This document shows positions 1 through 64,000 of a stretch of 64,000 nucleotides of DNA, piece by piece. The first letter of the stretch is position 1. Every line of letters begins with the position of its first letter. The DNA comes from Rhodanobacteraceae bacterium (GTDB lineage Bacteria > Pseudomonadota > Gammaproteobacteria > Xanthomonadales > Rhodanobacteraceae). The stretch lies in NCBI GenBank assembly GCA_016790075.1, contig JAEUPP010000045.1:1-64000 (forward strand). The letters are read 5' to 3'. Below the pieces are notes generated by a model. The model was not told the DNA's origin and did no database searches. It worked only from the letters and a program-made list of their open reading frames with translations. The position numbers and the translations under genes are program-made.

Positions 1-1629
1 CTGGTACTCGGGCAGCGCCTTGTGCTTGAACTTGTCGATGATGGCTTCCGGCTTGGCATCGGTAGTGACGCCGTGCCATGCCTCGACCAGGAAGTTCAAG
101 TCAGCGTAGTAAATGTTTTCACCGAAAGGCGGGTCGGTGAAGATGTAGTCGATGGAATCGTCGGCAAGCGGCAAGCGCGTCGCCGTGCCTGTTGTCACTG
201 CCACATTTGGGGCTGACTTGAAGGCTTGGAATGTCTTTGCCAACCGATCGAGCTTGCCGTCGAGGATATACCAAGGACTGCACTCAGCGTGCTGTGAAGC
301 GATGTAGTACACGCCAGTCAGATACTGATTGACTTGTGAGAAGCCAGTCGGGCGAAATCGGTTCAAAAGAGTAGCTGTCCAAATCGCCTGTTCCACCATG
401 AAAGTCAGGAACGCGCGAATGCGCGCATCGGGATGCGCTTGCGCCTTCTCCCACAACAAGCCCATCGCCTGTGCTGCGCGCGGCAAGTAGAAGTGGTGGA
501 CATGAGTGAATCCCTTAGGCGCAATTCGCGAGCCGTGGTACATGTCTTCAATCGGAAATCGACTCGTTGGCACGGACGCGGGAAGTGACAAACTCTCGAT
601 CTTCGCAAGCGTCGCCAAGTCCGCCGCGTCTGGAGCCTTTTCGTGCCGTCTCTTGCCGACCGTGTAGGCCACAATGGCAGGCTGAAACTTCACCCGTTGC
701 CATGACTGTCCCGTAGCGGGGTCGACTCGCGCTTCCAGTACCCGCTCCAGCCGGTCTTTATTCAAATCCGCGCTGCAATGCGGGCAGGGAAAGCTGTCGC
801 GCACGCGCTTACTTTCGTCCTCTAGCGCTTCTTCCAGGAAGTTCACGATGCCCGCGCATTCCGGACAACTGAACACTTCGCTCCATACCGTGTACTCGAT
901 GCGCCCCTTCGTCTTGCCATCACTGTGCAGCGTCTCGTACATCCAGCCGATGCCATGCTCTACAGACCTCAGCAATTGCTTACCTGCCTTGGCGAAGGCA
1001 TCCACGTTGAAAGGGATGTTGTAGTTCGCACCGATGAAGGTGGCGGCGGGCGACAGGTCGTTCAGCACGGCACGGCGAGCGCCCCATTTAGGAGCCGCAC
1101 GGCCCTCTTTCTTCCACGCAAGTTCCAGTCCGTGCCGGTAACTCGACGGAGCCGTCCCACACCACTGTGCAGCCACGCCGGTCATGCCCGAACCGGCGAA
1201 ACCGTCCAGCACCACATCGCCCGGCTGGGTGTAGTGCAGGATGGACGGCACGATGGCCAGGTGCGGCACCTTGGTGTGATAGCTGTGCGCCTTGTAGATG
1301 GCGTCGGTCTTGCCCACGCTCACATCAATCGCCAGCGGCTCGCGGCTGTACTTGGTGCCTGAGTCGTAGGGTTGGCCGTAGTGCGCTACAAAGTCCGCCA
1401 GCCACGGATTCGGACAGGCGGTGTAGTACGGTGGGTCGGACATGGCCAGGATGGCTGCATCCGTACCCTGTGGGAATCCCTCCTGCTTGCGAAACGCTGG
1501 GTCTTGAAGTTTTTCGGCAAGCAGCTTGCGGAAGTACTCTCGTCGAGCGTTGTCGCTGGCGAAGGTCTGGCCAAGGCATTCAACTGGGCCGGAGGCTTCG
1601 CTGCGCTGGTTGTGTAGGAGGTCATTCAT
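1..1629 (-). CDS. pglXI: BREX type 3 adenine-specific DNA methyltransferase, PglXI-type (3' end outside window)
   Basis: The first 543 codons are present and the reading frame runs off the left edge. The start is the ATG at 1629-1627, 16 bases after the previous gene. The protein has a DPPY motif at residues 65-68, an SAM-binding type FAGSG near residue 147, and a zinc-ribbon-like CPEC...CPHC pair in the middle. A second DPPF lies near residue 509, in a context (TDPPFGENIYYADL) like that of DUF1156 methylases. In BREX type 3 the pglX role is taken by such a methylase, which marks host DNA so that the defence complex spares it. Position directly downstream of brxF and brxC supports the assignment. 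The remaining core genes (brxHII, pglZ, brxA) would be expected to the left of base 1. The family call is strong; the exact symbol is inferred from context. Confidence 0.8.
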   Translation of the reverse strand, partial: MNDLLHNQRSEASGPVECLGQTFASDNARREYFRKLLAEKLQDPAFRKQEGFPQGTDAAILAMSDPPYYTACPNPWLADFVAHYGQPYDSGTKYSREPLAIDVSVGKTDAIYKAHSYHTKVPHLAIVPSILHYTQPGDVVLDGFAGSGMTGVAAQWCGTAPSSYRHGLELAWKKEGRAAPKWGARRAVLNDLSPAATFIGANYNIPFNVDAFAKAGKQLLRSVEHGIGWMYETLHSDGKTKGRIEYTVWSEVFSCPECAGIVNFLEEALEDESKRVRDSFPCPHCSADLNKDRLERVLEARVDPATGQSWQRVKFQPAIVAYTVGKRRHEKAPDAADLATLAKIESLSLPASVPTSRFPIEDMYHGSRIAPKGFTHVHHFYLPRAAQAMGLLWEKAQAHPDARIRAFLTFMVEQAIWTATLLNRFRPTGFSQVNQYLTGVYYIASQHAECSPWYILDGKLDRLAKTFQAFKSAPNVAVTTGTATRLPLADDSIDYIFTDPPFGENIYYADLNFLVEAWHGVTTDAKPEAIIDKFKHKALPEYQ

Positions 1630-1645
1630 TGTTGTTGGTCACTTT

Positions 1646-3004
1646 TCAGAGCGCGTCGAGCTTGGCTCGGAGTCCGGGATACGAGTAATGGTCCGTTGCA
1701 TTGCCGCGATTCCGTTTGGTCATCTCATCCACAAATTCTTGCCAATGTGGCTTCGCTTGGTCGATCACAGCCTTGCTCAGCGCAAACACCGACTCCAGGA
1801 CAGTTGGTGTGCCCGCTGCTGCGTAGACTTGCCCGTTGTCTTTTACCGCGTCGAGCATTGCCTTGATGTCGTCCGCGCTCATCAATGGCGCGAGCGGGAC
1901 TATCAACGAGTTTCCGCGCTGTTCAGCAACTCGCCATGAGCCAGAGTCACCGTAGATGTGAATCGCTGGCGCTATGAATTCACGCCGTGGATTCTGCGAG
2001 ATGATGCCCACTTGGACATTTCGATCAAACGAATCGAACCGCGCGAGCAGAACGGCGGCCAGATCAGGGATGGCGAAGGCATCAAAAGCCGAGTGCACCT
2101 TGAGTGTCTCCGCATCGGCATCACGCAGCAGCTTCTTGAATCGAATGCGCGTTGGCTCCGGCAACCAGTCCCACACGCGGATATCACACTCGACAAAGGC
2201 GCTGATGCTCAGCAGCAATCCATCGGGGATAGCGTCGAACTTTCGTGAAACGTGATCTTTGGCCGCTTCGTCGTAGATTGCAGTTTTTGCTCTGGCGATT
2301 TCCCGCAGTGTTCGCGCAACCTGATGTCGTTGCCCGATGTACCGAGCTGATTCGCTGCCGAATGGAGCGCTTAGCAGAGACTTGATCAAGTTGACGACCA
2401 TCACGTCCTTCGCGCGGTCGAGATACTTGGTGCGGACAAACGTGCCGATGCTTTCGCCGTCCACTGGGAAGGATGGGCTCAGTAGATCCATGTGGAATCG
2501 CTCAATCGCGCTCTTACCTTGTAGCGGCGCATTGATCAGAAGGTGTTTCAGCGCATGGGTGATGTGAGTGCGAACCAGTTCCGGTGTCGGTTGAAACAGA
2601 GCGTCTTCCGTGGCGAAGGCAGGATGGGCGCACAGATGCCGATCCCTCTGCAAGCGATCCAAGTCCTCGTGCTCGTGGGGCGCAAAGAGCTGGAGCTTGG
2701 TGTTTGCCGTGGACAGCAAGCCGGACTCTATGCCCTGCAACTTCCTCACGTCGTTTTTCTGTATCGCTTGCTCCATCTCCTGCACGAACGCAGCGGCCGC
2801 AGCATCCCCATGCGCCGACAGCTCCTTGGCTTTGGCAATGATGTCGTAGTCCACTGCGATCCAAGTGGAGACGATGGCGGATCGCAAAGCTCCGCCGCGA
2901 TAGGCTGACAGGGCCTCACCAATCAGTCGTTTCGACTCGGGGTCGCGCACGGCCAACGTCAGCGAATCGATGTCCGTTAGGCCTTGACCGACAAAGGTGT
3001 TCAT
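1646..3004 (-). CDS. BREX-embedded protein with N-terminal HEPN-type domain (putative RNase)
   Basis: This 452-residue protein is encoded between the AlbA_2 gene, which it overlaps by four bases (ATGA), and the methyltransferase gene 16 bases downstream. The N-terminal 140 residues look helical, with a stretch '[20 protein letters not shown]' typical of HEPN helices. They end in RHLCAH at residues 122-127, which fits the catalytic RHxxxH (Rx4-6H) signature of HEPN endoribonucleases. The remaining ~300 residues are not recognised and show no signal peptide or membrane segment. HEPN RNases commonly act as toxins or abortive-infection effectors, so an RNA-cleaving back-up to BREX is plausible. 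The function is inferred from one motif plus context; a structural or regulatory HEPN-like protein is possible. Confidence 0.65.
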
Positions 3005-4875
3005 TTCTGCTCTCTCGTCAGGCCTGCGGCCTGTAGTTGTTCGTGCAGCAGCTTGAGCTGCACGCCCGCGTCGGTGAGCACGTAGCGTTGTTGCGACGAG
3101 CGAGGCTTGTCGGGGATGGTCAAGCGCAGCACGCCGCCGATGAGCAGCGGCTCCAGATGCTTGGCCACGAAGTGCGGGCGCTGGCGGTAGCCGGTGTGGG
3201 TCATCAGTTCAGCCAGCGAGCGCGGTACGTCGGCGTGGCTGACAATGCGCCACTGCACGCCCGTCAACCGATCAAGTGACCGATCAAGTCTCGGCTGCGC
3301 CGACCCGACTTGTTCGGTCACTTGATCGGTGGTGCTCTCTGATCGCGCTTCTGCGGCAGTAGACGAATTTTCCTGGCGAATCTCGGACTGTCCGGTCGTG
3401 CTGGGCAGGAAGCGGGCACGCAGGTGTTCGGCAAGACCGAACAAGTTGCCGGCGTCCCCCTGAGGCACAAGAAGCGCCTGTACGGTCAGCCTCTGCAGGA
3501 GCTGGCGGGCGTCCGCCCCGGAAAGGCCGGTGAGCGCCTTCACGTCGGTCAGGTCAATTTGGACTTTGCGGGTCAGGTAGGCGAAGACATCGGCTTCGTT
3601 CGCGGACAGGTGCGCCCCCAGGCTTGCTTGCGCCAGTAGCTGAGCCTCGGTGATGAGCTTTTCCTTGCGCAAGCGCAGGCGGAAGTTTTTTTCGGCTTTG
3701 TTGTTTTCGATTTCCGGCGGAATGTACCCCAGCCTGCGCCAGCCATCGAAAATGGCCGGCACGCCAGTTCCGCCCTGGTCGGATAGGCCGATTCGGCGGA
3801 AGGCGTTCACGATGCTGGGATTGCGCACCTCTTTGTCGCCGGGGTCGAGCAATTGCTCGCGCGACGCAAAGGCGTCACCGGGGTTAAAGAATTCGGTCTG
3901 GTCTCGAAAGAAACGGATAACCGGCACGCGAGTGGTGTCGCCGAAGTCCTGATGAATCAGTAGATTGATTGCGGCTTCGCGGAAAGAAATGTAGTCCGGC
4001 GGGTCGTCGTCGCGGCGCAGTGTGCCTGCGTCCACGGCGAAGGGCCGTTCGCTGTGGCGAAAGTAGAACTCGACAATGGCCTGCCACGCCTGGATGAGGT
4101 TGTCCTCCACGGTGATCCGGTCTGCCCATCGGACTGCGGAGTCGTAGTTGGCACTGGTGTGGCGGTAGAACTGAACGTCCGCCGCCATGCGCGGCAGAAC
4201 CTGTCGCACGTATTCGCCGCTGCCCAGCACGAGAACCGCGGCTCGGGTGGGACGCAGCACTCCACCTTGCTCGACAAGGAAGCCCCAGTTGCGCAGGAAT
4301 GCGGTGTCATCGGCGGCGGCGTCCCTGCCAGGGTTGCTGGCAGCGAAGCGAGCGCGATACCAACGCACGGAGGCTTCGTCGAAGCAGCGACTGGTGTCCA
4401 CATCCAGAGGTTCGGCGTCATACCGGGTGTTCGACGCATCGCGGATGAAGCGCAGCAGCTCGTCACCGGTGCATGTGTCGTCGCGCCCGCCGCGGCGGAC
4501 GTGGGCCTTCTTCGGGTTGCCATCGAGATAGACCGGCTTTTGTAGGCGAGCGGCCTCAGGTACGAAAAATGCCAAAACCGTGCCTTCGGGCAGCTGGTGC
4601 ACCTTGCCTTCGATCGACAGTTGAACGCTGACCTTCTTGTTGTCCCGAACTTGCCCGAGAAAGTCGTTCTGAACCTTGTCTGCATCGATGACGCCAGTGA
4701 CGGTGAATACACCGTTCGCTTGCTTCACACCGAAGACCAAATGGCCACCCGTCGTGTTGGCAAACGCGCTGACTGTCTCCAGCGCGGACTTGGGCATCGC
4801 CCAGGACGCTTCCTTGAACTCGATGTCGTTCCACTCAATGGATTGGAGCTTGGCGAGGAGTTCGTCTTTGGTCAT
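3001..4875 (-). CDS. Schlafen AlbA_2 domain protein embedded in BREX operon
   Basis: This is a 624-residue soluble protein. Residues ~15-150 carry the AlbA_2/Schlafen signature: EFKEA at 19-23, then [16 protein letters not shown] around residues 36-51. The middle region (200-420), with '[15 protein letters not shown]' and '[20 protein letters not shown]', matches the ATPase-like/RecG-C-terminal arrangement common in AlbA_2 'putative transcriptional regulators'. The C-terminus carries two winged-helix-like segments ('[20 protein letters not shown]' is one). A polar linker rich in S/T/E lies near residues 490-530. It starts four bases after brxC stops and overlaps the HEPN gene by four bases. 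AlbA_2 proteins include RNA-cleaving Schlafen relatives and regulators. Which applies here cannot be told from sequence. It is not one of the core BREX-3 genes. Confidence 0.75.
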
Positions 4876-4879
4876 GGAG

Positions 4880-7800
4880 TCACTCGATGATGAAACGCAG
4901 CTTGGTGGAATCCTTGCCCTTACAGCGCTCGTTCATGAAGGTGTCAAAGCGCTTGCGCAGGTCGTCCGGTGTGGCTGGCGAGCCGCCTTGCAGCAGCGCT
5001 TGCTTGATCTCATCGCCCTTGACCGCGATCTTCTCCAACCCTGACAACGCCTCCTGCACGGCGTTGGCGAACTCGGTGGTCATCCGGTCAGGCAGCTTGC
5101 GTGATGCCAGGAAGGCGTCGATCAGCTTTTTGGACGCGGGTGGCAATAGGCCTAGACTTTCCTGCGTGAACGGGTCTTCTAGGTTCTCCAGCAGCGTCTG
5201 CTGCCAGTTGGCCATCAACTGATCCAGATCGTCGTCCAGCTTGTGCAGCCGGTTGGCCGCTGGGATTAGCTCCAACTGCTCCGCAGAGGGACGGAACTGG
5301 CAGTGCGGGCAGACGGCCGTTGTGACCAGCGTGGGCTCGTCCAGCGAGGAGCAGCTCTTCAGACCGTTGAGCGATTCTTCGAATGTCGTGAGCTGGCTGG
5401 TGGGCATCAGCGACACTCCGGCCAGCACGCGTAACGCTTGCAAGCGGTCATCCTTGCGCAGGGCGTTTCGTGTCTTGTCCTCGGCCACGCCCAGCCGCGC
5501 CTTGCTGTGACTGGCAATGTAGGCGGTGATGTAGTCCTTCTTGAGCTGATTGAGCGTCTGTCGGTATTCGGCGGCATGCTCGGCTGTGCGATCCTGGCTC
5601 AACTTTTCCTGCATTGCCGTGCGGGCAGCTTCGGCCTGCTTCACCCACGGGTGCTCAGCAGGTAGCACCAACTGAGCCTGCGAAAGATAGGACGCCGTGC
5701 TGCCCAGTTCCGCCGCCACTTCGAGCAGACGCTCGACGGCGGCCAGGATCTCCAGATTTTTCTTCTGGCTATCGAGGGCTTCCTGCGTGACGCGTAGGTT
5801 CTTGAGCTTGCCGACGGTGTTGTATGGCGCCAGCGACTCGGTGAACTTCTTCAGCGAATCCAGCCGGGCGTGCCAGTCTTTGGCTTCTTCCTCGCGCAGC
5901 AGGTTCTGGCCCCAGAAACCGAGCTTGCCTTGCTGCAGGTCGGAGCCAGCCTTGAGGACGCGCGGCACCAGCGCGCTGACTTTCTCCTGCAGTTTGATGA
6001 CCGGCTCGGTGTCGCCCTGGCTGGCCTTCTGGGCCAAGCCGGACGGCAGGTCGAACAACTCGAACAAGGCGCGCAGCACCGCGAGGTTGATTTCCTTGGG
6101 CGCCTCGACGTGCTTGAACTGCTTGAGCTCTTCCAGCGAGCGTTCTGCAAGCTGCATCAGCTTGCCGGAGTCGATCTTGTCGCCGGTGATCGACAGCACG
6201 ATGTCGCCGGAGTAGACGAGGCCGCCCAGCACGGTAACCAAAAGATCGGGTTCCAGCCGGTACTTGATCGGCGCGAAATACTCGACGTCCGATGCGCCCG
6301 ACAGCAGTTCGCTGCGGTTGAGTACCTGACCGTGGCCCTTGGCCTTGAGGCGGTAGAGTACTTCCTGCGCGTAGCGTGAGTTGGCGGGATCGACGCGGTC
6401 ACCATCGAGCAGTTCCAGCGAATCGAGGATGGCTGCGGCATCCTTGGTGCGCGTGCCGCCGGCCAGGGCACGCAGGGCATTGCCTACCAGTTGCTTGCGG
6501 TTGGCCTCGGTGACCAACACCGAGAAGGTGGGGTACTCGGGAGAGATGTCAGCAAAGCGCTGGCCGAGTGCCAGGCCGGAGACAATGTTCACCACGTCGC
6601 GGAAGTTGACGCGCTCGTCCGAGCCCAGTCGGGCGCGGTCGCGCAGGGACACACCCTTGGACCAGTCCTGCAGCGTTTTGGTCTTGCCCTGGTAGGTGAC
6701 CTCGAACGCGGTCATCTGCTTTTCCTGCAGCCACTTGCTCATGGACCGCAGCGAATCCTGAGCCTTGGACAGGTAGATGGCTTTCGCGCCACCGCTGGCC
6801 GTAGACGCCAGATCGAGTGCCGCCGCGTATTGCGACAGGTAACGCCTGTAGTCCTCGTCCGGCGACTTCAGACGGAAGAACACCTCGTCGGCCTGGTTGT
6901 TGTCGCTGAACTTCGGCTTGTCGAAGGGCTGGATGAAGTAGATGTAGAAGTCGCGCTCGGGCTGGGCTGTGGGCCGGTCATTCGGGGCACCAAAGAACAG
7001 GTAGCCCATGCGTTCGACGCGGCGCTCCTGCCACTCGATCTGGTACTGCCAGATCTGGAAGCCGGGGTAACGCAGATCGTCGCTGCACTCCATCAGCGTT
7101 TTGATGGCGCTGTAATAGGCGCGATCGAGTGCGTCGTCCGACAGGGCTTCGGCGCGCTTTTCAATCTGCGCGTCGTAGTCGATGTCTTTCTTGAGGTCCA
7201 GGTAGTACTGCTCGGTGTCTGATGCCTTGGATATGAATTGGCCGTTGACGGTCTTCAATACTTCCCGCATGACGGTCTGGACCATCGACAACAGGTTCTC
7301 GGAGGGGTCGCCCGGCATGTCTTCAACGCCTGGCTGGAACAGGCACAAGGCGTCGCGCAGCTCGGCAGCCGTGGGGCCAATCGGCACATGGATGTCGCCG
7401 CCCGTGGTCAAACGGTGCACGGCCAACGCGTTGATGACGCGCAGCGCCATGGCCTTGTAGGCCGGGCGTGTGAAAGCCTGCTGTACGCGCGACTCCAGCA
7501 CTTCGGACACGCGCATGACCTCCTTGATGTTCGGGTCGGCGCGCAGGACCGAGTTGGCCTTGACGATGTTCCAGAAGCTCTCGTAGCTGATAAAGAGTGG
7601 TTTGTCGGCGGGCACTTCCCGATCGAGGATGGCCAGCATGGCAGCCTCGATGGTCTTGAGTGCGCCGCGCTTCTCGGTGAAGTGGATCTGCTCGAAGGTC
7701 TTCAGGTAATCCGGGTGAACCGGGAACAGACGCACGTACTCGTCCATCCGCTCGTTCATGGAACTATAGAACTTGGCGAATGGCGTGAGGTATTCGCGGA

Positions 7801-8620
7801 TCTTGTTCTGCTGGTCGGTCGTCTTCTTGAGCAGGCGCGCGGAGACGACGAAGCTGATGTCCTGGCGGTCGATCAGGATCTGGGTGAATCGCTCATTGAC
7901 GCGGCGCATGCTGTCGGCCACATGCTGGAAGCGCACGCTGTCGAAGATGGCTTCCTGCACACCCGCCACGAAGCGGAACTTCAAGTGTTTGGTGACTTCG
8001 CCGATCTGACGCAGGATGGCCAGGTCCTGGACCAGCTCGTGATCGCGGCGGGACTGGAGGTATTCCAGGAACTCGTCGACAACCAGAAGCACACCCTCGT
8101 CCGGGAATTTCTCCGCGAACGCAGCCATCATCTCCTCGAAGGAGTCCTTGTTGTTGAGCTCTTTGTCGGCAGTCGGGAACGTATAGTCGACGCCGATCTT
8201 TTCGAGGAAGCGCTCGAGCTGCAGGGTGATGATCTGACGCAGCGGCATCTGCAGCCCGCCCACCTCGATGCGCAGCACCTTGAAGCGGCCAGCGATCGGG
8301 GCAACCGCCTCGGCCACCTTGGGGTGGCGGATCATTGACGCGTACGCGGCGTTTTCAGCCACAAGCGACAGCACCGACATCAAGTGCGATTTACCGGTGC
8401 CGTAGTTGCCGACGATTAGCACGCCCTTGTGATCGACCGAGTTGTCGAAACTGAGCTGGGGAACCATGAGCTTGGAGATCCGCTCGGCCATGTCGTCGGA
8501 AATGACATAGGTCGCGACGAGCTTCTTGGCCTCGTTCGGGCGCCCAGCATCGAGCAGTTGAACGACTGACTCGATCTGCTCGAACTGGATCAGATCTCCG
8601 TATTTCATGTTCTTGGCCAT
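4880..8620 (-). CDS. brxC: BREX system P-loop ATPase BrxC (DUF6079-type)
   Basis: This 1246-residue cytoplasmic ATPase has a Walker [10 protein letters not shown] at 71-79 and a Walker B VLLVVDE at 177-183. A sensor-like '[11 protein letters not shown]' follows about 35 residues later. A CPHC pair lies near the C-terminus. Size and N-terminal sequence fit the large BrxC/PglY ATPase that is the scaffold of BREX complexes. The ATG at 8620 is 21 bases downstream of brxF, so the two are surely co-transcribed. BrxC is required for defence in characterised BREX systems, although its exact mechanical role is unsettled. No frameshift or truncation is visible. Confidence 0.9.
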
Positions 8621-8641
8621 ATGGTTCTCTTCCCCTTAGCG

Positions 8642-9136
8642 TCAAATTTCGAGTACGACCACGCCGTCACGACTGTAGTCACGGTGTTCTGGATGGCTGA
8701 TGTCGGCGTATATCAAGCGATCACCGCGCAGCTCGCCAGGCCAGACGGCCACAACGCGTTTGGAGTGAGCCAGCCGCCTGACGAGGTCAAGTGGGTTGAT
8801 CTTCAGGCTGGGCTCGAACAGCAACTCGATGTTGTCAAGCAGCAGCGGGTCTTCCGTTCGTTCCCTGTCAGCGATCTCCCGCAACATGTCGCTTGCCGAG
8901 AAGCCTCGCTTGTTGTTCGGTGTCGCAGCCAAGCGGCGCCCCAGCTCCTGGCCAACATTGAGCGGCTCGATGCTGAGCTTCGCGCCAAGCTGTCTCAGCA
9001 GTCGGGTTTTCCCGCCATTGCTGGGGCCGACCAGTAGAATCAACTTGCTGTTCAGGTCGCAAACGTCGCTGACGAGTCGGTTGAGCTCACCAAGCGAGGC
9101 ATACTGAGTCACGCCGACGGTGGGAGCCGGTGTCAT
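8642..9136 (-). CDS. brxF: BREX-3 P-loop protein BrxF
   Basis: This is a 164-residue small P-loop NTPase with Walker A GPSNGGKT at 37-44 and a Walker B-like LLLDNIELLF ending near residue 107. The C-terminus 'PEHRDYSRDGVVVLEI' is typical of BrxF. BrxF is the hallmark of BREX type 3 and precedes brxC there, as here. Its ATG overlaps the stop codon of the preceding HTH gene (ATGA at 9136-9133). A longer in-frame reading upstream to 9571 exists, but it runs through unrelated DNA and the VPS10 remnant, so the internal ATG is preferred. Confidence 0.88.
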   Translation of the reverse strand: MTPAPTVGVTQYASLGELNRLVSDVCDLNSKLILLVGPSNGGKTRLLRQLGAKLSIEPLNVGQELGRRLAATPNNKRGFSASDMLREIADRERTEDPLLLDNIELLFEPSLKINPLDLVRRLAHSKRVVAVWPGELRGDRLIYADISHPEHRDYSRDGVVVLEI

Positions 9137-9348
9137 GGCTTGTCTCCCCTGAGCTTGCCCTCGTCGCACTTCACAATCCGACTGTCGATCCAACGATCCA
9201 GCTCCGCTCGCCGAAAGCGCCACGTGCCGCCCAACTTGAAGGCAGGGATTTGGCCGTTGGACGCCAATCGGTAGACCGTCCGCTTGCCGGCCTTCAGGTA
9301 CGCGGCCACCTCTTCCAGTGTCAGGATTTCGCTTTCGACGTTCGCCAT
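9133..9348 (-). CDS. Excisionase/MerR-type helix-turn-helix DNA-binding protein, probable BREX operon regulator
   Basis: This is a 71-residue protein. 'EILTLEEVAAYLKAGKRTVY' followed by 'GTWRFRRAELDRWI' is the classic HTH_17 excisionase-family fold: helix-turn-helix plus wing. It is the first gene of the operon and its stop overlaps the brxF start, so it is translationally coupled. A tandem 8-base repeat sits 30-50 bases upstream of its start and is a candidate binding site. The protein is probably an autoregulator of the BREX operon; an excisionase role for the island is the alternative. The ATG at 9348 is chosen because the longer in-frame start lies inside the gene remnant upstream. Confidence 0.8.
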   Translation of the reverse strand: MANVESEILTLEEVAAYLKAGKRTVYRLASNGQIPAFKLGGTWRFRRAELDRWIDSRIVKCDEGKLRGDKP

Positions 9349-9379
9349 CGCAATACCTTGCCGACCTTGAAATCGGGTT

Positions 9380-9397
9380 GCCAAGTTTAGCCAAGTT
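9380..9397. promoter_or_regulatory. Tandem direct repeat, candidate operator of the BREX operon
   Basis: The 8-mer GCCAAGTT occurs twice, at 9380-9387 and 9390-9397, with a 10-base period, which is one helical turn. It sits 32-49 bases upstream of the HTH gene start, where a promoter and operator would lie. Same-face direct repeats are compatible with dimeric or side-by-side HTH binding. The role is inferred from position and symmetry only. Confidence 0.45.
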
Positions 9398-9447
9398 ATC
9401 CACAGGGATGTCCCGCGCAGCATCATGGAGCCAAGGATTGACGTCGC

Positions 9448-9645
9448 CTTGGGTCGTGGGCCGTGCAGACGGGACATGGATCGCAGATGCGCCCTTCGCC
9501 TTCAGGGCGTCGTTGACTGGCGGCAGGTCTTTTGCGACGAGGGCACCAACGCGCGTGGCGACTTCGCTCATCTCCTTCTGCAGCGCATCGATGCTGGCCA
9601 GGTGGTGCGTGCCCGGCGCGCCGTCGTCGAAGAAGGTGCTCGGCC
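9448..9645 (-). pseudogene. Remnant: 3' end of a second VPS10/BNR-repeat protein gene
   Basis: On the minus strand this stretch reads 'HHLASIDALQKEMSEVA' and 'ALVAKDLPPVNDALKAKGA'. It closely matches the last ~60 residues of the complete VPS10-type protein encoded at 10365-13601. The DNA matches about 10475-10657 with scattered substitutions, so it is a diverged paralogous copy rather than a fresh duplication. It lacks everything upstream of those residues and merges directly into the yhcG-like remnant at ~9646. It marks the edge of the BREX island. Confidence 0.75.
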
Positions 9646-10240
9646 ATCACCTTGTTCGTGCTCGTGCCCAGCAACGGGCCGATGGTGGGGCTATCGTGCT
9701 CGCTCTTGACCTGACGGTCCACGACAGACAGGTGGAAACCGCGTTGCCCCATGTGCTCGGGGTTGAACTTGCTGCTCTTGAGCTCGATGACGACGTAGCA
9801 GCGCAGTTGAGGCGATAGAACAGCAGGTCGATGAAGAATTCGTCGCCGCTGCGTCTTCCACCGCGCGCCCCTGCGGTCGTCGTGCAGCCCGAGAAAGTCG
9901 AAGCGGTAGGGTCCTTCAATGACTCGCGGGCCAGGACCGATAGCGGTGGACGCCAGCCGTTGCGCGAAGTCGGCCACCGCCTGGCTGGCGCGGGTGCGGG
10001 CATTGGTCTCGATCTGCATCGCCAGCGCATTGCGCGAACAGTCGTGCGCGATGGCTTGGGCCGCATACCAGCGGTGCTCGTCCGCCGTTTTCAGCTTGTC
10101 CAGCAGCACGAGCTGGTGATACCAGGGCAATTGTGCAAGCACCTCTTGCACGAACGCCGCCTCGGACCAGGCCTGGGCAAAGGCACGCATGTACTTAGGA
10201 TTGCGCGGCGAAAAACCTTTCATGTCTGGAAAGTCAGTGG
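9646..10240 (-). pseudogene. Broken YhcG/DUF1016-type PD-(D/E)XK nuclease gene
   Basis: Translation gives 'DMKGFSPRNPKYMRAFAQAW', 'LAQLPWYHQLVLLDKLKT' and 'LRCYVVIELKSSKFNPEHMG' in one frame, but 'GDEFFIDLLFYRLN' in another. These are the conserved central and C-terminal motifs of YhcG/PDDEXK nucleases, including the catalytic D...IELK core. The N-terminal ~150 residues are absent. At least two frameshifts or small deletions separate the blocks, and the 3' end is replaced by the VPS10 remnant. The gene cannot make a normal protein. Confidence 0.75.
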
Positions 10241-10310
10241 GCCGAAACAACGGTCGCCCGACGCTTGCGGTCAGCCTCGTATTGCATAGCGTCATGGTAT
10301 GTGCGGTCCC

Positions 10311-10342
10311 CAAACAAAACGGCCCGCGCTAGCGGGCCGTTT
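10311..10342 (-). terminator. Rho-independent terminator after the VPS10-type gene
   Basis: GGCCCGC and GCGGGCC (10321-10338) form a perfect 7-bp GC stem with a GCTA loop, extended by two further A-T/C-G pairs. On the minus strand the stem is followed by GTTTTGTTT. It lies about 25 bases past the stop codon at 10365, the expected place for an intrinsic terminator. Confidence 0.85.
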
Positions 10343-10364
10343 CGTTGCTGACGCGTCTCCCCGC

Positions 10365-13300
10365 TCACCGAGCAATATGCTTCGCCTTCGCCCCACGCAG
10401 ATCAGTGCCGCGGCCGAATGAGGCGCCGCGCCAGGCCGCGAATGCGGCATTGAGCTCAGCGCTGGATACGTTGCTCTGGGCCACGGGTTGTGCAGGCGGG
10501 ACCTGGATCGCGGGTGCGCCCTTCGCCTTCAGGGCGTCGTTGACCGGCGGCAGATCCTTCGCGACGAGGGCGTCGAAGCGTGCGGCGACTTCGCTCATCT
10601 CCTTCTGCAGCGCATCGACGGTGGCCAGGTGGTACGCGCCGGGTGCGCCATCGTAGAACACGATCGCACCGTACACGGCGTCCAGCTTTTCGCGCAGGCG
10701 CTCCTCGCCGGTGATGGCGCCGCCTTCCTTCGTGGCGACGATCTCCTTGCGGATGGCGTCGGCCTTCTCGCCCAGCCCGGCCACCTTGCTGCGCGCCGCA
10801 TCACCTTCCGGGAGTTTCGCGCCGATGGCGGCGGCCTGGTCGCGGACGGCGTTGATACGCGCCATCAGGCCCGTCATCTCGCCGAACATGCCGTGCACAC
10901 GCATGGCGGCGTCGAATTGCGCCTTACGCTCGGCCACCGTCAGCTTCGTGCGCCGGTCCACCGAGACCTCCAGTGGTGCCTCGTAGACCTGCTTGTTCTT
11001 CGTCATGCGCACCGTGTACGTGCCCGGCACCACGCGCGGGCCGATCGTGCCGAAGTTGGCGAGTTGCGCCGCAGGCGGCACGACGGGCGGCTTCATGCGC
11101 ATCGACCACGTGACGCGGTTGAGGCCGCGGCGCTTGGACGCCGGCAGCGTCTCGATCACCTTGCCGTCGGGGTCGAGCACTTCGATCTTCAGGTCGCCGA
11201 AGAGGTGGCGCGTGCGCTGGTAGTAGGTGATGACCGCGGCGTTCGACGGGTTGTCGCCGACGAACTTGGCATCGCCCTCGACGCTGCCGCCGAAGCTGGC
11301 GATGCGTTGTTGCACGGGACGTGCGGCGACAAAGGCCGCGTCCCGGGCGAGCAGGGTGTCGTCGATCGAACGCAGCGGCGTGATGTCGTCGATGATCCAG
11401 ATGCCACGGCCGTGGGTGCCGATTACCAGGTCGGCATCGCGCGCCTGCACGGCCAGGTCGCGCACCGCGACGCTCGGGAAGTTGCCGCCCTTGAACTCGG
11501 CCCAGCGCGTACCGCCGTCGGTGGAGATCCACAGGCCGAACTCGGTGCCCACGAACAGGACATCGGGATCAACCGTGTCTTCCCTCAGCACGTGCGCGTA
11601 GCCGCGCAGCCCGTGCTCCTTGCCCGCGATCTTCTGCCAGCTGCGGCCGAAATCGCGCGTGCGGTACACGTAGGGATCCATGTCGCCCACGGTGTGGCGA
11701 TCGAAGGTTGCGTAAGCGGTGCCGGCGTCGTGCAGCGAGGCTTCGATCATGCTGACCCACGCGTTCTTCGGCAGCCCCTTGATGTTGCCAACCACGTTGC
11801 TCCACGACGTGCCGCCGTCGCGCGTGAGCTGCACGTTGCCGTCGTCGGTGCCGACCCAGATCACCTTGCCGTCTTTCGGTGACTCGCTGATCGAGTAGAT
11901 GGTCGTGTGCATCTCGGCCGCGGAGTTGTCGACCGTGATGCCGCCTGATTCCTCTTGCTTCTGCTTGTTCGGATCGTTGGTCGTGAGGTCGGGCGAGATA
12001 CGCTCCCAGTTCTGGCCCTGGTCGCGCGAGCGGAACAGGAACTGTGCGCCGTAGTAGATCGTGCCCTTCTCGTTCGGCGAGAGCTCGATCGGCGTGTTCC
12101 AGTTGTACCGTAGCTTTTCCTTGAAGCCGGCGGTGGGTGCAATGAAACGGGTCTGCTTCGTGTGACGGTTGACGCGCCCGAGGAAACCACCCTGGGATTC
12201 CGCGTAGAGGTAGTCCGGATCTGCCGGATCGGGGAACACCCAGAAACCGTCGCCGAAGAACACCGGCTCCCAGCGGGCATTCGTGATGCCGCCCGGATTC
12301 GCCGAATCGCCCACCCACGAGCCGTTGTCCTGCAAGCCGCCGTAGACCTGGTACGGATCCTGGTCATCGGCGCTCACATGGTAGAACTGTGAAATGGGTA
12401 GATTGTCACCTTTCCACCAGCGATTGCCGCCGTCGTAGCTCAGGAACAGGCCGCCGTCGTCGCCGCCGATGACGTGATTGGTGTTGTCGGGGTTGATCCA
12501 GAGGTCGTGCCAGTCGCCGTGTGCACCACCGCCCGTGGACGAGAAGCTCTTGCCGCCGTCGAGCGAGACGATCAGCGGCAGGTTCGGCTTGAAGATCTTG
12601 TCGGGATTCTTCGGGTCGACGATCAGGCGCGAGAAGTAGAATGGCCGCCAGACCATGGACTGGCTGCGGTCACCCTCGGTCCAGGTGCGGCCACCGTCGT
12701 CGGAACGGAACAGCGCGCTGCGCACGCCTTCGATCACGGCATACACCCGCTTCGGGTCACTCGGCGCGATCGTCACGCCGATGCGGCCCCAGGGCTTGGC
12801 CGGCAGGCCGTTGTCCTTGCCGGGCTCGATCGACGTGAACGACGTGCCGCCGTCGCGCGTCTCGAACAGGCCCGAATCGGACACGGCTTCGGGGCCCTCG
12901 CCACCGGAGCGGAACGTCCAGCCCTTGCGGCGGAAATCCCAGAGCGAGACCAACAGGTGGTCCGGGTTCGTCGCGTCCATGCTGATGTCGGCACAGCCTG
13001 TGGAGGCATTCGGCCCCTTGAGCGCGAGCGTCCAGTGGCGGCCGCCGTCGTGCGTGACGTACAGGCCGCGCGCCGTGGAGTCGCTCCACAGCTTGCCGGG
13101 CACACAGGCATAGACCGTGTCGGTGCGCTGCGGGTGCACGAGGATGCGCGAGATGCGCTCCGATTCGGGCAAGCCCAGGTACGTCCAGGTGTCGCCGCCG
13201 TCGGTCGACTTGTAGATGCCGTTGCCGATGGAGACGCTGTTGCGGGTCCACGATTCGCCGGTGCCCACCCACACGACCTGCGGGTTCTTCGGATCGATCG

Positions 13301-13601
13301 TGACGGCGCCGATGGACTGCACGGGCTGCTTGTCGAACACCGGCTTGAAGGTCGTGCCGCCATCGGACGACTTCCAGACGCCGCCGCTCGCCGCGCCGAC
13401 GTAGAGCAGCGTCTTGCCGTCGACGACGCGTGCGTCGAGTGCCGAGATGCGGCCGCTCATTGTCGCGGAGCCGATGTTGCGCGCGCCGAGGCCGGAGATC
13501 GTGCCGGCGTCGTAGCGCGCCGCCGCCGTGTCCTGCGCGGCCGCCGGAATCGAAAGGGCCGCGAGCGCTAGCGCCACGGCGAGGTTGTTTTTCATGCGCA
13601 T
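10365..13601 (-). CDS. Secreted VPS10/BNR-repeat (sortilin-like) beta-propeller protein
   Basis: This is a 1078-residue exported protein. An N-terminal signal peptide ('NNLAVALALAALSIPAAAQ') precedes many BNR/Asp-box-like repeats, such as SSDGGTTF, STDGGDTW, RSDDGGRTW and SYDGGNRWW. These build one or two large beta-propellers over residues ~30-770. The C-terminal ~300 residues hold an Ig-like segment and a helical coiled region. Relatives are annotated as glycosyl hydrolases or VPS10-domain proteins, but no catalytic activity can be assigned here. The start ATG at 13601 has GGAGG 8 bases upstream, which favours it over the longer in-frame reading to 13661. It begins 13 bases after the LolA-like gene, so the two probably form an operon that ends at the terminator near 10330. 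A diverged copy of its 3' end lies at 9448-9645. Confidence 0.85.
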   Translation of the reverse strand: MRMKNNLAVALALAALSIPAAAQDTAAARYDAGTISGLGARNIGSATMSGRISALDARVVDGKTLLYVGAASGGVWKSSDGGTTFKPVFDKQPVQSIGAVTIDPKNPQVVWVGTGESWTRNSVSIGNGIYKSTDGGDTWTYLGLPESERISRILVHPQRTDTVYACVPGKLWSDSTARGLYVTHDGGRHWTLALKGPNASTGCADISMDATNPDHLLVSLWDFRRKGWTFRSGGEGPEAVSDSGLFETRDGGTSFTSIEPGKDNGLPAKPWGRIGVTIAPSDPKRVYAVIEGVRSALFRSDDGGRTWTEGDRSQSMVWRPFYFSRLIVDPKNPDKIFKPNLPLIVSLDGGKSFSSTGGGAHGDWHDLWINPDNTNHVIGGDDGGLFLSYDGGNRWWKGDNLPISQFYHVSADDQDPYQVYGGLQDNGSWVGDSANPGGITNARWEPVFFGDGFWVFPDPADPDYLYAESQGGFLGRVNRHTKQTRFIAPTAGFKEKLRYNWNTPIELSPNEKGTIYYGAQFLFRSRDQGQNWERISPDLTTNDPNKQKQEESGGITVDNSAAEMHTTIYSISESPKDGKVIWVGTDDGNVQLTRDGGTSWSNVVGNIKGLPKNAWVSMIEASLHDAGTAYATFDRHTVGDMDPYVYRTRDFGRSWQKIAGKEHGLRGYAHVLREDTVDPDVLFVGTEFGLWISTDGGTRWAEFKGGNFPSVAVRDLAVQARDADLVIGTHGRGIWIIDDITPLRSIDDTLLARDAAFVAARPVQQRIASFGGSVEGDAKFVGDNPSNAAVITYYQRTRHLFGDLKIEVLDPDGKVIETLPASKRRGLNRVTWSMRMKPPVVPPAAQLANFGTIGPRVVPGTYTVRMTKNKQVYEAPLEVSVDRRTKLTVAERKAQFDAAMRVHGMFGEMTGLMARINAVRDQAAAIGAKLPEGDAARSKVAGLGEKADAIRKEIVATKEGGAITGEERLREKLDAVYGAIVFYDGAPGAYHLATVDALQKEMSEVAARFDALVAKDLPPVNDALKAKGAPAIQVPPAQPVAQSNVSSAELNAAFAAWRGASFGRGTDLRGAKAKHIAR

Positions 13602-13614
13602 GGTCGTGGCCTCC

Positions 13615-14361
13615 TCACTTCGATGCAGCGGGGGAGGCCGGGAACGCGAACTTCGCGTCATCGACCGGGACGTTCACCTCGGCCTTCTCGAGCGTGATCT
13701 TCTGCTGCTTGGGCGCGCCTTTCGGCCCGCTCTCGATCGAGAACGGCATATACACGCCGGCGACTTTCTCATAGTTGCCCAGATCACTCTCGAACGCCTG
13801 CTCGGCACCGCGCACCTTGCGCTGCGTCACCGTGCGGATCTCAAGAAAGAAGTCGGGATCGAAGTAGAAGTACTTCACGTCCCCGTCCTTCTCGCTCACC
13901 TTGAGCTTGTGCGCCTCGGTGCCGTCGACGTCCTCGGTGCCGAGGTATTCGATCGTGCTGCCTTTCTCGCGCCAGTCGACGAGCGGGCCGTCGATGTCGG
14001 CGTCGTCGATCAGTCCCTTGCTGTCGTCGGCCGACAGCTTTTCGGGATCCTTGCGGCCGCCGAACGGCTGGATCTGCCAGCCTTCGGTGCCGTCGTAGGC
14101 TTGTACCGACGTCATGCCCTGCAACGAGGCTTCCTGCCGGACCTTGCCGGTGCGGCTGACGATTGTGTCGAGCGAGAGGTCGACTGAGAAATCGCCGGTG
14201 AAGGACAGCTTGCCGGTCGTGCGCAGCGATCCGATCGCCTTGATCGCATCGCGCCCTCCCTTCGCCTCGATATTCTTCGCAATCAGCTCCTCGGCTGTCA
14301 TGGCGCTGGCCGCGCCCGAGGCCGCGAGCAGCAGCGCGCACAAGCACGTGCATTTGTGCAT
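13615..14361 (-). CDS. Periplasmic LolA-like / outer-membrane-lipoprotein-sorting-type protein
   Basis: This is a 248-residue protein with a signal peptide ('CLCALLLAASGAASA'). It then shows 'AEELIAKNIEAKGGRDAIKA', the usual opening of LolA-like periplasmic carriers, and a beta-rich body with 'YDGTEGWQIQPFGG' and 'YFYFDPDFFLEIR'. Such proteins fold as half-barrels that bind lipid or lipoprotein moieties, but this group is uncharacterised. It lies immediately upstream of the VPS10-type gene (13-base gap), and the two secreted products may act together. Confidence 0.7.
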   Translation of the reverse strand: MHKCTCLCALLLAASGAASAMTAEELIAKNIEAKGGRDAIKAIGSLRTTGKLSFTGDFSVDLSLDTIVSRTGKVRQEASLQGMTSVQAYDGTEGWQIQPFGGRKDPEKLSADDSKGLIDDADIDGPLVDWREKGSTIEYLGTEDVDGTEAHKLKVSEKDGDVKYFYFDPDFFLEIRTVTQRKVRGAEQAFESDLGNYEKVAGVYMPFSIESGPKGAPKQQKITLEKAEVNVPVDDAKFAFPASPAASK

Positions 14362-14608
14362 GGGAACTCCTTCTGGATTGGTATACGACGGAAGGCGCGC
14401 GAAACGCCGTGCGCTGGAGCGATGCCGGCCGGAGCCGAAGCGAAAGCCTACGCTGCGCCGATCGGCTTGCAGATGGGGCGGAAGTCATGGTCGATTGCAA
14501 AAGCGCCGCACCCGCGGGCGGGGACCGGACGGCGGCGGCCTGCGGCCATTCCTCTGTTCGGCAGTGCGGTTGCTGCCAGGCTCTGTGGCCGGCGCGTGTG
14601 GCGGATGT

Positions 14609-15373
14609 CTATTCGCGCAGCAGTGGCAGGGCCAGTTGCTGCAGCCGGGCCATGTCGAGAATCTCGAATTCGCGCCGGTCCACGTGCAGCAGACCTTCGT
14701 TCTGGAAGCGGCGCATCACGCGCGATACGGTTTCGGCGGCAAGCCGCAGGTAGTTGCCAATGTCGGTGCGCGACATGCTCAGTGCGAAACGGTTCGGTGA
14801 GAAACCGTGGTTGGCGAAGCGCCGGGAGATCGACAGCACGAAGGCCGCCATGCGTTCGTCCGCGCTGAAATCGCCGGCCATCGCCGCGGCCTTGTTGATG
14901 TCCTGGCTCAGCAACCGGAACAGCTGTGTCTGCAGGCCCGGCATGCGTGTGGCCAGGGTAGCCATCATGGGAAACGAGAAGCGGCACAAGCTGACGGTAT
15001 CCAGCGCGACGGCGTTGCAGGGGAAGCGTCCGTTATGAATGGCATCCAGTCCGATGATTTCGCCGAGCAGGAAAAAACCAAGCACCTGTTCGCGCCCCGC
15101 GGCGTCGACGCGGAAGGTCTTGACCATGCCCGAGCGCACCGCAGCGATGGCGTTGAACGGATCGCCCTCGCGGAACAGGAGCGTGCCCGCGTGATACGGC
15201 CCCACGTGCTGCACCAGGCAGTGCAGCTCCTTCAGCGCGGGTTTGTCATAGCCCTCGGCATGGCAGACGCCGGCGAAGGCGCAGTTGCCGCAGAAACTGA
15301 ACCCATCGCCATCGCCATCGTCCGTGATCGGGTTCGGCCTGGTCCGAAACGGGTTCATCAACGAGCGTGACAT
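14609..15373 (-). CDS. fnr: FNR/ANR-type oxygen-sensing transcription regulator
   Basis: This 254-residue Crp/Fnr-family protein has N-terminal FCGNCAFAGVC (CX2CX5C). Further cysteines occur after the cyclic-nucleotide-like beta-barrel ('RFPCNAVALDTVSLC'), so the four cysteines needed for an O2-labile [4Fe-4S] cluster are available. The C-terminal HTH includes 'SMSRTDIGNYLRLAAETVSR', where E-x2-SR is the FNR TTGAT-reading pattern. FNR activates anaerobic genes, and candidate boxes precede several neighbouring genes. The ATG at 15373 is chosen, although it lacks a good ribosome site; the ATG at 15358 is possible. It lies 37 bases after the HemN-like gene, probably co-transcribed with it. Confidence 0.88.
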   Translation of the reverse strand: MSRSLMNPFRTRPNPITDDGDGDGFSFCGNCAFAGVCHAEGYDKPALKELHCLVQHVGPYHAGTLLFREGDPFNAIAAVRSGMVKTFRVDAAGREQVLGFFLLGEIIGLDAIHNGRFPCNAVALDTVSLCRFSFPMMATLATRMPGLQTQLFRLLSQDINKAAAMAGDFSADERMAAFVLSISRRFANHGFSPNRFALSMSRTDIGNYLRLAAETVSRVMRRFQNEGLLHVDRREFEILDMARLQQLALPLLRE

Positions 15374-15410
15374 GGGGGGATGGTCAGCGGGCGAGAAAAT
15401 CGGTCTACGG

Positions 15411-16712
15411 TCATGACCAGTGTCCCAGTGCGGCGAACGGGGCGCAGATTGCCTGCAGGGCCAGCCGCCCTTGTGGACCGAGCTGCAGGCTCCGGGCATC
15501 GTATCGCAGCAGTCCTGCTTCCCGCAGTGGCTGTAGCATGGCCAGCTCGTCGCGGAAGTACTCGGCGAACACGATGCCGTGCTGTTCCTGCATCGGGGCG
15601 AGATCGACGCTGCCCGCACAGAGCAGAGCCTGCAGCAGATCGCTGCGCAGACGCTGGTCCGCATTCAGCTGCAGACCGCGCCAGATCGGCAGTTCGCCCA
15701 TGTCGATGCTGCTTTCCCAGGCGGCGAGTTCGGGATAGTTCTCAAAGCAGGCATCGCCGATGCAACTGCGTGCGCCCACCCCGAGGCCGATGAGGTCGGT
15801 CTGTGCCAGCGGCACATAGCCGAGTGCATTGTGATGCAGCAGGCCGCTTTGGCGGCCACGAGCCAGATCGTCCTGCGGCAGTGCGAATACATCCAGGCCC
15901 AGCGCCTCGTAGCCAGCGGCGAGCAGGGCGCTGGCGGCAGCGGCGTGGCGCTGCGCACAGTCGGGTCGTGGCGTCGCGGTGGCCAGTGATGCCGGGTCCG
16001 CCGGGAAGCTCAGGCGGACGCGTTCCGCACGAAGCGCCAGCAGTTGCTGCAGGCTGGCCTCGAAGTCGGCGTCGCTGTCCGCCGCTGGCCCACAGATCAG
16101 ATCCAGGCCGGTCGAGCGCATGCCGGCTTCTCGCGCGGCGGCGAGACTGCGTTCCAGCAGCGCGGTGGCAGCGGGATCCGCGGTTACCGGCAGCGCGCGG
16201 AAACGTACCCGGTTGAAACCCAGGTCGACCATACCGGCGAGTTCCCGCGCGCCGTGGACGCCACCGGGCAGCACGACCAGGAACTCGCGCGTGCTCGCAT
16301 GGCTCAGGAAAAAGTGGCGCGATACAGCGTGCAGCAGTTCCCCCAGCCCGTTACCGGCCGTCTCGCTGGTCAGGCCGTCCAGCTGCAGCTGAACGACGTC
16401 ACGGTCGCGGTCGAACAGCGGGGCAACCAATTCGCATTCGCGCGCCAGGCGGTGGAAAGACGCGTAGCTGCGCCCGCGGTCCACGCCAGTCACAACCGGG
16501 CAGTCGACCACGTTCCCGTCAAACGGCAGGTGCAGATGCAGCGACAGCAGCCGCGGCATCGGATCTTCATTGCTCTGGCGCGCGGCGCTGCGAAACTGGG
16601 ATTCGCCCAGTTCCGGTGAGAATCGGGCGGGGTCGGGAAATTCGGTGAATTCGGTACCCGGGCCGGAATGCAGCGGCTGTGCGGCCAAGGTGGGCTGGCG
16701 TGTCGGGGTCAT
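15411..16712 (-). CDS. HemN-like protein lacking the radical-SAM cysteine cluster
   Basis: This 433-residue protein aligns along its length with oxygen-independent coproporphyrinogen III oxidase: the 'SNEDPMPRLLSLHLHLPF' region, 'LGFNRVRFRALP', 'HHNALGYVPLAQTDLIGLGV' and a C-terminal winged-helix-like part. Where HemN has CX3CX2C directly after H-(I/V)-P-F, this protein has DGNVVDCPVV, so the Fe-S ligands are gone. The GGGTP SAM motif is replaced by 'LDGLTS'. It should therefore not do radical-SAM chemistry. It sits just upstream of fnr and has a FNR-like box upstream. A heme-binding, chaperone or regulatory role is possible but unproven. The start ATG at 16712 matches where HemN proteins begin. 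Confidence 0.8.
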   Translation of the reverse strand: MTPTRQPTLAAQPLHSGPGTEFTEFPDPARFSPELGESQFRSAARQSNEDPMPRLLSLHLHLPFDGNVVDCPVVTGVDRGRSYASFHRLARECELVAPLFDRDRDVVQLQLDGLTSETAGNGLGELLHAVSRHFFLSHASTREFLVVLPGGVHGARELAGMVDLGFNRVRFRALPVTADPAATALLERSLAAAREAGMRSTGLDLICGPAADSDADFEASLQQLLALRAERVRLSFPADPASLATATPRPDCAQRHAAAASALLAAGYEALGLDVFALPQDDLARGRQSGLLHHNALGYVPLAQTDLIGLGVGARSCIGDACFENYPELAAWESSIDMGELPIWRGLQLNADQRLRSDLLQALLCAGSVDLAPMQEQHGIVFAEYFRDELAMLQPLREAGLLRYDARSLQLGPQGRLALQAICAPFAALGHWS

Positions 16713-16746
16713 GACGCCAGCTTGCGCTGGATTGCTGAGCGGCGTG

Positions 16747-16760
16747 TTGATCCAGGTCAT
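16747..16760. promoter_or_regulatory. FNR/DNR-like box upstream of the HemN-like gene
   Basis: TTGATCCAGGTCAT matches TTGAT-N4-ATCAA at 8 of 10 fixed positions. Its centre is ~41 bases upstream of the HemN-like ATG. This is close for a class II site, so the transcript would have a very short leader or a different start. It is similar in sequence to the nirK and norZ boxes. Confidence 0.5.
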
Positions 16761-16866
16761 TCGCAACGCGAAAAAGTTGGTCGCGACATACGGACGCCGG
16801 GATTGAGCCCGGTTCGTAGCGCTGCGTCTGTGCTGACCTGTCCGGAGGTCGTGCGTGCACGTCCGT

Positions 16867-17172
16867 TCAGATCGCACCGATGTCGAGCGTCGCGAGTACC
16901 TCGCGCACCTGCACTTGCAAGGCGCGATAGGACTTTTCCCATTGTCCCGCATGCGGCGTGGCCGCACCGAAGCGCAACAGCATGGCCGAGGCGCTGGACA
17001 GCGCCGTGCGCAGCCGCTGGATTTCGGCAAGCGCTGCCTCGTGTTGTTGCTTGTCGACCAGCAGCAATTTGCGGTCGCGGCAAACGCCTATGCACGGCTG
17101 CGGCGCCTCGATGCGGCCACAGCCTATGCACTGCCAGGCCTGGACGTAGCTGCTGTCTGCCGCACTATTCAT
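16867..17172 (-). CDS. Small zinc-ribbon-like protein of the denitrification region
   Basis: This is a 101-residue protein. The N-terminus has CIGCGRIEAPQPCIGVC, with a CX2C and a CX4C arrangement that resembles a zinc or iron-binding knuckle. The rest is a predicted helical, coiled-coil-like stretch (residues ~40-100). Its ATG overlaps the stop of the DnrO-like gene (ATGA), so the two are coupled. I do not recognise a characterised family. Context suggests a role linked to denitrification. Confidence 0.7.
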   Translation of the reverse strand: MNSAADSSYVQAWQCIGCGRIEAPQPCIGVCRDRKLLLVDKQQHEAALAEIQRLRTALSSASAMLLRFGAATPHAGQWEKSYRALQVQVREVLATLDIGAI

Positions 17173-17702
17173 TGTGCGGCAGGATCCGGTGCCGCCGGCC
17201 AGCCCGGATCATCGAACAGGCGCGGATACAGCGTCACGGCTTCCTGCAGTGCCGCGAGCGCGGCACGGTCTGCGGGGTCGCCCTGCAGGCGCTGGGCGGC
17301 TTGCAGCAGCGGCAGCAGGATCTGATGCAGAGCACTATCCGCGTCGGGCTCGAGCCTGCAGTTGGCGAACAGGAAGTGTATTGCCGTCTCGATCTGCGCT
17401 GCCTGTTCCCGTGCCGCGGGCAGCGGCATATGGCCCAGCTCAGGGGGGCGCAATTGCTTGAGCGCGGCCTGCACCTGTCCCATGCCTTTGCGCAAGGCCA
17501 TGTCAGTGGCCCAGCGCTTCGTGGGCGCATGGACCGGCACGGCGGTATCACGCGCCGCAGGCGCTGCGTGCGAGGCGTGCGAGGCGGAAGTCTCCGCGGC
17601 CATATGTCCCGCATGGCCCTTCGACAGCGGCTCCTCTGCAGCGGCATGAACCGTAATGCCGGACAGGGCGAATATGGCGAGCAGGCAGCTGCAGTTTTTC
17701 AT
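17169..17702 (-). CDS. DnrO-like periplasmic protein
   Basis: This is a 177-residue protein with a signal peptide ('CLLAIFALSGITVHA') and a His-rich N-terminal mature segment (HAGHMAAETSASHASH) that could bind metal. A helical domain follows with 'RWATDMALRKGMGQ', 'HFLFANCRLEPDADSALH' and 'YPRLFDDPGW'. These phrases resemble proteins annotated DnrO in denitrifying gammaproteobacteria; this is from memory of the family and not checked by search. It is translationally coupled to the Cys-rich 101-residue protein downstream. The longer upstream reading (to 17954) lacks a signal peptide at its start, so the ATG at 17702 is preferred. Confidence 0.6.
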   Translation of the reverse strand: MKNCSCLLAIFALSGITVHAAAEEPLSKGHAGHMAAETSASHASHAAPAARDTAVPVHAPTKRWATDMALRKGMGQVQAALKQLRPPELGHMPLPAAREQAAQIETAIHFLFANCRLEPDADSALHQILLPLLQAAQRLQGDPADRAALAALQEAVTLYPRLFDDPGWPAAPDPAAQ

Positions 17703-17814
17703 TGGCAGGAAGAGCCTTGGCGGGGAATCAGAAAAACGCGGTAACGGACATGAACTGCGCTCGGTTGCCGGCAGCGGCAGGGTCGTCATCCGGCTGCATG
17801 CAAAAACGTTGGGT

Positions 17815-18039
17815 TCAGGCGCCGCAACAGCCGCCGCAGCAGTCGCTGCGGGAGGGCAGTGTGCGCGCTGCTGCCGGCAGGGAGGCGGCCAGGAGCAGTC
17901 GCTGTACCTCCGCCTCGGCCAGCCCGGTGCGCACGATGAAGCCGCCGCCGGCATCCAGTGTCACTTCGGCATTGGGGTCGTGTGCTCCCAGGGCACGCTG
18001 CGCCTGTTCGGCCAGCATGGAAGTTGCGATCGTGGTCAT
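17815..18039 (-). CDS. Small protein with CCGGCCGA C-terminal tail
   Basis: This 74-residue protein has an N-terminal helix (MTTIATSMLAEQAQRAL) and a short beta segment (AEVTLDAGGGFIVRTGL). Its C-terminus is CCGGCCGA, four cysteines in two CC pairs, which suggests thiol-based metal binding. No signal peptide is present. It lies between fabB and the DnrO-like gene in the same orientation. I do not recognise the family. It is short, but the reading frame is clean and the neighbouring gaps would otherwise be long. Confidence 0.55.
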   Translation of the reverse strand: MTTIATSMLAEQAQRALGAHDPNAEVTLDAGGGFIVRTGLAEAEVQRLLLAASLPAAARTLPSRSDCCGGCCGA

Positions 18040-18136
18040 AGGGGAATCATCCTTTTGCAGGGTTGGGGAATCTTCTGGCAGCGTCGGGAAACTGCCGGCA
18101 GCTTTCTGGAAGTCAGGTAATGTCGAACTGGGACGT

Positions 18137-19345
18137 TCAGGCACGTGTGAACACCAGCGCCGCATTCGTGCCGCCGAAACCGAAACTGTTGGACATGACG
18201 GTGTTCAGAACAGCCGGGCGGCTCGTACGCACGATGGGAAAGGCCGCGGCCTGCGGGTCCAGACTATCGATGTTGGCCGAGCCGGCGATGAAACCGTCGC
18301 GCAGCATCAGCAGGCTGTAGATGGCCTCGTGCACGCTGGCGGCGCCCAGCGAATGCCCGCTCAGTGACTTGGTCGAAGACAGCGGCGGCACGGCCGCGCC
18401 GAAGACTTCACCCACAGCCTGCAGTTCGACGATGTCGCCCAGTGGCGTCGCCGTGCCGTGGGTATTGAGATAGTCGACCGGTGTGCGCACATCGGCCAGC
18501 GCCATCTGCATGCAGCGCACCGCGCCATGACCGTTTGGCGTCACCATGTCGGCACCGTCGGAGGTGACGCCATAGCCAACCAGCTCCGCATGGATGCGTG
18601 CACCGCGAGCGGCTGCGTGGGCGTAGTCCTCCAGCACCAGCATGCCAGCGCCGCCGGCAATGACGAAGCCGTCGCGGCCACTGTCGTAGGGACGCGAGGC
18701 CTGCGCCGGCGCAGTGTTGTAGGCGCTGGACAGCGCGCCCATCGCATCGAACTGTGCCGCCATGCCCCAATGCAGTTCCTCGCCGCCGCCGACGAACATG
18801 ATGTCCTGCGTGCCACGCCGGATCAGGTCTGCCGCGGCACCTATGCAATGCGCCGAGGTTGCGCAGGCCGCGGCGATGGAATAGCTGACGCCGAGCACAC
18901 CGAACGCCGTGGCCAGTGCCGCTGATACGGTAGAACACATGGTACGCGGCACCATGTACGGGCCAACCCGGCGTACGCCTTTCTCGCGCAGCAGGTCACC
19001 GGTCTCGATCTGCCACTGCGACGAGCCGCCGCCAGAGCCGGCAATCACGCCAGTGCGCGGATGGCTGACGCGGTCCGCGCCCAGGCCCGCATCGGCGATC
19101 GCATCACGCAGGGCGACATAACTGTAGGCGGCCGCATCTCCCATGAAGCGTCGCAGGCGGCGGTCCACGGCGGCGGCGAGGTCGATACGCGGCAGGCCTG
19201 CGATGCAACTGCGCAACCCCTGCGCAGCGTATTCGGGCATGGCGCAGACGCCGCTGACGCCATCGCGCAGTGCACGCGAAACGGCGTCGACCGCATCGCC
19301 CAGGCAGGAAACCACGCCCATCCCGGTTACGACAACACGGCGCAT
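18137..19345 (-). CDS. fabB: Beta-ketoacyl-ACP synthase I
   Basis: This 402-residue condensing enzyme has nucleophile Cys163 in [10 protein letters not shown], and histidines in [11 protein letters not shown] and [14 protein letters not shown]. The C-terminal glycine-rich '[15 protein letters not shown]' is typical. KAS I elongates cis-unsaturated acyl-ACP after FabA, supplying unsaturated fatty acids without oxygen. It follows fabA by one base, a classic fabAB operon. In the anaerobic cluster it may be an extra, FNR-controlled copy, but whether another fabB exists cannot be seen here. Confidence 0.92.
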
Positions 19346-19346
19346 G

Positions 19347-19862
19347 TCAGAACCCCTCCGTGGTCTGGAACAGGCCTACACGCAGGTTCCGTGAGGAATA
19401 GATCGGTCGTCCGTCAACGAAGGTGTTGCCATCGGCCACGACCATCTTGAGCCGGCTTCGTATCACCCGGCTGACATGGATCTCGTACTGCACCAGGCGT
19501 GCGCCGGGCAGTACCTGACCGGTGAATTTCACCTCGTCCACGCCCAGTGCCCGGCCGCGGCCTGGCTCTCCCAGCCAGGGCAGGAAGAAGCCAGCGAGCT
19601 GCCACATCGCATCCAGACCCAGGCAGCCGGGCATGACCGGGTCGGTATCGAAGTGGCAGTCGAAGAACCACAGGCCGGGGTGAATATCGAGTTCAGCCCG
19701 CAGCAGTCCCTTGCCGTAGTTGCCGCCGTGATCGTCGATGGTGGTTATGCGATCGAACATCAGCATGGGCGGCGCAGGCAGGCGTGCGTTGCCGAGGCCG
19801 AAAAGCTCGCCGCGGGCGCAGGCCAGAATCTGCGGGAAGTCGAGCGAGAGGGGACGTGTCAT
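19347..19862 (-). CDS. fabA: 3-hydroxydecanoyl-ACP dehydratase/isomerase
   Basis: This 171-residue protein has nearly the length of E. coli FabA (172). The catalytic histidine lies in '[20 protein letters not shown]' and the aspartate in the same conserved block ('GLDAMWQL'). It introduces the cis double bond at the C10 stage for unsaturated fatty acid synthesis. The ATG at 19862 is chosen over an upstream in-frame start by homology of the N-terminus. A 9-of-10 FNR-type box lies 58-71 bases upstream of the start. Confidence 0.92.
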
Positions 19863-19919
19863 GGCCAGACTGGGCAAGGAAGGGAAGTCGAGTCTGCGTG
19901 ACACGCCTGTCAGGCTGCG

Positions 19920-19933
19920 CTGATCTGGATCAA
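19920..19933. promoter_or_regulatory. FNR/DNR box upstream of fabA
   Basis: CTGATCTGGATCAA matches TTGAT-N4-ATCAA at 9 of 10 positions. Its centre is ~64 bases upstream of the fabA ATG, leaving room for activation at -41.5 with a ~20-base leader. It suggests anaerobic induction of fabAB. Confidence 0.65.
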
Positions 19934-20093
19934 CCCAACCGGCGACGGTGCGGTTCGACCGTTACCATCATCCATGCGCTGCTGAAGCTTCCGGTAGCGG
20001 CGTGAGTATCCACAGGTCCGCGCCAGAGGCGCTGCCGCAACTACTTTTGCCAGCGGTTGCATTCATGGACCGCTCTTTCCCAACGCTGCGCCG

Positions 20094-20525
20094 TCAGGGC
20101 ACAACCAGTACCGGCACCGCGCTTTCCGCCAGTACACGTTCTGCTACGGTACCCAGGGGACGAGGGCTGTGCGCGGCGCTGCCGTGCGCGCCGAGTACGA
20201 TGACGTCAGCGCCGCTTTGCCTGGCCAGCATCAGGATGCCGGCGGCGGGCGGTCCGACCAATCGGTGTTCGACTGGCTCCAGGCCCACGCTCTCGAATAC
20301 GGCGTGTCCGTAGCGCAGGGCGGTGTCGGCGTTTCCGGTGTGATAACGAGCCAGTTCGGCATCATCTTCATCGTCGCCGCACGTCGGCGCGAGCGGCGCC
20401 GGATCGGGATCGGCATAACACAGCAAGATGCACGGCGTGGGATCGGCGGGCAGCCAATGCAAGGCCACATAGTCCACGGCGCGGTTGCTGTGTTCGCTGC
20501 CGTCGACGGCTATCAGTACTCTCAT
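20094..20525 (-). CDS. UspA-family universal stress protein
   Basis: This 143-residue single-domain Usp begins RVLIAVDGSEHSNRAVDY. It ends with GAHGSAAHSPRPLGT, the G-2x-G-9x-G(S/T) ATP-binding motif, followed by 'VAERVLAESAVPVLVVP'. ATP-binding Usps are often induced by FNR-type regulators in anaerobic gene clusters, which fits the location. No FNR-like box is obvious immediately upstream. Confidence 0.85.
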   Translation of the reverse strand: MRVLIAVDGSEHSNRAVDYVALHWLPADPTPCILLCYADPDPAPLAPTCGDDEDDAELARYHTGNADTALRYGHAVFESVGLEPVEHRLVGPPAAGILMLARQSGADVIVLGAHGSAAHSPRPLGTVAERVLAESAVPVLVVP

Positions 20526-20630
20526 GTCCTGTTCCGGATGTCTGTCGGCACGTGAGCGGCATCGGCCCGGGCACTGCCGGCAGCCGCCAACGGAGCGTCC
20601 TGCTTGGCGGCAACGTGTGCTCTTTCGTTG

Positions 20631-21221
20631 CTACTTTGCCGGTATCTCCAGCGCGTTCCGTACAGCGGCGAGAAACTTTGCATCCGGAGTTGCACCCAGC
20701 GCGTCGCTACTGGTTATCCGGCGGCCTTCGCTGTCAAGCAGAACGAGTGCGCTGGTGTGGTTGAATTCGCCGTCGGCCAACGCGCGGTAACGCACACCCA
20801 GCAATGCGGCGAGCGTGCGCACGTTGCTCTCGCTGGTGCGCGCGAGGGTCCAGCGGGTCGCGTCAAGTTTGCGTTTGTCGAATACGGACTTCAGCGCGGC
20901 CGTGTCGTCGCGCGCCGGGTCGAGGCTGACCAGCAGAATGCCCAGACGGCCGCGTTCCGTTTCGCTCAGTGCATGCTCTACGCCTTTGACGCTATCGATG
21001 ATCAGCGGGCATACGTAGCGGCACGACGTATAGAACATGGCGACCAGCAACGGCCGGCCGCGACGCTCGCCGAGATGGAAATCGTTTCCCGACTGGTCGG
21101 ACAGCACCGCGTCGAATCGATAGACCGAGTTTTCCGGAATTGTCTGCAGATCAGCTGCAGGCAGCGTCTGCGGGAAAACCACGGCCAGTGCGGCGAACAA
21201 CAAGACGAGAGTCCGTTTCAT
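20631..21221 (-). CDS. SCO1/SenC-type copper chaperone
   Basis: This 196-residue protein has an N-terminal signal peptide and a thioredoxin-like fold. Copper ligands CX3C lie in FYTSCRYVCPL and the partner histidine in 'GEFNHTSALVLL'. SCO proteins deliver copper to cupro-oxidases. Here the ATG overlaps the stop of nirV (ATGA), placing it in the nirK-nirV operon, so NirK is a likely client. It is periplasmic, tethered or soluble. Confidence 0.85.
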   Translation of the reverse strand: MKRTLVLLFAALAVVFPQTLPAADLQTIPENSVYRFDAVLSDQSGNDFHLGERRGRPLLVAMFYTSCRYVCPLIIDSVKGVEHALSETERGRLGILLVSLDPARDDTAALKSVFDKRKLDATRWTLARTSESNVRTLAALLGVRYRALADGEFNHTSALVLLDSEGRRITSSDALGATPDAKFLAAVRNALEIPAK

Positions 21222-21994
21222 GGCGAGTCTTCGGATGAGTCGCGGGCGCAGCGGAAGCCGAGGTTGCCCGTGGTATCGTGCCCTTCCAATGCCGACAGCA
21301 TGGCGATACGCATCAGCACCGCGTAATTTTCCCGGTCGTTGGTGTCGAGCGCGCCAGCCCCACAGAACTTGAGCAGGTCAGGGTCGGCCTGGTTGCGGTT
21401 ATCCGCGGAAACAAGCATGGCCGCATAGTCGTCGACCCATTCCCAGATCAGGCCGTGCAGGTCGTGCACACCGTGCAGATCGGGCACACCTTGCCCAACG
21501 CGGGCAATGGCAGCGTTGGACGGCTTCGCGTACCAGCGCAGGATGCGATCCCGCCAGGCCAGGTCCTGCCGCGCGTCGGCACGCGTAGCGTCGGCTGCGG
21601 CTGCGTACTCCCATTCCGACCACGTCGGCAAGCGCGCGTTGCTGGCTTCGCAATAGGCACGTGCGGCGAACCAGCTCACGCGCGTCACCGGCTGTTCGGG
21701 CTCGGCGCTGTCACCCAGCAACAGGGGGCCGCTCCAATGTTCCAGGTAGCGCGGCTCGGCGAAAATCGCCGGTGCCGCGCCACGGCGCCATTCCGGATGC
21801 TTGACAACGAACGCGAGAAACTGCGCGTTGGTGACTGGCCGGGTCATGAGCTGGAACGGAGCAATGGATACTTTTCCGTCGCTCTCGGCATATCGGAGGA
21901 TCGACGCGAACGCGGGTTGCCCCGGCAGGCGCACGAAGTCCTCAGCCAGCGCACCCGACGAAAGCACCGTCATGAGCAGGGCAGTGAGGCGCAT
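21218..21994 (-). CDS. nirV: NirV-like formylglycine-generating-enzyme-fold protein
   Basis: This 258-residue protein has a signal peptide ('LTALLMTVLSSGALA') and an FGE/SUMF1-type domain: 'RPVTNAQFLAFVVKHPEW', 'QPVTRVSWFAARAYCEASN', 'ARLPTWSEWEYAAAAD', 'GLIWEWVDDY' and 'GNLGFRCARD'. Proteins of this type next to nirK are called NirV and are thought to help copper nitrite reductase maturation, although the function is unproven. It begins 7 bases downstream of nirK and overlaps the sco gene. The ATG at 21994 gives the signal peptide; the upstream in-frame start does not. Confidence 0.82.
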   Translation of the reverse strand: MRLTALLMTVLSSGALAEDFVRLPGQPAFASILRYAESDGKVSIAPFQLMTRPVTNAQFLAFVVKHPEWRRGAAPAIFAEPRYLEHWSGPLLLGDSAEPEQPVTRVSWFAARAYCEASNARLPTWSEWEYAAAADATRADARQDLAWRDRILRWYAKPSNAAIARVGQGVPDLHGVHDLHGLIWEWVDDYAAMLVSADNRNQADPDLLKFCGAGALDTNDRENYAVLMRIAMLSALEGHDTTGNLGFRCARDSSEDSP

Positions 21995-22001
21995 TGCCGT
22001 C

Positions 22002-23540
22002 TCAATGTGCCGCGCCCTGGGTGCGCGGTGTTGCATTGCGGATGGCAGTCACTTCTTCCTTGCGCACGCGTTCGCCGTTGTTTCCCCAGCTTGATTGCAC
22101 AAAAGTGAGAATGTTGGCGATCTCGTCGTCCGTAAGCTGGCTCATCGGAGGCATGACCGAGTTGTAGTCCTGTCCGTTGACCTTCACGGCGCCATTCAGG
22201 CCGTTGAGCACGACACGCACGATCTGCTCCTTCGGCTGGGTTGCGAGATAGTCAGACTTGGCAAGTGGTGGGAACACACCCGAAAGCCCTGCGCCGTTGT
22301 CCTGGTGGCAGACCGAGCAGGTGCCGGAATACAGCGACTTGCCGGCGGCGACCTGCTGTTCAAGCGACAGCGTGCCCGCAGCATTGGATGTCGCGGCCAC
22401 GGCCACCGATGTCAGACTTGCGGCCTTGTCGCCGAGATAGACGGAGTCGACTTCCTTGCCGGAATAGATGCTGAGATTGTTGGGTCCATCGATCTTGAGT
22501 ATGCCCAGCGCGCCTTTGTTGAAGGCGCGGAAAATCGAATGGTCGACCAGCACGTAGCTGCCAGGCACCTCGAGATGAAAGTCGGCGATGATTGCACCGC
22601 CGGCCGGCACCAGCGTGGTCTGCACGTTCTCCTGGTAACGTGTCCCGCCCTCGTACCAGACCTTGTCGAAGATCTCGCCGATCACATGGAAGCTCGACAC
22701 CAGGTTCGGGCCGCCGTTGCCCACATAAAGACGTACGGTTTGTCCGACGCTTGCTTTTAGTGCGTTGTCGCCGGTGAGGGCCGTTTCGGAACCGTTGAAC
22801 AGTACATAGGTGGCGTTCTCGTCGATTGCCTTTTGCATGTCGAATGCCTGGAAACCTTTCTCGCGGAACTTGCCCACGGTATAGAAGTCGCCCTGCATGA
22901 CGTAGAACTCCTTGTCGACCGGCGGCAGCCCTTCGGGCGGTTCGACCAGGATCAGTCCATACATGCCGTTGGCCACGTGCATGCCTACCGGTGCTGTCGC
23001 GCAGTGATAGACGAACAGGCCCTGGTTCAACGCCTTGAAGGTGAATTGCGAGCTATGGCCCGGTGCCGTGAAGCTCGACGCCGCACCACCACCGGGCCCG
23101 GTAACGCCGTGCAGATCGATGTTGTGCGGCATCTTGGAATCGGGATGGTTGTTCAGATGGAACTCGACGGTGTCGCCCTGGCGCACACGTATGAAGCTGC
23201 CGGGTACGGTGCCGCCGAAGGTCCAGAATGTATACGTTGTCCCTTCGGAGATCGGCAGCTCCTTCTCAATGACTTCCAGTTCCACGATGACCTTGGCCGG
23301 TGCGGAGCGGCCGGTCGGCGGCGGTACGTTCGGAGGGGAGGTCAGAACTGCTTTGATCGGCTCGCCACGTGGTGGGCCAAAGTCGCCTTTGCGTGAGCCA
23401 CCGGTATCCGCAGGGGTCGCTGTCGCCACGGCAGTGTTACCCGCCGTTGGCGGCGTAGCGGGCGTTCCGCTGGCGGAGCAGCCGGCGAGAGCAAGCATGA
23501 CGCATAGCAGGGTTGTCGTAGCGGGAAAGGCAGTAGTCAT
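22002..23540 (-). CDS. nirK: Copper nitrite reductase with C-terminal cytochrome c domain
   Basis: This 512-residue lipoprotein has a lipobox (LALAGC). The two cupredoxin domains show 'MPHNIDLHG' (type 1 and type 2 His), [18 protein letters not shown] (type 1 Cys-His-Met), '[17 protein letters not shown]' and '[17 protein letters not shown]' (type 2). A C-terminal class I c-type heme domain follows with CSVCH and '[10 protein letters not shown]' as distal Met. It reduces nitrite to NO in the periplasm; the fused heme passes electrons to type 1 copper. GAGGAA lies 7 bases before the ATG. A 9-of-10 FNR/DNR box lies ~73 bases upstream. Confidence 0.95.
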
Positions 23541-23606
23541 GACAGATTCCTCAATCTACAGAAGGCAGCGTCCAAAGCAGAGTTATCGTTTGCGTGTACG
23601 TTGTCC

Positions 23607-23620
23607 TTGATCCAGCTCAA
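23607..23620. promoter_or_regulatory. FNR/DNR box upstream of nirK
   Basis: TTGATCCAGCTCAA matches TTGAT-N4-ATCAA at 9 of 10 positions. Its centre is ~73 bases upstream of the nirK ATG. That places a -41.5 class II promoter start about 32 bases before the gene. Confidence 0.7.
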
Positions 23621-23705
23621 GTCGAACGCAAATAAATGAGCGGTCCCTGCACGCCTGCTGCAGCAGTGATGCGCGCTTGGCTCGAGCGCAGTAATGACGG
23701 CGTGC

Positions 23706-24938
23706 TCAGCCCGGCCGGCCGTCGGCGCGGGGCGTCAGGTAGATCCAGGCAGAACGCACCACCCACGGCAAAAAGGCGATCAACCATCCCGCCGCCGCGA
23801 GGGCTTGCCAGAAGGGACCATCGGGAACTACCTCGGCGATGACGCGTAGTGCCGCGGTCAGCTGGATCAGGACGAAGGCGAACGCCGCCACGCCGCCAAG
23901 TTCCAGCGCGCGCCCTGAATGCCCTTGCGTGACACGGGTAACCATGGCGACCAGCACGCTGCCGAAGAAACCGATGAACAGTGCGTGCGCGGGTGCGCGG
24001 CCGAGAACGAAATGGCCGCCGACCAGCAACCCGATGCTTTGCGCGGTGTAGAGCAGCAGAGCCAGGGGCAGCCATGCATAACCGACGAACAATACCTGCA
24101 GCAGCGCCGGCGCGGCGCGGCGCGGCCATGTGCGCCACAGCCACAGGCTGCACAGTGCAGCGAAGGGCAGGTCGGCTAGCCACAACCAGGCATAGGCGTG
24201 CAGCAGTTCCAGCATGAGGTGCGCCAGGGTCAGAACCCAGAATGCGGCCAGAAACCAGAGTGGGCGCCAGGCCACGTATCCCACGCACAGGTTGCCGGCG
24301 AAGAAGGGAAACATGCGGTGTGCAACGGTGACGTAGATCGGCAGCAGCAGGCCGAAGCTGCCGATCTTGATCGAAGCCAACAGCAGGCGTGCATCGCCGC
24401 TGTACAGGTAGAACGCGAACAGCACGAGTCCTGCGAGGCCCAGTGTCAGCGCCAGCACGCAGGAGACGCCGTGCCATGTCCTGCCACGGTCCTGCCATAA
24501 CAGATGCAGCAGTATTGCCAACGCGGTCGACCAGCCGATCAGCGTGGCGATCACGCCGGCATGGATCAGCGTTGGAAAACCGGCAAGGCCCGTGAGAAAC
24601 GCCAGCTGACCACTGAGCAGACCGGCACCGACCGGCAGGTAATGCCGGCGGCTCAATTCCTTCAGTGACATCCAGCGCGGGAATACGGTCAGCAGGAACC
24701 CGAAAATGAAGGGGGGCAGTACCTGGTACTGCATTGCGAACGCGTGCATCCAGCCCGCATGAACCGGCGGAGGCGCAAATCCGAATGTGTTCCAGCGCGC
24801 GTCGATGAGCCATAACGCCCACCAGGCCATAGCGGCCAGCACATTCAGGGCGCCGACGAAAAACATCAGGCGGTGAGGTGCTGCCGCGAGCTGGCGAACA
24901 GAGGGTAGATCGGTCGATGAAATCCGCAGAATGTCCAT
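23706..24938 (-). CDS. nnrS: NnrS-family heme/copper membrane protein
   Basis: This 410-residue protein has about twelve hydrophobic segments. 'PPVHAGWMHAFAMQYQVLPP', 'TLIHAGVIATLIGW', 'VTVAHRMFPFFAG' and 'MVTRVTQGHSGRALELG' carry the conserved histidines of NnrS. NnrS protects cells from NO stress and is regulated with nir/nor genes in denitrifiers. It lies 66 bases after the sirB2-like gene, at the end of the norZ operon. Confidence 0.88.
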   Translation of the reverse strand: MDILRISSTDLPSVRQLAAAPHRLMFFVGALNVLAAMAWWALWLIDARWNTFGFAPPPVHAGWMHAFAMQYQVLPPFIFGFLLTVFPRWMSLKELSRRHYLPVGAGLLSGQLAFLTGLAGFPTLIHAGVIATLIGWSTALAILLHLLWQDRGRTWHGVSCVLALTLGLAGLVLFAFYLYSGDARLLLASIKIGSFGLLLPIYVTVAHRMFPFFAGNLCVGYVAWRPLWFLAAFWVLTLAHLMLELLHAYAWLWLADLPFAALCSLWLWRTWPRRAAPALLQVLFVGYAWLPLALLLYTAQSIGLLVGGHFVLGRAPAHALFIGFFGSVLVAMVTRVTQGHSGRALELGGVAAFAFVLIQLTAALRVIAEVVPDGPFWQALAAAGWLIAFLPWVVRSAWIYLTPRADGRPG

Positions 24939-25004
24939 GCTGGCAGCGTCGTGTGGATGCAGCGTTCTGGCCTTGTTCCAGGTTCGGTGTCGGCCTTCCG
25001 TTCA

Positions 25005-25409
25005 TCAGGAAAGCCACGAGACGAAGATCCCGAGTGGGTGATGTGCCCGTGCAATCGAGACCATCAGCCCATACACCGCGAGTGCCGCGACGAAGCACCG
25101 GGTGCGGCGTCGGGGAGGTGATGCCTCGCGCAGCGCAACCATGCCCAGGGCGATGTAGAGAATCAGCAGAACCAGTTTCGCGGCGAGCCAGCCGTTGCCG
25201 AACACCGCCGATGGCAGCAGGGTGAAAAGCATCAACGCTGCCGTTAGCAACACGGTGTCGACGGCGTAGCTCAGGTAGCGCACAGGCGCGTAGCGCGCCC
25301 ATGCACCATAACGGCTGTGTGCCAGCAGGCCGCGCAGCAGGAAGAGCCCGCCGCTGATGACGACGGCAGCGATATGGACTGACTTGATCTGCGGATAAAA
25401 CTCGATCAT
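25005..25409 (-). CDS. SirB2-family small membrane protein
   Basis: This 134-residue protein has four predicted membrane helices. 'YPQIKSVHIAAVVISGGLFL' at the N-terminus and 'ARAHHPLGIFVSWL' at the C-terminus are typical of SirB2. The histidines VH and AHHP may bind heme. The function of the family is unknown. It sits 28 bases after norZ and upstream of nnrS, so it is probably co-transcribed and linked to NO or heme handling. The ATG at 25409 matches the family start. Confidence 0.8.
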   Translation of the reverse strand: MIEFYPQIKSVHIAAVVISGGLFLLRGLLAHSRYGAWARYAPVRYLSYAVDTVLLTAALMLFTLLPSAVFGNGWLAAKLVLLILYIALGMVALREASPPRRRTRCFVAALAVYGLMVSIARAHHPLGIFVSWLS

Positions 25410-25437
25410 GTCGGGAGCCCGCGATACGCTGACGGCA

Positions 25438-27759
25438 TCATTCGCGATTGCGCCCGGCAAGCGGCAAGTTTTCGTGCCGTGGCGCGACCCAGAGCCTGAT
25501 CACGAACCAGGCCAGTGCAATGGCCCCTATGCTGAATACGGTGTCGCCTGGCACGCGCATCCACACCAGCAGGTCGATGATCGGCCGCTGCATGAACTCG
25601 GCTGATCGCGCGTAGGCGTAACCGTGTTCAATGGCAGCAAGCAGTTGCATCGTGCCGATAGGCAGCAGCGTGAGTAGTGCCATCAGCGCCAGGCCGATGT
25701 TGAGCGCCCAGAACGAGAGCTTCAGCGCGGGGGTATTCCAGTGCATTTGTCCACGCAGGCCACGCAGACAGAACAGCGCCAGCGCGATGCCGAGCATGCC
25801 GTAGACGCCGAACAGTGCCGTGTGTCCGTGCAGCGGCGTGAGGTTGAGTCCTTGCATGTAGTACAGCGACAGCGGCGGATTGATCAGGAAGCCGAACAGG
25901 CCTGCGCCGATCAGGTTCCAAAACGACACGGCTATGAAAAACAGGATGGGCCAACGGTAGCGTTGCATCCACGGCGTGGATTGCCCGAGTTTCCAGGTGT
26001 GATAGGCCTCGAAACCGATGTAGGCCAACGGGACGACCTCCAGGGCGCTGAAGCTTGCGCCCAGCGCCACCACAGCGGTGGGGGTGCCGACGAAGTAGAG
26101 ATGGTGCAGCGTGCCGAGCACACCACCCGCCATGAAAATGATGGTGGCAAACAGTACGGCGACCGTCGCTGTCGATGCGGGCACCAATCCCAGGCGAGTG
26201 AAGATCAGCGCCATCACCGCCGTGGCAAATACCTCGAAGAAGCCTTCGACCCACAGGTGGACCAGCCACCAGCGCCAATACTCGACCTCGGAGATATGCG
26301 TGTGCTCGCCCCACATCAGCGCTGCGCCAAAGAACAGGCCGATGGCGACCGTCGAAAGAAACATCAGGCCGATGATCGATTTGGTGTCGGTCTGTGGGCC
26401 GCGTAATACCGGCCACAGCGCGCGGCCTACCAGCAACAGCCACAGCGCCAGGCCGACGAACAGGTACCACTGCCAGAAGCGTCCCATGTCGGCGTACTCC
26501 CAGCCCTGATGGCCGAACCAGAAATTGTGTTCCAGTCCCAGCTTCTGCATTACAGCGAACCATTGCCCGGTGAATGATCCGACCACAATGATCAGCAGGC
26601 TGACGAACAGGAAATTGACTCCGAAGCGCTGAAATTTCGGCTCATGACCCGAGAGCGCCGGTGCGATATAGAGCCCGGTTCCGAGCCAGGCTACGGCAAT
26701 CCACAACACTGCCAGCTGGGTATGCCATGTGCGTGAAAGCGAGTACGGCAAGTACTGCGACAAGGCGAAACCGTAGGCTTCCTGGCCTTCGACCTGATAA
26801 TGCGCTGTCACCGCGCCCAGCAGGATCTGCACCAGGAAAAGCGCGAGTACGAGCCAGAAATACTTGGCGGTTGCGCGCATCGACGCTGTGATGCGCAGTT
26901 CGGCAAAAGGATCCGCTTTCGGAAACGCGTGCGGCGTTTCGCCCCGCGCATGACTGACCGCGTGGTGCCAGCCCAGCGCGGCGATGCCAGCGAGCAGGAA
27001 GAGCACACTGAACGCTGACCACGCCCATAGCGATGGCGGCGGGGTGTTCTCTATCAGCGGTTCGGCCGGCCAGTTGTTGGTATACGTGGCGCGTTTGGGC
27101 GCAGTGCCGGGGCGTTCCAGGGCGAACGGCTGGCCCTCGTCAGACAGGCGTTCCGTACCCGCTGCCCACGCGGTCCACCAGAAGAAGCCCGTCAGCGCGC
27201 GCCGGTGTTCGATCGTTGCAACCGTGTCGTCGCGCATGGCATAAGCCTCGCGCAGCGAAGCGGTTGCCGCATCGTTTCCGAAAAGGCTGATGTAGTGAGC
27301 GGCAACAATTGAAATCGCCTCGGCACGCTCGGCCGACACGGTAATCGTCCGCGTCTCGTGGTTATAGGTATTGGTACGCATCGCGTCACGCAAGCGGCTA
27401 CGCAATGCGGCCTGCTGTTCTGCGCCAAGGGCGCCGTAGCTCGCAGCCCCTTCGCGGCGTGCCCAGCCGTCGAGCATCGCAACCGCCTCGCGGTGCAGCC
27501 AGTCGGCGCTCCAGTCGGGGGCGACATAACCACCGTGGCCCCAGATGGAGCCCAGCTGCATGCCGCCAATCGACTGCCAGACCTGGCGACCGGTTTCGAT
27601 GTCTGTCCGCGAATACAGGAGATCGCCGCTGCTCGTGACGACTTTTTCGGGCATGGGCGGCGCGGCACGAAAGATCTCGCTTCCGGCCCACAGAAGCACC
27701 GAGAACGAAATCACCAGTAGCGTAGCCAGCCCCAGCCAAAGCTTGCGGGTTTTGCTCAT
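25438..27759 (-). CDS. norZ: Quinol-dependent nitric oxide reductase (qNor)
   Basis: This 773-residue single-subunit NO reductase has an N-terminal periplasmic cytochrome-c-like extension without heme motif. Twelve or more core helices follow, with 'LSRTWHTQLAVLWIA', 'HLWVEGFFEVFATAVMALIF', 'GVLGTLHHLYFVGTP' (FeB histidine pair) and 'LTPLHGHTALFGVYGMLG' (heme ligands). Quinol-fed enzymes are about this long, whereas the cytochrome-dependent NorB is ~450 residues and needs NorC, absent here. It reduces NO made by NirK to N2O. GGAGG precedes the ATG by 6 bases, and an FNR-like box lies ~60 bases upstream. The operon continues with sirB2-like and nnrS. Confidence 0.95.
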   Translation of the reverse strand: MSKTRKLWLGLATLLVISFSVLLWAGSEIFRAAPPMPEKVVTSSGDLLYSRTDIETGRQVWQSIGGMQLGSIWGHGGYVAPDWSADWLHREAVAMLDGWARREGAASYGALGAEQQAALRSRLRDAMRTNTYNHETRTITVSAERAEAISIVAAHYISLFGNDAATASLREAYAMRDDTVATIEHRRALTGFFWWTAWAAGTERLSDEGQPFALERPGTAPKRATYTNNWPAEPLIENTPPPSLWAWSAFSVLFLLAGIAALGWHHAVSHARGETPHAFPKADPFAELRITASMRATAKYFWLVLALFLVQILLGAVTAHYQVEGQEAYGFALSQYLPYSLSRTWHTQLAVLWIAVAWLGTGLYIAPALSGHEPKFQRFGVNFLFVSLLIIVVGSFTGQWFAVMQKLGLEHNFWFGHQGWEYADMGRFWQWYLFVGLALWLLLVGRALWPVLRGPQTDTKSIIGLMFLSTVAIGLFFGAALMWGEHTHISEVEYWRWWLVHLWVEGFFEVFATAVMALIFTRLGLVPASTATVAVLFATIIFMAGGVLGTLHHLYFVGTPTAVVALGASFSALEVVPLAYIGFEAYHTWKLGQSTPWMQRYRWPILFFIAVSFWNLIGAGLFGFLINPPLSLYYMQGLNLTPLHGHTALFGVYGMLGIALALFCLRGLRGQMHWNTPALKLSFWALNIGLALMALLTLLPIGTMQLLAAIEHGYAYARSAEFMQRPIIDLLVWMRVPGDTVFSIGAIALAWFVIRLWVAPRHENLPLAGRNRE

Positions 27760-27812
27760 GAAGGCCTCCGAATGATTCGGCGTGACTCTGTGGTGCCGTC
27801 ACCGGTTCGGCC

Positions 27813-27826
27813 ATGACGTAGGTCAA
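27813..27826. promoter_or_regulatory. FNR/DNR-like box upstream of norZ
   Basis: ATGACGTAGGTCAA (TTGACCTACGTCAT on the minus strand) matches TTGAT-N4-ATCAA at 7 of 10 positions. It is centred ~60 bases before the norZ ATG. The match is weak on its own, but its spacing is similar to the fabA and nirK boxes. Confidence 0.45.
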
Positions 27827-28392
27827 GTGACCATCAACTCGAACATCCGGAGCGAATGACATGGCGGCGGACGCAAACACCGTCGTTCACGCAAAGGTCA
27901 AAACAATCAACAAATTGCGTGACGACTGTTTTCTTGTGGAGCCGCTTTCTGCTGGCCGGGGTATCGGGCATCGGATTCCTCGTTTCCTCCAGCAGCCTTG
28001 CCCGACACCAAGCACCGGGCGCGGGGGTAAGCACAGTCGCCACCGGCGAAAGCGGAATCTGATCCGCTGCGGCGAGGCCGTCCGCAGGGCTGCGCTCGGC
28101 CCGCAGTCAGGATCGGTCAAAAATGGCCGCGAACTGCAAGGCCGCCCGACCCAGCGATGCCGAATTCCGCCCCGCTAACATCGGGTTCGACGCACATGCG
28201 GGCGCTTGCTCGACTGACACCTACCTGCCAGACTCGCCCGCAAGTGCGTCTGAATTTCTCATGCCCGTTCGGTCGGATATGGGTGCAGGCGCCCCCGGAA
28301 AATGCCCAGCGCCGATTGGTAAAGAACTCGCTTGCAGCGCCACCTGAGCGTGGGGCAAAGTCCGGCCGTTCCGTTTTCCTGAGTAGTTCTTG
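27827..28392. other. Intergenic region between divergent norZ and pyrC
   Basis: This is about 570 bases with no reading frame I can support. Short open stretches in several frames have no recognisable motifs. It should hold the pyrC promoter, but I cannot point to convincing -35/-10 elements. Confidence 0.5.
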
Positions 28393-29490
28393 ATGCAGCC
28401 AGAAGCCCCGAGCGAAGCCGCAAAGCCTCCCACGACTAGCGCGGTGAACCGCCTCGTCATACGTCGCCCCGACGACTGGCATGTTCATCTGCGGGACGGG
28501 CCGATGCTCGCTGCTGTCGTCAACTTCACCGCCAGGCAGTTTGCGCGGGCCATCGTCATGCCCAACCTGGCGCCGCCGGTGACGACGGTGGCGGCGGCCG
28601 AGGCTTATCGATCGCGGATCGTGGCGGCACTCGCACCGGGTCTTTCCTTTACGCCGCTGATCACCTGTTACCTGACCGATGGCATCAACGTCGGCGAGGT
28701 CGAACGTGGCTTTGCCAGTGGCGTGTTCACCGCGGCGAAACTCTATCCTGCCCATGCGACGACCAACTCCCAGCACGGCGTGACCGACGTCCGCAACATC
28801 TATCCCGTGCTTGAAGCGATGCAGCGGATCGGCATGCCGTTGCTGTTGCACGGAGAGGTGACGGACAAGCACGTTGACATCTTCGACCGCGAGGCCGTCT
28901 TTATCGAGCGCACGCTGTCGAAATTGATCCGCGATTTCCCGGCGCTGAAAATCGTGCTCGAGCACATCACGACCGAGGAAGCAGCGACGTTTGTGGCGCA
29001 AGGGCCAGCGACGCTGGCGGCGACCATCACGCCGCACCACCTCGACTTCAATCGCAACGCCATGTTCGAGGGTGGGATCCGCCCGCACTTCTATTGCCTT
29101 CCTGTCGCCAAGCGCGAGCACCATCGCCTGGCGCTGCGACGGGCCGCGACGTCAGGTTTGCCAAAGTTTTTTCTCGGCACCGATTCAGCGCCCCATGCTG
29201 TCGGCAGCAAAGAGGCCGCCTGCGGATGCGCCGGGATCTTCTGTGCGCCGCACGCGCTTGAGAGCTATGCCAAGGTCTTTGAGGAGGAAGGTGCGCTCGA
29301 CCGGTTCGAGGCTTTTGCGTCGGAGCACGGGCCGCGTTTCTACGGGCTGAGCGTGAACAGCGAGCGGGTCGTACTTGAGCGCGTCGCTCAATCCGTTCCT
29401 GCCCGCATTGGAGCGGGCGGCGAAGAGATCGTGCCCTTCCATGCAGGTGCCTCACTGATCTGGCGCTTTGCGGGTGTTGTCGACGCCTAG
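28393..29490 (+). CDS. pyrC: Dihydroorotase
   Basis: This 365-residue amidohydrolase shows [13 protein letters not shown] (metal His pair), '[17 protein letters not shown]' (carboxylated lysine), '[10 protein letters not shown]', '[12 protein letters not shown]' and '[11 protein letters not shown]' (catalytic Asp). These are the hallmarks of the class II PyrC of proteobacteria, which cyclises carbamoyl-aspartate in pyrimidine synthesis. About 18 N-terminal residues precede the conserved start, slightly more than usual. ATG at 28393 is preferred to the TTG immediately before it. A start nearer residue 19 is possible. Confidence 0.93.
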
Positions 29491-29585
29491 CGCCGGAAAG
29501 CAGCCGTAGAAGGCTGAAACCGGAAGCGGGAACCACCTGCGCGCATTTTTCGGCGGCGCCCACGCGCTACGGCAAAAATACCACT

Positions 29586-30638
29586 ATGCCCACCCCGACC
29601 AAGAAGCAAATCCACGCCGCTGCCGAAGCGCTCCAACGCGGTGAACTGGTCGCGATCCCGACCGAGACCGTATACGGCCTCGCCGCGGACGCGACCAACG
29701 ACGCGGCGGTCAAACGCGTTTTCGCCGCCAAGGGCAGGCCGGCGAATCATCCTCTGATCGTGCACGTTGCCAAGGGTGACGACCTGAAACGCTGGGCCAA
29801 GCGCATGCCCGCGCACGCGACTGCGCTAACCGAGGCATTCTGGCCAGGCCCGTTGACCTTGATTCTCGAAAAGACCGATGAAATTCCCGACACGGTGACG
29901 GGCGGTCAAAACACGGTCGGTCTGCGCTGCCCTGCGCACCCGGTTGCCCAGGCGCTGCTCGTTGCGTTCGCGGAAATTGGCAGCGGCATCGTGGCCGCAC
30001 CATCCGCCAACAGATTCGGCCACGTGTCACCAACAAGCGCTGCGCATGTGATGGCGGAGTTCGGCGAGCTTGTCGTCGAACCTGGAGATGCAAGCTCTCG
30101 CGAGCACATCACACTACTGGATGGTGGCAATTGTGACGTGGGAATCGAATCGACGATTCTCGATCTCACGTCACCCACGCCCCGCTTGCTGAGGCCCGGC
30201 GCGATCGGCATCGACGACATCCAGCGCGTCATCGGTATTCGCCCGCGCCTGCGCGATGAGCTGCAAGCTGGCGCTGATGTGCCGCGGGTCTCGGGTGCTC
30301 TGGCGGCGCACTACGCGCCACGCACGCCAATGTATCTGGTGTCGCGGGAAACGCTGGCAGCAGAAGTCGACAGACTGGTGAGCGACGGAAAGCGTGTAGC
30401 CGCACTGTCGTTCACCGCTGAACCCAAGGTGCGGCCTTCACCGGCACACACCTTGGTGTGGATACAGGCGCCGCTCAAGGCTGGCGACTATGCACGCGAT
30501 CTTTATGCGAACTTGCGTGCACTCGATGCAGCAGTCGCGGCGATGATCTTGGTTGAAGCACCGCCAAGAAACATGGAATGGGATGCGGTAAACGATCGGC
30601 TTTCGCGAGCACAGACCGGCGCAGGGAAACACGCCTGA
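29586..30638 (+). CDS. Threonylcarbamoyl-AMP synthase, Sua5 type
   Basis: This 350-residue protein has an N-terminal YrdC-like domain ('ELVAIPTETVYGLAADATND', 'KGRPANHPLIVHV', 'WPGPLTLILEK', 'GIVAAPSANRFGHVSPTSA') and a C-terminal Sua5 domain (residues ~215-340). It makes the threonylcarbamoyl-adenylate used for the t6A37 tRNA modification. The two-domain length distinguishes it from the shorter TsaC/YrdC. It lies 95 bases downstream of pyrC, possibly co-transcribed. Confidence 0.92.
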   Translation: MPTPTKKQIHAAAEALQRGELVAIPTETVYGLAADATNDAAVKRVFAAKGRPANHPLIVHVAKGDDLKRWAKRMPAHATALTEAFWPGPLTLILEKTDEIPDTVTGGQNTVGLRCPAHPVAQALLVAFAEIGSGIVAAPSANRFGHVSPTSAAHVMAEFGELVVEPGDASSREHITLLDGGNCDVGIESTILDLTSPTPRLLRPGAIGIDDIQRVIGIRPRLRDELQAGADVPRVSGALAAHYAPRTPMYLVSRETLAAEVDRLVSDGKRVAALSFTAEPKVRPSPAHTLVWIQAPLKAGDYARDLYANLRALDAAVAAMILVEAPPRNMEWDAVNDRLSRAQTGAGKHA

Positions 30639-30766
30639 TTTGCGCTCACCCCATGCTCAATACCCGCTGTGTACTCGTTCGGCGATGTGAAGTTTGCAGG
30701 GGCGGATCGACATACGGACCACGGACGGCCGCACGCAGCTCGCGCGAAGCGCCAGAGCCCACCGGA

Positions 30767-31462
30767 TCAGTGGTCAACCGACACCCGCCGCCGCAACACC
30801 GCTCGGCAGGTGGGCGGCGATGTCTCCAGATCCATGCGCAGTTGCAGAGTATGCGCATCGCAGGCCGGTGGGCTGGCCAGATGCCTTAGCAGAATGGGCC
30901 CGCTGAACTCGAGTGCCTCCAAGGACGCCTCGGCTAGCAGATGCAGCACATGTACCAGGTATTGCGGCCAGTCCAAGCCGCTGATGTCGATCTCCAGCTC
31001 CCAGCCTTCGGCGTCGCAGGCCCTGGCATCGCCGTCTTCACCGGCTCCGTCCCAGCGCAGGACTTGTTCGCTGGGCGCGGCAGGGCCGGACCGGGTGCGG
31101 AGTGGCAGCAACAAATCCGCGAGTCGGGGGTGGCGCGCTTCGGCATCGACCAAGGCGAACCCCATCGTGTCCGCTTCGATCCAATTCAACAGCGGCGCTA
31201 CTGCTGTGCGCGCCGGATGCCCCGCGAACAGGCGCACTTTGGTGAAGTTGGCCAGCCATGCCGAGCGCTCGTCGACCGACATCCGCCGCACCATGCGCGC
31301 CAGCCCGGTCGTCAGCGCCTGCATATCGGGTTCGCGGACCACTACGAACAGAGTGCGACGGGTCGCGACATCAGCCCCGGCTTGGGCCACGGCGGCTAAA
31401 CGCCGGGCCACCAAGCGTTCCTGATGCGTGCAGATCAGCGCCGCGTCGGTCAGAGCAGACAT
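30767..31462 (-). CDS. Uncharacterised protein, last gene of the GH3 operon
   Basis: This 231-residue soluble protein is of no family I recognise. It has no signal peptide or membrane segment. Residues ~30-130 look helical, and the C-terminal half contains 'GWELEIDISGLDWPQYLVHV' and an acidic patch. Its ATG at 31462 overlaps the end of the 393-residue gene by 13 bases, so they are translationally coupled. It is convergent with the Sua5 gene. The longer in-frame reading upstream to 31639 lies wholly inside the neighbouring gene and is rejected. Confidence 0.65.
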   Translation of the reverse strand: MSALTDAALICTHQERLVARRLAAVAQAGADVATRRTLFVVVREPDMQALTTGLARMVRRMSVDERSAWLANFTKVRLFAGHPARTAVAPLLNWIEADTMGFALVDAEARHPRLADLLLPLRTRSGPAAPSEQVLRWDGAGEDGDARACDAEGWELEIDISGLDWPQYLVHVLHLLAEASLEALEFSGPILLRHLASPPACDAHTLQLRMDLETSPPTCRAVLRRRVSVDH

Positions 31463-32631
31463 TGCATCACCGCATGACGCAGGCCGGGTGAGGCCTTCTT
31501 TTGTTCGAGTACGGCGAGTGCGCCGTATACGTTTGCGCTGCCATCGCGTTTCATCAATTTCTCCAGGGCAATCCGGTCCGCTGCGCTCGGTGCAGCCGGT
31601 TCGTGCACGGCGAGCAGTGCACGAGCCCGCAGCAGGCATGCGCTCAAGCCTTCATCCGAATAACTGTCGGGTTGACGCAGGCCCAGCGCATGCAGGAAAT
31701 ACAGCCGGAACCCGAGCCGGATTTCGTCCTCGCTGGCGTCGCCTGCAACGCGTTCCAACAGCCGCGCTCCGGTGTAAAGCTCCCAGCCGCCTTGTTTTGC
31801 GCTCAGTACCTGCCCTTCCAGCGGCACGCGCATGAAGCCCACCCGGCGGCAGCGCATGCCCAGCCGTTCCAGCACTCGCGCCAGCGCGTCGTAATCGCGC
31901 TGGATATCGGCGTCGTGGTAGAGGCAGATGCTGCTGTACTGTGCTGCGCGATCGAGCAGGTCGCGCAAGATCGCCAGCAGATAATTCGGTAGCCCTTGCT
32001 CGGAGATCAGAAGCCGCAGCGGACGGCCCTCATCGGTGAGGTCGAGATACACCGCACCGCCGAAATGGCGTTGATCCAGCACCATGCCCCGGGTGTCCAG
32101 GCGGGCCAACACCGTCTCCGGGTCGAGCTCGAAGGGTACCGAATGGAACAACGCCTCCCGGGCCAAGCCTAGGGTTGCGAACACGTTCGCCCACAAAGCC
32201 AGGATGCGCTGTGAGGCCGGATGCACATACCCCTCGGTTTCGATCCTATGAGCATAGCCCGCCACGCGTTCTGCGGCCGGTAAACTGCCGCTGCGGTGAC
32301 ATGCGATATACAGCGCGCCGATCTCGGCCTCGCTCATCGCACCGAAATCCACGCCTACGTATTCGCGGTCCAGGTAATCCCAGAAGCGGATGGTCTGCAG
32401 CGAAATATCCCAGGGCCGGCGGTTATGCCAGACCGTGGCTGCCGGAAGCTGCACCAGCGATGGCGCGCCATTCGGAGCAGATGCATTCAACAAAGATCGA
32501 TTGGAAGCCGCCTCCTGCGCGCACAGGGTTTCGAAGCGCTGCATGAAATCCAGCAGCAGTACGCCCTTGAGATGCGAAGGCGTCAGCGGCTTGGTCGGGG
32601 TGATGCCGATTGGCGCATACAAGGTGCTCAT
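31450..32631 (-). CDS. Uncharacterised protein of the GH3 operon
   Basis: This 393-residue soluble protein is of unknown family. Notable phrases are 'VWHNRRPWDISLQTIRFWDY', 'VLLDFMQRFETLCAQEA' and 'SSICLYHDADIQRDYDALAR'. No known catalytic motif, signal peptide or membrane helix is seen. It begins 7 bases after the guanylate-kinase-like gene stops and overlaps the last gene of the operon, so it is a genuine member of the set. Function cannot be assigned. Confidence 0.7.
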   Translation of the reverse strand: MSTLYAPIGITPTKPLTPSHLKGVLLLDFMQRFETLCAQEAASNRSLLNASAPNGAPSLVQLPAATVWHNRRPWDISLQTIRFWDYLDREYVGVDFGAMSEAEIGALYIACHRSGSLPAAERVAGYAHRIETEGYVHPASQRILALWANVFATLGLAREALFHSVPFELDPETVLARLDTRGMVLDQRHFGGAVYLDLTDEGRPLRLLISEQGLPNYLLAILRDLLDRAAQYSSICLYHDADIQRDYDALARVLERLGMRCRRVGFMRVPLEGQVLSAKQGGWELYTGARLLERVAGDASEDEIRLGFRLYFLHALGLRQPDSYSDEGLSACLLRARALLAVHEPAAPSAADRIALEKLMKRDGSANVYGALAVLEQKKASPGLRHAVMQCLL

Positions 32632-32638
32632 ACCGTGC

Positions 32639-33211
32639 TCATGAAGCGAGACCGTCTTCGGCGAAGTCTTCGCGCAACCACGCTCGCAACTGCACGGTCA
32701 CGCGCTCCAGCGTATCGCTGTTGTCGATCACCCGATGGGCAAAGCGCCGCCCGGCGTGCAATTCCTCGTCGAAGTTGGTGAGGCGCGAGCCGATGTCGCC
32801 ATCCTGCTCCAGCCGCGTGCGTAAATGTGCCTCTACCCGCGCCCGCGGCGCTTCTACCTGATAGACCCGATGTGCCCGAAAATAATGCGGCAGCCGTTGC
32901 AGCAGCATCGCCCGCAGCATCAACACCCGAATACTGCGGCCATCGTCTTCCAGCGCCTCGCGAGGCAAGCCGTAGCGCGCGTCCAGGCCGAACAATTGTA
33001 CGGTTTCCAGAAAAAAGCCTTCGCGTTCGCGCTCCGCGAAGGCTGTGTCGTCCACGAACACATGGTCGGCATCGGTCGGGTCTTCGTATCGCCTGGGTTT
33101 GCGCGTGGTCCAGGTCGGCACTAGCCGCACCACGCCTTCCCGGCGCAGCGGTGCGAACACCGTACTTTTGCCGACGCCGGAAGGACCGATTACAACGAGA
33201 ATCTTGGACAT
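32639..33211 (-). CDS. Guanylate-kinase-like P-loop kinase of the GH3 operon
   Basis: This 190-residue protein has Walker A GPSGVGKST at 9-17. 'VPTWTTRKPRRYEDPTDADH' resembles the GMP-binding block of guanylate kinase, and 'FFLETVQLFGLDARYGLPRE' corresponds to the following conserved segment. It is divergent: the usual RxPRxxE block is altered, so the substrate may not be GMP. A PhnN-like phosphoribosyl-phosphate kinase or a lipid-phosphate kinase are alternatives. It lies between the phytol-kinase-like gene (7 bases) and the 393-residue gene (7 bases). Confidence 0.75.
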   Translation of the reverse strand: MSKILVVIGPSGVGKSTVFAPLRREGVVRLVPTWTTRKPRRYEDPTDADHVFVDDTAFAEREREGFFLETVQLFGLDARYGLPREALEDDGRSIRVLMLRAMLLQRLPHYFRAHRVYQVEAPRARVEAHLRTRLEQDGDIGSRLTNFDEELHAGRRFAHRVIDNSDTLERVTVQLRAWLREDFAEDGLAS

Positions 33212-33218
33212 GAGTGAC

Positions 33219-33893
33219 TCACAGGGACAACAGCGAATGCAGTGAAGCCGCTGCGATCAGGGGTACGGATAGATTGTCCGTGCCTTTGTGCGAAAAGGCT
33301 TCGACCACGGTGAGTGCGGCGGCCGTCGCGCCGGCTATGAGCATCGCCGCCAGTGGCGACGCACCTGCGAACAGCGCCGCCAGGCAGATCACGACGCATG
33401 CGGAGACGAAGAACGCCGCGCTGCCGACATAGGATTTTCCATGGCCCAGCCGCCTGTACCGGCGCTGGCCGTAGGCGCGCCCGAACAGGCTGGCGCAGGT
33501 ATCGGAAATTCCGAGTACCAGGTAAGCGCCGAGAAAAGCGGGGTAGGTGGCTTCGAGTGGCAACGGAGGCGTTGTTGCCGCTTGCACCGAAAGTGCGAGG
33601 GTGGAGACGATCACCACCGACAGCGGCAGCATCAAATCGCCGTAGGATTTCCGCTCTACTGCCATCACCGCGCGCAATACGACGGTGTTGCGCAGCAGCG
33701 CGATCACGACAAAACTGCCGGCTGCGATCCAGCTGAGTTCGCGATAACCGATGCCGAGGACCGGGAACGCCGCAATCAGCGTGCAACAGCCCACATGCAC
33801 CGATTTGCGCGCCAATTCGGCCGAGGCGCCACAGCGGTACAGGATGTCCCCGATCAGTATGCTGGCGGCGATACCGAGCACGAACAAAATCAT
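33219..33893 (-). CDS. Phytol/dolichol-kinase-like (CTP-dependent lipid kinase) membrane protein
   Basis: This 224-residue protein has about seven hydrophobic segments. 'ELARKSVHVGCCTLIAAFPV' near the N-terminus and 'VLGISDTCASLFGRAYGQRR' plus 'LGHGKSYVGSAAFFVSACVV' match the conserved RK-H and GD-A-G-G-KS-EGS blocks of the SEC59/VTE5/DGK1 polyprenol and diacylglycerol kinases. These use CTP to phosphorylate a membrane alcohol. Its ATG overlaps the GH3 gene stop (ATGA), and the start at 33893 begins right at the first helix. Phosphatidate cytidylyltransferase is a related alternative. Confidence 0.78.
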   Translation of the reverse strand: MILFVLGIAASILIGDILYRCGASAELARKSVHVGCCTLIAAFPVLGIGYRELSWIAAGSFVVIALLRNTVVLRAVMAVERKSYGDLMLPLSVVIVSTLALSVQAATTPPLPLEATYPAFLGAYLVLGISDTCASLFGRAYGQRRYRRLGHGKSYVGSAAFFVSACVVICLAALFAGASPLAAMLIAGATAAALTVVEAFSHKGTDNLSVPLIAAASLHSLLSL

Positions 33894-35449
33894 GGCAGCG
33901 CGCTCACGATGCGGTCTTTGACCTGTGGCGGCCGCAAGCCGGCGGCGACCCGAGCGCACCAGTCGCGGTCGAAATCGGAAGCGGACACTTGCTGTACTGC
34001 ACCCAGCGGTACCGCGGCCAGAGCATGGTCTGCGGCATAGGCGTGGCGCAGCGAGGCTTCGTCGAAAGGCGTGTTGTTTTCTGCATCGCAGGCGAACCGA
34101 AGGTCCAGCCGATCTTGCCCATCCAGTCCATTCTTTGCGTTCGGGACAAAGGTGAAATGACGCAGACGCAGCCCGTGTGTGGCGTTGTAGCGGCGCATGA
34201 AATTCAGTAACGCCGATTCAGGCACTGCCGCCGATGGCGCAAGACGCCCCGCGTAGGCTACCGTCGGAACCGCGCCAGCGCGGCCGGTGACCTCCAACAA
34301 ATCGCCCAGCACATAACGGCAGAAACCGCCGGCTTGCGTGACTACGACGGCGTAACTCGCACCCTTGCGCAATTCGTCCAAGCGCAGCGGTGTTTGGCGA
34401 GGGCCGGCCTGGCTATCGAGAAATTCGAAAAAAACCGCGTTGTACGCCAACACACCGCGCAAGCCGTGCGGCAACAGATGCAGCGCGAGCGGCGCTTCCG
34501 ATGCAGCCAGCGGGGCCGGCACCACCGCAACCTCGCGGCCATAGTCGCGCACCACTTGCGGCAGATAGATCCCGGCCATGCCTTCGTCCCAGCAGATCAG
34601 GCGTTCGACATTCGGCCACACATCTGCGGGCACCAAGCGTCCGCGTGTGGTGCGGCGCGCGGCCAACTGCGCGGCCAGCGCGGGATCGGGTGCGGCCACA
34701 GGGCGACCTGCGAAGGTGCCGTCGGCGACATCGGCGAAAAGACGCTCGGCATTACTGTCCAGCAGATACGGCACCACCGCCAGAATGGCCGGATTGATCC
34801 CGACGAATTGGCGGATGTCGTGGCCCACCGCCATCCGCAAACGGAAGTACAAACGGTCCAGATCGGCGGCGATATCCGCTGGTACCGTGGCCCAAGGGCC
34901 TTGCGTGCCCGGTTCGCGCAAGGCGTCGCTGCTGAATTCGTTCGCCAAATTCACCTGGCTCAGGCCCACATGCGGTGCACCGCTGGTCAGCATCGAGGTG
35001 TCGCGCAGCGGATCCCATTTGAAGTTGATGGTGCAGTCGGCGCTGGCGGCCAGCCCCGGGTGCGCGCGAACTGCGCCTTCCAGAAAAGTGAGGTAGAACG
35101 GGTTGAACGTCTCGGCGAAATACGCACGTGGCAGCGGCAGTACCTTGGCCTGGCCTGAGCTGCTGCCGCTGCTGGAAATGAAGCGGAATACCTCGCCGGT
35201 AAACAGTACGTCGCGTTCGCCAGCGACGATCCGGTCCACGTAGGGCTGCAGTTCGTCATAACGCCGCAGCGGCACCTGTCGGCGAAAATCGGCCAAGCTG
35301 TCGATATGTTCGAAACCATGTTCGCGCCCGAAGGCGGTATCGCGGCCACTGGCGATCAATCGCTTCAGCAGCGCATCCTGGGTATCGGTTGCGGAATCAA
35401 GGCCTTCGACGAAGCGAAGATAGTGCGAGGGTTTCTGTGCGGTAGTCAT
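33890..35449 (-). CDS. Bacterial GH3-family acyl-adenylating/amido-synthetase-like enzyme
   Basis: This 519-residue enzyme has the ATP-binding phosphate loop SSGSSSGQAK at residues 93-102. The overall GH3 layout ('LICWDEGMAGIYLPQVVRDY', 'YAVVVTQAGGFCRYVLGDLL') is visible. Plant GH3 enzymes adenylate a carboxylic acid and conjugate it to an amino acid. Bacterial members are largely uncharacterised and substrates unknown. It is the first gene of a five-gene operon and is followed, with a 4-base overlap, by a CTP-dependent lipid-kinase-like gene. The ATG at 35449 is preferred to an in-frame TTG at 35470. Confidence 0.82.
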   Translation of the reverse strand: MTTAQKPSHYLRFVEGLDSATDTQDALLKRLIASGRDTAFGREHGFEHIDSLADFRRQVPLRRYDELQPYVDRIVAGERDVLFTGEVFRFISSSGSSSGQAKVLPLPRAYFAETFNPFYLTFLEGAVRAHPGLAASADCTINFKWDPLRDTSMLTSGAPHVGLSQVNLANEFSSDALREPGTQGPWATVPADIAADLDRLYFRLRMAVGHDIRQFVGINPAILAVVPYLLDSNAERLFADVADGTFAGRPVAAPDPALAAQLAARRTTRGRLVPADVWPNVERLICWDEGMAGIYLPQVVRDYGREVAVVPAPLAASEAPLALHLLPHGLRGVLAYNAVFFEFLDSQAGPRQTPLRLDELRKGASYAVVVTQAGGFCRYVLGDLLEVTGRAGAVPTVAYAGRLAPSAAVPESALLNFMRRYNATHGLRLRHFTFVPNAKNGLDGQDRLDLRFACDAENNTPFDEASLRHAYAADHALAAVPLGAVQQVSASDFDRDWCARVAAGLRPPQVKDRIVSALP

Positions 35450-36036
35450 AGTTGACGCCTGTTGCTCCAATCAATCAATCGTCCAAGGCTGCGCCGATCG
35501 CTGGTGGTAGTTTCGAAATCTGATGCCTCCTCTTGACCGATATCGCCAGAACGAGTGTGACCACATGGTCTTATGACCCGATTCCGAGCACACAGCCAAT
35601 CCGGTTCATGCATTGCTGCGATTCGAAAGGGAGTCAGCCGGCCATGCGCAACCCGATGGACTGTCCGGCGGCGAAGGCTCCGGACTGTCGTCGAAACCAG
35701 GAGTACTGCGGCGGCACGCGGATGCCGACTATATCCTTCGTCACCGCGCATTGAGTTCGTAGGTTCCACGCGGCACGCACTAGGCGATAGCTATCACTTT
35801 TCCCCGCCAACTATCGGCAGGGAAATACCACAAACTTCAGCCAGAAAAAAATCAACTCGTAAAAAACGAGTTAAGACTCACATTTCTGGCCAGTCGTCCT
35901 CCGAAGCTGCGGCCCTGGTAGTCAACTCACCGAATCCAAGCAGATGCGGTTCACGACCTGATCGGCGGGAGGTGAATGTCGGGTTCGAGCGGGCGCTTGC
36001 AGTTGCCGATCCACACTGGAATCGGAACAGATCCTG
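35450..36036. other. Intergenic region between divergent GH3 operon and secreted-protein gene
   Basis: About 590 bases without a supported gene. The part around 35780-35890 is AT-rich compared with its surroundings and holds an inverted repeat (see next entry). It probably contains promoters for both flanking transcripts, but no convincing -35/-10 pair is identified. Confidence 0.5.
35854..35872. repeat. Perfect 7-bp inverted repeat in AT-rich intergenic DNA
   Basis: AACTCGT and ACGAGTT surround a five-A spacer (35861-35865). It could form a hairpin or serve as a dimeric operator for one of the flanking promoters. On the plus strand it is followed by AAGACTC rather than a T-tract, so it is not an obvious terminator. 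Confidence 0.5.
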
Positions 36037-37500
36037 TTGTGGCGGCGGACGTTTCGTTGCGGATTGCTGCAGGCCGTTGGAACATCGATCAATCTGCCAC
36101 CCAACCAACTGATTCACCCCGAACAATTCGGTATCGATGACTTTGGCTTGCGCTCTGCGCGCGCGGTGCTCGACTCGATGCGAGCAAGCGTGCCAACACA
36201 GGCGGCGATTGTCTCCACGAAGCCCGGTGCCGCAGCGCAACTGCAACAGCAGATCACCAACGGAAACTTCAGCAACGGCCGTACCGGCTGGTCGGGGCTG
36301 ATTGTCGGCAACAGCCAAGTGTTGCCGGCAATACCGAATGAGCAGGGGCCGCGTGTGGTGAACTTCGTCGGTGCGCCGGCACCGGCAGCCCGACTGATTG
36401 GCGTCGGCAATCTGGCGACACATAGCGGCTTTCCGAGTTGCGCGACGTTCGGCTACATGTATCAGGATGTCACTGTGCTGCCGGGAACCTGGCTCACGTT
36501 CAATTGGGGTGGCGACAGCGCGACCGACAACACGTTTCTCGGTATCGAGGGCACGCTGGGCGTCTCCATCCGTGATCCGATTTCCGATCGCGAGCTGTGG
36601 CGAATCGAGCGGCCGAATTCGACAGTCCAGAACGGCTTCAAGCGCAGTGAGCTGAATCTGTTCCAGTTCGTTGGCCAGGATGTCCGCATCCGCTTCGAGA
36701 TCCGGTCCAAGGGTGTGGCCGGGTTCTTCGTTTCCTGCAACGACAATACCTGGGTCGACAATGTGGCGCTTGAGCAGCGGGGCGTCACGTACAGCAACAC
36801 CTTGCCAACTTCCGGTGCCTGGTATAACCCGCTGCGCGCGGGCAGCGGATGGGACTTCAGGCGCGCGCCGGACGGCAGCTACTACGGTAGCTGGTACACC
36901 TATTCGGGTGGCCAGCCGACGTGGTATTTCCTCGACCAGGGATACGTCGTCAATGGCACTTTCTCCACAATCATCCGCAAATTCGAGCGTGTCGGCACCA
37001 GCAGCCAGCAGACTGTGGTCGGGCGCGCCGAGATGCGCTTGCTCGATTCAAATTCGGGTCTGATGAGTTTCGACTTTTTCGACACGCCCAACGCAGCGGG
37101 CATCTGGGATCGCACCGAGTACTATCAACTGTTGACGCCGACCGGCGGTGCATTCAGCGGACATTGGAACGACGGCGTGCCGACCGATCCCAACTGGGGC
37201 TTTGGCACGCTTCCCTTCAGCGGCAATCAGCTGTTCGCGCTGCACTATTTCTACAACGGCTCGCAGCCCACCTGGGCGTTCTCGCAGGGCGGGTTCGGCG
37301 ATACAGGAACGCTCGGCGTGGTGAAGCAGATCGGTGGTCTATGTCCCAGTTGCCCCGGCTACACGCCCAGCCCCATCTACGAGAACATCGGTTCAATCTA
37401 TCTGGCATTCCCGGCTTCCGCGAATGGAACCGTGAATTCGGCGTTCTCGACGACACCCTGGACGCGTCCGCTGCATACGTTCCATCTGTTGGCCAATTGA
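36037..37500 (+). CDS. Putative extracellular protein, 5' end uncertain
   Basis: The open frame gives up to 487 residues. Residues ~70-245 look like a beta-sandwich ('NGNFSNGRTGWSGLIVGNSQ', 'NTWVDNVALEQRGV'), as in secreted carbohydrate-binding proteins. Residues ~260-480 hold a repeat-like module: 'GAWYNPLRAGSGWDF', 'GSWYTYSGGQPTWYFLD' and 'ALHYFYNGSQPTWAFSQGG', a pattern common in exported Xanthomonadales proteins. No ATG-initiated signal peptide is visible: the frame opens after a stop at 35959 and the only early start is TTG at 36037. A frameshift or truncation of the 5' end is likely. The function is unknown. A hairpin lies ~45 bases after the stop. Confidence 0.6.
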   Translation: MWRRTFRCGLLQAVGTSINLPPNQLIHPEQFGIDDFGLRSARAVLDSMRASVPTQAAIVSTKPGAAAQLQQQITNGNFSNGRTGWSGLIVGNSQVLPAIPNEQGPRVVNFVGAPAPAARLIGVGNLATHSGFPSCATFGYMYQDVTVLPGTWLTFNWGGDSATDNTFLGIEGTLGVSIRDPISDRELWRIERPNSTVQNGFKRSELNLFQFVGQDVRIRFEIRSKGVAGFFVSCNDNTWVDNVALEQRGVTYSNTLPTSGAWYNPLRAGSGWDFRRAPDGSYYGSWYTYSGGQPTWYFLDQGYVVNGTFSTIIRKFERVGTSSQQTVVGRAEMRLLDSNSGLMSFDFFDTPNAAGIWDRTEYYQLLTPTGGAFSGHWNDGVPTDPNWGFGTLPFSGNQLFALHYFYNGSQPTWAFSQGGFGDTGTLGVVKQIGGLCPSCPGYTPSPIYENIGSIYLAFPASANGTVNSAFSTTPWTRPLHTFHLLAN

Positions 37501-37545
37501 CGGCACACAGCCGGACGACCATCCACGATCGATTGAGGGCAATGC

Positions 37546-37575
37546 AACGGGCACCTTTGGGTGCTCGTTGTTTGA
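37546..37575 (+). terminator. Hairpin terminator after the secreted-protein gene
   Basis: AACGGGCACC and GGTGCTCGTT (37546-37569) pair over 10 bases, including one G-T, with a TTTG loop. The stem is followed by GTTTGAGG, a short T-run. It lies between two convergent genes. Confidence 0.6.
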
Positions 37576-37642
37576 GGAAGTCCGAATCGGCAGTTGTCAC
37601 GAACGCTGCAGCGGGCTGGCTAGGGAGCGCCACGGTAAAACT

Positions 37643-40111
37643 TCAACTTGTCTCGTAGTCAAATAGCGTCAGTCCAAGGGATGATCCAGAAGGCCAGACT
37701 TGTACGATCACGTCACGGTTGCCCCCAATGCCGTGAGCCGTGAGCCAGGCCAGAGCGCCCGAGCCGGCCCCGATGTTGGAGGTAGACCCGTAGGTTGTAA
37801 TCACGGCGCCCGTGAAGCCATATACAGTAACCCCCAGACTTCCGCCGTTGTCCCATTGCTGGAGGATCTCATCCCGGCCGTCGCCGTTGACATCGCCAAT
37901 GAGCCAACTGACTGCGGCTGAACCCGCACCGGTCGGCTGGCTTGACGCCACCAGGGAGAATGCAGCGTTGGCCCATTTGAACGCGGCGATGCCAAGCTGA
38001 TTGCTGCCGTTGTTCCACAGTTGTACCAGTTCGGCCTGGCCATCTCCGTTGACATCGCCAATAAGCCAGTGGCCCGCTGAGCCCGTACTGGGAGGCAAAG
38101 TCGTTCCCATGACGGCGAATGCCGTACCAGTCCAGTTGAATGCGGTGAGGCCCAGTTGGCCATCCTTGTCCCATACCTGGATAACCTCAACCTTGTTGTC
38201 TTTGTTGATGTCACCAACAAGCCACTGTACGGCTGCGGCCCCGACATTCGCGGGTTGACTCGAACCCAATATTGAAAATGTGCTTGACGCGGCGCTCCAG
38301 CCATAGGCTATGAGGCCCAAGCCTCCATCGTCTTTTGCCCACAACTGAATGAGTTCAGCCTGGCCGTCGTTGTTGATGTCGCCGATCAGCCAGGCGCCTG
38401 CCGCTCCCGTACCAGGGCTATTGCCTCCCAAGATCGAAAAAGCATTGTTGCTCCAGCCATAGGCCGTGAGCCCAAGATTGCCCGAGTCATCACTCCAGAC
38501 CTGTATGACCTCGTCTTGACCATCTTTGTTGATGTCGCCAATCAACCAGCGTAAGGCGCCTGCTCCAGCTGCCAATTGGTTTGACCCGAGAATGGAAAGG
38601 CTCTGCGCCGTTGATGACCAGCCGAGCGCCGTCAAGCCGAGTCCATCACTGCCGTTGTTCCAGGCTTGTACCAGCTCATCCACGCCATCCTTGTTGATAT
38701 CCCCGGAGAGCCATGCGCCGCCCGAACCTGCAGCGGTGAACGACGAGCTCCACTTCGATTTCATGGCACCAGGCCAGAGGTTCAAGCGGGTGAGCTTGTC
38801 CACGAAATCGGTGTCCGCCGTGAACCAGTCCGCGATCACGATGTTGGGGGCAGGGTTGTTGTTTGCCCACTGTTGAATCCATTCAGTTACGGTAGGTGTG
38901 ACGCTCGGGGCCAGGGCCGCCATCGAGCCGGGGAATCCGGGCATCAGCCCTTTCGCGATCGTTGAGCCGTCTGGCGTCAGAATTCCCTGAAGCACCAAGA
39001 AATTTGCACTGGGATTGGGTCGGTTGAGCTCTGCACGGAGCTTGGTCTGAAGATCGGTCAGGCTTGCCGTGTTTGGCCACTCGGACCTGATCAGTGCACG
39101 AGACCAGAGTTGCGGATGCCTGTTGACGGTGGGTTGGTCCTCATAAAGAACAATCACCCGCGCCGCGCACGCCCATAGGTCTGCCACGCGTGAAGTGGTC
39201 GAAAAAGTTGGCCTTGCTGCGAGCCATGGGCCCAGGAAGAAATTGATCTTGTCAAAGAGATCGTCTTGGTTTGCGACATCATAAATATGCTGAAAATCAA
39301 GAATGATGATTTCCTTCGTGTTCGTACGAAGGAATGCCGCGATGTCTGACAGGGCGTCGTTGAGATTCGCGCTAAACAGGGTGTGAACCATGTAGTACTC
39401 GCCCCCGCTTTCCAGCACACGCAGGTCGAAGAATCGAATGCCTGCGTTGAGTTGCTCTCCAATCGTGAGGGCTTGGGTCTTGGCCCAACTGGCAATGACT
39501 TCGGTCACCGTGCGTCCTATTACCGGCAGCCCGTAAGCAAAGTTGACCCAGGTTGGAACATTTCCATCATTTGCAATCGTGGAATCAAATGCGATCGCGT
39601 ACGTTCCTGAATCGTGTGTGCCCGGTAGAACGAGACTGGCCAAGGTACGCTGGGAGATACGCGCATCGTAATCCTGCATCCAATGAGGGTGCTGGGGAAC
39701 GTTCGTTGGGGTTGGGGTTGGCGTCGGCCCAACGATTGGGGGAGGCCAGGCGAGGCCTAGGTTTATGGGATCGTGCAATAGGGCAACCGTCCCAGCGATG
39801 CTTGCCACTATTCCGGTGACGAGGGCGCCGTCGCTCATGTGAGTAACCATCGCAACCGGGGCACCAACGAGTACGCTGTAGGCGTTTTCGAGCGCCATGA
39901 GATAGGCCGCCGAATAATTTCGAGCGGCACCTGCACTCACAATGGACTGATAGGCTTCCCGACAACTAAGGCCGTAGGCAGTTGCTGCGGCTACCAGATC
40001 GACAATGTCTTGGGCCTGCACCACGCGAGGCGGGTTGAATTGCGAGATGTTGTTTGCGAGTGACACCGTCACAACCGCTTTTGCGTAGTGGGACGTAGGA
40101 TCAAAGGCCAT
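37643..40111 (-). CDS. PI-PLC X-domain protein with C-terminal FG-GAP/VCBS repeats
   Basis: This 822-residue protein has three parts. Residues 1-120 are helical. A TPTPTPT linker follows near 130-136. A PI-PLC X-like domain spans ~145-475, with catalytic-type histidines in VLPGTHDSGTY (His166) and YYMVHTLF (His243) and 'LNAGIRFFDLRVLE' between them. Residues ~485-815 contain about seven FG-GAP-type repeats ('WLIGDINKDGQDEVIQVW', 'WLIGDVNGDGQAELVQLW'), a calcium-binding propeller. It probably cleaves phosphoinositides or similar lipids. No signal peptide is visible from the chosen ATG, which has GAGG 5 bases upstream, although such repeats are normally extracellular. Confidence 0.82.
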   Translation of the reverse strand: MAFDPTSHYAKAVVTVSLANNISQFNPPRVVQAQDIVDLVAAATAYGLSCREAYQSIVSAGAARNYSAAYLMALENAYSVLVGAPVAMVTHMSDGALVTGIVASIAGTVALLHDPINLGLAWPPPIVGPTPTPTPTNVPQHPHWMQDYDARISQRTLASLVLPGTHDSGTYAIAFDSTIANDGNVPTWVNFAYGLPVIGRTVTEVIASWAKTQALTIGEQLNAGIRFFDLRVLESGGEYYMVHTLFSANLNDALSDIAAFLRTNTKEIIILDFQHIYDVANQDDLFDKINFFLGPWLAARPTFSTTSRVADLWACAARVIVLYEDQPTVNRHPQLWSRALIRSEWPNTASLTDLQTKLRAELNRPNPSANFLVLQGILTPDGSTIAKGLMPGFPGSMAALAPSVTPTVTEWIQQWANNNPAPNIVIADWFTADTDFVDKLTRLNLWPGAMKSKWSSSFTAAGSGGAWLSGDINKDGVDELVQAWNNGSDGLGLTALGWSSTAQSLSILGSNQLAAGAGALRWLIGDINKDGQDEVIQVWSDDSGNLGLTAYGWSNNAFSILGGNSPGTGAAGAWLIGDINNDGQAELIQLWAKDDGGLGLIAYGWSAASSTFSILGSSQPANVGAAAVQWLVGDINKDNKVEVIQVWDKDGQLGLTAFNWTGTAFAVMGTTLPPSTGSAGHWLIGDVNGDGQAELVQLWNNGSNQLGIAAFKWANAAFSLVASSQPTGAGSAAVSWLIGDVNGDGRDEILQQWDNGGSLGVTVYGFTGAVITTYGSTSNIGAGSGALAWLTAHGIGGNRDVIVQVWPSGSSLGLTLFDYETS

Positions 40112-40361
40112 GGTTACCTCAGGTTCGAACTTGAAGCCAACGTGAGAGACACCGCGAAGGCGGTTGCCGCCTTGACGGCCGGCTAACTCATCCACACCAA
40201 CACCCTGTGTCCCATGGCAGGTGAACCGTCCCGGCTTTTCCGGATTGCCGCGCCTGTGCCAACGCTAACCAGCAACGACAGCAGCGCAGCCCTCCGTCAT
40301 GCTGATCCCCTGCGTCGCGGACAGCGCGATCCGGACTTACGGGATCGACGCCGTCTACGTA

Positions 40362-42272
40362 TCAGGACAGGTTGACGGTGACACTGAGCAGGCCAGGGAC
40401 TCTCTGCTGCTGTATGCCCGCCGTCGCCACGATACCCAGCCCAAATCCAGACACCGCCATGACCTCCGTGGTGGTCGGAGTCTGTCCCTCGAAAGTGCCG
40501 TTGGCCATCTGCACGACGAAGCTCCCAATGATGGTGCCGGTGCCGATCTGGATTTTCACCGTCGCCTCGACGCCATCGTCGGAGTTGATCGCGAAGTTGA
40601 CGGTCTGTGCCCAGGCCGGCAGCGGCCGCTGGGTGGGATTTCCGCGCAGCGTGCCCTTCGTCGGGGTTACCGTGACGTACAGATCGTTGCCGACCTGATT
40701 GATGAGGGAGATCATCAGTGTGCTCGAGAACAGGTTTTGCTCGGAGACGGCGAACGGCCAGATCGCACTGTTCGTGAAGAACGTTACTGGCAACGCGCCA
40801 TTGCCGAATACGTCACCGGTGAGTGCCTGTGGGCTGGGGAACGTCGCCCCGCTGATGACGACGTACACGTCGTAGAGGTTGGAGTTGTCCTGCAATCCGT
40901 CGACATACATCGCATAGGACGGTACCGCCCCCAGGCACTCGACCGCGATGTTGGGGTCATCCGACTGCGACCAGCGCATGATTTCAAAGCGCGCTGGCAG
41001 CAACATCTCCATGACGGACAGATCGTAGGCCGGGCCCGCCTGCGCAACGAACTGCGCTGTAGACGTCGGGCTCCACGCGAGCGACGACGGGCCGCTCGCG
41101 GTAATCAGCGCATCCACCGCCTGGAGCATGCCCCAGTCGCCGAGTAGGGTTTCCTCCATCGCCCCCGTGCCGGCGAGTACGCCCTCGAACTGCGCCGCCA
41201 GCGTGGCCCACAGGTCCGACACCGCGACCTCGAAAGGGTCCGACGACACGGTGCCGATCGTGAGGCCGGCGTTGATTGCAGACGACAGCACGTTCGCGAG
41301 GACCGACGCTTCGGGGCCGAGCGCGGAGAGCACGCTGTACATCACTGACTCCAGCACGGAGAGCGCAAAGCCGCTGACCGTCGTGCTGGTATCCAGCGTG
41401 GCATCGGCGATGAGCTGGCCGACGCGCTCGCCGCGATCGACAAACAGGTCGGTGTGGAACTGGTTGTACTGCGCGAACAGGTCGCGCACATCGGCGACCA
41501 TCCCGATCTCGACCGCGAGCTGGTTCGTCACCGCGGTCCAGTCACTCTGCGGGATGTTGTCGGGGCGGATGACTGCGTTCACCTGTGCGAGCAATGTCCA
41601 CGGGTTCTTCGCGAGGTTCGCGTACTGCTTTCGCACCGGGAAGCCGAGGGTGGCCTGGATGACGGTGAACGCCGCGAGCTGCGCTCCGTCGAACGCGGGG
41701 AACGGCGTTGGTGTTGCGCTCAGAACCGTTTGAAGCGGGTAGGAGGGCACCATCTGCCAGCGCTGCGTGGCCGCACCATTCGGCGGGTTCACGACCGCGG
41801 AGGAGCCTGCGGAGGTGTCCGTCAAATCCACTACCAGATCGGCGGCCTGGCTCTGGATGAGGCCGTCCGTCAGCGTCCATAGCTGGTTGCTCGCCGTCGG
41901 CGTCTGCAACATGTAGGTGATGAGCTGCGTCCCTGCGGTCAGGCTGCCGCGGAAGATGTCGAGAACCAGCCCGCCCATGCGGTTGATGAGGTAGCCGTTG
42001 CTGAACGCCCAGAGCTGGTTCTCGTTATCGATGCTCTTGGGTGTGTATCCGTCGACGTTCGCCCCCTGCAGCGTGTTGTTGCCGGCGACATCAAGGACCA
42101 GCAGAACCTCACCGGTCACCGGATCGAGGTTCGCGATCTGCGCGTAGGGAAGCATCTGCACCGTATCCCCGACGCGGACCAGCGTAGTTCGCCCCGTCGG
42201 CGACCTGCGCGGACGCTGGAACGACTCGGGGGTGGGGGTGACGTGAACGTGCCTGGGGCTTTCGTTGGCCAC
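40362..42272 (-). CDS. Ricin-type beta-trefoil lectin protein with uncharacterised C-terminus
   Basis: The 636-residue product starts from GTG at 42272, which has AGGAG 6 bases upstream; the in-frame ATG at 42338 lacks this. Residues ~45-175 carry a (QxW)3 signature (QLW 86-88, QLW 130-132, QRW 170-172), with 'EVLLVLDVAGNNTLQGANVD' preceding the first, typical of ricin-type trefoils that bind sugars. Residues 190-400 look helical, and ~470-636 form a beta-rich domain ('GNDLYVTVTPTKGTL', 'TVKIQIGTGTIIGSF'). No signal peptide is seen. It lies 250 bases upstream of the PI-PLC gene in the same direction, and the two may be a functional pair. Confidence 0.7.
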   Translation of the reverse strand: MANESPRHVHVTPTPESFQRPRRSPTGRTTLVRVGDTVQMLPYAQIANLDPVTGEVLLVLDVAGNNTLQGANVDGYTPKSIDNENQLWAFSNGYLINRMGGLVLDIFRGSLTAGTQLITYMLQTPTASNQLWTLTDGLIQSQAADLVVDLTDTSAGSSAVVNPPNGAATQRWQMVPSYPLQTVLSATPTPFPAFDGAQLAAFTVIQATLGFPVRKQYANLAKNPWTLLAQVNAVIRPDNIPQSDWTAVTNQLAVEIGMVADVRDLFAQYNQFHTDLFVDRGERVGQLIADATLDTSTTVSGFALSVLESVMYSVLSALGPEASVLANVLSSAINAGLTIGTVSSDPFEVAVSDLWATLAAQFEGVLAGTGAMEETLLGDWGMLQAVDALITASGPSSLAWSPTSTAQFVAQAGPAYDLSVMEMLLPARFEIMRWSQSDDPNIAVECLGAVPSYAMYVDGLQDNSNLYDVYVVISGATFPSPQALTGDVFGNGALPVTFFTNSAIWPFAVSEQNLFSSTLMISLINQVGNDLYVTVTPTKGTLRGNPTQRPLPAWAQTVNFAINSDDGVEATVKIQIGTGTIIGSFVVQMANGTFEGQTPTTTEVMAVSGFGLGIVATAGIQQQRVPGLLSVTVNLS

Positions 42273-42692
42273 TGGATGCTCCTGACATTGGATGAGATAG
42301 CGGGAATCGCCGACGGTCGCTGTGTGGCAAGAGGCCATGTGTCATTGGCGTGGCGTGCCGGCACCTTGAGTGTCACGTGCCTTGCACCCGACGAGCGCGG
42401 CGCCCGCACCCGCTGGCAGCACTTGCGGAAGGCCTCTGCGATTGGCTTTCCGAAACGCCAGTTTGTTTACTTATGCGCGCTTCGCGCCGCTGAGTATCCA
42501 GCGCCCCTGGCTCAAGCGTCAACGGCACCGGATCGCGGCCGGATCGCGGTGCGCGCACGGTGTCGCTCCGGCATTTCCACTATTACCGGCAACTGCCCGC
42601 TGTGTTCGAGCTGCGAGTGCTGTGCTGGCTCCGAACGGGCGATCAGTTGGCGTCGCTTATGCCGTCGGCAGCGTATGTCCGGATCTATACGT
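42273..42692. other. Intergenic region upstream of the lectin gene
   Basis: About 420 bases with no supported gene. It contains the ribosome site (CTCCT on the plus strand at 42280) for the GTG start of the lectin gene, and presumably its promoter, which I cannot locate. Confidence 0.5.
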
Positions 42693-42716
42693 GGGCCGCC
42701 GGGTGGCCGGCGGCCC
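42693..42716 (-). terminator. Strong hairpin downstream of the FAD oxidoreductase gene
   Basis: GGGCCGCCGG and CCGGCGGCCC form a perfect 10-bp GC stem with a GTGG loop, about 18 bases after the stop of the FAD-dependent oxidoreductase on the minus strand. No T-tract follows, so it may be a weak or Rho-assisted terminator or an mRNA-stabilising hairpin. Confidence 0.5.
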
Positions 42717-42733
42717 TGCTGCGATCCGATCGC

Positions 42734-44278
42734 TCAGACAGGAATCGATTGGGGATAGCCGAACACGTTGCCCGGATCATAGCGACGCTTCACTTCCCGG
42801 AGCCGCTCGAGGTTTGCGCCGTAATAGGCGTGCAGATAGTCCTGTTGTGCGGGATCGATGAAGTTCTGGTAGCAGTAGGACGAGGTATAGCGCGCCATGC
42901 GATCGTGGAACTTCGCCAGCCAGCGCTGGTTGATGTTGACGCGCTCTGGCGAATCCTGCTGGTTCCATTCCAGTTCGATGCTGGAAATCATCGCGTTGCC
43001 GCGATGCACGAAAGCTGTTTCGGTTGGCGAGTGACGATCGATCGCGCCGCCCATCAGGAAAAACTTCCAGGTTGCCGCGACATGTGTGCCTGGCCATGCA
43101 CGCAGCTCGTCGAGGATAGTCTGGATCGCAGCGGCCGACAGCGAGGCAGGCACAAAGCGGGAACGTTCGTGTGAATACTCCGGATATCCCTCTTCGGAGA
43201 GGAATTCCTGCGCATCCCAGTACGCCATCGACTTGATCGTGGACGCCGACGGTGCCTGCACTGCGTACACCGGCGTTAGCAGCGCACGCAGATCCGCTTC
43301 GGTGCCGGCCAACTGCCCCAGAATAGAGAGCTTCAGGCCGGGCTCGTGCGCTCGGGCGACCACGCTGAGCTTCATGCCCAAGGCGTCAGGTGCGGATAGC
43401 GCCATGGTCTGCAGGGCATCGAACACTTGCGCCAGGCGATCCGCCCATGCGATCTCGAACACCACATAGTCGCCCACCGTGAAGGTGTCGAAGGTAAAGG
43501 CGGTGTTGATACCGAAATTGCCTCCGCCCGCGCCACGGCACGCCCAGAACAGGTCGCTGTTCTCACGTGCATTGCAGGTGAGTGCGCGGCCATCCGCCAG
43601 CACGATGCGCGTCTCCCTCAGCCCATCGCAGGTCAGCCCGTGCGCGCGCATATTGAAGCCGATACCGCCACCGAGCACGAGTCCTGCCACACCGACTTCC
43701 TTGCAGCGCCCATGCGTGACCGCGCGTCCGTATGGCCGGCAAGCGGCGTAGACATTGCGATTGCGCGCGCCGCCATCAAGACGCGCGATACCGGTAGCCG
43801 GATCAATCTGTACGGAATGCATTTGCGAGACATTGATCATCAGACCGGGCGTCGTAGAGTAACCGGCATAGGAATGCCCGCCGCTACGTGCCACCAGAGG
43901 CACCGCATGCGCCTGCGACCACAGCACGCTGGTGCGCACATCGGCCTCGCTCGCGCACAGCGCGATCGCTTGCGGCAGGCGCGATGCGTACTGCAGCGCC
44001 CAGGGCGCAGCGACCTTGTTGAAATCCGGAGCGCCGGGCAGCAGCAGCGTTCCCTGCAGGCTGGCCGCCAGTTCCGCCCAGGGGGGCGATGGTCGGCCCG
44101 AAAGCGTGGCGCATCCCGACAACCATCCGGGAAGCGCAAGACCCAGCGCCGCGCCCATGCCTGTGCGCAGAAAGGTGCGCCGTGACAGGCCGCGCCTACC
44201 CGTGAGCGTGGATGCGCCGATGGCCCCGAAATCGTCCGCAACCGTCTTCGTCGACTGCTCAATGTCGTTCGCAAGCAT
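42734..44278 (-). CDS. Tat-exported FAD-linked oxidase, berberine-bridge-enzyme type
   Basis: This 514-residue protein has a twin-arginine leader (SRRTFLRTGMGAALGLALPG) ending in a possible lipobox (LSGC). FAD-binding PP-loop 'VPLVARSGGHSYAGYS' contains the His for covalent FAD. 'HGRCKEVGVAGLVLGGGIGF' contains the Cys that would give 6-S-cysteinyl linkage. 'FWACRGAGGGNFGI' and the C-terminal 'YYGANLERLREVKRRYDPGN' (BBE domain) complete the family pattern. It likely oxidises a sugar or small alcohol in the periplasm using O2; the substrate is unknown. Confidence 0.88.
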   Translation of the reverse strand: MLANDIEQSTKTVADDFGAIGASTLTGRRGLSRRTFLRTGMGAALGLALPGWLSGCATLSGRPSPPWAELAASLQGTLLLPGAPDFNKVAAPWALQYASRLPQAIALCASEADVRTSVLWSQAHAVPLVARSGGHSYAGYSTTPGLMINVSQMHSVQIDPATGIARLDGGARNRNVYAACRPYGRAVTHGRCKEVGVAGLVLGGGIGFNMRAHGLTCDGLRETRIVLADGRALTCNARENSDLFWACRGAGGGNFGINTAFTFDTFTVGDYVVFEIAWADRLAQVFDALQTMALSAPDALGMKLSVVARAHEPGLKLSILGQLAGTEADLRALLTPVYAVQAPSASTIKSMAYWDAQEFLSEEGYPEYSHERSRFVPASLSAAAIQTILDELRAWPGTHVAATWKFFLMGGAIDRHSPTETAFVHRGNAMISSIELEWNQQDSPERVNINQRWLAKFHDRMARYTSSYCYQNFIDPAQQDYLHAYYGANLERLREVKRRYDPGNVFGYPQSIPV

Positions 44279-44621
44279 CCTGTTTCTCCGCTGCTGGTGT
44301 CATCCCGTGCGCCGGTCATCGGCACATCCTCGGTCGCCCGGTTAGCACATCGCCATCGAAGTGACGATATTTCAGGCGATCGTTCACGAGTGAATCGACA
44401 TCGCGCTGACCAAGCTTCCCGCGACTCACCGAGTCATGCGCCAAGATTGGCAGGTTGGCATGACCGAATCCACGGGATGGTCCAGGCGTTCACCTACCCT
44501 TGCTGAGCTAGGTTGTGTTGCAACCGGTGAATTTATGTGCGTGTATTGGCTCGGTACTTGAGCAGGCCGGCGCTGCCGTGCATTCCTCTGGTTGCGGTTT
44601 CCGGCAGGTTGAACCAGCAGT
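44279..44621. other. Intergenic region with no recognised gene
   Basis: About 340 bases between the FAD oxidase start and IS3 debris. I see no gene; it presumably contains the oxidase promoter. Confidence 0.5.
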
Positions 44622-44852
44622 TCGGTGATGGAGGTGGCGCGCAAGGGCGGGATCAGCGGTGCGATGTTTTACCGGTGGCGGTCGGAGTACGGTGGGATGG
44701 AGGTGTCAGTGTTGCAGCGGATGCGCGGATAACGTACGACTCAAGCGGATGTATGCGGACCTGAGCCTGGTTCTTCCGATCCTGAAGAAAGTGCTCAAAA
44801 GTCCTGCCGCCCAGCCAGCGCCGTGAAGCGGTGTGCTGGGGGATTGAGGAAA
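44622..44852 (+). mobile_element. IS3-family relic: orfA piece and first codons of orfB (plus strand)
   Basis: Translation gives 'EVARKGGISGAMFYRWRSEY' then GGMEVSVLQRM, followed by a stop at 44730. In a shifted frame 'RLKRMYADLSLVLPILKKVL' follows. These are the helix-turn-helix and leucine-zipper parts of IS3-family OrfA. 'RREAVCWGIEEK' immediately after resembles the start of OrfB. It is frameshifted and truncated, so inactive. Confidence 0.75.
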
Positions 44853-44992
44853 AGTACAAACCCGACGAAACGTTGCCGGTACTCGGTTGGCGTCAGATCG
44901 CCGAGCGAATCGTGATCGCGTGCTTGGTTGTATTCGATCATGCATCAGTACGCGGCTTCGTGCAGGTCGTCGCGGCGGACGAACAAGTCGGC
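44853..44992 (-). mobile_element. IS3-family relic: orfB C-terminal piece (minus strand)
   Basis: On the minus strand it reads 'DLFVRRDDLHEAAY', stop, 'CMIEYNQARDHDSLGDLTPT', 'EYRQRF'. This is the conserved C-terminus of IS3 OrfB (YNxxRPHxxLGxxTP), with a premature stop where Trp is expected. It abuts the orfA piece in the opposite orientation, so the element has been inverted and deleted. Confidence 0.75.
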
Positions 44993-45127
44993 ACGCGGAG
45001 CCGCATGCACTCTGTCGCGCCCGATTTGCACCCCGACGGCGGCGCGAAGACGCGGCGATCATTAAACTGTCTCAGTCCGATGTCACTGTGCGCAACGTAT
45101 TGCGACATCTTGTGGAGGTGTATCAGC

Positions 45128-45787
45128 ATGTCCATTGCGGATTTTTTTGCCCAGCTTCGACAGCGTTCCAACGCACGCCGCTATCCGCCGGCGCATCTCG
45201 CTGCCGCGCTCGCACTGCAGGCCACGCCGCCGCCGCCGGATTTGGAGCTGCGCTGGAAGTGCGCGTACTCCGGCCGCAGCAGCGCGGATTTCGCGCTCGC
45301 TTATCGCGGCTTGCTCAGCTACCTCAGCATCGTCAAGCTGGCGGCGGCGTGCAAAGCCGGCGCGACCGTTTTGCCGAGCGCTGCGGCCGACAGCGTGTGG
45401 CATCTACTGCTGCACGATACACAGGCGTACACGGAATTCTGCCGTGCGAGCGTCGGTTTCAACGTCGTGCATGTGCCGCAACGCGATGCTGCGGACCTGA
45501 CCTCGAAGTCGCTCGCGACAACGTGGCGGCTAGCCTGCTGCCTCGAAGCGATCGACGCCGTGAAGCCACCGCGCCTTCCTTTATTGTTCGCACTCGACAC
45601 GCAGCTGGACTGGCCGCAAGGGCATTCATACCGGCTCGAAAAGATGGGTTCGCAGCGGCGTATTTTCCTGGGTATCGGCGACAATCCGCGCGACGTGACG
45701 GGCTTGCTGTTGCTGACCGCCGTGAGCAGCGTCGGCGCCGATGGCACGCACAGTTGCGGCGGCAGTTCATGCGGAGGATCACATTAG
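45128..45787 (+). CDS. GRDP-like protein with Cys/Gly-rich tail, first gene of the NRPS-PKS cluster
   Basis: This is a 219-residue soluble protein. 'LELRWKCAYSGRSSADFALA', 'DSVWHLLLHDTQAYTEFC' and 'GFNVVHVPQ' follow the W-H...hT..Y..fC...G...hH.P pattern of glycine-rich-domain (GRDP-like) proteins of unknown function. The tail is GTHSCGGSSCGGSH, a metal-binding-like Cys/Gly motif. GGAGG lies 9-10 bases upstream of the ATG. It is in line with the downstream biosynthetic genes, but a role in the product is not established. Confidence 0.65.
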   Translation: MSIADFFAQLRQRSNARRYPPAHLAAALALQATPPPPDLELRWKCAYSGRSSADFALAYRGLLSYLSIVKLAAACKAGATVLPSAAADSVWHLLLHDTQAYTEFCRASVGFNVVHVPQRDAADLTSKSLATTWRLACCLEAIDAVKPPRLPLLFALDTQLDWPQGHSYRLEKMGSQRRIFLGIGDNPRDVTGLLLLTAVSSVGADGTHSCGGSSCGGSH

Positions 45788-46108
45788 CTGCATTACTTGG
45801 CATTTGCGTTCTTCGGCAATTCCGTCCTTTAGGAGTAATTACATAAGGATATGGAATTGCAAGTCCGACATGCGCGATATCGCAGCGATTATTGGCCGCC
45901 GCTTCCCGTTACAACATCGGCAAGCCGCGCGTCGCGGCTGGTGCGCGCACCGTGTTTGCCTTTATACTTCGACCCGTTTGCGCGCAGGCCGCGTGCATCC
46001 AGCGAGACCGCGCATGCAGCACTGTTTCGACGCTGCACGTGCCGTGCGACAGCACGGACGTGTAGGGTCGGCAATCCTTCAACCACAAGGGCGCGTAATG
46101 CCGTGAGC
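45788..46108. other. Gap between the GRDP-like gene and the dioxygenase gene
   Basis: About 320 bases. The dioxygenase frame stays open up to 45851, but the extra residues are Arg/Ser/Ala-rich and unlike the family, so I leave them out. No other gene is recognised. Confidence 0.45.
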
Positions 46109-47077
46109 ATGGAACGATCGGATACAGAAGATCTCGTTGCCGCGAAACGCGATCTCGACGCACGCGGCTATTGTCTGTTGCCGGCCGCGTTATCCGCCGC
46201 ACAGATCGCGCAAGCGAAACAGCGCCTGACAGAACAGGCTGCGGCCGAACAGCAGCGCGGCCTAGCTTTTCGCGATGGCGGCTACAACCAGGACGTGCTC
46301 GACGCGCGCGGCATCTTCAAGCAGGCCGCATTCAGCGAGAAGGACGGCGGCGTCAACCAGCGTGTCTTCATGCTGATCAACAAGGGCCGCGAGTTTCGCG
46401 ATCTCGTCATCCACCCACTGATTGACGAGCTGGTCGGCCATGTGCTTGGCGAGGATTTCCTGCTCTCGACCATGTCGGCCAACATCGTGCGGCCCGGCTG
46501 CGTGCGCATGGGTTTGCACACCGACCAGTGGTGGATGCCGCAGCCGGCGCGGCGCGACGTTCCACATCGGCGGCCGTCGGCGATCACGCGCCATCCGGCA
46601 CCGGAATTCATTGCGCCGGATGCAGCGCTCGGCATCGCGCCGCCGGTCACGGTCACCGCAGTGTGGATGCTGACCGATTTCACGCGCACGAACGGCGCGA
46701 CCGAACTCGTGCCCGGGACGCATTTGTCCGGCGCGTATCCGGACAAGCTGGCCGAGTATCCAATTGAGCAGCCCGAAGCGATAGCCGGCAGCCTGCTCGT
46801 ATTCGACGGACGCCTCTGGCACGGCAATGGCGCCAACAGCGGCGATTCCGAACGCATCGGCGTGCTCGCGACGTATTGCGCACCGCAATTTCGCCAGCAG
46901 GAAAACGCCATGCTCGGCGTCGAGCCTGCGCTGTGGGACGAGATGCCCGAGCGGCTCAAGGCACGCCTCGGTTACAAAGTGTGGAACGGGTACGGCCGCG
47001 TCGAAGCGGAATTCTCCGGCTTTGTCGCGCCGCACACGCGCTCGCACGGCGAACTCGTGCCCGAAACGCAGTCCTGA
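46109..47077 (+). CDS. Phytanoyl-CoA dioxygenase (PhyH)-family Fe(II)/2-oxoglutarate oxygenase
   Basis: This 322-residue protein has the iron-binding triad H-x-D in MGLHTDQWW and a distal His in 'FDGRLWHGNGANSGD'. 'TRTNGATELVPGTHLSGAYP' lies between them and is typical of PhyH enzymes. The Arg for 2-oxoglutarate is expected after the distal His ('SERIGVLATY' fits). PhyH oxygenases hydroxylate carrier-bound or free intermediates in natural-product pathways, which matches the cluster. The ATG at 46109 begins the conserved N-terminus; a GTG at 46103 is also possible. Confidence 0.82.
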   Translation: MERSDTEDLVAAKRDLDARGYCLLPAALSAAQIAQAKQRLTEQAAAEQQRGLAFRDGGYNQDVLDARGIFKQAAFSEKDGGVNQRVFMLINKGREFRDLVIHPLIDELVGHVLGEDFLLSTMSANIVRPGCVRMGLHTDQWWMPQPARRDVPHRRPSAITRHPAPEFIAPDAALGIAPPVTVTAVWMLTDFTRTNGATELVPGTHLSGAYPDKLAEYPIEQPEAIAGSLLVFDGRLWHGNGANSGDSERIGVLATYCAPQFRQQENAMLGVEPALWDEMPERLKARLGYKVWNGYGRVEAEFSGFVAPHTRSHGELVPETQS

Positions 47078-47131
47078 TGCGGCCGCGCGCCGCGTCGCAC
47101 CCTCTGTCGCTCACGCTCGCGCAAAAGACCC

Positions 47132-48403
47132 ATGGACCGACCAATCGAAAGGAAACGCTCGTGGACTACCCGCCGCGTCGCCATTGCCGGTGCCGCTGTT
47201 GTCGTCGTCCTGCTCACGATGCTGTTGGCTCGTTCGGGTAAGAGCCAGTTCAATGTCGACTCCAACCGCCTCACCTTTTCCGAAGTGCGCACCGGTGAGT
47301 TCCAGGAATACGTGCCGGTCAGCGGCAAAGTGCTGCCGAGGACGACGGTCTATCTCGACCTCGCTGAAGGCGGCATTGTCGATCGCGTGTATCTTGAGAG
47401 CGGCCAGCAGATCACTAAGGGCACGCTGATTATGTCGCTGTCGAACACGGCGGCGCAGAAACAGAATATCGACGCCGAAACGCGCCTGATCGACAACCTC
47501 AACCAGCTACGTAATTCGAAGATCAGCGTGACCACGTCGAATCTGACGCTGCGGCAGGAGCTGCTCGATCTCGAATACAGCATCGTGAACCTCGAAAAAA
47601 CCTACCTGCGCTACCAGAAGCTGATCAAGATCCCGAACAGCGCGCTGACGCAGGAGCAGTTCGAGAAGACGCGCGACGAACTCACGTACCTGAAGGAAAA
47701 GCGCGCCCTGCTGCGCGAGCGCATCCAGCGCGAGACCGACCTGCAGCAGCAGCAGAGCGCGCAGATCGATTCCTCGATCAAGCGCGTCGACCGCAATATG
47801 GAGCTGTTGTCGCGCATCATCGACAGCCTCGACGTGCGCTCGCCGATCGACGGCTACCTGTCGACGCTGAACGCTGAAGTCGGCCAGAGCATCGAGCGTG
47901 GCCAGCGTGTGGGCCAGATCGATCAGCTCGACAGCTTCAAGGTGCAGGCTGACATCGACCAGTACTATATCTCTCGCGTCGCTGTGGGTCAGAACGGCAA
48001 GTTCGACTTCGACGGCAAGAGCTACTCGCTCAAGGTCAGCAAAATATATCCAGAAGTGAACGAGGACGTATTCCAGGTCGACATGACCTTCGTCGATGCT
48101 TTGCCCGACGGCATCAAGCGCGGTCAGACCTTGCAGATCGATCTCAACTTGAGCGAATCGAAGACGACGAACATCGTCGACATGGGCGGTTTCTACCACT
48201 ACACGCAAGGGCGTTGGGCCTATGTCGTGGCCGGCGACGGACGCTCTGCGCGTCGTACCAACATCGTGCTCGGGCGGCAGAATCCACAGTCGGTCGAGAT
48301 CCTGCAAGGCTTGAAGCCGGGCGACCGCATCGTGACGTCGGATTACGAGACGTTCAACGGCGTCGACGTGCTGAATTTCCCGCAGCCCTTGGGCATGCGT
48401 TGA
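47132..48403 (+). CDS. HlyD/MacA-type periplasmic adaptor protein
   Basis: This 423-residue protein has one N-terminal membrane anchor ('VAIAGAAVVVVLLTMLLA'), a lipoyl-like half ('EGGIVDRVYLESGQQITKG'), a long alpha-hairpin coiled coil (~110-240, rich in L/Q/E/R) and a second lipoyl half ('VRSPIDGYLSTLNAEVGQSI'). A beta-barrel and membrane-proximal domain follow. It should link the MacB-type ABC exporter encoded at 52894-56065 to an outer-membrane channel for export of the cluster product. It starts 54 bases after the PhyH gene. Confidence 0.85.
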   Translation: MDRPIERKRSWTTRRVAIAGAAVVVVLLTMLLARSGKSQFNVDSNRLTFSEVRTGEFQEYVPVSGKVLPRTTVYLDLAEGGIVDRVYLESGQQITKGTLIMSLSNTAAQKQNIDAETRLIDNLNQLRNSKISVTTSNLTLRQELLDLEYSIVNLEKTYLRYQKLIKIPNSALTQEQFEKTRDELTYLKEKRALLRERIQRETDLQQQQSAQIDSSIKRVDRNMELLSRIIDSLDVRSPIDGYLSTLNAEVGQSIERGQRVGQIDQLDSFKVQADIDQYYISRVAVGQNGKFDFDGKSYSLKVSKIYPEVNEDVFQVDMTFVDALPDGIKRGQTLQIDLNLSESKTTNIVDMGGFYHYTQGRWAYVVAGDGRSARRTNIVLGRQNPQSVEILQGLKPGDRIVTSDYETFNGVDVLNFPQPLGMR

Positions 48404-48439
48404 GGCAACGTGCGTCTACCTGTTCGTCGCCGCCGTTTC

Positions 48440-48930
48440 TCAGCGCGACTCGTGCGCAGCAGCGCATAACTCGTCGCGGCCTGGTACGACCTCGTGCACG
48501 CGCAGCATCGGTGTTTCGCCCGCGCTGTGCCCGGCGTCCAGCGCGATCAGATTGCGCTCGCGCGGAAATGTCGGCGTGCGGTCGAATCCTGCTGCTCAGC
48601 GCGCACGCGAAAACCGGTGCCGCCGCCATTGAGTGTGAACTCAAAGCTCTCGATCGGCGGCGACAAACCCATGTGCCGCGTCCTGATGTATAAGTCCTTC
48701 AACGTCCAGTACGTGGAAAACCGACGCTGTTGCCGCAATTGTGGCTGCGCGCACCACGGCGGCTTCGTTCGGTGTGAGATAGCGCTTGGCGACAGCACGC
48801 TACGCACCAGCGGGCGCGTGATGAGGTAGCACCACCGGTCGCGCTCGAAACGAATGCGTTGTTGCTGTGCGCTCGCGCTGGCTCGCTCGGCCGGTTGGCG
48901 TACGCTGTCAGCTACGCGGCGGCGTCCAGT
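48440..48930 (-). pseudogene. Decayed Sfp-type 4'-phosphopantetheinyl transferase gene
   Basis: On the minus strand 'RIRFERDRWCYLITRPLVRS' then VLS matches the N-terminal block of Sfp-type PPTases. 'YWTLKDLYIRTRHMGLS' corresponds to the conserved W-x-x-KEAYxKAxGxGL motif. A shifted frame gives 'LRVHEVVPGRDE' near the end. The central region between these blocks, which carries the Mg-binding D-x-E, is missing, and an in-frame stop and a frameshift follow the KEAY block. It cannot be functional. Opposite in orientation to the cluster genes. Confidence 0.7.
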
Positions 48931-48994
48931 TAGGTATGGAAGCAGCAGAGGCCGATGTGCGCGGATTCAGTCAATAAGTCGCCGATCGGCGCTG

Positions 48995-49745
48995 TCAATG
49001 TTCGAACACGCAGAGCAAGCGTATGGCCGCGATGCGCGTTTCTTTCGGATAGCTGGGCGTGTTGTTGAGGTGGGTCATGCCGTCGATGTCGGCGCGCCGG
49101 TTGATGTGGCTGTGGCCGTGCACATGCAAGCTCGAATTCGCGGCGCGCACTTGTGCATCGAGCGCCGCTGCGCCGAGCACTGGACACACCGGAAGCCGTT
49201 CCGCTGAGATGAAATACGGCATCACGTCGATGCGCGGCACAAAATGCGAGAGCGTGATGGCCGTGCCTCGCGCGGACGCTGCCGGTGCGTCCAGCGCGGT
49301 GAAATGGTGCGTGACTTCCGGCGGCCCGTATTCGACCGGCCAGCGGCAAGCTTGGAAATTCATCCAGGTTTCATGCGGGTGTGCGCTCGGCACGCCGAAC
49401 GATTAATCGCACCAGCCGAACAGCGGCTTGATCGAGATGCCGGCTTCGATGTGCCGGCGCGCTCGACGACGCTCCCGAGATACTCGAATTTCTACAGCGA
49501 ATTCCACAGCATCGCGCCGCACAGCACCCCCAGGTCGTGGTTGCCAGGAACAAGCAACGCGCGGCGAAAGCGCCCGGCGAGCGTCGAGTCCACTCCAGCC
49601 ACGCCAGCGAATCGGACACGTCGCCGCCCAGGATCAGCACGTCGTCAACGTAGTCTGCCTGCAACAACTGCGTGATCCAATGCGTGTTCGCGGTGTAATT
49701 GACGTGAACGTCGGAAATCGCAAAACTTCTTATCGTCCTGATTGC
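48995..49745 (-). pseudogene. Frameshifted metallophosphoesterase gene
   Basis: On the minus strand 'SFAISDVHVNYTANTHWI' (D-x-H), 'DDVLILGGDVSDSLAWLEWT' (GD), 'LLVPGNHDLGVLCGAMLWNS' (GNHD) and 'LHVHGHSHINRRADIDGMTH' (GHxH) are all recognisable, but they fall in at least three frames. The order and motifs are those of calcineurin-like phosphoesterases. The frameshifts between GD, GNHD and the GHSH half make it a pseudogene, unless sequencing errors are responsible. Confidence 0.75.
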
Positions 49746-49876
49746 GCAAAAATTGCAACGCGCGCAGCACCAAGACAGTTGCTTAGATGCGCGTGCGGCG
49801 GCATCGTAGCACGGCGCTGCGTACCCAAAGCAGATAAAATTTTACAAATCTAACTGCATCGCACTCGAGTCCGCTC

Positions 49877-51499
49877 ATGACTGCAACCGAATCCGCCGCC
49901 GAACAGTGCTGGTATCTGCGTGAAGACGTCTATTTCGAACCGCTGTTCAACCAGTGGTATGCCTGGCCGTACTTGATCCCGCCGGCGACCGCCGCGCGGC
50001 ATCTGGTCAATACCCATCGCCGCATCATGAAGTCGTTCGTCAACAACCACCAGATCCACATCCTGGCGAACAAGGAGCGCGATCTCGCCGGCAGCGAATA
50101 TCTCGATTGCCGCGAAGACCAGCTGCCGAGCATCCGCGCGCTGATCGAGACTATCGATGCCGAATGCGCGCCTTTGGTCGCACTGTCGCAGGCAATAGGG
50201 GAGCTTGAAGAACTGCTGCGCATGCACACTAGCGGGGAATCGATCGAGCCGCTGTACGCGCGTGTGCCGGAACTGCTCAAGGGCTATGTTGAGTTGTTCA
50301 TGGACGGAGAGCATCGCGCGTCGTATCGCCTGATCGAGCCTTTGCTCTACCACAGCGAATTTTATCGGCCGGACTTGCAGAGCCTGTGTTTCGGCCTGCT
50401 TGCGCGCGTCGATGAGCGTCCATTTGTGTTCAGTACGCCGCGCCTGCCGGACGAGAACCACTTACAAGTGCAGCTACCCTTCGCCGACCCGCGCGTCGAT
50501 CGTTTGTTCGCCGCACGCGAGCGCCCGCTGAGTCAAGCCGAACTCGACGCTTTGTGCGACGGCGTTGACAGCTGCGGCGGACTCGGCTTGCGCGATCTGT
50601 TCACGATGCAGCCGCCACTGTACCTGCACGCGCCGATCGAAGATGCCGTGCGCGTGAACTATCTCGGCCACGCCGGGTTCCTGATCGAAGGTCCGGAGGT
50701 CAGCGTGCTGGTCGATCCTGTCGTGGCAAGCCGCTCCTGCGAGAATCCGGATGCCGTTATCAGCTTCAGCGAACTGCCGGCCCGGATCGACTACATCTGC
50801 CTGACACACAGCCACCAGGACCATGTCAACATCGAGACGCTGCTGCAACTGCGCTACAAGACCAACAAGATTGTCGCGCCGAAGAACAATGGCGGTGGCT
50901 TGTTCGATCCGTCGATCAAGCTGATGCTGCGCGCGCTCGGTTTCGACGTGATCGAAGCGGAGGACCTCGATCAGATCGCGATTCCCGGCGGCAAGATCGT
51001 GGCGATGCCATTCCTCGGCGAACACGGCGACCTCAACATCCGTTCGAAGGCGGCTTGGTACATCGAGCTGCACGGGCGCAAGTTCTTTTTCGGCGCGGAC
51101 TCGTCCAATCTCGAACATAGGCTGTATGAGAAGCTGAGCAACCTCTACGCAGATTTCGACATCCTCGCCGTCGGCATGGAATGCGTCGGCGCGCCGTATA
51201 CATGGCTTTACGGTGCGCTCACAACCAAGCCTGTGAGCAAGGCCGTGAAGAATTCGCGCCGCCTCAACGGTAGCGACTTCGCGCGTGCGCTCCCGATGTC
51301 GCTCGCGTTCAAGCCGAAGCGTGTGTTTGTCTACGCGCTCGGGCGCGAGCCGTGGTACCGCTATTTCACTGGGCTCGAATACCACGACGATTCGCGCCAG
51401 ATCGTCGAATCGAACAAGATGGTCGAAGCGTGCCGCGAGCGTGGCATCGAGGCCGAGTGCATGTACGGGAAAAAATCGGTTCAGTTCGATCTGGCATGA
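49877..51499 (+). CDS. CmlA-like metallo-beta-lactamase-fold diiron oxygenase (beta-hydroxylase of carrier-bound amino acid)
   Basis: This 540-residue protein has an N-terminal ~245-residue helical domain and a C-terminal MBL domain with HSHQDH at 311-316 (H-x-H-x-D-H), 'PFLGEHGDLNIRSKAAWYIE' (~378-397) and FFFGADSS (Asp408). Length, two-domain layout and motif positions parallel CmlA, the diiron enzyme that beta-hydroxylates an aminoacyl-thioester in chloramphenicol synthesis (there His305/307, Asp309, His310). It would act on the residue loaded by the A-T protein encoded downstream. I do not see an obvious equivalent of CmlA His468. The open frame and ATG at 49877 are unambiguous. Confidence 0.82.
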   Translation: MTATESAAEQCWYLREDVYFEPLFNQWYAWPYLIPPATAARHLVNTHRRIMKSFVNNHQIHILANKERDLAGSEYLDCREDQLPSIRALIETIDAECAPLVALSQAIGELEELLRMHTSGESIEPLYARVPELLKGYVELFMDGEHRASYRLIEPLLYHSEFYRPDLQSLCFGLLARVDERPFVFSTPRLPDENHLQVQLPFADPRVDRLFAARERPLSQAELDALCDGVDSCGGLGLRDLFTMQPPLYLHAPIEDAVRVNYLGHAGFLIEGPEVSVLVDPVVASRSCENPDAVISFSELPARIDYICLTHSHQDHVNIETLLQLRYKTNKIVAPKNNGGGLFDPSIKLMLRALGFDVIEAEDLDQIAIPGGKIVAMPFLGEHGDLNIRSKAAWYIELHGRKFFFGADSSNLEHRLYEKLSNLYADFDILAVGMECVGAPYTWLYGALTTKPVSKAVKNSRRLNGSDFARALPMSLAFKPKRVFVYALGREPWYRYFTGLEYHDDSRQIVESNKMVEACRERGIEAECMYGKKSVQFDLA

Positions 51500-51790
51500 G
51501 AGATCGGCTACTCCGCCGTCAAGTTCGACACCCACTTGACTTGAGGGGGCGGAAGGTCAAGTGCCCGCTCATATCGGCGCTGCCAGACCGCGCGAGCGCC
51601 GGTCGGCCACATAGCTGGTGTGCGCCGTCTCCGCCGCTTCGGCCAGCGTTATCCCGCATTTGTATGTGGCGGGCGGGTCGTGACGCACGCGGCGCGCCTC
51701 GACTTGGCTGGCGAGTATTTTTAGTCAAAAAAGCGTTACTCTGGAAATACAACACAGGCAAGATTTTCCAGTCGAGAAAATACGCGGCGC
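51500..51790. other. Non-coding stretch before the thioesterase promoter
   Basis: About 290 bases without a gene. The right half becomes AT-rich, unlike the surrounding DNA, leading into a promoter-like sequence. Confidence 0.5.
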
Positions 51791-51820
51791 TTGAATAAAA
51801 AATCATTCTGGCTTTATGAT
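51791..51820 (+). promoter_or_regulatory. Promoter-like sequence upstream of the type II thioesterase
   Basis: TTGAAT (51791-51796) and TATGAT (51815-51820) are separated by 18 bases in an AT-rich patch, about 35 bases before the thioesterase ATG. They match sigma70 -35 and -10 consensus at 4/6 and 5/6. This suggests a second transcript starting here, covering thioesterase to PKS. Confidence 0.5.
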
Positions 51821-51855
51821 GATTATGCAGCAATCGGAAGCTGGCATTACGACCC

Positions 51856-52605
51856 ATGAAAGACTTTCGTTCTTCGAAATGGTTTCTGGTCACCAAGCCG
51901 AAGCCGGACGCAAAATACCGTCTGTTCTGTTTCCCTTACGCCGGCGGTAGCGCGACGGCCTATCTGGCCTGGGAAGAACTGCTGCCGGACAACGTCGAAC
52001 TCGTTGCGATCCAGCTTCCGGGCCGCGCAAACCGTTTAAACGAAGGTTTGCTGACGTCGGTGCATGAGATGGCGCAAGCCGTTGTCGACGTCATTCCGCC
52101 ATGGCTCGACCGGCCGTACTTCATCTACGGGCACAGTCTCGGTTCGGTCGTCAGCTTCGAACTGCTGCATGCGCTGAAGTCGCGTGGCTTGCCGCCGCCG
52201 CTGCGCTACTTCTGTGCCGCACGGCGCGCGCCGCATGCACCACCACGCATCGCACCGATCCATGACTATCCGCTCGACCGCTTCAAGCAGGAACTTAAGA
52301 GCTTAAACGGCACGCCGGATCTGGTGCTCGAGAACGCGGACCTGATGGGCATCTTCGTACCGATCCTGCGCACAGATTTTAAAGCGGCGTACGTATACCA
52401 CCGCGATCCAGGCGAGAAACTTGATTGCGAAGTGTCGGCGTTCTGCGGCTCGAACGACGACAAGGTCATCATGTCGGACATGGTTGGATGGCAGGACCAC
52501 TTCCACCCGCCGGTCGACTTTCGCGTGTTCGACGGCGGACATTTTTTTATGGACGAACGCAAGGCGCTGGTGGTCGGTGCGATCTGCGAAAGTTTGCCCG
52601 CGTAG
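51856..52605 (+). CDS. Type II thioesterase
   Basis: This 249-residue alpha/beta hydrolase begins with the typical 'YRLFCFPYAGGSATAYLAWE' and has nucleophile GHSLG (GxSxG). The Asp and His are in the C-terminal part ('RVFDGGHFFMDERKAL'). Type II thioesterases remove aberrant acyl groups from carrier proteins in NRPS and PKS lines. It lies upstream of the ABC exporter and synthase genes in the same direction. Confidence 0.88.
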   Translation: MKDFRSSKWFLVTKPKPDAKYRLFCFPYAGGSATAYLAWEELLPDNVELVAIQLPGRANRLNEGLLTSVHEMAQAVVDVIPPWLDRPYFIYGHSLGSVVSFELLHALKSRGLPPPLRYFCAARRAPHAPPRIAPIHDYPLDRFKQELKSLNGTPDLVLENADLMGIFVPILRTDFKAAYVYHRDPGEKLDCEVSAFCGSNDDKVIMSDMVGWQDHFHPPVDFRVFDGGHFFMDERKALVVGAICESLPA

Positions 52606-52893
52606 TACGAAGCACGCGGCGAGAAAGCAATCGGCGAGGAGCAGATCGCATCGGACGTGCGGAAATGCAGTATGTAGCATGGTTGTCTGACCGGTTGACA
52701 AAACCACTGCCAGACTCGCGCAGTACCCCTGCTCGAGCTCGCCGATTGTCAGCTGGCCGTACAAGCACGTAACCGTATAAGCAGGGGATGCGGAGCGGCC
52801 TTCCCCGAGGTTACTTCAGCGCAAGTGAGAGAGTTCACTGCAACACACAAGTCGTGCCCTCCGGAATGCTTTGCCTGACAAGGATTGAGCAGT

Positions 52894-53622
52894 ATGCTGG
52901 CAGAACCGCTTCAGCAGCGTGCAATCGAAGAATCCGCCGCAGCGCGCGCAGCAGTGATTGAAGTGACACGCCTCTCCAAGGTGTTCCGCACCGACGAAGT
53001 CGAGACAACCGCGGTCGACAATATCGATTTTGTTGTGCGCGAAGGCGAATTCGTCGCGCTGATGGGGCCTTCCGGTTGCGGCAAGTCGACCTTGATGCAC
53101 ATCATCGGCTTGCTCGATAGTCCGAGCAGTGGCAGCTACCGCTTCCTCGGCGACGAGGTTGCGCAGCTGAGCGAGCGCCGCCGCGCCGGCATTCGCAAGC
53201 ACAACATCGGCTTCATTTTCCAGAGCTTCAACTTGATTGACGAACTCAGCGTGTACGAGAACGTCGAGCTACCACTGGTCTATGCTGGTGTGGCGCCGGC
53301 GGAGCGCCGTACAAGAGTCGCCGCGGTGCTCACTAAGCTCAAAATGGAGCATCGCAGCAAGCACTATCCGCTGCAGCTCTCGGGTGGCCAGCAGCAGCGC
53401 GTCGCGGTTGCTCGCGCGCTCGTCTCTGCGCCGAAACTTATCCTGGCCGACGAACCGACCGGCAATCTCGATTCGCGTCACGGCGAAGAGGTGATGGACA
53501 CGCTGCGCCAACTCAACCGCGAAGGCAGCACCATCGTGATGGTTACGCACTCCGAGCACGACGCGTCATATTGCGACCGCGTACAGCGCCTGCTCGACGG
53601 CAAGCTTGTCGGCGCGCACTGA
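52894..53622 (+). CDS. ABC transporter ATPase, MacB/LolD type
   Basis: This 242-residue ATPase has Walker [11 protein letters not shown]-loop '[20 protein letters not shown]', signature LSGGQQQR, Walker B LILADEP and H-loop 'MVTHSEHDA'. It powers the permease encoded immediately downstream (10-base gap). The start at ATG 52894 has AAGGA about 9 bases upstream; an in-frame TTG at 52885 is possible. Confidence 0.92.
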
Positions 53623-53632
53623 GGCGCGCACC

Positions 53633-56065
53633 GTGCTAACACATTACGTCAAAGTCGCGTTGCGCAATCTGGTGCGCGACCGCATCTATTCGTCGATTAA
53701 CCTAGTCAGCTTGGCGTTGGCGATCGCTTGCGCGGTCGTACTGACACTGTACGTTGCGAACGAGCTGACCTACGACACGCAGCACGCCAAGCGCGGTTCG
53801 ATCGTGCGCGTGGTCAATGAGATCAGCACTAACGGCCAGCCTGGCAGCTATGCCATGACGTCGCGGGCGCTCGGCCCGCTGCTGCTGAAAGCCTATCCGC
53901 AGATCGGAAACTACGTGCGCGTGCGCAACCTCGCTGTCGCGCGCAACGTGTTCCGCTACCAGGACAAGGCGTTGTACTGGGACAAGGTCAGGATCGCGGA
54001 CGAGAACCTGTTCGACGTTTTCACGCATGAGGCGCTGTACGGCGATCTGAAGACGGCGCTGAGCGATCCGTCCTCAATCGCAGTCAGTGAAACCTTCGCG
54101 CGCGCGTACTTCGGTGATCGCAACCCGGTCGGCGAGACGGTCAGCACCGACACATTCAGCTACCGCATCGCCGCCGTCTTCAAGGACCTGCCAAAGAACA
54201 CGCACCTGCGCTACGACGCAGTGCTCTCGATGAAGCGCCTGCGCGCTTTTGGCATCGACGACATCAGCGTCACGCCGGAGCAGCTATTCGGCCTCGACAA
54301 CTATACTTATTTCGAACTTGCGCCGGGCATGGACCGCGCGACGTTTGACCAGCTACTCGCGCGATTCCGCGACGAGGTCGCGCTGCCGGCGGGACGCGAC
54401 CTGCACTCGCGCATCGAGTTCTTCAGTCAGCCGCTGACCGCGATCCATTTCGACAATGCCTACCGCTACGATAACCCGACCGGGAGCTTGCTCTACGTGT
54501 ACGGCTTCATCGCGATCGGCTTGTTCTTGATCGGTGTGGCGTGCATCAACTACACCAACCTCGCGACCGCGCGGGCCGTGCGGCGTGCGAAGGAAATCGG
54601 CATGCGTCGCGTGCTCGGCGCGACGCCGCTGCAGCTGGTCGCACAGTTCCTTGGCGAGTCGATCTGTTTTGCGCTGCTCGCGGCGCTGCTCGCGCTTGCC
54701 ATGCTGGCCGCGTTCAACGCCACGGTCGGCATTGGCAATTTGCTCGGCACGGACGTGGAGCTGAGTCTGTTCCGCGCGCCGGCGATGTGGCTCGGCATCT
54801 TTTTCGGCGTGCTCCTAATCGGTGTCGTCGCTGGCGCTTACCCTGCGTTTTACCTGTCGGCGATCAGCCCGAAGGCGGCGATCACACACCAGCGCAGCAT
54901 GCGCAAATCGTCGTTCGGTTTCCGCGAAGCGCTTGTGCTGGTGCAGCTCGTGGTCTCGATCGGCATCGTTTCTGGCACCTTGATCATGAATCGGCAGATG
55001 GATTACGTCGCAAACATGCCGCTCGGCTTCGACAGCGCCGGCCGCATCGCGCTCCTGCTGCGTGGCGTCGACGTGATCGAGAAGATCCCGGTGATGAAGG
55101 CCGAGCTCGAGCGCCGGCCGGACGTGCTCGGCGTGGCCGAATCCTCGTTCGCACCTGGCGACGAAGTGAATGCGACGCTGCTCAATCTCGAAACCAACGA
55201 CGGTGCGATGCAGGGCGTAACCGTGAACCAGATTGCGGTCGGGCGTGACTTCGTCAAGGTCGTCGGCTTGCAAGTCGTGCAAGGGCGCGATTTCTCGCAG
55301 CGCATGCTGACCGATGTCGGTGCGTCAGTGCTGGTGAACGAGTTCCTGGTTCGCACCATGGGTTGGAAGGATCCGATCGGCAAACGCATCCAAGGCGATT
55401 CGCGCGTTATCGGCGTGGTCAAGGATTTCAATTTCAGTTCGCTGCACACGCCGGTCGGCCCGATCATCCTGCATCAGTTCGCCAAGGACGATCTTGCGAA
55501 CGTTCCGCCTGTGCAGCGCAATCTGGTGGCGCGATCGTTGGTCGTCGCTTTGAAAGCAGGCGCCGGTCCGGAGGCGCTCTCAGCGGTACGTAACGTGGTG
55601 AGCACCTTAGATCCGAAGCATCCTTTCGAATATGCGTTTTTCGACGATCTGCTCCGCCGCCAATACGCTGGCGAAGCGCGCACGCTGCGCCTGACCAGCG
55701 GTTTCGCCGTGATCTGCATAGTGATCTCGTGCCTCGGCTTGTTTGGTCTGGCGGCGTTCACGACGGAACAGCGCACAAAAGAAATCGGCATGCGCAAGGT
55801 GCTCGGCGCGTCGGTGTTCAACATCGTGCTGATGCTATCGAAAGGCTTGCTCGCGCTTGTGCTCGTTGCAGCGGTGCTCGCGTCGGGCGCAACTTTTGTC
55901 GTGATGCAATATTGGCTTGCTACATTCGCATACCGAACGGAGATTCAAGCAGCAGCTTTCGTCGCTGCGTCGCTGCTGATCGGCGTACTGGCATTCCTGT
56001 CGGTCGCCGCGCAAGCCGGACGTACGGCGCTGAAGAACCCGGTGAAAAGCCTGCGCTACGAGTAG
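53633..56065 (+). CDS. MacB/FtsX-type ABC permease
   Basis: This 810-residue protein has paired FtsX-like halves. There is an N-terminal helix ('IYSSINLVSLALAIACAVVL'), a large periplasmic MacB-PCD domain, three helices, then a second periplasmic domain and three C-terminal helices. 'RRAKEIGMRRVLGAT' and 'QRTKEIGMRKVLGAS' recur in both halves, which shows the internal duplication. With the ATPase and HlyD-like adaptor it forms a tripartite exporter, probably for the cluster product. GTG at 53633 has GAGG 8 bases upstream; the upstream in-frame TTG lies in the ATPase gene. Confidence 0.88.
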   Translation: MLTHYVKVALRNLVRDRIYSSINLVSLALAIACAVVLTLYVANELTYDTQHAKRGSIVRVVNEISTNGQPGSYAMTSRALGPLLLKAYPQIGNYVRVRNLAVARNVFRYQDKALYWDKVRIADENLFDVFTHEALYGDLKTALSDPSSIAVSETFARAYFGDRNPVGETVSTDTFSYRIAAVFKDLPKNTHLRYDAVLSMKRLRAFGIDDISVTPEQLFGLDNYTYFELAPGMDRATFDQLLARFRDEVALPAGRDLHSRIEFFSQPLTAIHFDNAYRYDNPTGSLLYVYGFIAIGLFLIGVACINYTNLATARAVRRAKEIGMRRVLGATPLQLVAQFLGESICFALLAALLALAMLAAFNATVGIGNLLGTDVELSLFRAPAMWLGIFFGVLLIGVVAGAYPAFYLSAISPKAAITHQRSMRKSSFGFREALVLVQLVVSIGIVSGTLIMNRQMDYVANMPLGFDSAGRIALLLRGVDVIEKIPVMKAELERRPDVLGVAESSFAPGDEVNATLLNLETNDGAMQGVTVNQIAVGRDFVKVVGLQVVQGRDFSQRMLTDVGASVLVNEFLVRTMGWKDPIGKRIQGDSRVIGVVKDFNFSSLHTPVGPIILHQFAKDDLANVPPVQRNLVARSLVVALKAGAGPEALSAVRNVVSTLDPKHPFEYAFFDDLLRRQYAGEARTLRLTSGFAVICIVISCLGLFGLAAFTTEQRTKEIGMRKVLGASVFNIVLMLSKGLLALVLVAAVLASGATFVVMQYWLATFAYRTEIQAAAFVAASLLIGVLAFLSVAAQAGRTALKNPVKSLRYE

Positions 56066-56183
56066 CGCGCGGCGCATGTGACCGCGCACAGCGCCGCCGG
56101 GGCAGCATTTGCCGCTGGTGGTGTGAGGTGGTAGGTCGTTGCGCCGTCCCAGGTGTCGCTACATCGTGGCAGGGAGATCGCAA

Positions 56184-58079
56184 GTGTCACTCGAGCAGAA
56201 CGGCTGGGACATCGTCGAACGCTTGCGCGCGATTGCGCGCCATGACGGTGCGCGCTGCGCGATTCGTTGCGGCGGACGTGACATCGCCTATGCGGCGCTT
56301 GATCGCGCGAGCGACGATCTCGCTCTGCGCCTGCGCGGCGGCGACATCGCTGTGATCGACGGTGAGCGCAGCGCCGAACTGGTCGTCGCCGCGCTTGCGT
56401 GCGTCAAGGCGCGCGTGGCGTTCTATCTCGTCGGTGAGAATCAGCCGGAGGACTACACCGCGCGCACGCTGGAAGTGCTGCCAGCGGTGATCTGGATAAC
56501 TGCGAGCGCCGCGGGCGACACCACGCGCGCCGAGCGCATCGCCGGTGGGCGCGTGCGTGCGCTGCATCGGCTCGAACCGCTGGCAGGTGACGCGCTCGAT
56601 GCAAGGCGTGCCGCGTCGACCATGCAGTTTGACGCGACGGCGCCGTCGGCGATCGGCATGTACCTGGTTGCGACGTCCGGCACGACCGGCCGTCCACGCT
56701 TGGTGTGCACACCGGCCGCTCCGCTCGAACATTTCATCGCCTGGTACACAGGGCGTTTCGAACTTGGCGAACACGATCGCTTCAGCATGCTGTCGGGGCT
56801 TGGTTACGACCCGCTGCTGCGCGACATGTTTGTGCCGCTGACGCTTGGTGCCTGCCTGGTAGTCCCGGGCAAAGACGTACTAGGCCGCCGTGGCGGCCTG
56901 CGCGCTTGGGTGCGCGAGGAACGCATCAGCGTGCTGCACGCGACGCCGCAAATCGCAGAACTTATTTTTGGCGAACATGACGACACCGCGTTCGATGCAC
57001 TGCGCTTGGTTGCTGTCGGCGGTTCGAGCTTGAGCCGCCGGCTCGTCGCGACCATGCGCGCGCAGCTACCGCATGGTCGCGTGGTCAACGTGTACGGCAC
57101 CAGCGAAACGCCGCAGATCATGACTTGTCATGTCTGCAGTGCGGCCGACGAAAACGGTCCCGGAGCCGTGCCGGTCGGCGCGCCGATCGACGCCGTGCGC
57201 GTGCATGTGCGTGACCGCGGCGACACCGATCTCAAGCCGGGCCAGGTCGGTGAGATCCAGATCGAGACGCCGTACCTTTCGCTCGGCTACGTCGGTGACG
57301 CGGCGGCGACGGCGGCGAAATTTGGCCCTGGCACCGAACCCGGCTGGCGTACCTATATGACGGGCGATCTCGGCCACATCGATAGCCACGGCAGTCTGCA
57401 TTTGTCCGGACGGCGTGACCGCCAGGTCAAATGCCGCGGTCACCGCGTCCAGCTAGAAGACGTCGAACGCGCGTTGTCGGCGCTGCCGCCGGTCGCGGCC
57501 GCAGCGGTGATGCTAGAACATTCGGCGAACGGTGGGCGACTGGTGGCGTATCTCGAATACCGCACGCCGACCAGCACGATCGAGATCAAGCGCGAGCTGC
57601 TGCGCACGCTGCCGGCGCACATGGTGCCGGAAGCGTTGGTTGTGCTTGAACGTATGCCGCTAGGCAGCGGCAACAAGATCGACTACGCGGCGCTCGAGGA
57701 CGCGCCGCGCGCCGCGGCGGCCGGAGTCACGACGGCGGCGGATGCGGATTCGCGTGTGACGCGCGAGTTGCTTGCAATCTGGTCGGACGTGCTCGGTGTG
57801 TCCGCCGCCGAAATCAGTCTGAACAGCAATTTTTTCGACATCGGCGGAACCTCGCTGCTGTCAGCCAAGGTGATCGCACAAATCAACGGCTTGTTCGAAA
57901 GGCAGCTGAACGTGGCCGACTTGTTCGTCTATTCGAACATTGGTGAGCTTGCGCAGCACATCGCGCGCGACGGCAGCAAATGGGAACCGGCGAGCGACCC
58001 GTCGCGCACGGGCAAGCGTGCTGGTCGGATCAATCAAGTCAGCATGGAACGTCACCGAAAGGCGCAGAAACAGCTATGA
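56184..58079 (+). CDS. NRPS loading protein, adenylation-thiolation (A-T), no condensation domain
   Basis: The 631-residue product starts at GTG 56184, which has GGGAG 7 bases upstream. Adenylation motifs are visible: A3 'LVATSGTTGRPRL', A4-like 'GYDPLLRDMFVPLTLGA' (Asp for the amino group), A5 'VVNVYGTSETPQI', A7 'TGDLGHID', A8 'GRRDRQVKCRGHRVQLEDVE' and A10-like GSGNKID. A carrier domain follows with FFDIGGTSLLSAK (Ser for phosphopantetheine). It activates one amino acid and presents it to the downstream PKS; the CmlA-like enzyme may hydroxylate it on this carrier. Its stop overlaps the PKS start (ATGA). Substrate cannot be read with confidence. Confidence 0.87.
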   Translation: MSLEQNGWDIVERLRAIARHDGARCAIRCGGRDIAYAALDRASDDLALRLRGGDIAVIDGERSAELVVAALACVKARVAFYLVGENQPEDYTARTLEVLPAVIWITASAAGDTTRAERIAGGRVRALHRLEPLAGDALDARRAASTMQFDATAPSAIGMYLVATSGTTGRPRLVCTPAAPLEHFIAWYTGRFELGEHDRFSMLSGLGYDPLLRDMFVPLTLGACLVVPGKDVLGRRGGLRAWVREERISVLHATPQIAELIFGEHDDTAFDALRLVAVGGSSLSRRLVATMRAQLPHGRVVNVYGTSETPQIMTCHVCSAADENGPGAVPVGAPIDAVRVHVRDRGDTDLKPGQVGEIQIETPYLSLGYVGDAAATAAKFGPGTEPGWRTYMTGDLGHIDSHGSLHLSGRRDRQVKCRGHRVQLEDVERALSALPPVAAAAVMLEHSANGGRLVAYLEYRTPTSTIEIKRELLRTLPAHMVPEALVVLERMPLGSGNKIDYAALEDAPRAAAAGVTTAADADSRVTRELLAIWSDVLGVSAAEISLNSNFFDIGGTSLLSAKVIAQINGLFERQLNVADLFVYSNIGELAQHIARDGSKWEPASDPSRTGKRAGRINQVSMERHRKAQKQL

Positions 58080-61000
58080 GCGATCTAGGAAGTGCCATCG
58101 CAATTGTCGGCTTGTCCCTACGGTTCCCGAAAGCGAACACGCCAGATGAGTTCTGGAAAAATCTGGTCGAAGGGCGCGACTGCGCGCAACCGCTTGAGCG
58201 GGATGCGTTGATCAAACTCGGTGTGTCGCGCGACAAGCTCGATAGCCCGGAGTACGTCTGGCGCACCTATGACCTCGACCACATCGACCAGTTCGACGCG
58301 AAGTTCTTCGGCATCTCGCCGCGCGAGGCGCGCATGGCGGATCCGCAGATGCGCCTCATGCTGGAGGCCGCGCATGAGTGCATCGAGGACTCGGGCCATG
58401 TGCTGCAGGGTACGAACACCGGGCTGTATTTTGGCGTCGCCGACCACAAGTACTGGCTGTACCACAACCTGTACCAGTCGGCGTTAGAGGAGGAGAACGA
58501 AGTCGCGAAACGCATCTACGCGTTCAAGGACTTCTTCGCCACGCAGCTATCGCACAAGCTCGACCTGACCGGACCGAGTATCTCGCTGTACAGCGCATGC
58601 TCGACCGCGCTGCTCGCAGTGCACGAAGCGTGCAACCACTTGCTGATGTTCGACTGTGACTATGCGCTCGCGGGCGGCTGCGAGATCCTGCAGGGCGCCG
58701 GCTACAAGTATGTCGAAGGCGGTCTGTCGGCGCGCGACGGTTACGTGCGCGCGTTCGACAAGGATGCTTCGGGCACCGTGTTCGGTAGCGGTGTCGGCGT
58801 GGTCGCGTTGCGCCGCCTGTCGGATGCAGTCGAGGACGGCGACCGCATCTATGCCGTGCTGCGCAGCACGGCGGTCAACAACGACGGCAACCAGAAAGTC
58901 GGCTACATCGCACCCGGCGTAAAAGGGCAGATGGGCGTCATACACGAGGCGATCGAGCGCGCCGGCATCAGCGCGCGCGAGGTAAGCTACGTCGAAGCGC
59001 ACGGCACTGGAACCAAGGTCGGCGATCCGATCGAGATTGAATCGATCAGCAAGGTCTATCGCAAGTACACCAACGACAAGCAGTTCTGTGCGATCGGTTC
59101 AGTCAAGACCAATGTCGGGCACTTGAGCATCGCCGCCGGCGCCGCAAGCTTGATCAAGACAGCGCTGATGCTGCACCACAAAAAGATCCCGCCGATCCTG
59201 CATTTCAGCGAAGCGAATCCAGCGATCGATTTCGAGAACAGCCCGTTCTACGTCAACTGTGAGCTGCGCGACTGGCATGTGCACAACGGCCGGCGCATCG
59301 CCGGCGTGAGCGCATTCGGCGTTGGTGGCACCAATGTGCACGCAGTGCTGGAACAGGCGCCGACGATCGTGAAAGAAGTCGAGCCGCGTCCGTATCATCG
59401 CTTGTTCGTGTTTGGCGCGAAATCGCCGAGTGCGCTCGCGCGTATGCGCGAGCGCTTGGCCGAGTACCTGCGCGGCAAGGCCGACCTCAACCTTGCCGAT
59501 GTCGCGTTCTCGCTCAACGTCGGCCGGCAGAAATACGACCACCGCGGTTTCGTCGTCGCCGATTCCATCGCCGCGCTGATCGAAGCCTGCGAGAAACCGG
59601 GTACGACGCTGCCTCCGCTGCCGAACCAGGGCCGGCGCCAGCTCGTGTTCATGTTCCCGGGCCAGGGGTCGCAATACGCCAATATGGCGCTCGATTTCTA
59701 TCGCGACGAGCCGGACTTCCGCGCCACCGTCGACCAGTGCTGCCAGCACCTGGCATCGGCGCTCGGCATCGACTTGATGCCCATCCTGTTGCCGGCACTC
59801 GGCGGTGGCGAAGGCGCCGAGGACCGCATCAATCAGACACAGTACACGCAGCTGGCACTGTTCGTCGTGTCGTATGCGATGGCGCGCTTGTTCATGCAAT
59901 GGGGCGCGACGCCGCAGGCGATGATCGGCCACAGCATTGGTGAATACGTCGCCGCCTGCCTCGCCGGTGTGTTTTCGCTGAATGACGCACTGAAGTTGGT
60001 TGCGCACCGGGGGCGGCTGATGCAGTCGATGCCGGCCGGTTCGATGTTGAGCGTGCCGCGTCCGCTGGAGCAGGTGCAGCCGCTGCTCGACGCAGGATTG
60101 TCTGTCGCCGGCGAGAACAGCCCGGCCTCGTGCGTGATCTCAGGTCCGACCGAAGCGATCGACCTATTGAAGGCGAAGCTTGCGCTGGAAGGCGTCAAAG
60201 CCAACCTGTTGCACACCTCGCACGCGTTTCATTCGCCGATGATGGAGCCGATACTCGAAGCCTATACGCACATCGTGCGCGAAGCGGAGCTGCGCGAGCC
60301 AAGCCTGCCATTCGTATCCAACCTGACCGGCACCTGGATCACGGCACAGCAAGCGACTGATCCGGCGTATTGGGCAGCGCAGCTACGCCAGGCCGTGCTG
60401 TTCTCGCGCGGCTTGCAGACGCTCGTTACGCAGGATTCGGTGCTGGTCGAAATGGGGCCGGGCTCCACCCTGTGCTCGCTCGCCGGGCAGCATGAATTCG
60501 AACGCGACTGTTTCACTATCAATACGCTGCCGCGCGCTAAGGACGAAACCAGCGCGACCGACGCCGTGCTGTTCGCGCTCGGCAAGGCCTGTTGTTTCGG
60601 CGTCGAGATCGATTGGCAAGCCGTATACGGCAAATCGGGCGGTCGACGTGTATCGCTGCCGACGTATCCGTTCGAGCGCAAGAGCTATTGGATCGACGAA
60701 GAACAGCTAAACCGTCCGCGCGCGGCGCAAGCGGATGCAGCGCCGCTTGATCATCCGCTGCTCGGCCGGCGCGTGGTCGCGACTTCAAAAGTAGTCGTGT
60801 TCGAGAATGTGCTGGACAAGGAAACGCCGAAGTTCATCGCCGACCATCGCCTGGTCGAGACCGTGATTTTCCCCGGCGCCGGCTATACGCAGCTCGCGCT
60901 CGAAGTTGGCAAGCATTTCATCAAGAACAAGAAGATCAAGGTCGACGATATCCGCTTCGCACAGACCCTGATGTTGCACGATGGCGTGAAGAAAGTGGTG

Positions 61001-64000
61001 CAGACCATCGCCACCGCGAATGGCGAAGGCTGCACGTTCGAGATCCTGAGCCGCACGCTCGGCAAGTCCGAGCCCGGCGACAGCAGCGCCTGGGTGTTGC
61101 ACGCCAAGGGCCGCATCTCGCCTCATTCGGCCAAGCCCGGCACGCTGCCGATGCCGGCGATCGCTGCGAACGCGGCGGCCGAGTTGCTGCCGCTGAGTCG
61201 CTACTACGACGCGCTCAAGTTCATCACCTTCGGTCCCTCGTTCCGCGCGATCCGCCGGCTGTGGATAGGCGAGACGGCGCAAGGCGAGTTGGAAAGTCTC
61301 GGCTTGGTCGAGCTGCCGGCGCATCTGTATCCCGAAGTCGATTCCTATTCGTTCCATCCGGTGCTGCTCGACGCCGCGTTCCAGGTGATCGACGGACCGA
61401 AGATCTCGCAGACCGGCACGCTGCCGGTAGGACTGCGCAATTTCACCGTCTATGACGCCGTACCGAACTCGTTCTACGTGCACGCGGTGCGGCGCGAGCA
61501 TGCGGACGAGGAATATTCGATCGGCGAGATCACCGTGTTCTCGGAGCAGGGCGGCATCATTGCGACGATCGAGCATTATCTGCAGAAGGAAATCGCGGAC
61601 TCCATCGGCAGCCAGGATCCGCTCGCCGATATCGTGTTCGATCTGCAATGGGAAAAAGCCGAGGTGCCGCAGAGCGCGCCGGCCGGCGCAGGCGCCTGGG
61701 TGCTGCTCGGAGCGGCCGAGCCGTTCGGCGACGCGCTCGCCGCCGCGCTGGCGCAGAGTGGGCGCGAAATGCTGCGGCTCGGCGGCGGCTTGGTCAGTGA
61801 CGCCGCTGAAACCGCTGCCGTGCTCGAGCGCGTGCGTGGCGGCGAGATCGATAGCGTGGTGTTCGCCCGTCCGTTGACGGCGACGGGCGAGCAGGCTGAA
61901 GCGCTGCCGCTGAGTCTGGAACTGCTCGGCGTCGTGCAGCAACTGGCGGCGTGCGACAGCGCGGCGCCGCCGCGTCTCGCGATCGTCACGCGCGGCGCGC
62001 AGTGGGTGCAGTGCGTGCAGGAAGACGCCGGCGTCGACGAACGAGCGGTGCACGCGGCCGCGCTGTGGGGATTCGGCAATAGCATCGCCGCCGAGCGGCC
62101 GGAGCTGCGCTGCGTGCGCATCGACCTGGATGCGTCCGACATGTCGCTCGCCGCTGCGGTCACCGATCTGGTGCAAGGCGAGACGCCGGAAGACCAGCTC
62201 GCGTACCGCGCGGGCCAGCGCTACGTGCCGCGCCTACTGCGCCATGCCGATGCCGCGCGCAACGCGGGCAAGCTGCGTCTGCCGCACGGACCGTTCGAAG
62301 TGCGCCTGTCGCGTTTCGGCACGTTCGACAATTTCACCGCGCGCGAATTTATCCCGGACCTGCTCGGCGACAACGACGTGCTGGTCGAAATGCGCAGCGC
62401 TGCGCTAAATTTCAAGGAAACGCTGTACGTGCTCGGGTTCCTCAACCCGAACAATCGCCAGGCGACGGATTTCGATTTCGGTATGGAGGGCGCCGGACGC
62501 ATCAAGCGCGTCGGCGCAAAGATCACGCATCTCGCGCCCGGCGACGACGTGATCGTGTGGCACAACGGCTGCCTCAGCAGCGACTTCGTGGTCAGTGCGC
62601 AGCGCGTTATCCGCAAGCCCGCAGCGCTCAGCTATGCCGAAGCTGCATGCATCCCGACCGTGTTTATGACGGCCTACTACGCGCTGTACCACTTGGCGCG
62701 GATCCAGCGTGGCAACCGCGTGCTGATTCACGCCGCCGCCGGAGGCGTCGGCCAAGTTGCGATCCAGATCGCTCAGGCGGTCGGTGCGGAAGTATTTGCG
62801 ACCGCGAGCCAAGGCAAATGGGCGCACCTGGAACGCCAGGGCGTGCGCCACGTTTTCGACTCCCGCACGCTTGATTTCGCCGAGCGCATCCGCGAGGTCA
62901 CCGGCGGACGCGGCGTCGACATCGTGTTCAACAGCTTGGCTGGCGACTTCATCACGCGCAGTTTCGACGTACTTGCGCCAAATGGTCGCTTTGTTGAAAT
63001 CGGCAAACGCGACATCTGGTCGAAGGCCAAGGCCGCGCAGTACCGGCCCGACGTCGGCTACGAGTTCTTCGAAATCGGCGAAGACACAACCAGCGGCGGC
63101 ATCGGCGACAACTCGGTGATCCACGACTTGATGGTCACTATTCTCGAGGATTTCGAACGGGGCCGGCTGAAGCCGCTGGCAATGACCGAGTTCCCCGTGG
63201 TCGAGGTGCAGCAGGCGTACCGCTATCTGTCGGCCGGCAAGAACATCGGCAAGGTGGTAGTGAACTTCGATGCGCAGCGTGGCAGCGACGACGCGCTGGC
63301 ACTGGTGCGCGCCAATCGCAGCTACCTCGTCACTGGCGGCTTGGGCGGGCTCGGTTTCCTGTGCGCCGACTGGCTGATCGCACACGGCGCGAAACACGTT
63401 GCGCTTGCCGGACGGCGCGAGCCGAGCCCCGAGGTAGCGCGCAAGATCGCCGACTACAACAAGGTCGGGGTCGAGGTCTATGCCGTGCGCGGCGACATTG
63501 GTCGCTACGACGACGCAGCACGGATCGTGCGCGAGATCAGCGCAGGCAAGGCGCCACTCGGCGGCGTGCTGCATTGCGCCGGCGTGCTGCAGGACGCGCT
63601 GCTGGAACAGCAAGATGAGCAGAAGTTCGCCGCAGTGTTCGCGCCGAAAGTCGACGGTGCGCTCAATCTGCATCGGCTGACGCGCGACTTGGCACTCGAT
63701 TTCTTCGTCAGTTTCTCGTCCACGTCGGCGGTGCTCGACGGCGGCGGCCAGGCCAACTACGCCGCGGCGAATGCCTTTATGGACCGTTTGATGAGCTATC
63801 GCCGCAGCCATGACCTGCCCGGCCTCAGCATCAACTGGGGCGCCTGGGCTGATGTCGGCATGGCAGCCGAACTGGCCGAGCGCCGCGCCATGGATGTCAG
63901 CCATTTCATCAGCAAGGACGAAGCGCTGGCCGCGATGGAACGGCTGCTGCAGGACCGTAGCGTGCAGCGTGTGGTGTGCAAGCTGGGTGCTCGCCTTGCT
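58076..64000 (+). CDS. Type I polyketide synthase KS-AT-DH-ER-KR (3' end outside window)
   Basis: The first 1975 residues are present. KS (~6-430) has Cys175 in YSACSTA, His309 in EAHGTGT and His349 in KTNVGH. AT (~525-820) has GHSIGEY at 618-624 and HAFHS at 716-720, the malonyl-CoA-type motif. DH (~890-1190) has His924 and an Asp in 'FHPVLLDAAF'. ER (~1420-1730) has 'VLIHAAAGGVGQVAIQIAQA'. KR (~1748-1930) has YLVTGGLGGLGFL and the Tyr in GQANYAAANAF. The carrier domain and any further modules lie beyond the right edge. A fully reducing module fed by an aminoacyl-carrier would give a saturated C2-extended amino acid. The start overlaps the A-T gene by four bases. Confidence 0.93.
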   Translation, partial: MSDLGSAIAIVGLSLRFPKANTPDEFWKNLVEGRDCAQPLERDALIKLGVSRDKLDSPEYVWRTYDLDHIDQFDAKFFGISPREARMADPQMRLMLEAAHECIEDSGHVLQGTNTGLYFGVADHKYWLYHNLYQSALEEENEVAKRIYAFKDFFATQLSHKLDLTGPSISLYSACSTALLAVHEACNHLLMFDCDYALAGGCEILQGAGYKYVEGGLSARDGYVRAFDKDASGTVFGSGVGVVALRRLSDAVEDGDRIYAVLRSTAVNNDGNQKVGYIAPGVKGQMGVIHEAIERAGISAREVSYVEAHGTGTKVGDPIEIESISKVYRKYTNDKQFCAIGSVKTNVGHLSIAAGAASLIKTALMLHHKKIPPILHFSEANPAIDFENSPFYVNCELRDWHVHNGRRIAGVSAFGVGGTNVHAVLEQAPTIVKEVEPRPYHRLFVFGAKSPSALARMRERLAEYLRGKADLNLADVAFSLNVGRQKYDHRGFVVADSIAALIEACEKPGTTLPPLPNQGRRQLVFMFPGQGSQYANMALDFYRDEPDFRATVDQCCQHLASALGIDLMPILLPALGGGEGAEDRINQTQYTQLALFVVSYAMARLFMQWGATPQAMIGHSIGEYVAACLAGVFSLNDALKLVAHRGRLMQSMPAGSMLSVPRPLEQVQPLLDAGLSVAGENSPASCVISGPTEAIDLLKAKLALEGVKANLLHTSHAFHSPMMEPILEAYTHIVREAELREPSLPFVSNLTGTWITAQQATDPAYWAAQLRQAVLFSRGLQTLVTQDSVLVEMGPGSTLCSLAGQHEFERDCFTINTLPRAKDETSATDAVLFALGKACCFGVEIDWQAVYGKSGGRRVSLPTYPFERKSYWIDEEQLNRPRAAQADAAPLDHPLLGRRVVATSKVVVFENVLDKETPKFIADHRLVETVIFPGAGYTQLALEVGKHFIKNKKIKVDDIRFAQTLMLHDGVKKVVQTIATANGEGCTFEILSRTLGKSEPGDSSAWVLHAKGRISPHSAKPGTLPMPAIAANAAAELLPLSRYYDALKFITFGPSFRAIRRLWIGETAQGELESLGLVELPAHLYPEVDSYSFHPVLLDAAFQVIDGPKISQTGTLPVGLRNFTVYDAVPNSFYVHAVRREHADEEYSIGEITVFSEQGGIIATIEHYLQKEIADSIGSQDPLADIVFDLQWEKAEVPQSAPAGAGAWVLLGAAEPFGDALAAALAQSGREMLRLGGGLVSDAAETAAVLERVRGGEIDSVVFARPLTATGEQAEALPLSLELLGVVQQLAACDSAAPPRLAIVTRGAQWVQCVQEDAGVDERAVHAAALWGFGNSIAAERPELRCVRIDLDASDMSLAAAVTDLVQGETPEDQLAYRAGQRYVPRLLRHADAARNAGKLRLPHGPFEVRLSRFGTFDNFTAREFIPDLLGDNDVLVEMRSAALNFKETLYVLGFLNPNNRQATDFDFGMEGAGRIKRVGAKITHLAPGDDVIVWHNGCLSSDFVVSAQRVIRKPAALSYAEAACIPTVFMTAYYALYHLARIQRGNRVLIHAAAGGVGQVAIQIAQAVGAEVFATASQGKWAHLERQGVRHVFDSRTLDFAERIREVTGGRGVDIVFNSLAGDFITRSFDVLAPNGRFVEIGKRDIWSKAKAAQYRPDVGYEFFEIGEDTTSGGIGDNSVIHDLMVTILEDFERGRLKPLAMTEFPVVEVQQAYRYLSAGKNIGKVVVNFDAQRGSDDALALVRANRSYLVTGGLGGLGFLCADWLIAHGAKHVALAGRREPSPEVARKIADYNKVGVEVYAVRGDIGRYDDAARIVREISAGKAPLGGVLHCAGVLQDALLEQQDEQKFAAVFAPKVDGALNLHRLTRDLALDFFVSFSSTSAVLDGGGQANYAAANAFMDRLMSYRRSHDLPGLSINWGAWADVGMAAELAERRAMDVSHFISKDEALAAMERLLQDRSVQRVVCKLGARLA

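Follow-up and report, generated by a model that had tools for sequence, protein, structure and literature searches.

A Schlafen-type and a HEPN-type gene as probable exchangeable cargo beside the methylase gene of a BREX type 3 operon

The window analysed here, a stretch of 64,000 nucleotides from a Rhodanobacteraceae contig (JAEUPP010000045.1), carries a BREX type 3 operon whose core is interrupted by two candidate RNA-targeting genes. Their position raises the question of whether they are a fixed part of the system, defining a distinct BREX-3 subtype as a sequence-only reading had proposed should the pair recur in other loci, or a cargo that is gained and lost. The evidence makes it likely that both genes are embedded cargo in a hypervariable slot, that cargo and pglXI have been swapped as a block, and that the HEPN-type product acts as a self-contained ribonuclease.

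The operon is read from the minus strand in the order brxF, brxC (DUF6079), Schlafen gene, HEPN-type gene and pglXI (Table 1), and brxF, brxC and pglXI follow each other as expected for BREX type 3. The pglXI reading frame starts at position 1629 and runs off base 1 of the window, which is the contig end. ORF coordinates confirmed the placement of the two inserted genes given by the sequence-only reading: they overlap by 4 bases (ATGA), brxC ends 4 nt before the Schlafen start, and 16 nt lie between the stop codon of the HEPN-type gene and the start of pglXI. The remaining core genes expected downstream, namely brxHII, which the contig end truncates, followed by pglZ and brxA, were found in the same order at the end of contig C12; we infer that C12 and the window's contig (C10) join into one operon across an assembly gap, within which the window's own pglXI-brxHII slot falls. 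The ORF listed for brxF, which extends to 9571, is too long upstream, with NF033453 covering only its residues 162-309. The small protein encoded at the operon head scored 77.1 bits against NF047737 (cut-off 80).

Table 1. Features of the BREX type 3 locus, with positions in the window, strand and basis of assignment
Feature	Position	Strand	Basis or remark
pglXI (BREX-3 methyltransferase)	1..1629	-	543 aa present, cut by contig end
HEPN-type protein, PD-T7-3/'Dandelion' family, 452 aa	1646..3004	-	PADLOC, PDB, dN/dS
R122-x4-H127-P128 motif (HEPN R-x4-H)	2621..2641	-	alignment of relatives
Schlafen AlbA_2 + HATPase_c_4 (GHKL-type) + C-terminal winged-helix-like (Fic-like_C) protein, 624 aa	3001..4875	-	Pfam
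64-nt near-palindrome/23-bp hairpin within the Schlafen coding sequence	3267..3330	-	folding, covariation
brxC (DUF6079)	4880..8620	-	Pfam E 0; homology breaks; junctions
brxF, 164 aa	8642..9136	-	NF033453 E 6e-50; start read from sequence
Small HTH_17/MAD1-like DNA-binding protein, operon head	9133..9348	-	PF12728 E 8e-19; start read from sequence

HEPN ribonucleases are characterised by a conserved R-x4-6-H motif. The 452-aa protein contains this motif in the form R-x4-H-P, which was invariant in 16/16 and 22/22 aligned relatives (two sets with four sequences common to both). It matched PADLOC PD-T7-3 (E 5e-43, residues 11-397) and PDB entry 9wxf, named 'Dandelion' (phmmer E 6e-23; family profile E 1e-65), and thus belongs to the PD-T7-3/Dandelion family by sequence match over most of its length. 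A PDB construct named 'Dandelion-hepn' was also matched by sequence. No HEPN domain model of Pfam or NCBIfam matched the protein at E values up to 1. Motif conservation and family matches bear out the earlier HEPN assignment, and the protein is predicted from its sequence to adopt a HEPN fold.

The neighbouring protein carries the AlbA_2 domain that marks Schlafen AlbA_2 proteins (PF04326, E 2e-15), in agreement with the family proposed for it before, together with HATPase_c_4 (E 3e-11) and Fic-like_C (E 8e-12) domains. Residues E14, E19, N40, E300, N304, H308 and D310 were invariant in 13/13 aligned proteins. Catalysis by Schlafen proteins, as in human SLFN13, involves three acidic residues; in the AlbA_2 part, the alignment of the same 13 sequences revealed E14 and E19 as invariant acids and a third position that is not conserved. 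Because a conserved acid is lacking at this position, the protein may act on RNA by binding and not by cleavage. Purifying selection is evident for both genes, with dN/dS values of 0.12-0.21 for the Schlafen gene (4 loci) and 0.06-0.13 for the HEPN-type gene (4 loci; dS partly saturated, reaching 2.3), so that chance ORFs were ruled out (dN/dS <= 0.21).

BREX-3 loci were collected with BrxC, which yielded 21 loci outside the window and two further, uncounted fragments (G545 and G971). G980 (contig ends), a Klebsiella plasmid (pglXI cut short) and an Aeromonas record (pglXI in pieces) were dropped before slots were counted, and a pair of near-identical E. faecium plasmids entered as one locus. 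This left 17 loci selected by BrxC alone, almost all of which belong to the same phylum as the window. A BrxC search of 48 genomes from another class revealed no new locus, a search of viral contigs gave 1 match, and comparison of the Klebsiella brxC with E. coli genomes gave 0 matches. Slots were scored as filled when core genes were separated by a gap of 400 nt or more. By this measure, the brxC-pglXI slot was filled in 13/17 and the pglXI-brxHII slot in 8/15 of the BrxC-selected loci, whereas the values for the other intervals were 2/17 (brxF-brxC), 0/13 (brxHII-pglZ) and 0/9 (pglZ-brxA). The flanks of pglXI were thus filled in 21 of 32 cases, compared with 2 of 39 for the remaining intervals (Fisher p 5e-8, with intervals within one locus not independent). 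Slot contents varied and included Schlafen, HEC-01, Septu, PDC-M07 and VapC-like genes, and most of the cargo genes scanned matched known or candidate defence families.

A Schlafen gene occupied the brxC-pglXI slot in 8/17 of the BrxC-selected loci, and a Dandelion-type HEPN protein was present in 0/17. A scan of genome contigs gave only 3 relatives of the HEPN protein, and the single protein gave 0 matches in viral contigs. Three loci outside the 17 were found with the HEPN protein as query. The pair recurs in one of them, L003, again with a 4-base overlap and with genes 83% and 86% identical to those of the window; L005 holds both families in different slots, and L004 has the HEPN protein and no Schlafen match. 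In L104, a Schlafen gene lies in slot 1 (brxC-pglXI) and slot 2 (pglXI-brxHII) encodes a protein with weak similarity to PD-T7-3, and across BREX-3 loci the Schlafen gene is found in slot 1, in slot 2, in both or in neither. By the refuting condition of the sequence-only reading, absence of the pair from every other BREX locus, the subtype idea is not refuted outright, since L003 has the pair, but the survey found the exact pair in only 1/3 HEPN-query loci and no recurrence in a fixed place. The variety of unrelated genes in the interval and the missing pair in the 17 BrxC-selected loci speak against a fixed BREX-3 subtype, which was rejected. HEPN records on plasmids numbered 48, of which 40 were listed and 10 fetched; 21 HEPN loci came from IMG/VR, 3 of them duplicates in the segment compared. 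The stretches fetched around 37 HEPN loci elsewhere contained no BREX core gene except for a weak methylase match in L075, and no Schlafen match (phmmer E 1e-6). No BREX core was seen near Schlafen relatives at 18 loci in IMG/VR.

Comparison of related loci shows where the variable block begins. The window and L063 share 96% identity in BrxC but 45% in PglXI, and their homology at the nucleotide level (90.6%, blastn) stops within a base of the brxC stop codon, which marks the left boundary of the exchangeable block. L004 and L063 are 94-97% identical in BrxF, BrxC, BrxHII, PglZ and BrxA and 63% in PglXI. In approximately unbiased (AU) tests on PglXI and BrxC trees, obtained by quick searches, PglXI rejected the groupings of the window with L063, L004 and L005 (p 1e-9) and of L078 with L080 (p 7e-39), and BrxC rejected those of the window with L065 (p 2e-63) and of L005 with L003 (p 1e-6). 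The first 160 PglXI residues alone still rejected the grouping of the window with L063, L004 and L005 (p 1e-4, long branches flagged), whereas that of L078 with L080 was not rejected on this 160-residue tree (p 0.056). Mere fast evolution of the recognition domain was rejected as the source of PglXI divergence in view of the strong tree conflict and because PglXI identity can exceed BrxC identity (85% versus 82% between the window and L065). Because the two trees conflict and homology between near-identical backbones ends at the brxC stop, methylase and cargo appear to have been exchanged together. Schlafen presence and PglXI class showed no significant link when phylogenetically independent pairs were compared (3 such pairs, on starred branches).

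Backup effectors embedded in BREX loci have been published before, and one of them, the BREX-3 protein BxaP, is a look-alike of PD-T7-3. PD-T7-3 protects E. coli without BREX (Vassallo et al. 2022, PMC9519451). The window protein shares with PD-T7-3/Dandelion (9wxf, 9wx2, 9wwz) the sequence family and the R-x4-H-P motif, but the examined relatives outside BREX-3 have no BREX operon, whereas the window protein lies between Schlafen gene and pglXI. No publication on 'Dandelion' was found in the literature search, and the PDB entries are known by name. BxaP, which has a PD-T7-3-like predicted structure, is likewise embedded in BREX-3 beside pglXI, probably acts by abortive infection, is active in E. 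coli without BREX and was reported from 21/7308 BREX MAGs (PMC10799925). Likened here by description, it differs in lying between pglXI and brxHII and not between brxC and pglXI; proteins of about 500 aa at BxaP's position matched the window-family profile in L104 (E 3e-12) and L107 (E 7e-13). Rakesh and Krishnan 2026 (PMC12839542) describe Schlafen proteins with a minimal histidine kinase and wHTH that neighbour BREX/BR cores in no fewer than 1017 taxa, as well as stand-alone HEPN modules, under a backup-effector model for BREX/BR systems. The same paper states that Ocr suppresses BREX, and its figure of 702 taxa (77%) points to about 900 taxa with BREX-3 loci. The auxiliary effectors resemble the window's pair, but the parts consulted contain neither a map of pglXI slots nor an exchange of methylase and cargo. 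Defence genes inside other defence operons are also the basis of guilt-by-embedding and the Hma-embedded candidates (Payne et al. 2024, via PMC12255303 and PMC12988326); several BREX-3 cargo genes similarly match PADLOC HEC/PDC families, whereas the window's cargo lies in BREX-3, with homology ending at the stop codon of brxC. DarTG2, inserted between the hsdS and hsdR genes of type I R-M (PMC12255303), is comparable as a toxin-type module within a modification operon, at a site suspected of being a recombination hotspot, but concerns another system and other gene families. Divergence of pglX between related BREX-1 loci, with accessory ATPase/DUF4435 genes, is reported for StySA (PMC9009780), and regain of pglX through gene transfer for an Antarctic cyanobacterium (PMC9716671); neither is BREX-3, and the portions available describe no methylase-plus-cargo block. 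No published description of the pglXI-flanking slots or of the cassette exchange was found in the literature search.

The HEPN and Schlafen families include toxins, and the pair could be a selfish passenger of the addiction type, keeping the methylase cassette or the island in place and having no role as a phage effector. The same slots do hold a Phd/VapC-like pair in L108 (identified by eye) and a PIN protein in L109, but no antitoxin-like gene lies between brxC and pglXI in the window, the pair itself aside, and expression of PD-T7-3 or BxaP by itself confers protection against phage (PMC9519451, PMC10799925), which renders this reading highly improbable. An obligate two-gene system, in which sensor and effector or effector and antidote together define a BREX-3 subtype, would account for the 4-base overlap in both the window and L003 and for the co-occurrence in L005 and, more weakly, L104. 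It appears improbable in view of L004, the 8/17 loci with a slot-1 Schlafen gene and no Dandelion-type HEPN, and the 37 non-BREX HEPN loci with no Schlafen match in the fetched stretches.

A role of the Schlafen-type protein as transcription regulator of the operon or RNA-binding chaperone, rather than nuclease, is somewhat unlikely. Its winged-helix-like C-terminus, the invariant GHKL-type residues E300, N304, H308 and D310 and the unconserved third acid are in line with this role, as is the hairpin in its coding sequence (MFE -50.3 kcal/mol, z -7.7; both sides changed in 7/23 pairs across 5 loci), which could be an autoregulatory site; the variable gene position is unlike that of a dedicated regulator, and E-x4-E is invariant in 13/13 proteins.

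In the preferred reading, embedded and exchangeable cargo, the hypervariable slot begins at the stop codon of brxC and lies immediately upstream of pglXI. The exchanged block would comprise the cargo together with the N-terminal and target-recognition part of pglXI, if not more of that gene, transferred by recombination, while the backbone of brxF, brxC, brxHII, pglZ and brxA is kept together. The HEPN protein most likely acts as thought for PD-T7-3 and BxaP, as a self-contained ribonuclease that is silent until infection and would then cut RNA, so that the infected cell stops growing. The Schlafen-type protein probably has the same action or controls the HEPN protein, with its GHKL ATPase and winged helix as a putative sensor. 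Membership in the operon would allow co-expression with the core genes and offer a further barrier when a phage blocks BREX. The RNA-cleaving back-up suggested by the sequence-only reading is in line with what has been argued in print for embedded BREX effectors (PMC12839542, PMC10799925). Dependence of the HEPN protein on BREX is argued against by the 37 HEPN loci elsewhere and by the BREX-free protection through PD-T7-3 and BxaP. A more far-reaching and doubtful idea is that the methylase travels with its guards, pglXI and the upstream toxin-like genes forming one cassette, bounded on the left by the brxC stop codon and swapped into conserved backbones, in which the pair would monitor that methylase. 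If so, loss, inhibition or mismatch of the methylase would be what is sensed, and every switch in specificity would bring a matched suicide response.

The findings replace a mere catalogue of additional BREX-associated genes by a rule that can be tested, namely that cargo slots flank the specificity-bearing methylase, with specificity and backup effectors being exchanged at these sites. The slots would thus serve as a hunting ground for new defence genes and as a natural experiment that could show if a backup effector belongs to one particular methylase or travels independently of it.

The window opens contig C10 of a 5.6 Mb genome and carries, on the minus strand and heading towards base 1, a BREX type 3 operon in the order small HTH gene, brxF, brxC (family DUF6079), Schlafen gene, HEPN gene and pglXI, the last interrupted by the contig end. 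The sequence-only reading had placed the pair between brxC and pglXI with a 4-base mutual overlap and tight spacing, and this was confirmed: the two genes share an ATGA overlap, 4 nt separate the brxC stop from the Schlafen start, and 16 nt separate the HEPN stop from the pglXI start. The rest of the core lies at the end of contig C12 and consists of pglZ, brxA and a brxHII truncated where that contig stops; the pglXI-brxHII interval falls in the gap between the two contigs. Near the operon head is a 191-nt direct repeat (84% identical): the 3' end of a repeat-rich neighbouring gene, beta-propeller-like by eye, recurs beyond an apparently truncated DUF1016/YhcG-like (PDC-S02) gene, on the side of that gene facing the operon. 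The arrangement is a possible insertion scar.

Coordinates of features in the window and in comparison loci
Location	Position (strand)	Feature
Window	1646-3004 (-)	HEPN gene, 452 aa
Window	3001-4875 (-)	Schlafen gene, 624 aa
Window	3267-3330 (-)	23-bp hairpin within Schlafen coding sequence
Window	9441-9631 and 10468-10658	191-nt direct repeat
Window	10365-13661	Neighbour gene whose 3' end is repeated
L069	15931-19005	Second pglXI-like gene, brxF-brxC interval
L005	8040-10001	GHKL-ATPase protein, 654 aa
L065	8465-10348	GHKL-ATPase protein, 628 aa
L064	7887-8636	249-aa protein directly after Schlafen
L107	10118-11602	~500-aa protein, pglXI-brxHII interval
L104	13182-14681	~500-aa protein, pglXI-brxHII interval

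BREX-3 loci were gathered by BrxC only. Full-length DUF6079 BrxC was found in 4/398 order, 6/398 phylum and 6/342 class genomes (the window included in each count), in 7 plasmid records and in one viral contig; in the sampled genomes G920 and G1039, BrxC was split in two pieces. After dropping genome G980, a Klebsiella plasmid and an Aeromonas record, and counting two near-identical E. faecium plasmids once, 17 distinct loci were kept. With a gap of at least 400 nt scored as filled, extra genes occupied the brxC-pglXI interval (first slot) in 13/17 loci and the pglXI-brxHII interval (second slot) in 8/15, as against 2/17 for brxF-brxC (L069, which has a further pglXI there, and L104, with a helicase/PLD protein), 0/13 for brxHII-pglZ and 0/9 for pglZ-brxA (pglXI flanks vs other intervals, Fisher p 5e-8, intervals within one locus not being independent). 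Three loci selected by their HEPN gene fit this pattern too.

Cargo of the two slots in BrxC-selected and HEPN-selected BREX-3 loci
Locus	First slot	Second slot
L062	HEC-01	HEC-02
L064	Schlafen, then 249-aa protein with RNGFSESH (no family match, HEPN-like by eye only)	
L065	Schlafen, then GHKL-ATPase gene	
L066, L068, L079, L080	Schlafen	
L067	PDC-M07	HEC-03/Nsn
L069	Mrr_cat adjoining Schlafen	HEC-03/Nsn
L070	DUF1828 (PDC-M24B)	Ppl, one Schlafen, more ORFs (unscanned)
L104	Schlafen	Protein weakly related to PD-T7-3 (profile E 3e-12)
L107		Protein weakly related to PD-T7-3 (profile E 7e-13)
L108	Phd/VapC-like genes (by eye)	HEC-02 (first gene only scanned)
L109	Septu PtuA/PtuB	PIN
L003 (HEPN-selected)	HEC-01, Schlafen, HEPN	Schlafen
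L004 (HEPN-selected)	HEPN	HEC-01
L005 (HEPN-selected)	HEC-01, GHKL protein, HEPN	Schlafen

The Schlafen proteins of L069 and L104 are only 21-22% identical to that of the window. L069 seems to carry two BREX-3 methylases. The GHKL-ATPase proteins of L005 and L065 match no PADLOC family and are candidates for unnamed defence genes, while the 249-aa protein of L064, with no Pfam or PADLOC match, is possibly an unrelated HEPN protein occupying the same place as that of the window.

Closely related operons differed in the methylase and its cargo. L004 and L063 are 97% identical in BrxF, 95% in BrxC, 97% in BrxHII, 94% in PglZ and 97% in BrxA, and 63% in PglXI; L078 and L080 are 95% identical in BrxC, 92% in BrxHII and 59% in PglXI, with Schlafen only in L080; the window and L063 are 96% identical in BrxC and 45% in PglXI, with cargo only in the window. 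In blastn, the window matched L063 at 90.6% up to within one base of the brxC stop and picked up again only where pglXI begins, at a weaker 70%; the break at the brxC stop recurred in L004-L063, L004-L005, L003-L064 and L078-L080. On the far side, full homology resumed near the brxHII start or within the final third of pglXI. In L004-L063 and L078-L080, PglXI is 75-95% identical beyond roughly residue 720, and its middle drops to 22-45%. The PglXI and BrxC trees were in conflict (AU p 1e-6 to 2e-63 in 4 tests, run on quick trees with groups picked once the trees and the identity table had been seen). With PglXI reduced to its first 160 residues, in a tree with long branches, the group of window, L063, L004 and L005 was rejected (p 1e-4) and that of L078 and L080 was not (p 0.056). 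The window and L003 share a 4-kb stretch (82% DNA identity) from Schlafen through HEPN into pglXI, a slightly higher identity than the 79% of their brxC. Schlafen occurred in 11/14 loci of one PglXI class vs 1/7 of the remaining loci, an association not significant over independent pairs.

Published work already covers effectors embedded in BREX, the classes Schlafen and HEPN, and, for BREX-3, a PD-T7-3-like protein. Slots around pglXI and methylase-cargo exchange in BREX-3 are not described in the available text of PMC12839542, PMC10799925, PMC9716671, PMC12255303, PMC9009780 and PMC12707154, most subscription papers, preprints and supplementary files lying outside this scope. The accessible part of PMC9716671 mentions pglX regained through gene transfer, and that of PMC9009780 describes StySA of Salmonella, a BREX type 1 system with accessory ATPase and DUF4435 genes and a pglX diverged from its E. 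coli counterpart.

The Schlafen gene product comprises AlbA_2, HATPase_c_4 and Fic-like_C parts. All aligned Schlafen-type proteins (13/13) keep E14 and E19 as an E-x4-E motif, together with E300, N304, H308 and D310 at GHKL-type positions; a third acid like that of human SLFN13 was not conserved among them. The coding sequence of the window's Schlafen gene holds a hairpin (z -7.7) built from inverted pairs of a 12-nt unit. L003, L064 and L079 have an equivalent at the corresponding position (z -5.0 to -6.1), and L065 has a weaker one (z -2.9); it was absent from the 5 other Schlafen copies tested (the second copy of L003, L005, L066, L068 and L080). Among the five hairpin sequences, both sides had changed in 7/23 pairs, and four of five measures lay above all of 500 shuffles, the pair-type count being the exception. 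The exact pattern occurred in 2/338 order genomes, both times within the Schlafen gene. An RNA element, a DNA palindrome and palindrome correction are candidate explanations.

Neither Pfam nor NCBIfam assigned a family to the 452-aa protein (one sub-threshold Pfam match, E 0.07); it matched PADLOC PD-T7-3 at E 5e-43 and, by sequence, the 'Dandelion' and 'Dandelion-hepn' chains of the PDB (9wxf, 9wx2). Residues R41, W48, D54, K58, E93, R122, H127, P128, E142 and R145 were invariant across 16 relatives down to 22% identity, the named members coming from Pseudomonadota and Actinomycetota, and R122, H127 and P128 were again invariant in a second set (n=22, 18 new). R122 and H127 match the R-x4-H motif of HEPN ribonucleases. 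Estimates of dN/dS pointed to purifying selection (0.06-0.13 for the HEPN gene, 0.12-0.21 for the Schlafen gene); some of the dS values behind them exceeded 1, which makes those values uncertain.

The HEPN family was found in 7/398 phylum genomes (window counted), 48/72,556 plasmid records, 2/50,697 phages (one being P2-EC30) and 21 IMG/VR loci. The surroundings of 37 further loci, none from the BREX set, were compared: 21 from IMG/VR (three of them duplicates), 10 of the 48 plasmid records and 6 from genomes (L076 and L077 being weak matches). No BREX core gene or Schlafen was matched there at E 1e-6, some stretches ending at contig ends; the sole exception was a weak PglXI-like match (54 bits) in L075. 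The family therefore occurs without BREX in this sample. A scan of genome contigs gave close relatives (75-86% identity) in 3 genomes, an Accumulibacter MAG (L003), a Comamonas MAG (L004) and Diaphorobacter caeni (L005). In all of them the gene lies directly upstream of pglXI in BREX-3, making 4/4 with the window, which is not a rate since these loci were fetched using the HEPN query.

The ~500-aa proteins of L104 and L107, from two genomes of the window's class and 75% alike, occupy the place described for BxaP and are candidate BxaP relatives. BxaP likely acts by Abi and is active in E. coli without BREX (PMC10799925, available text). According to the accessible part of PMC9519451, PD-T7-3 gives E. 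coli a protection that is stronger against T-even phages than against T7; a Mol Microbiol review places it under HEPN (PMC10952713, in part). The available part of PMC12839542 lists the Schlafen architecture as a backup RNase that neighbours BREX and BR systems in at least 1017 taxa. The Schlafen and HEPN genes of the window are probably co-expressed backup effectors, of which the HEPN protein would most likely act like PD-T7-3 and BxaP.
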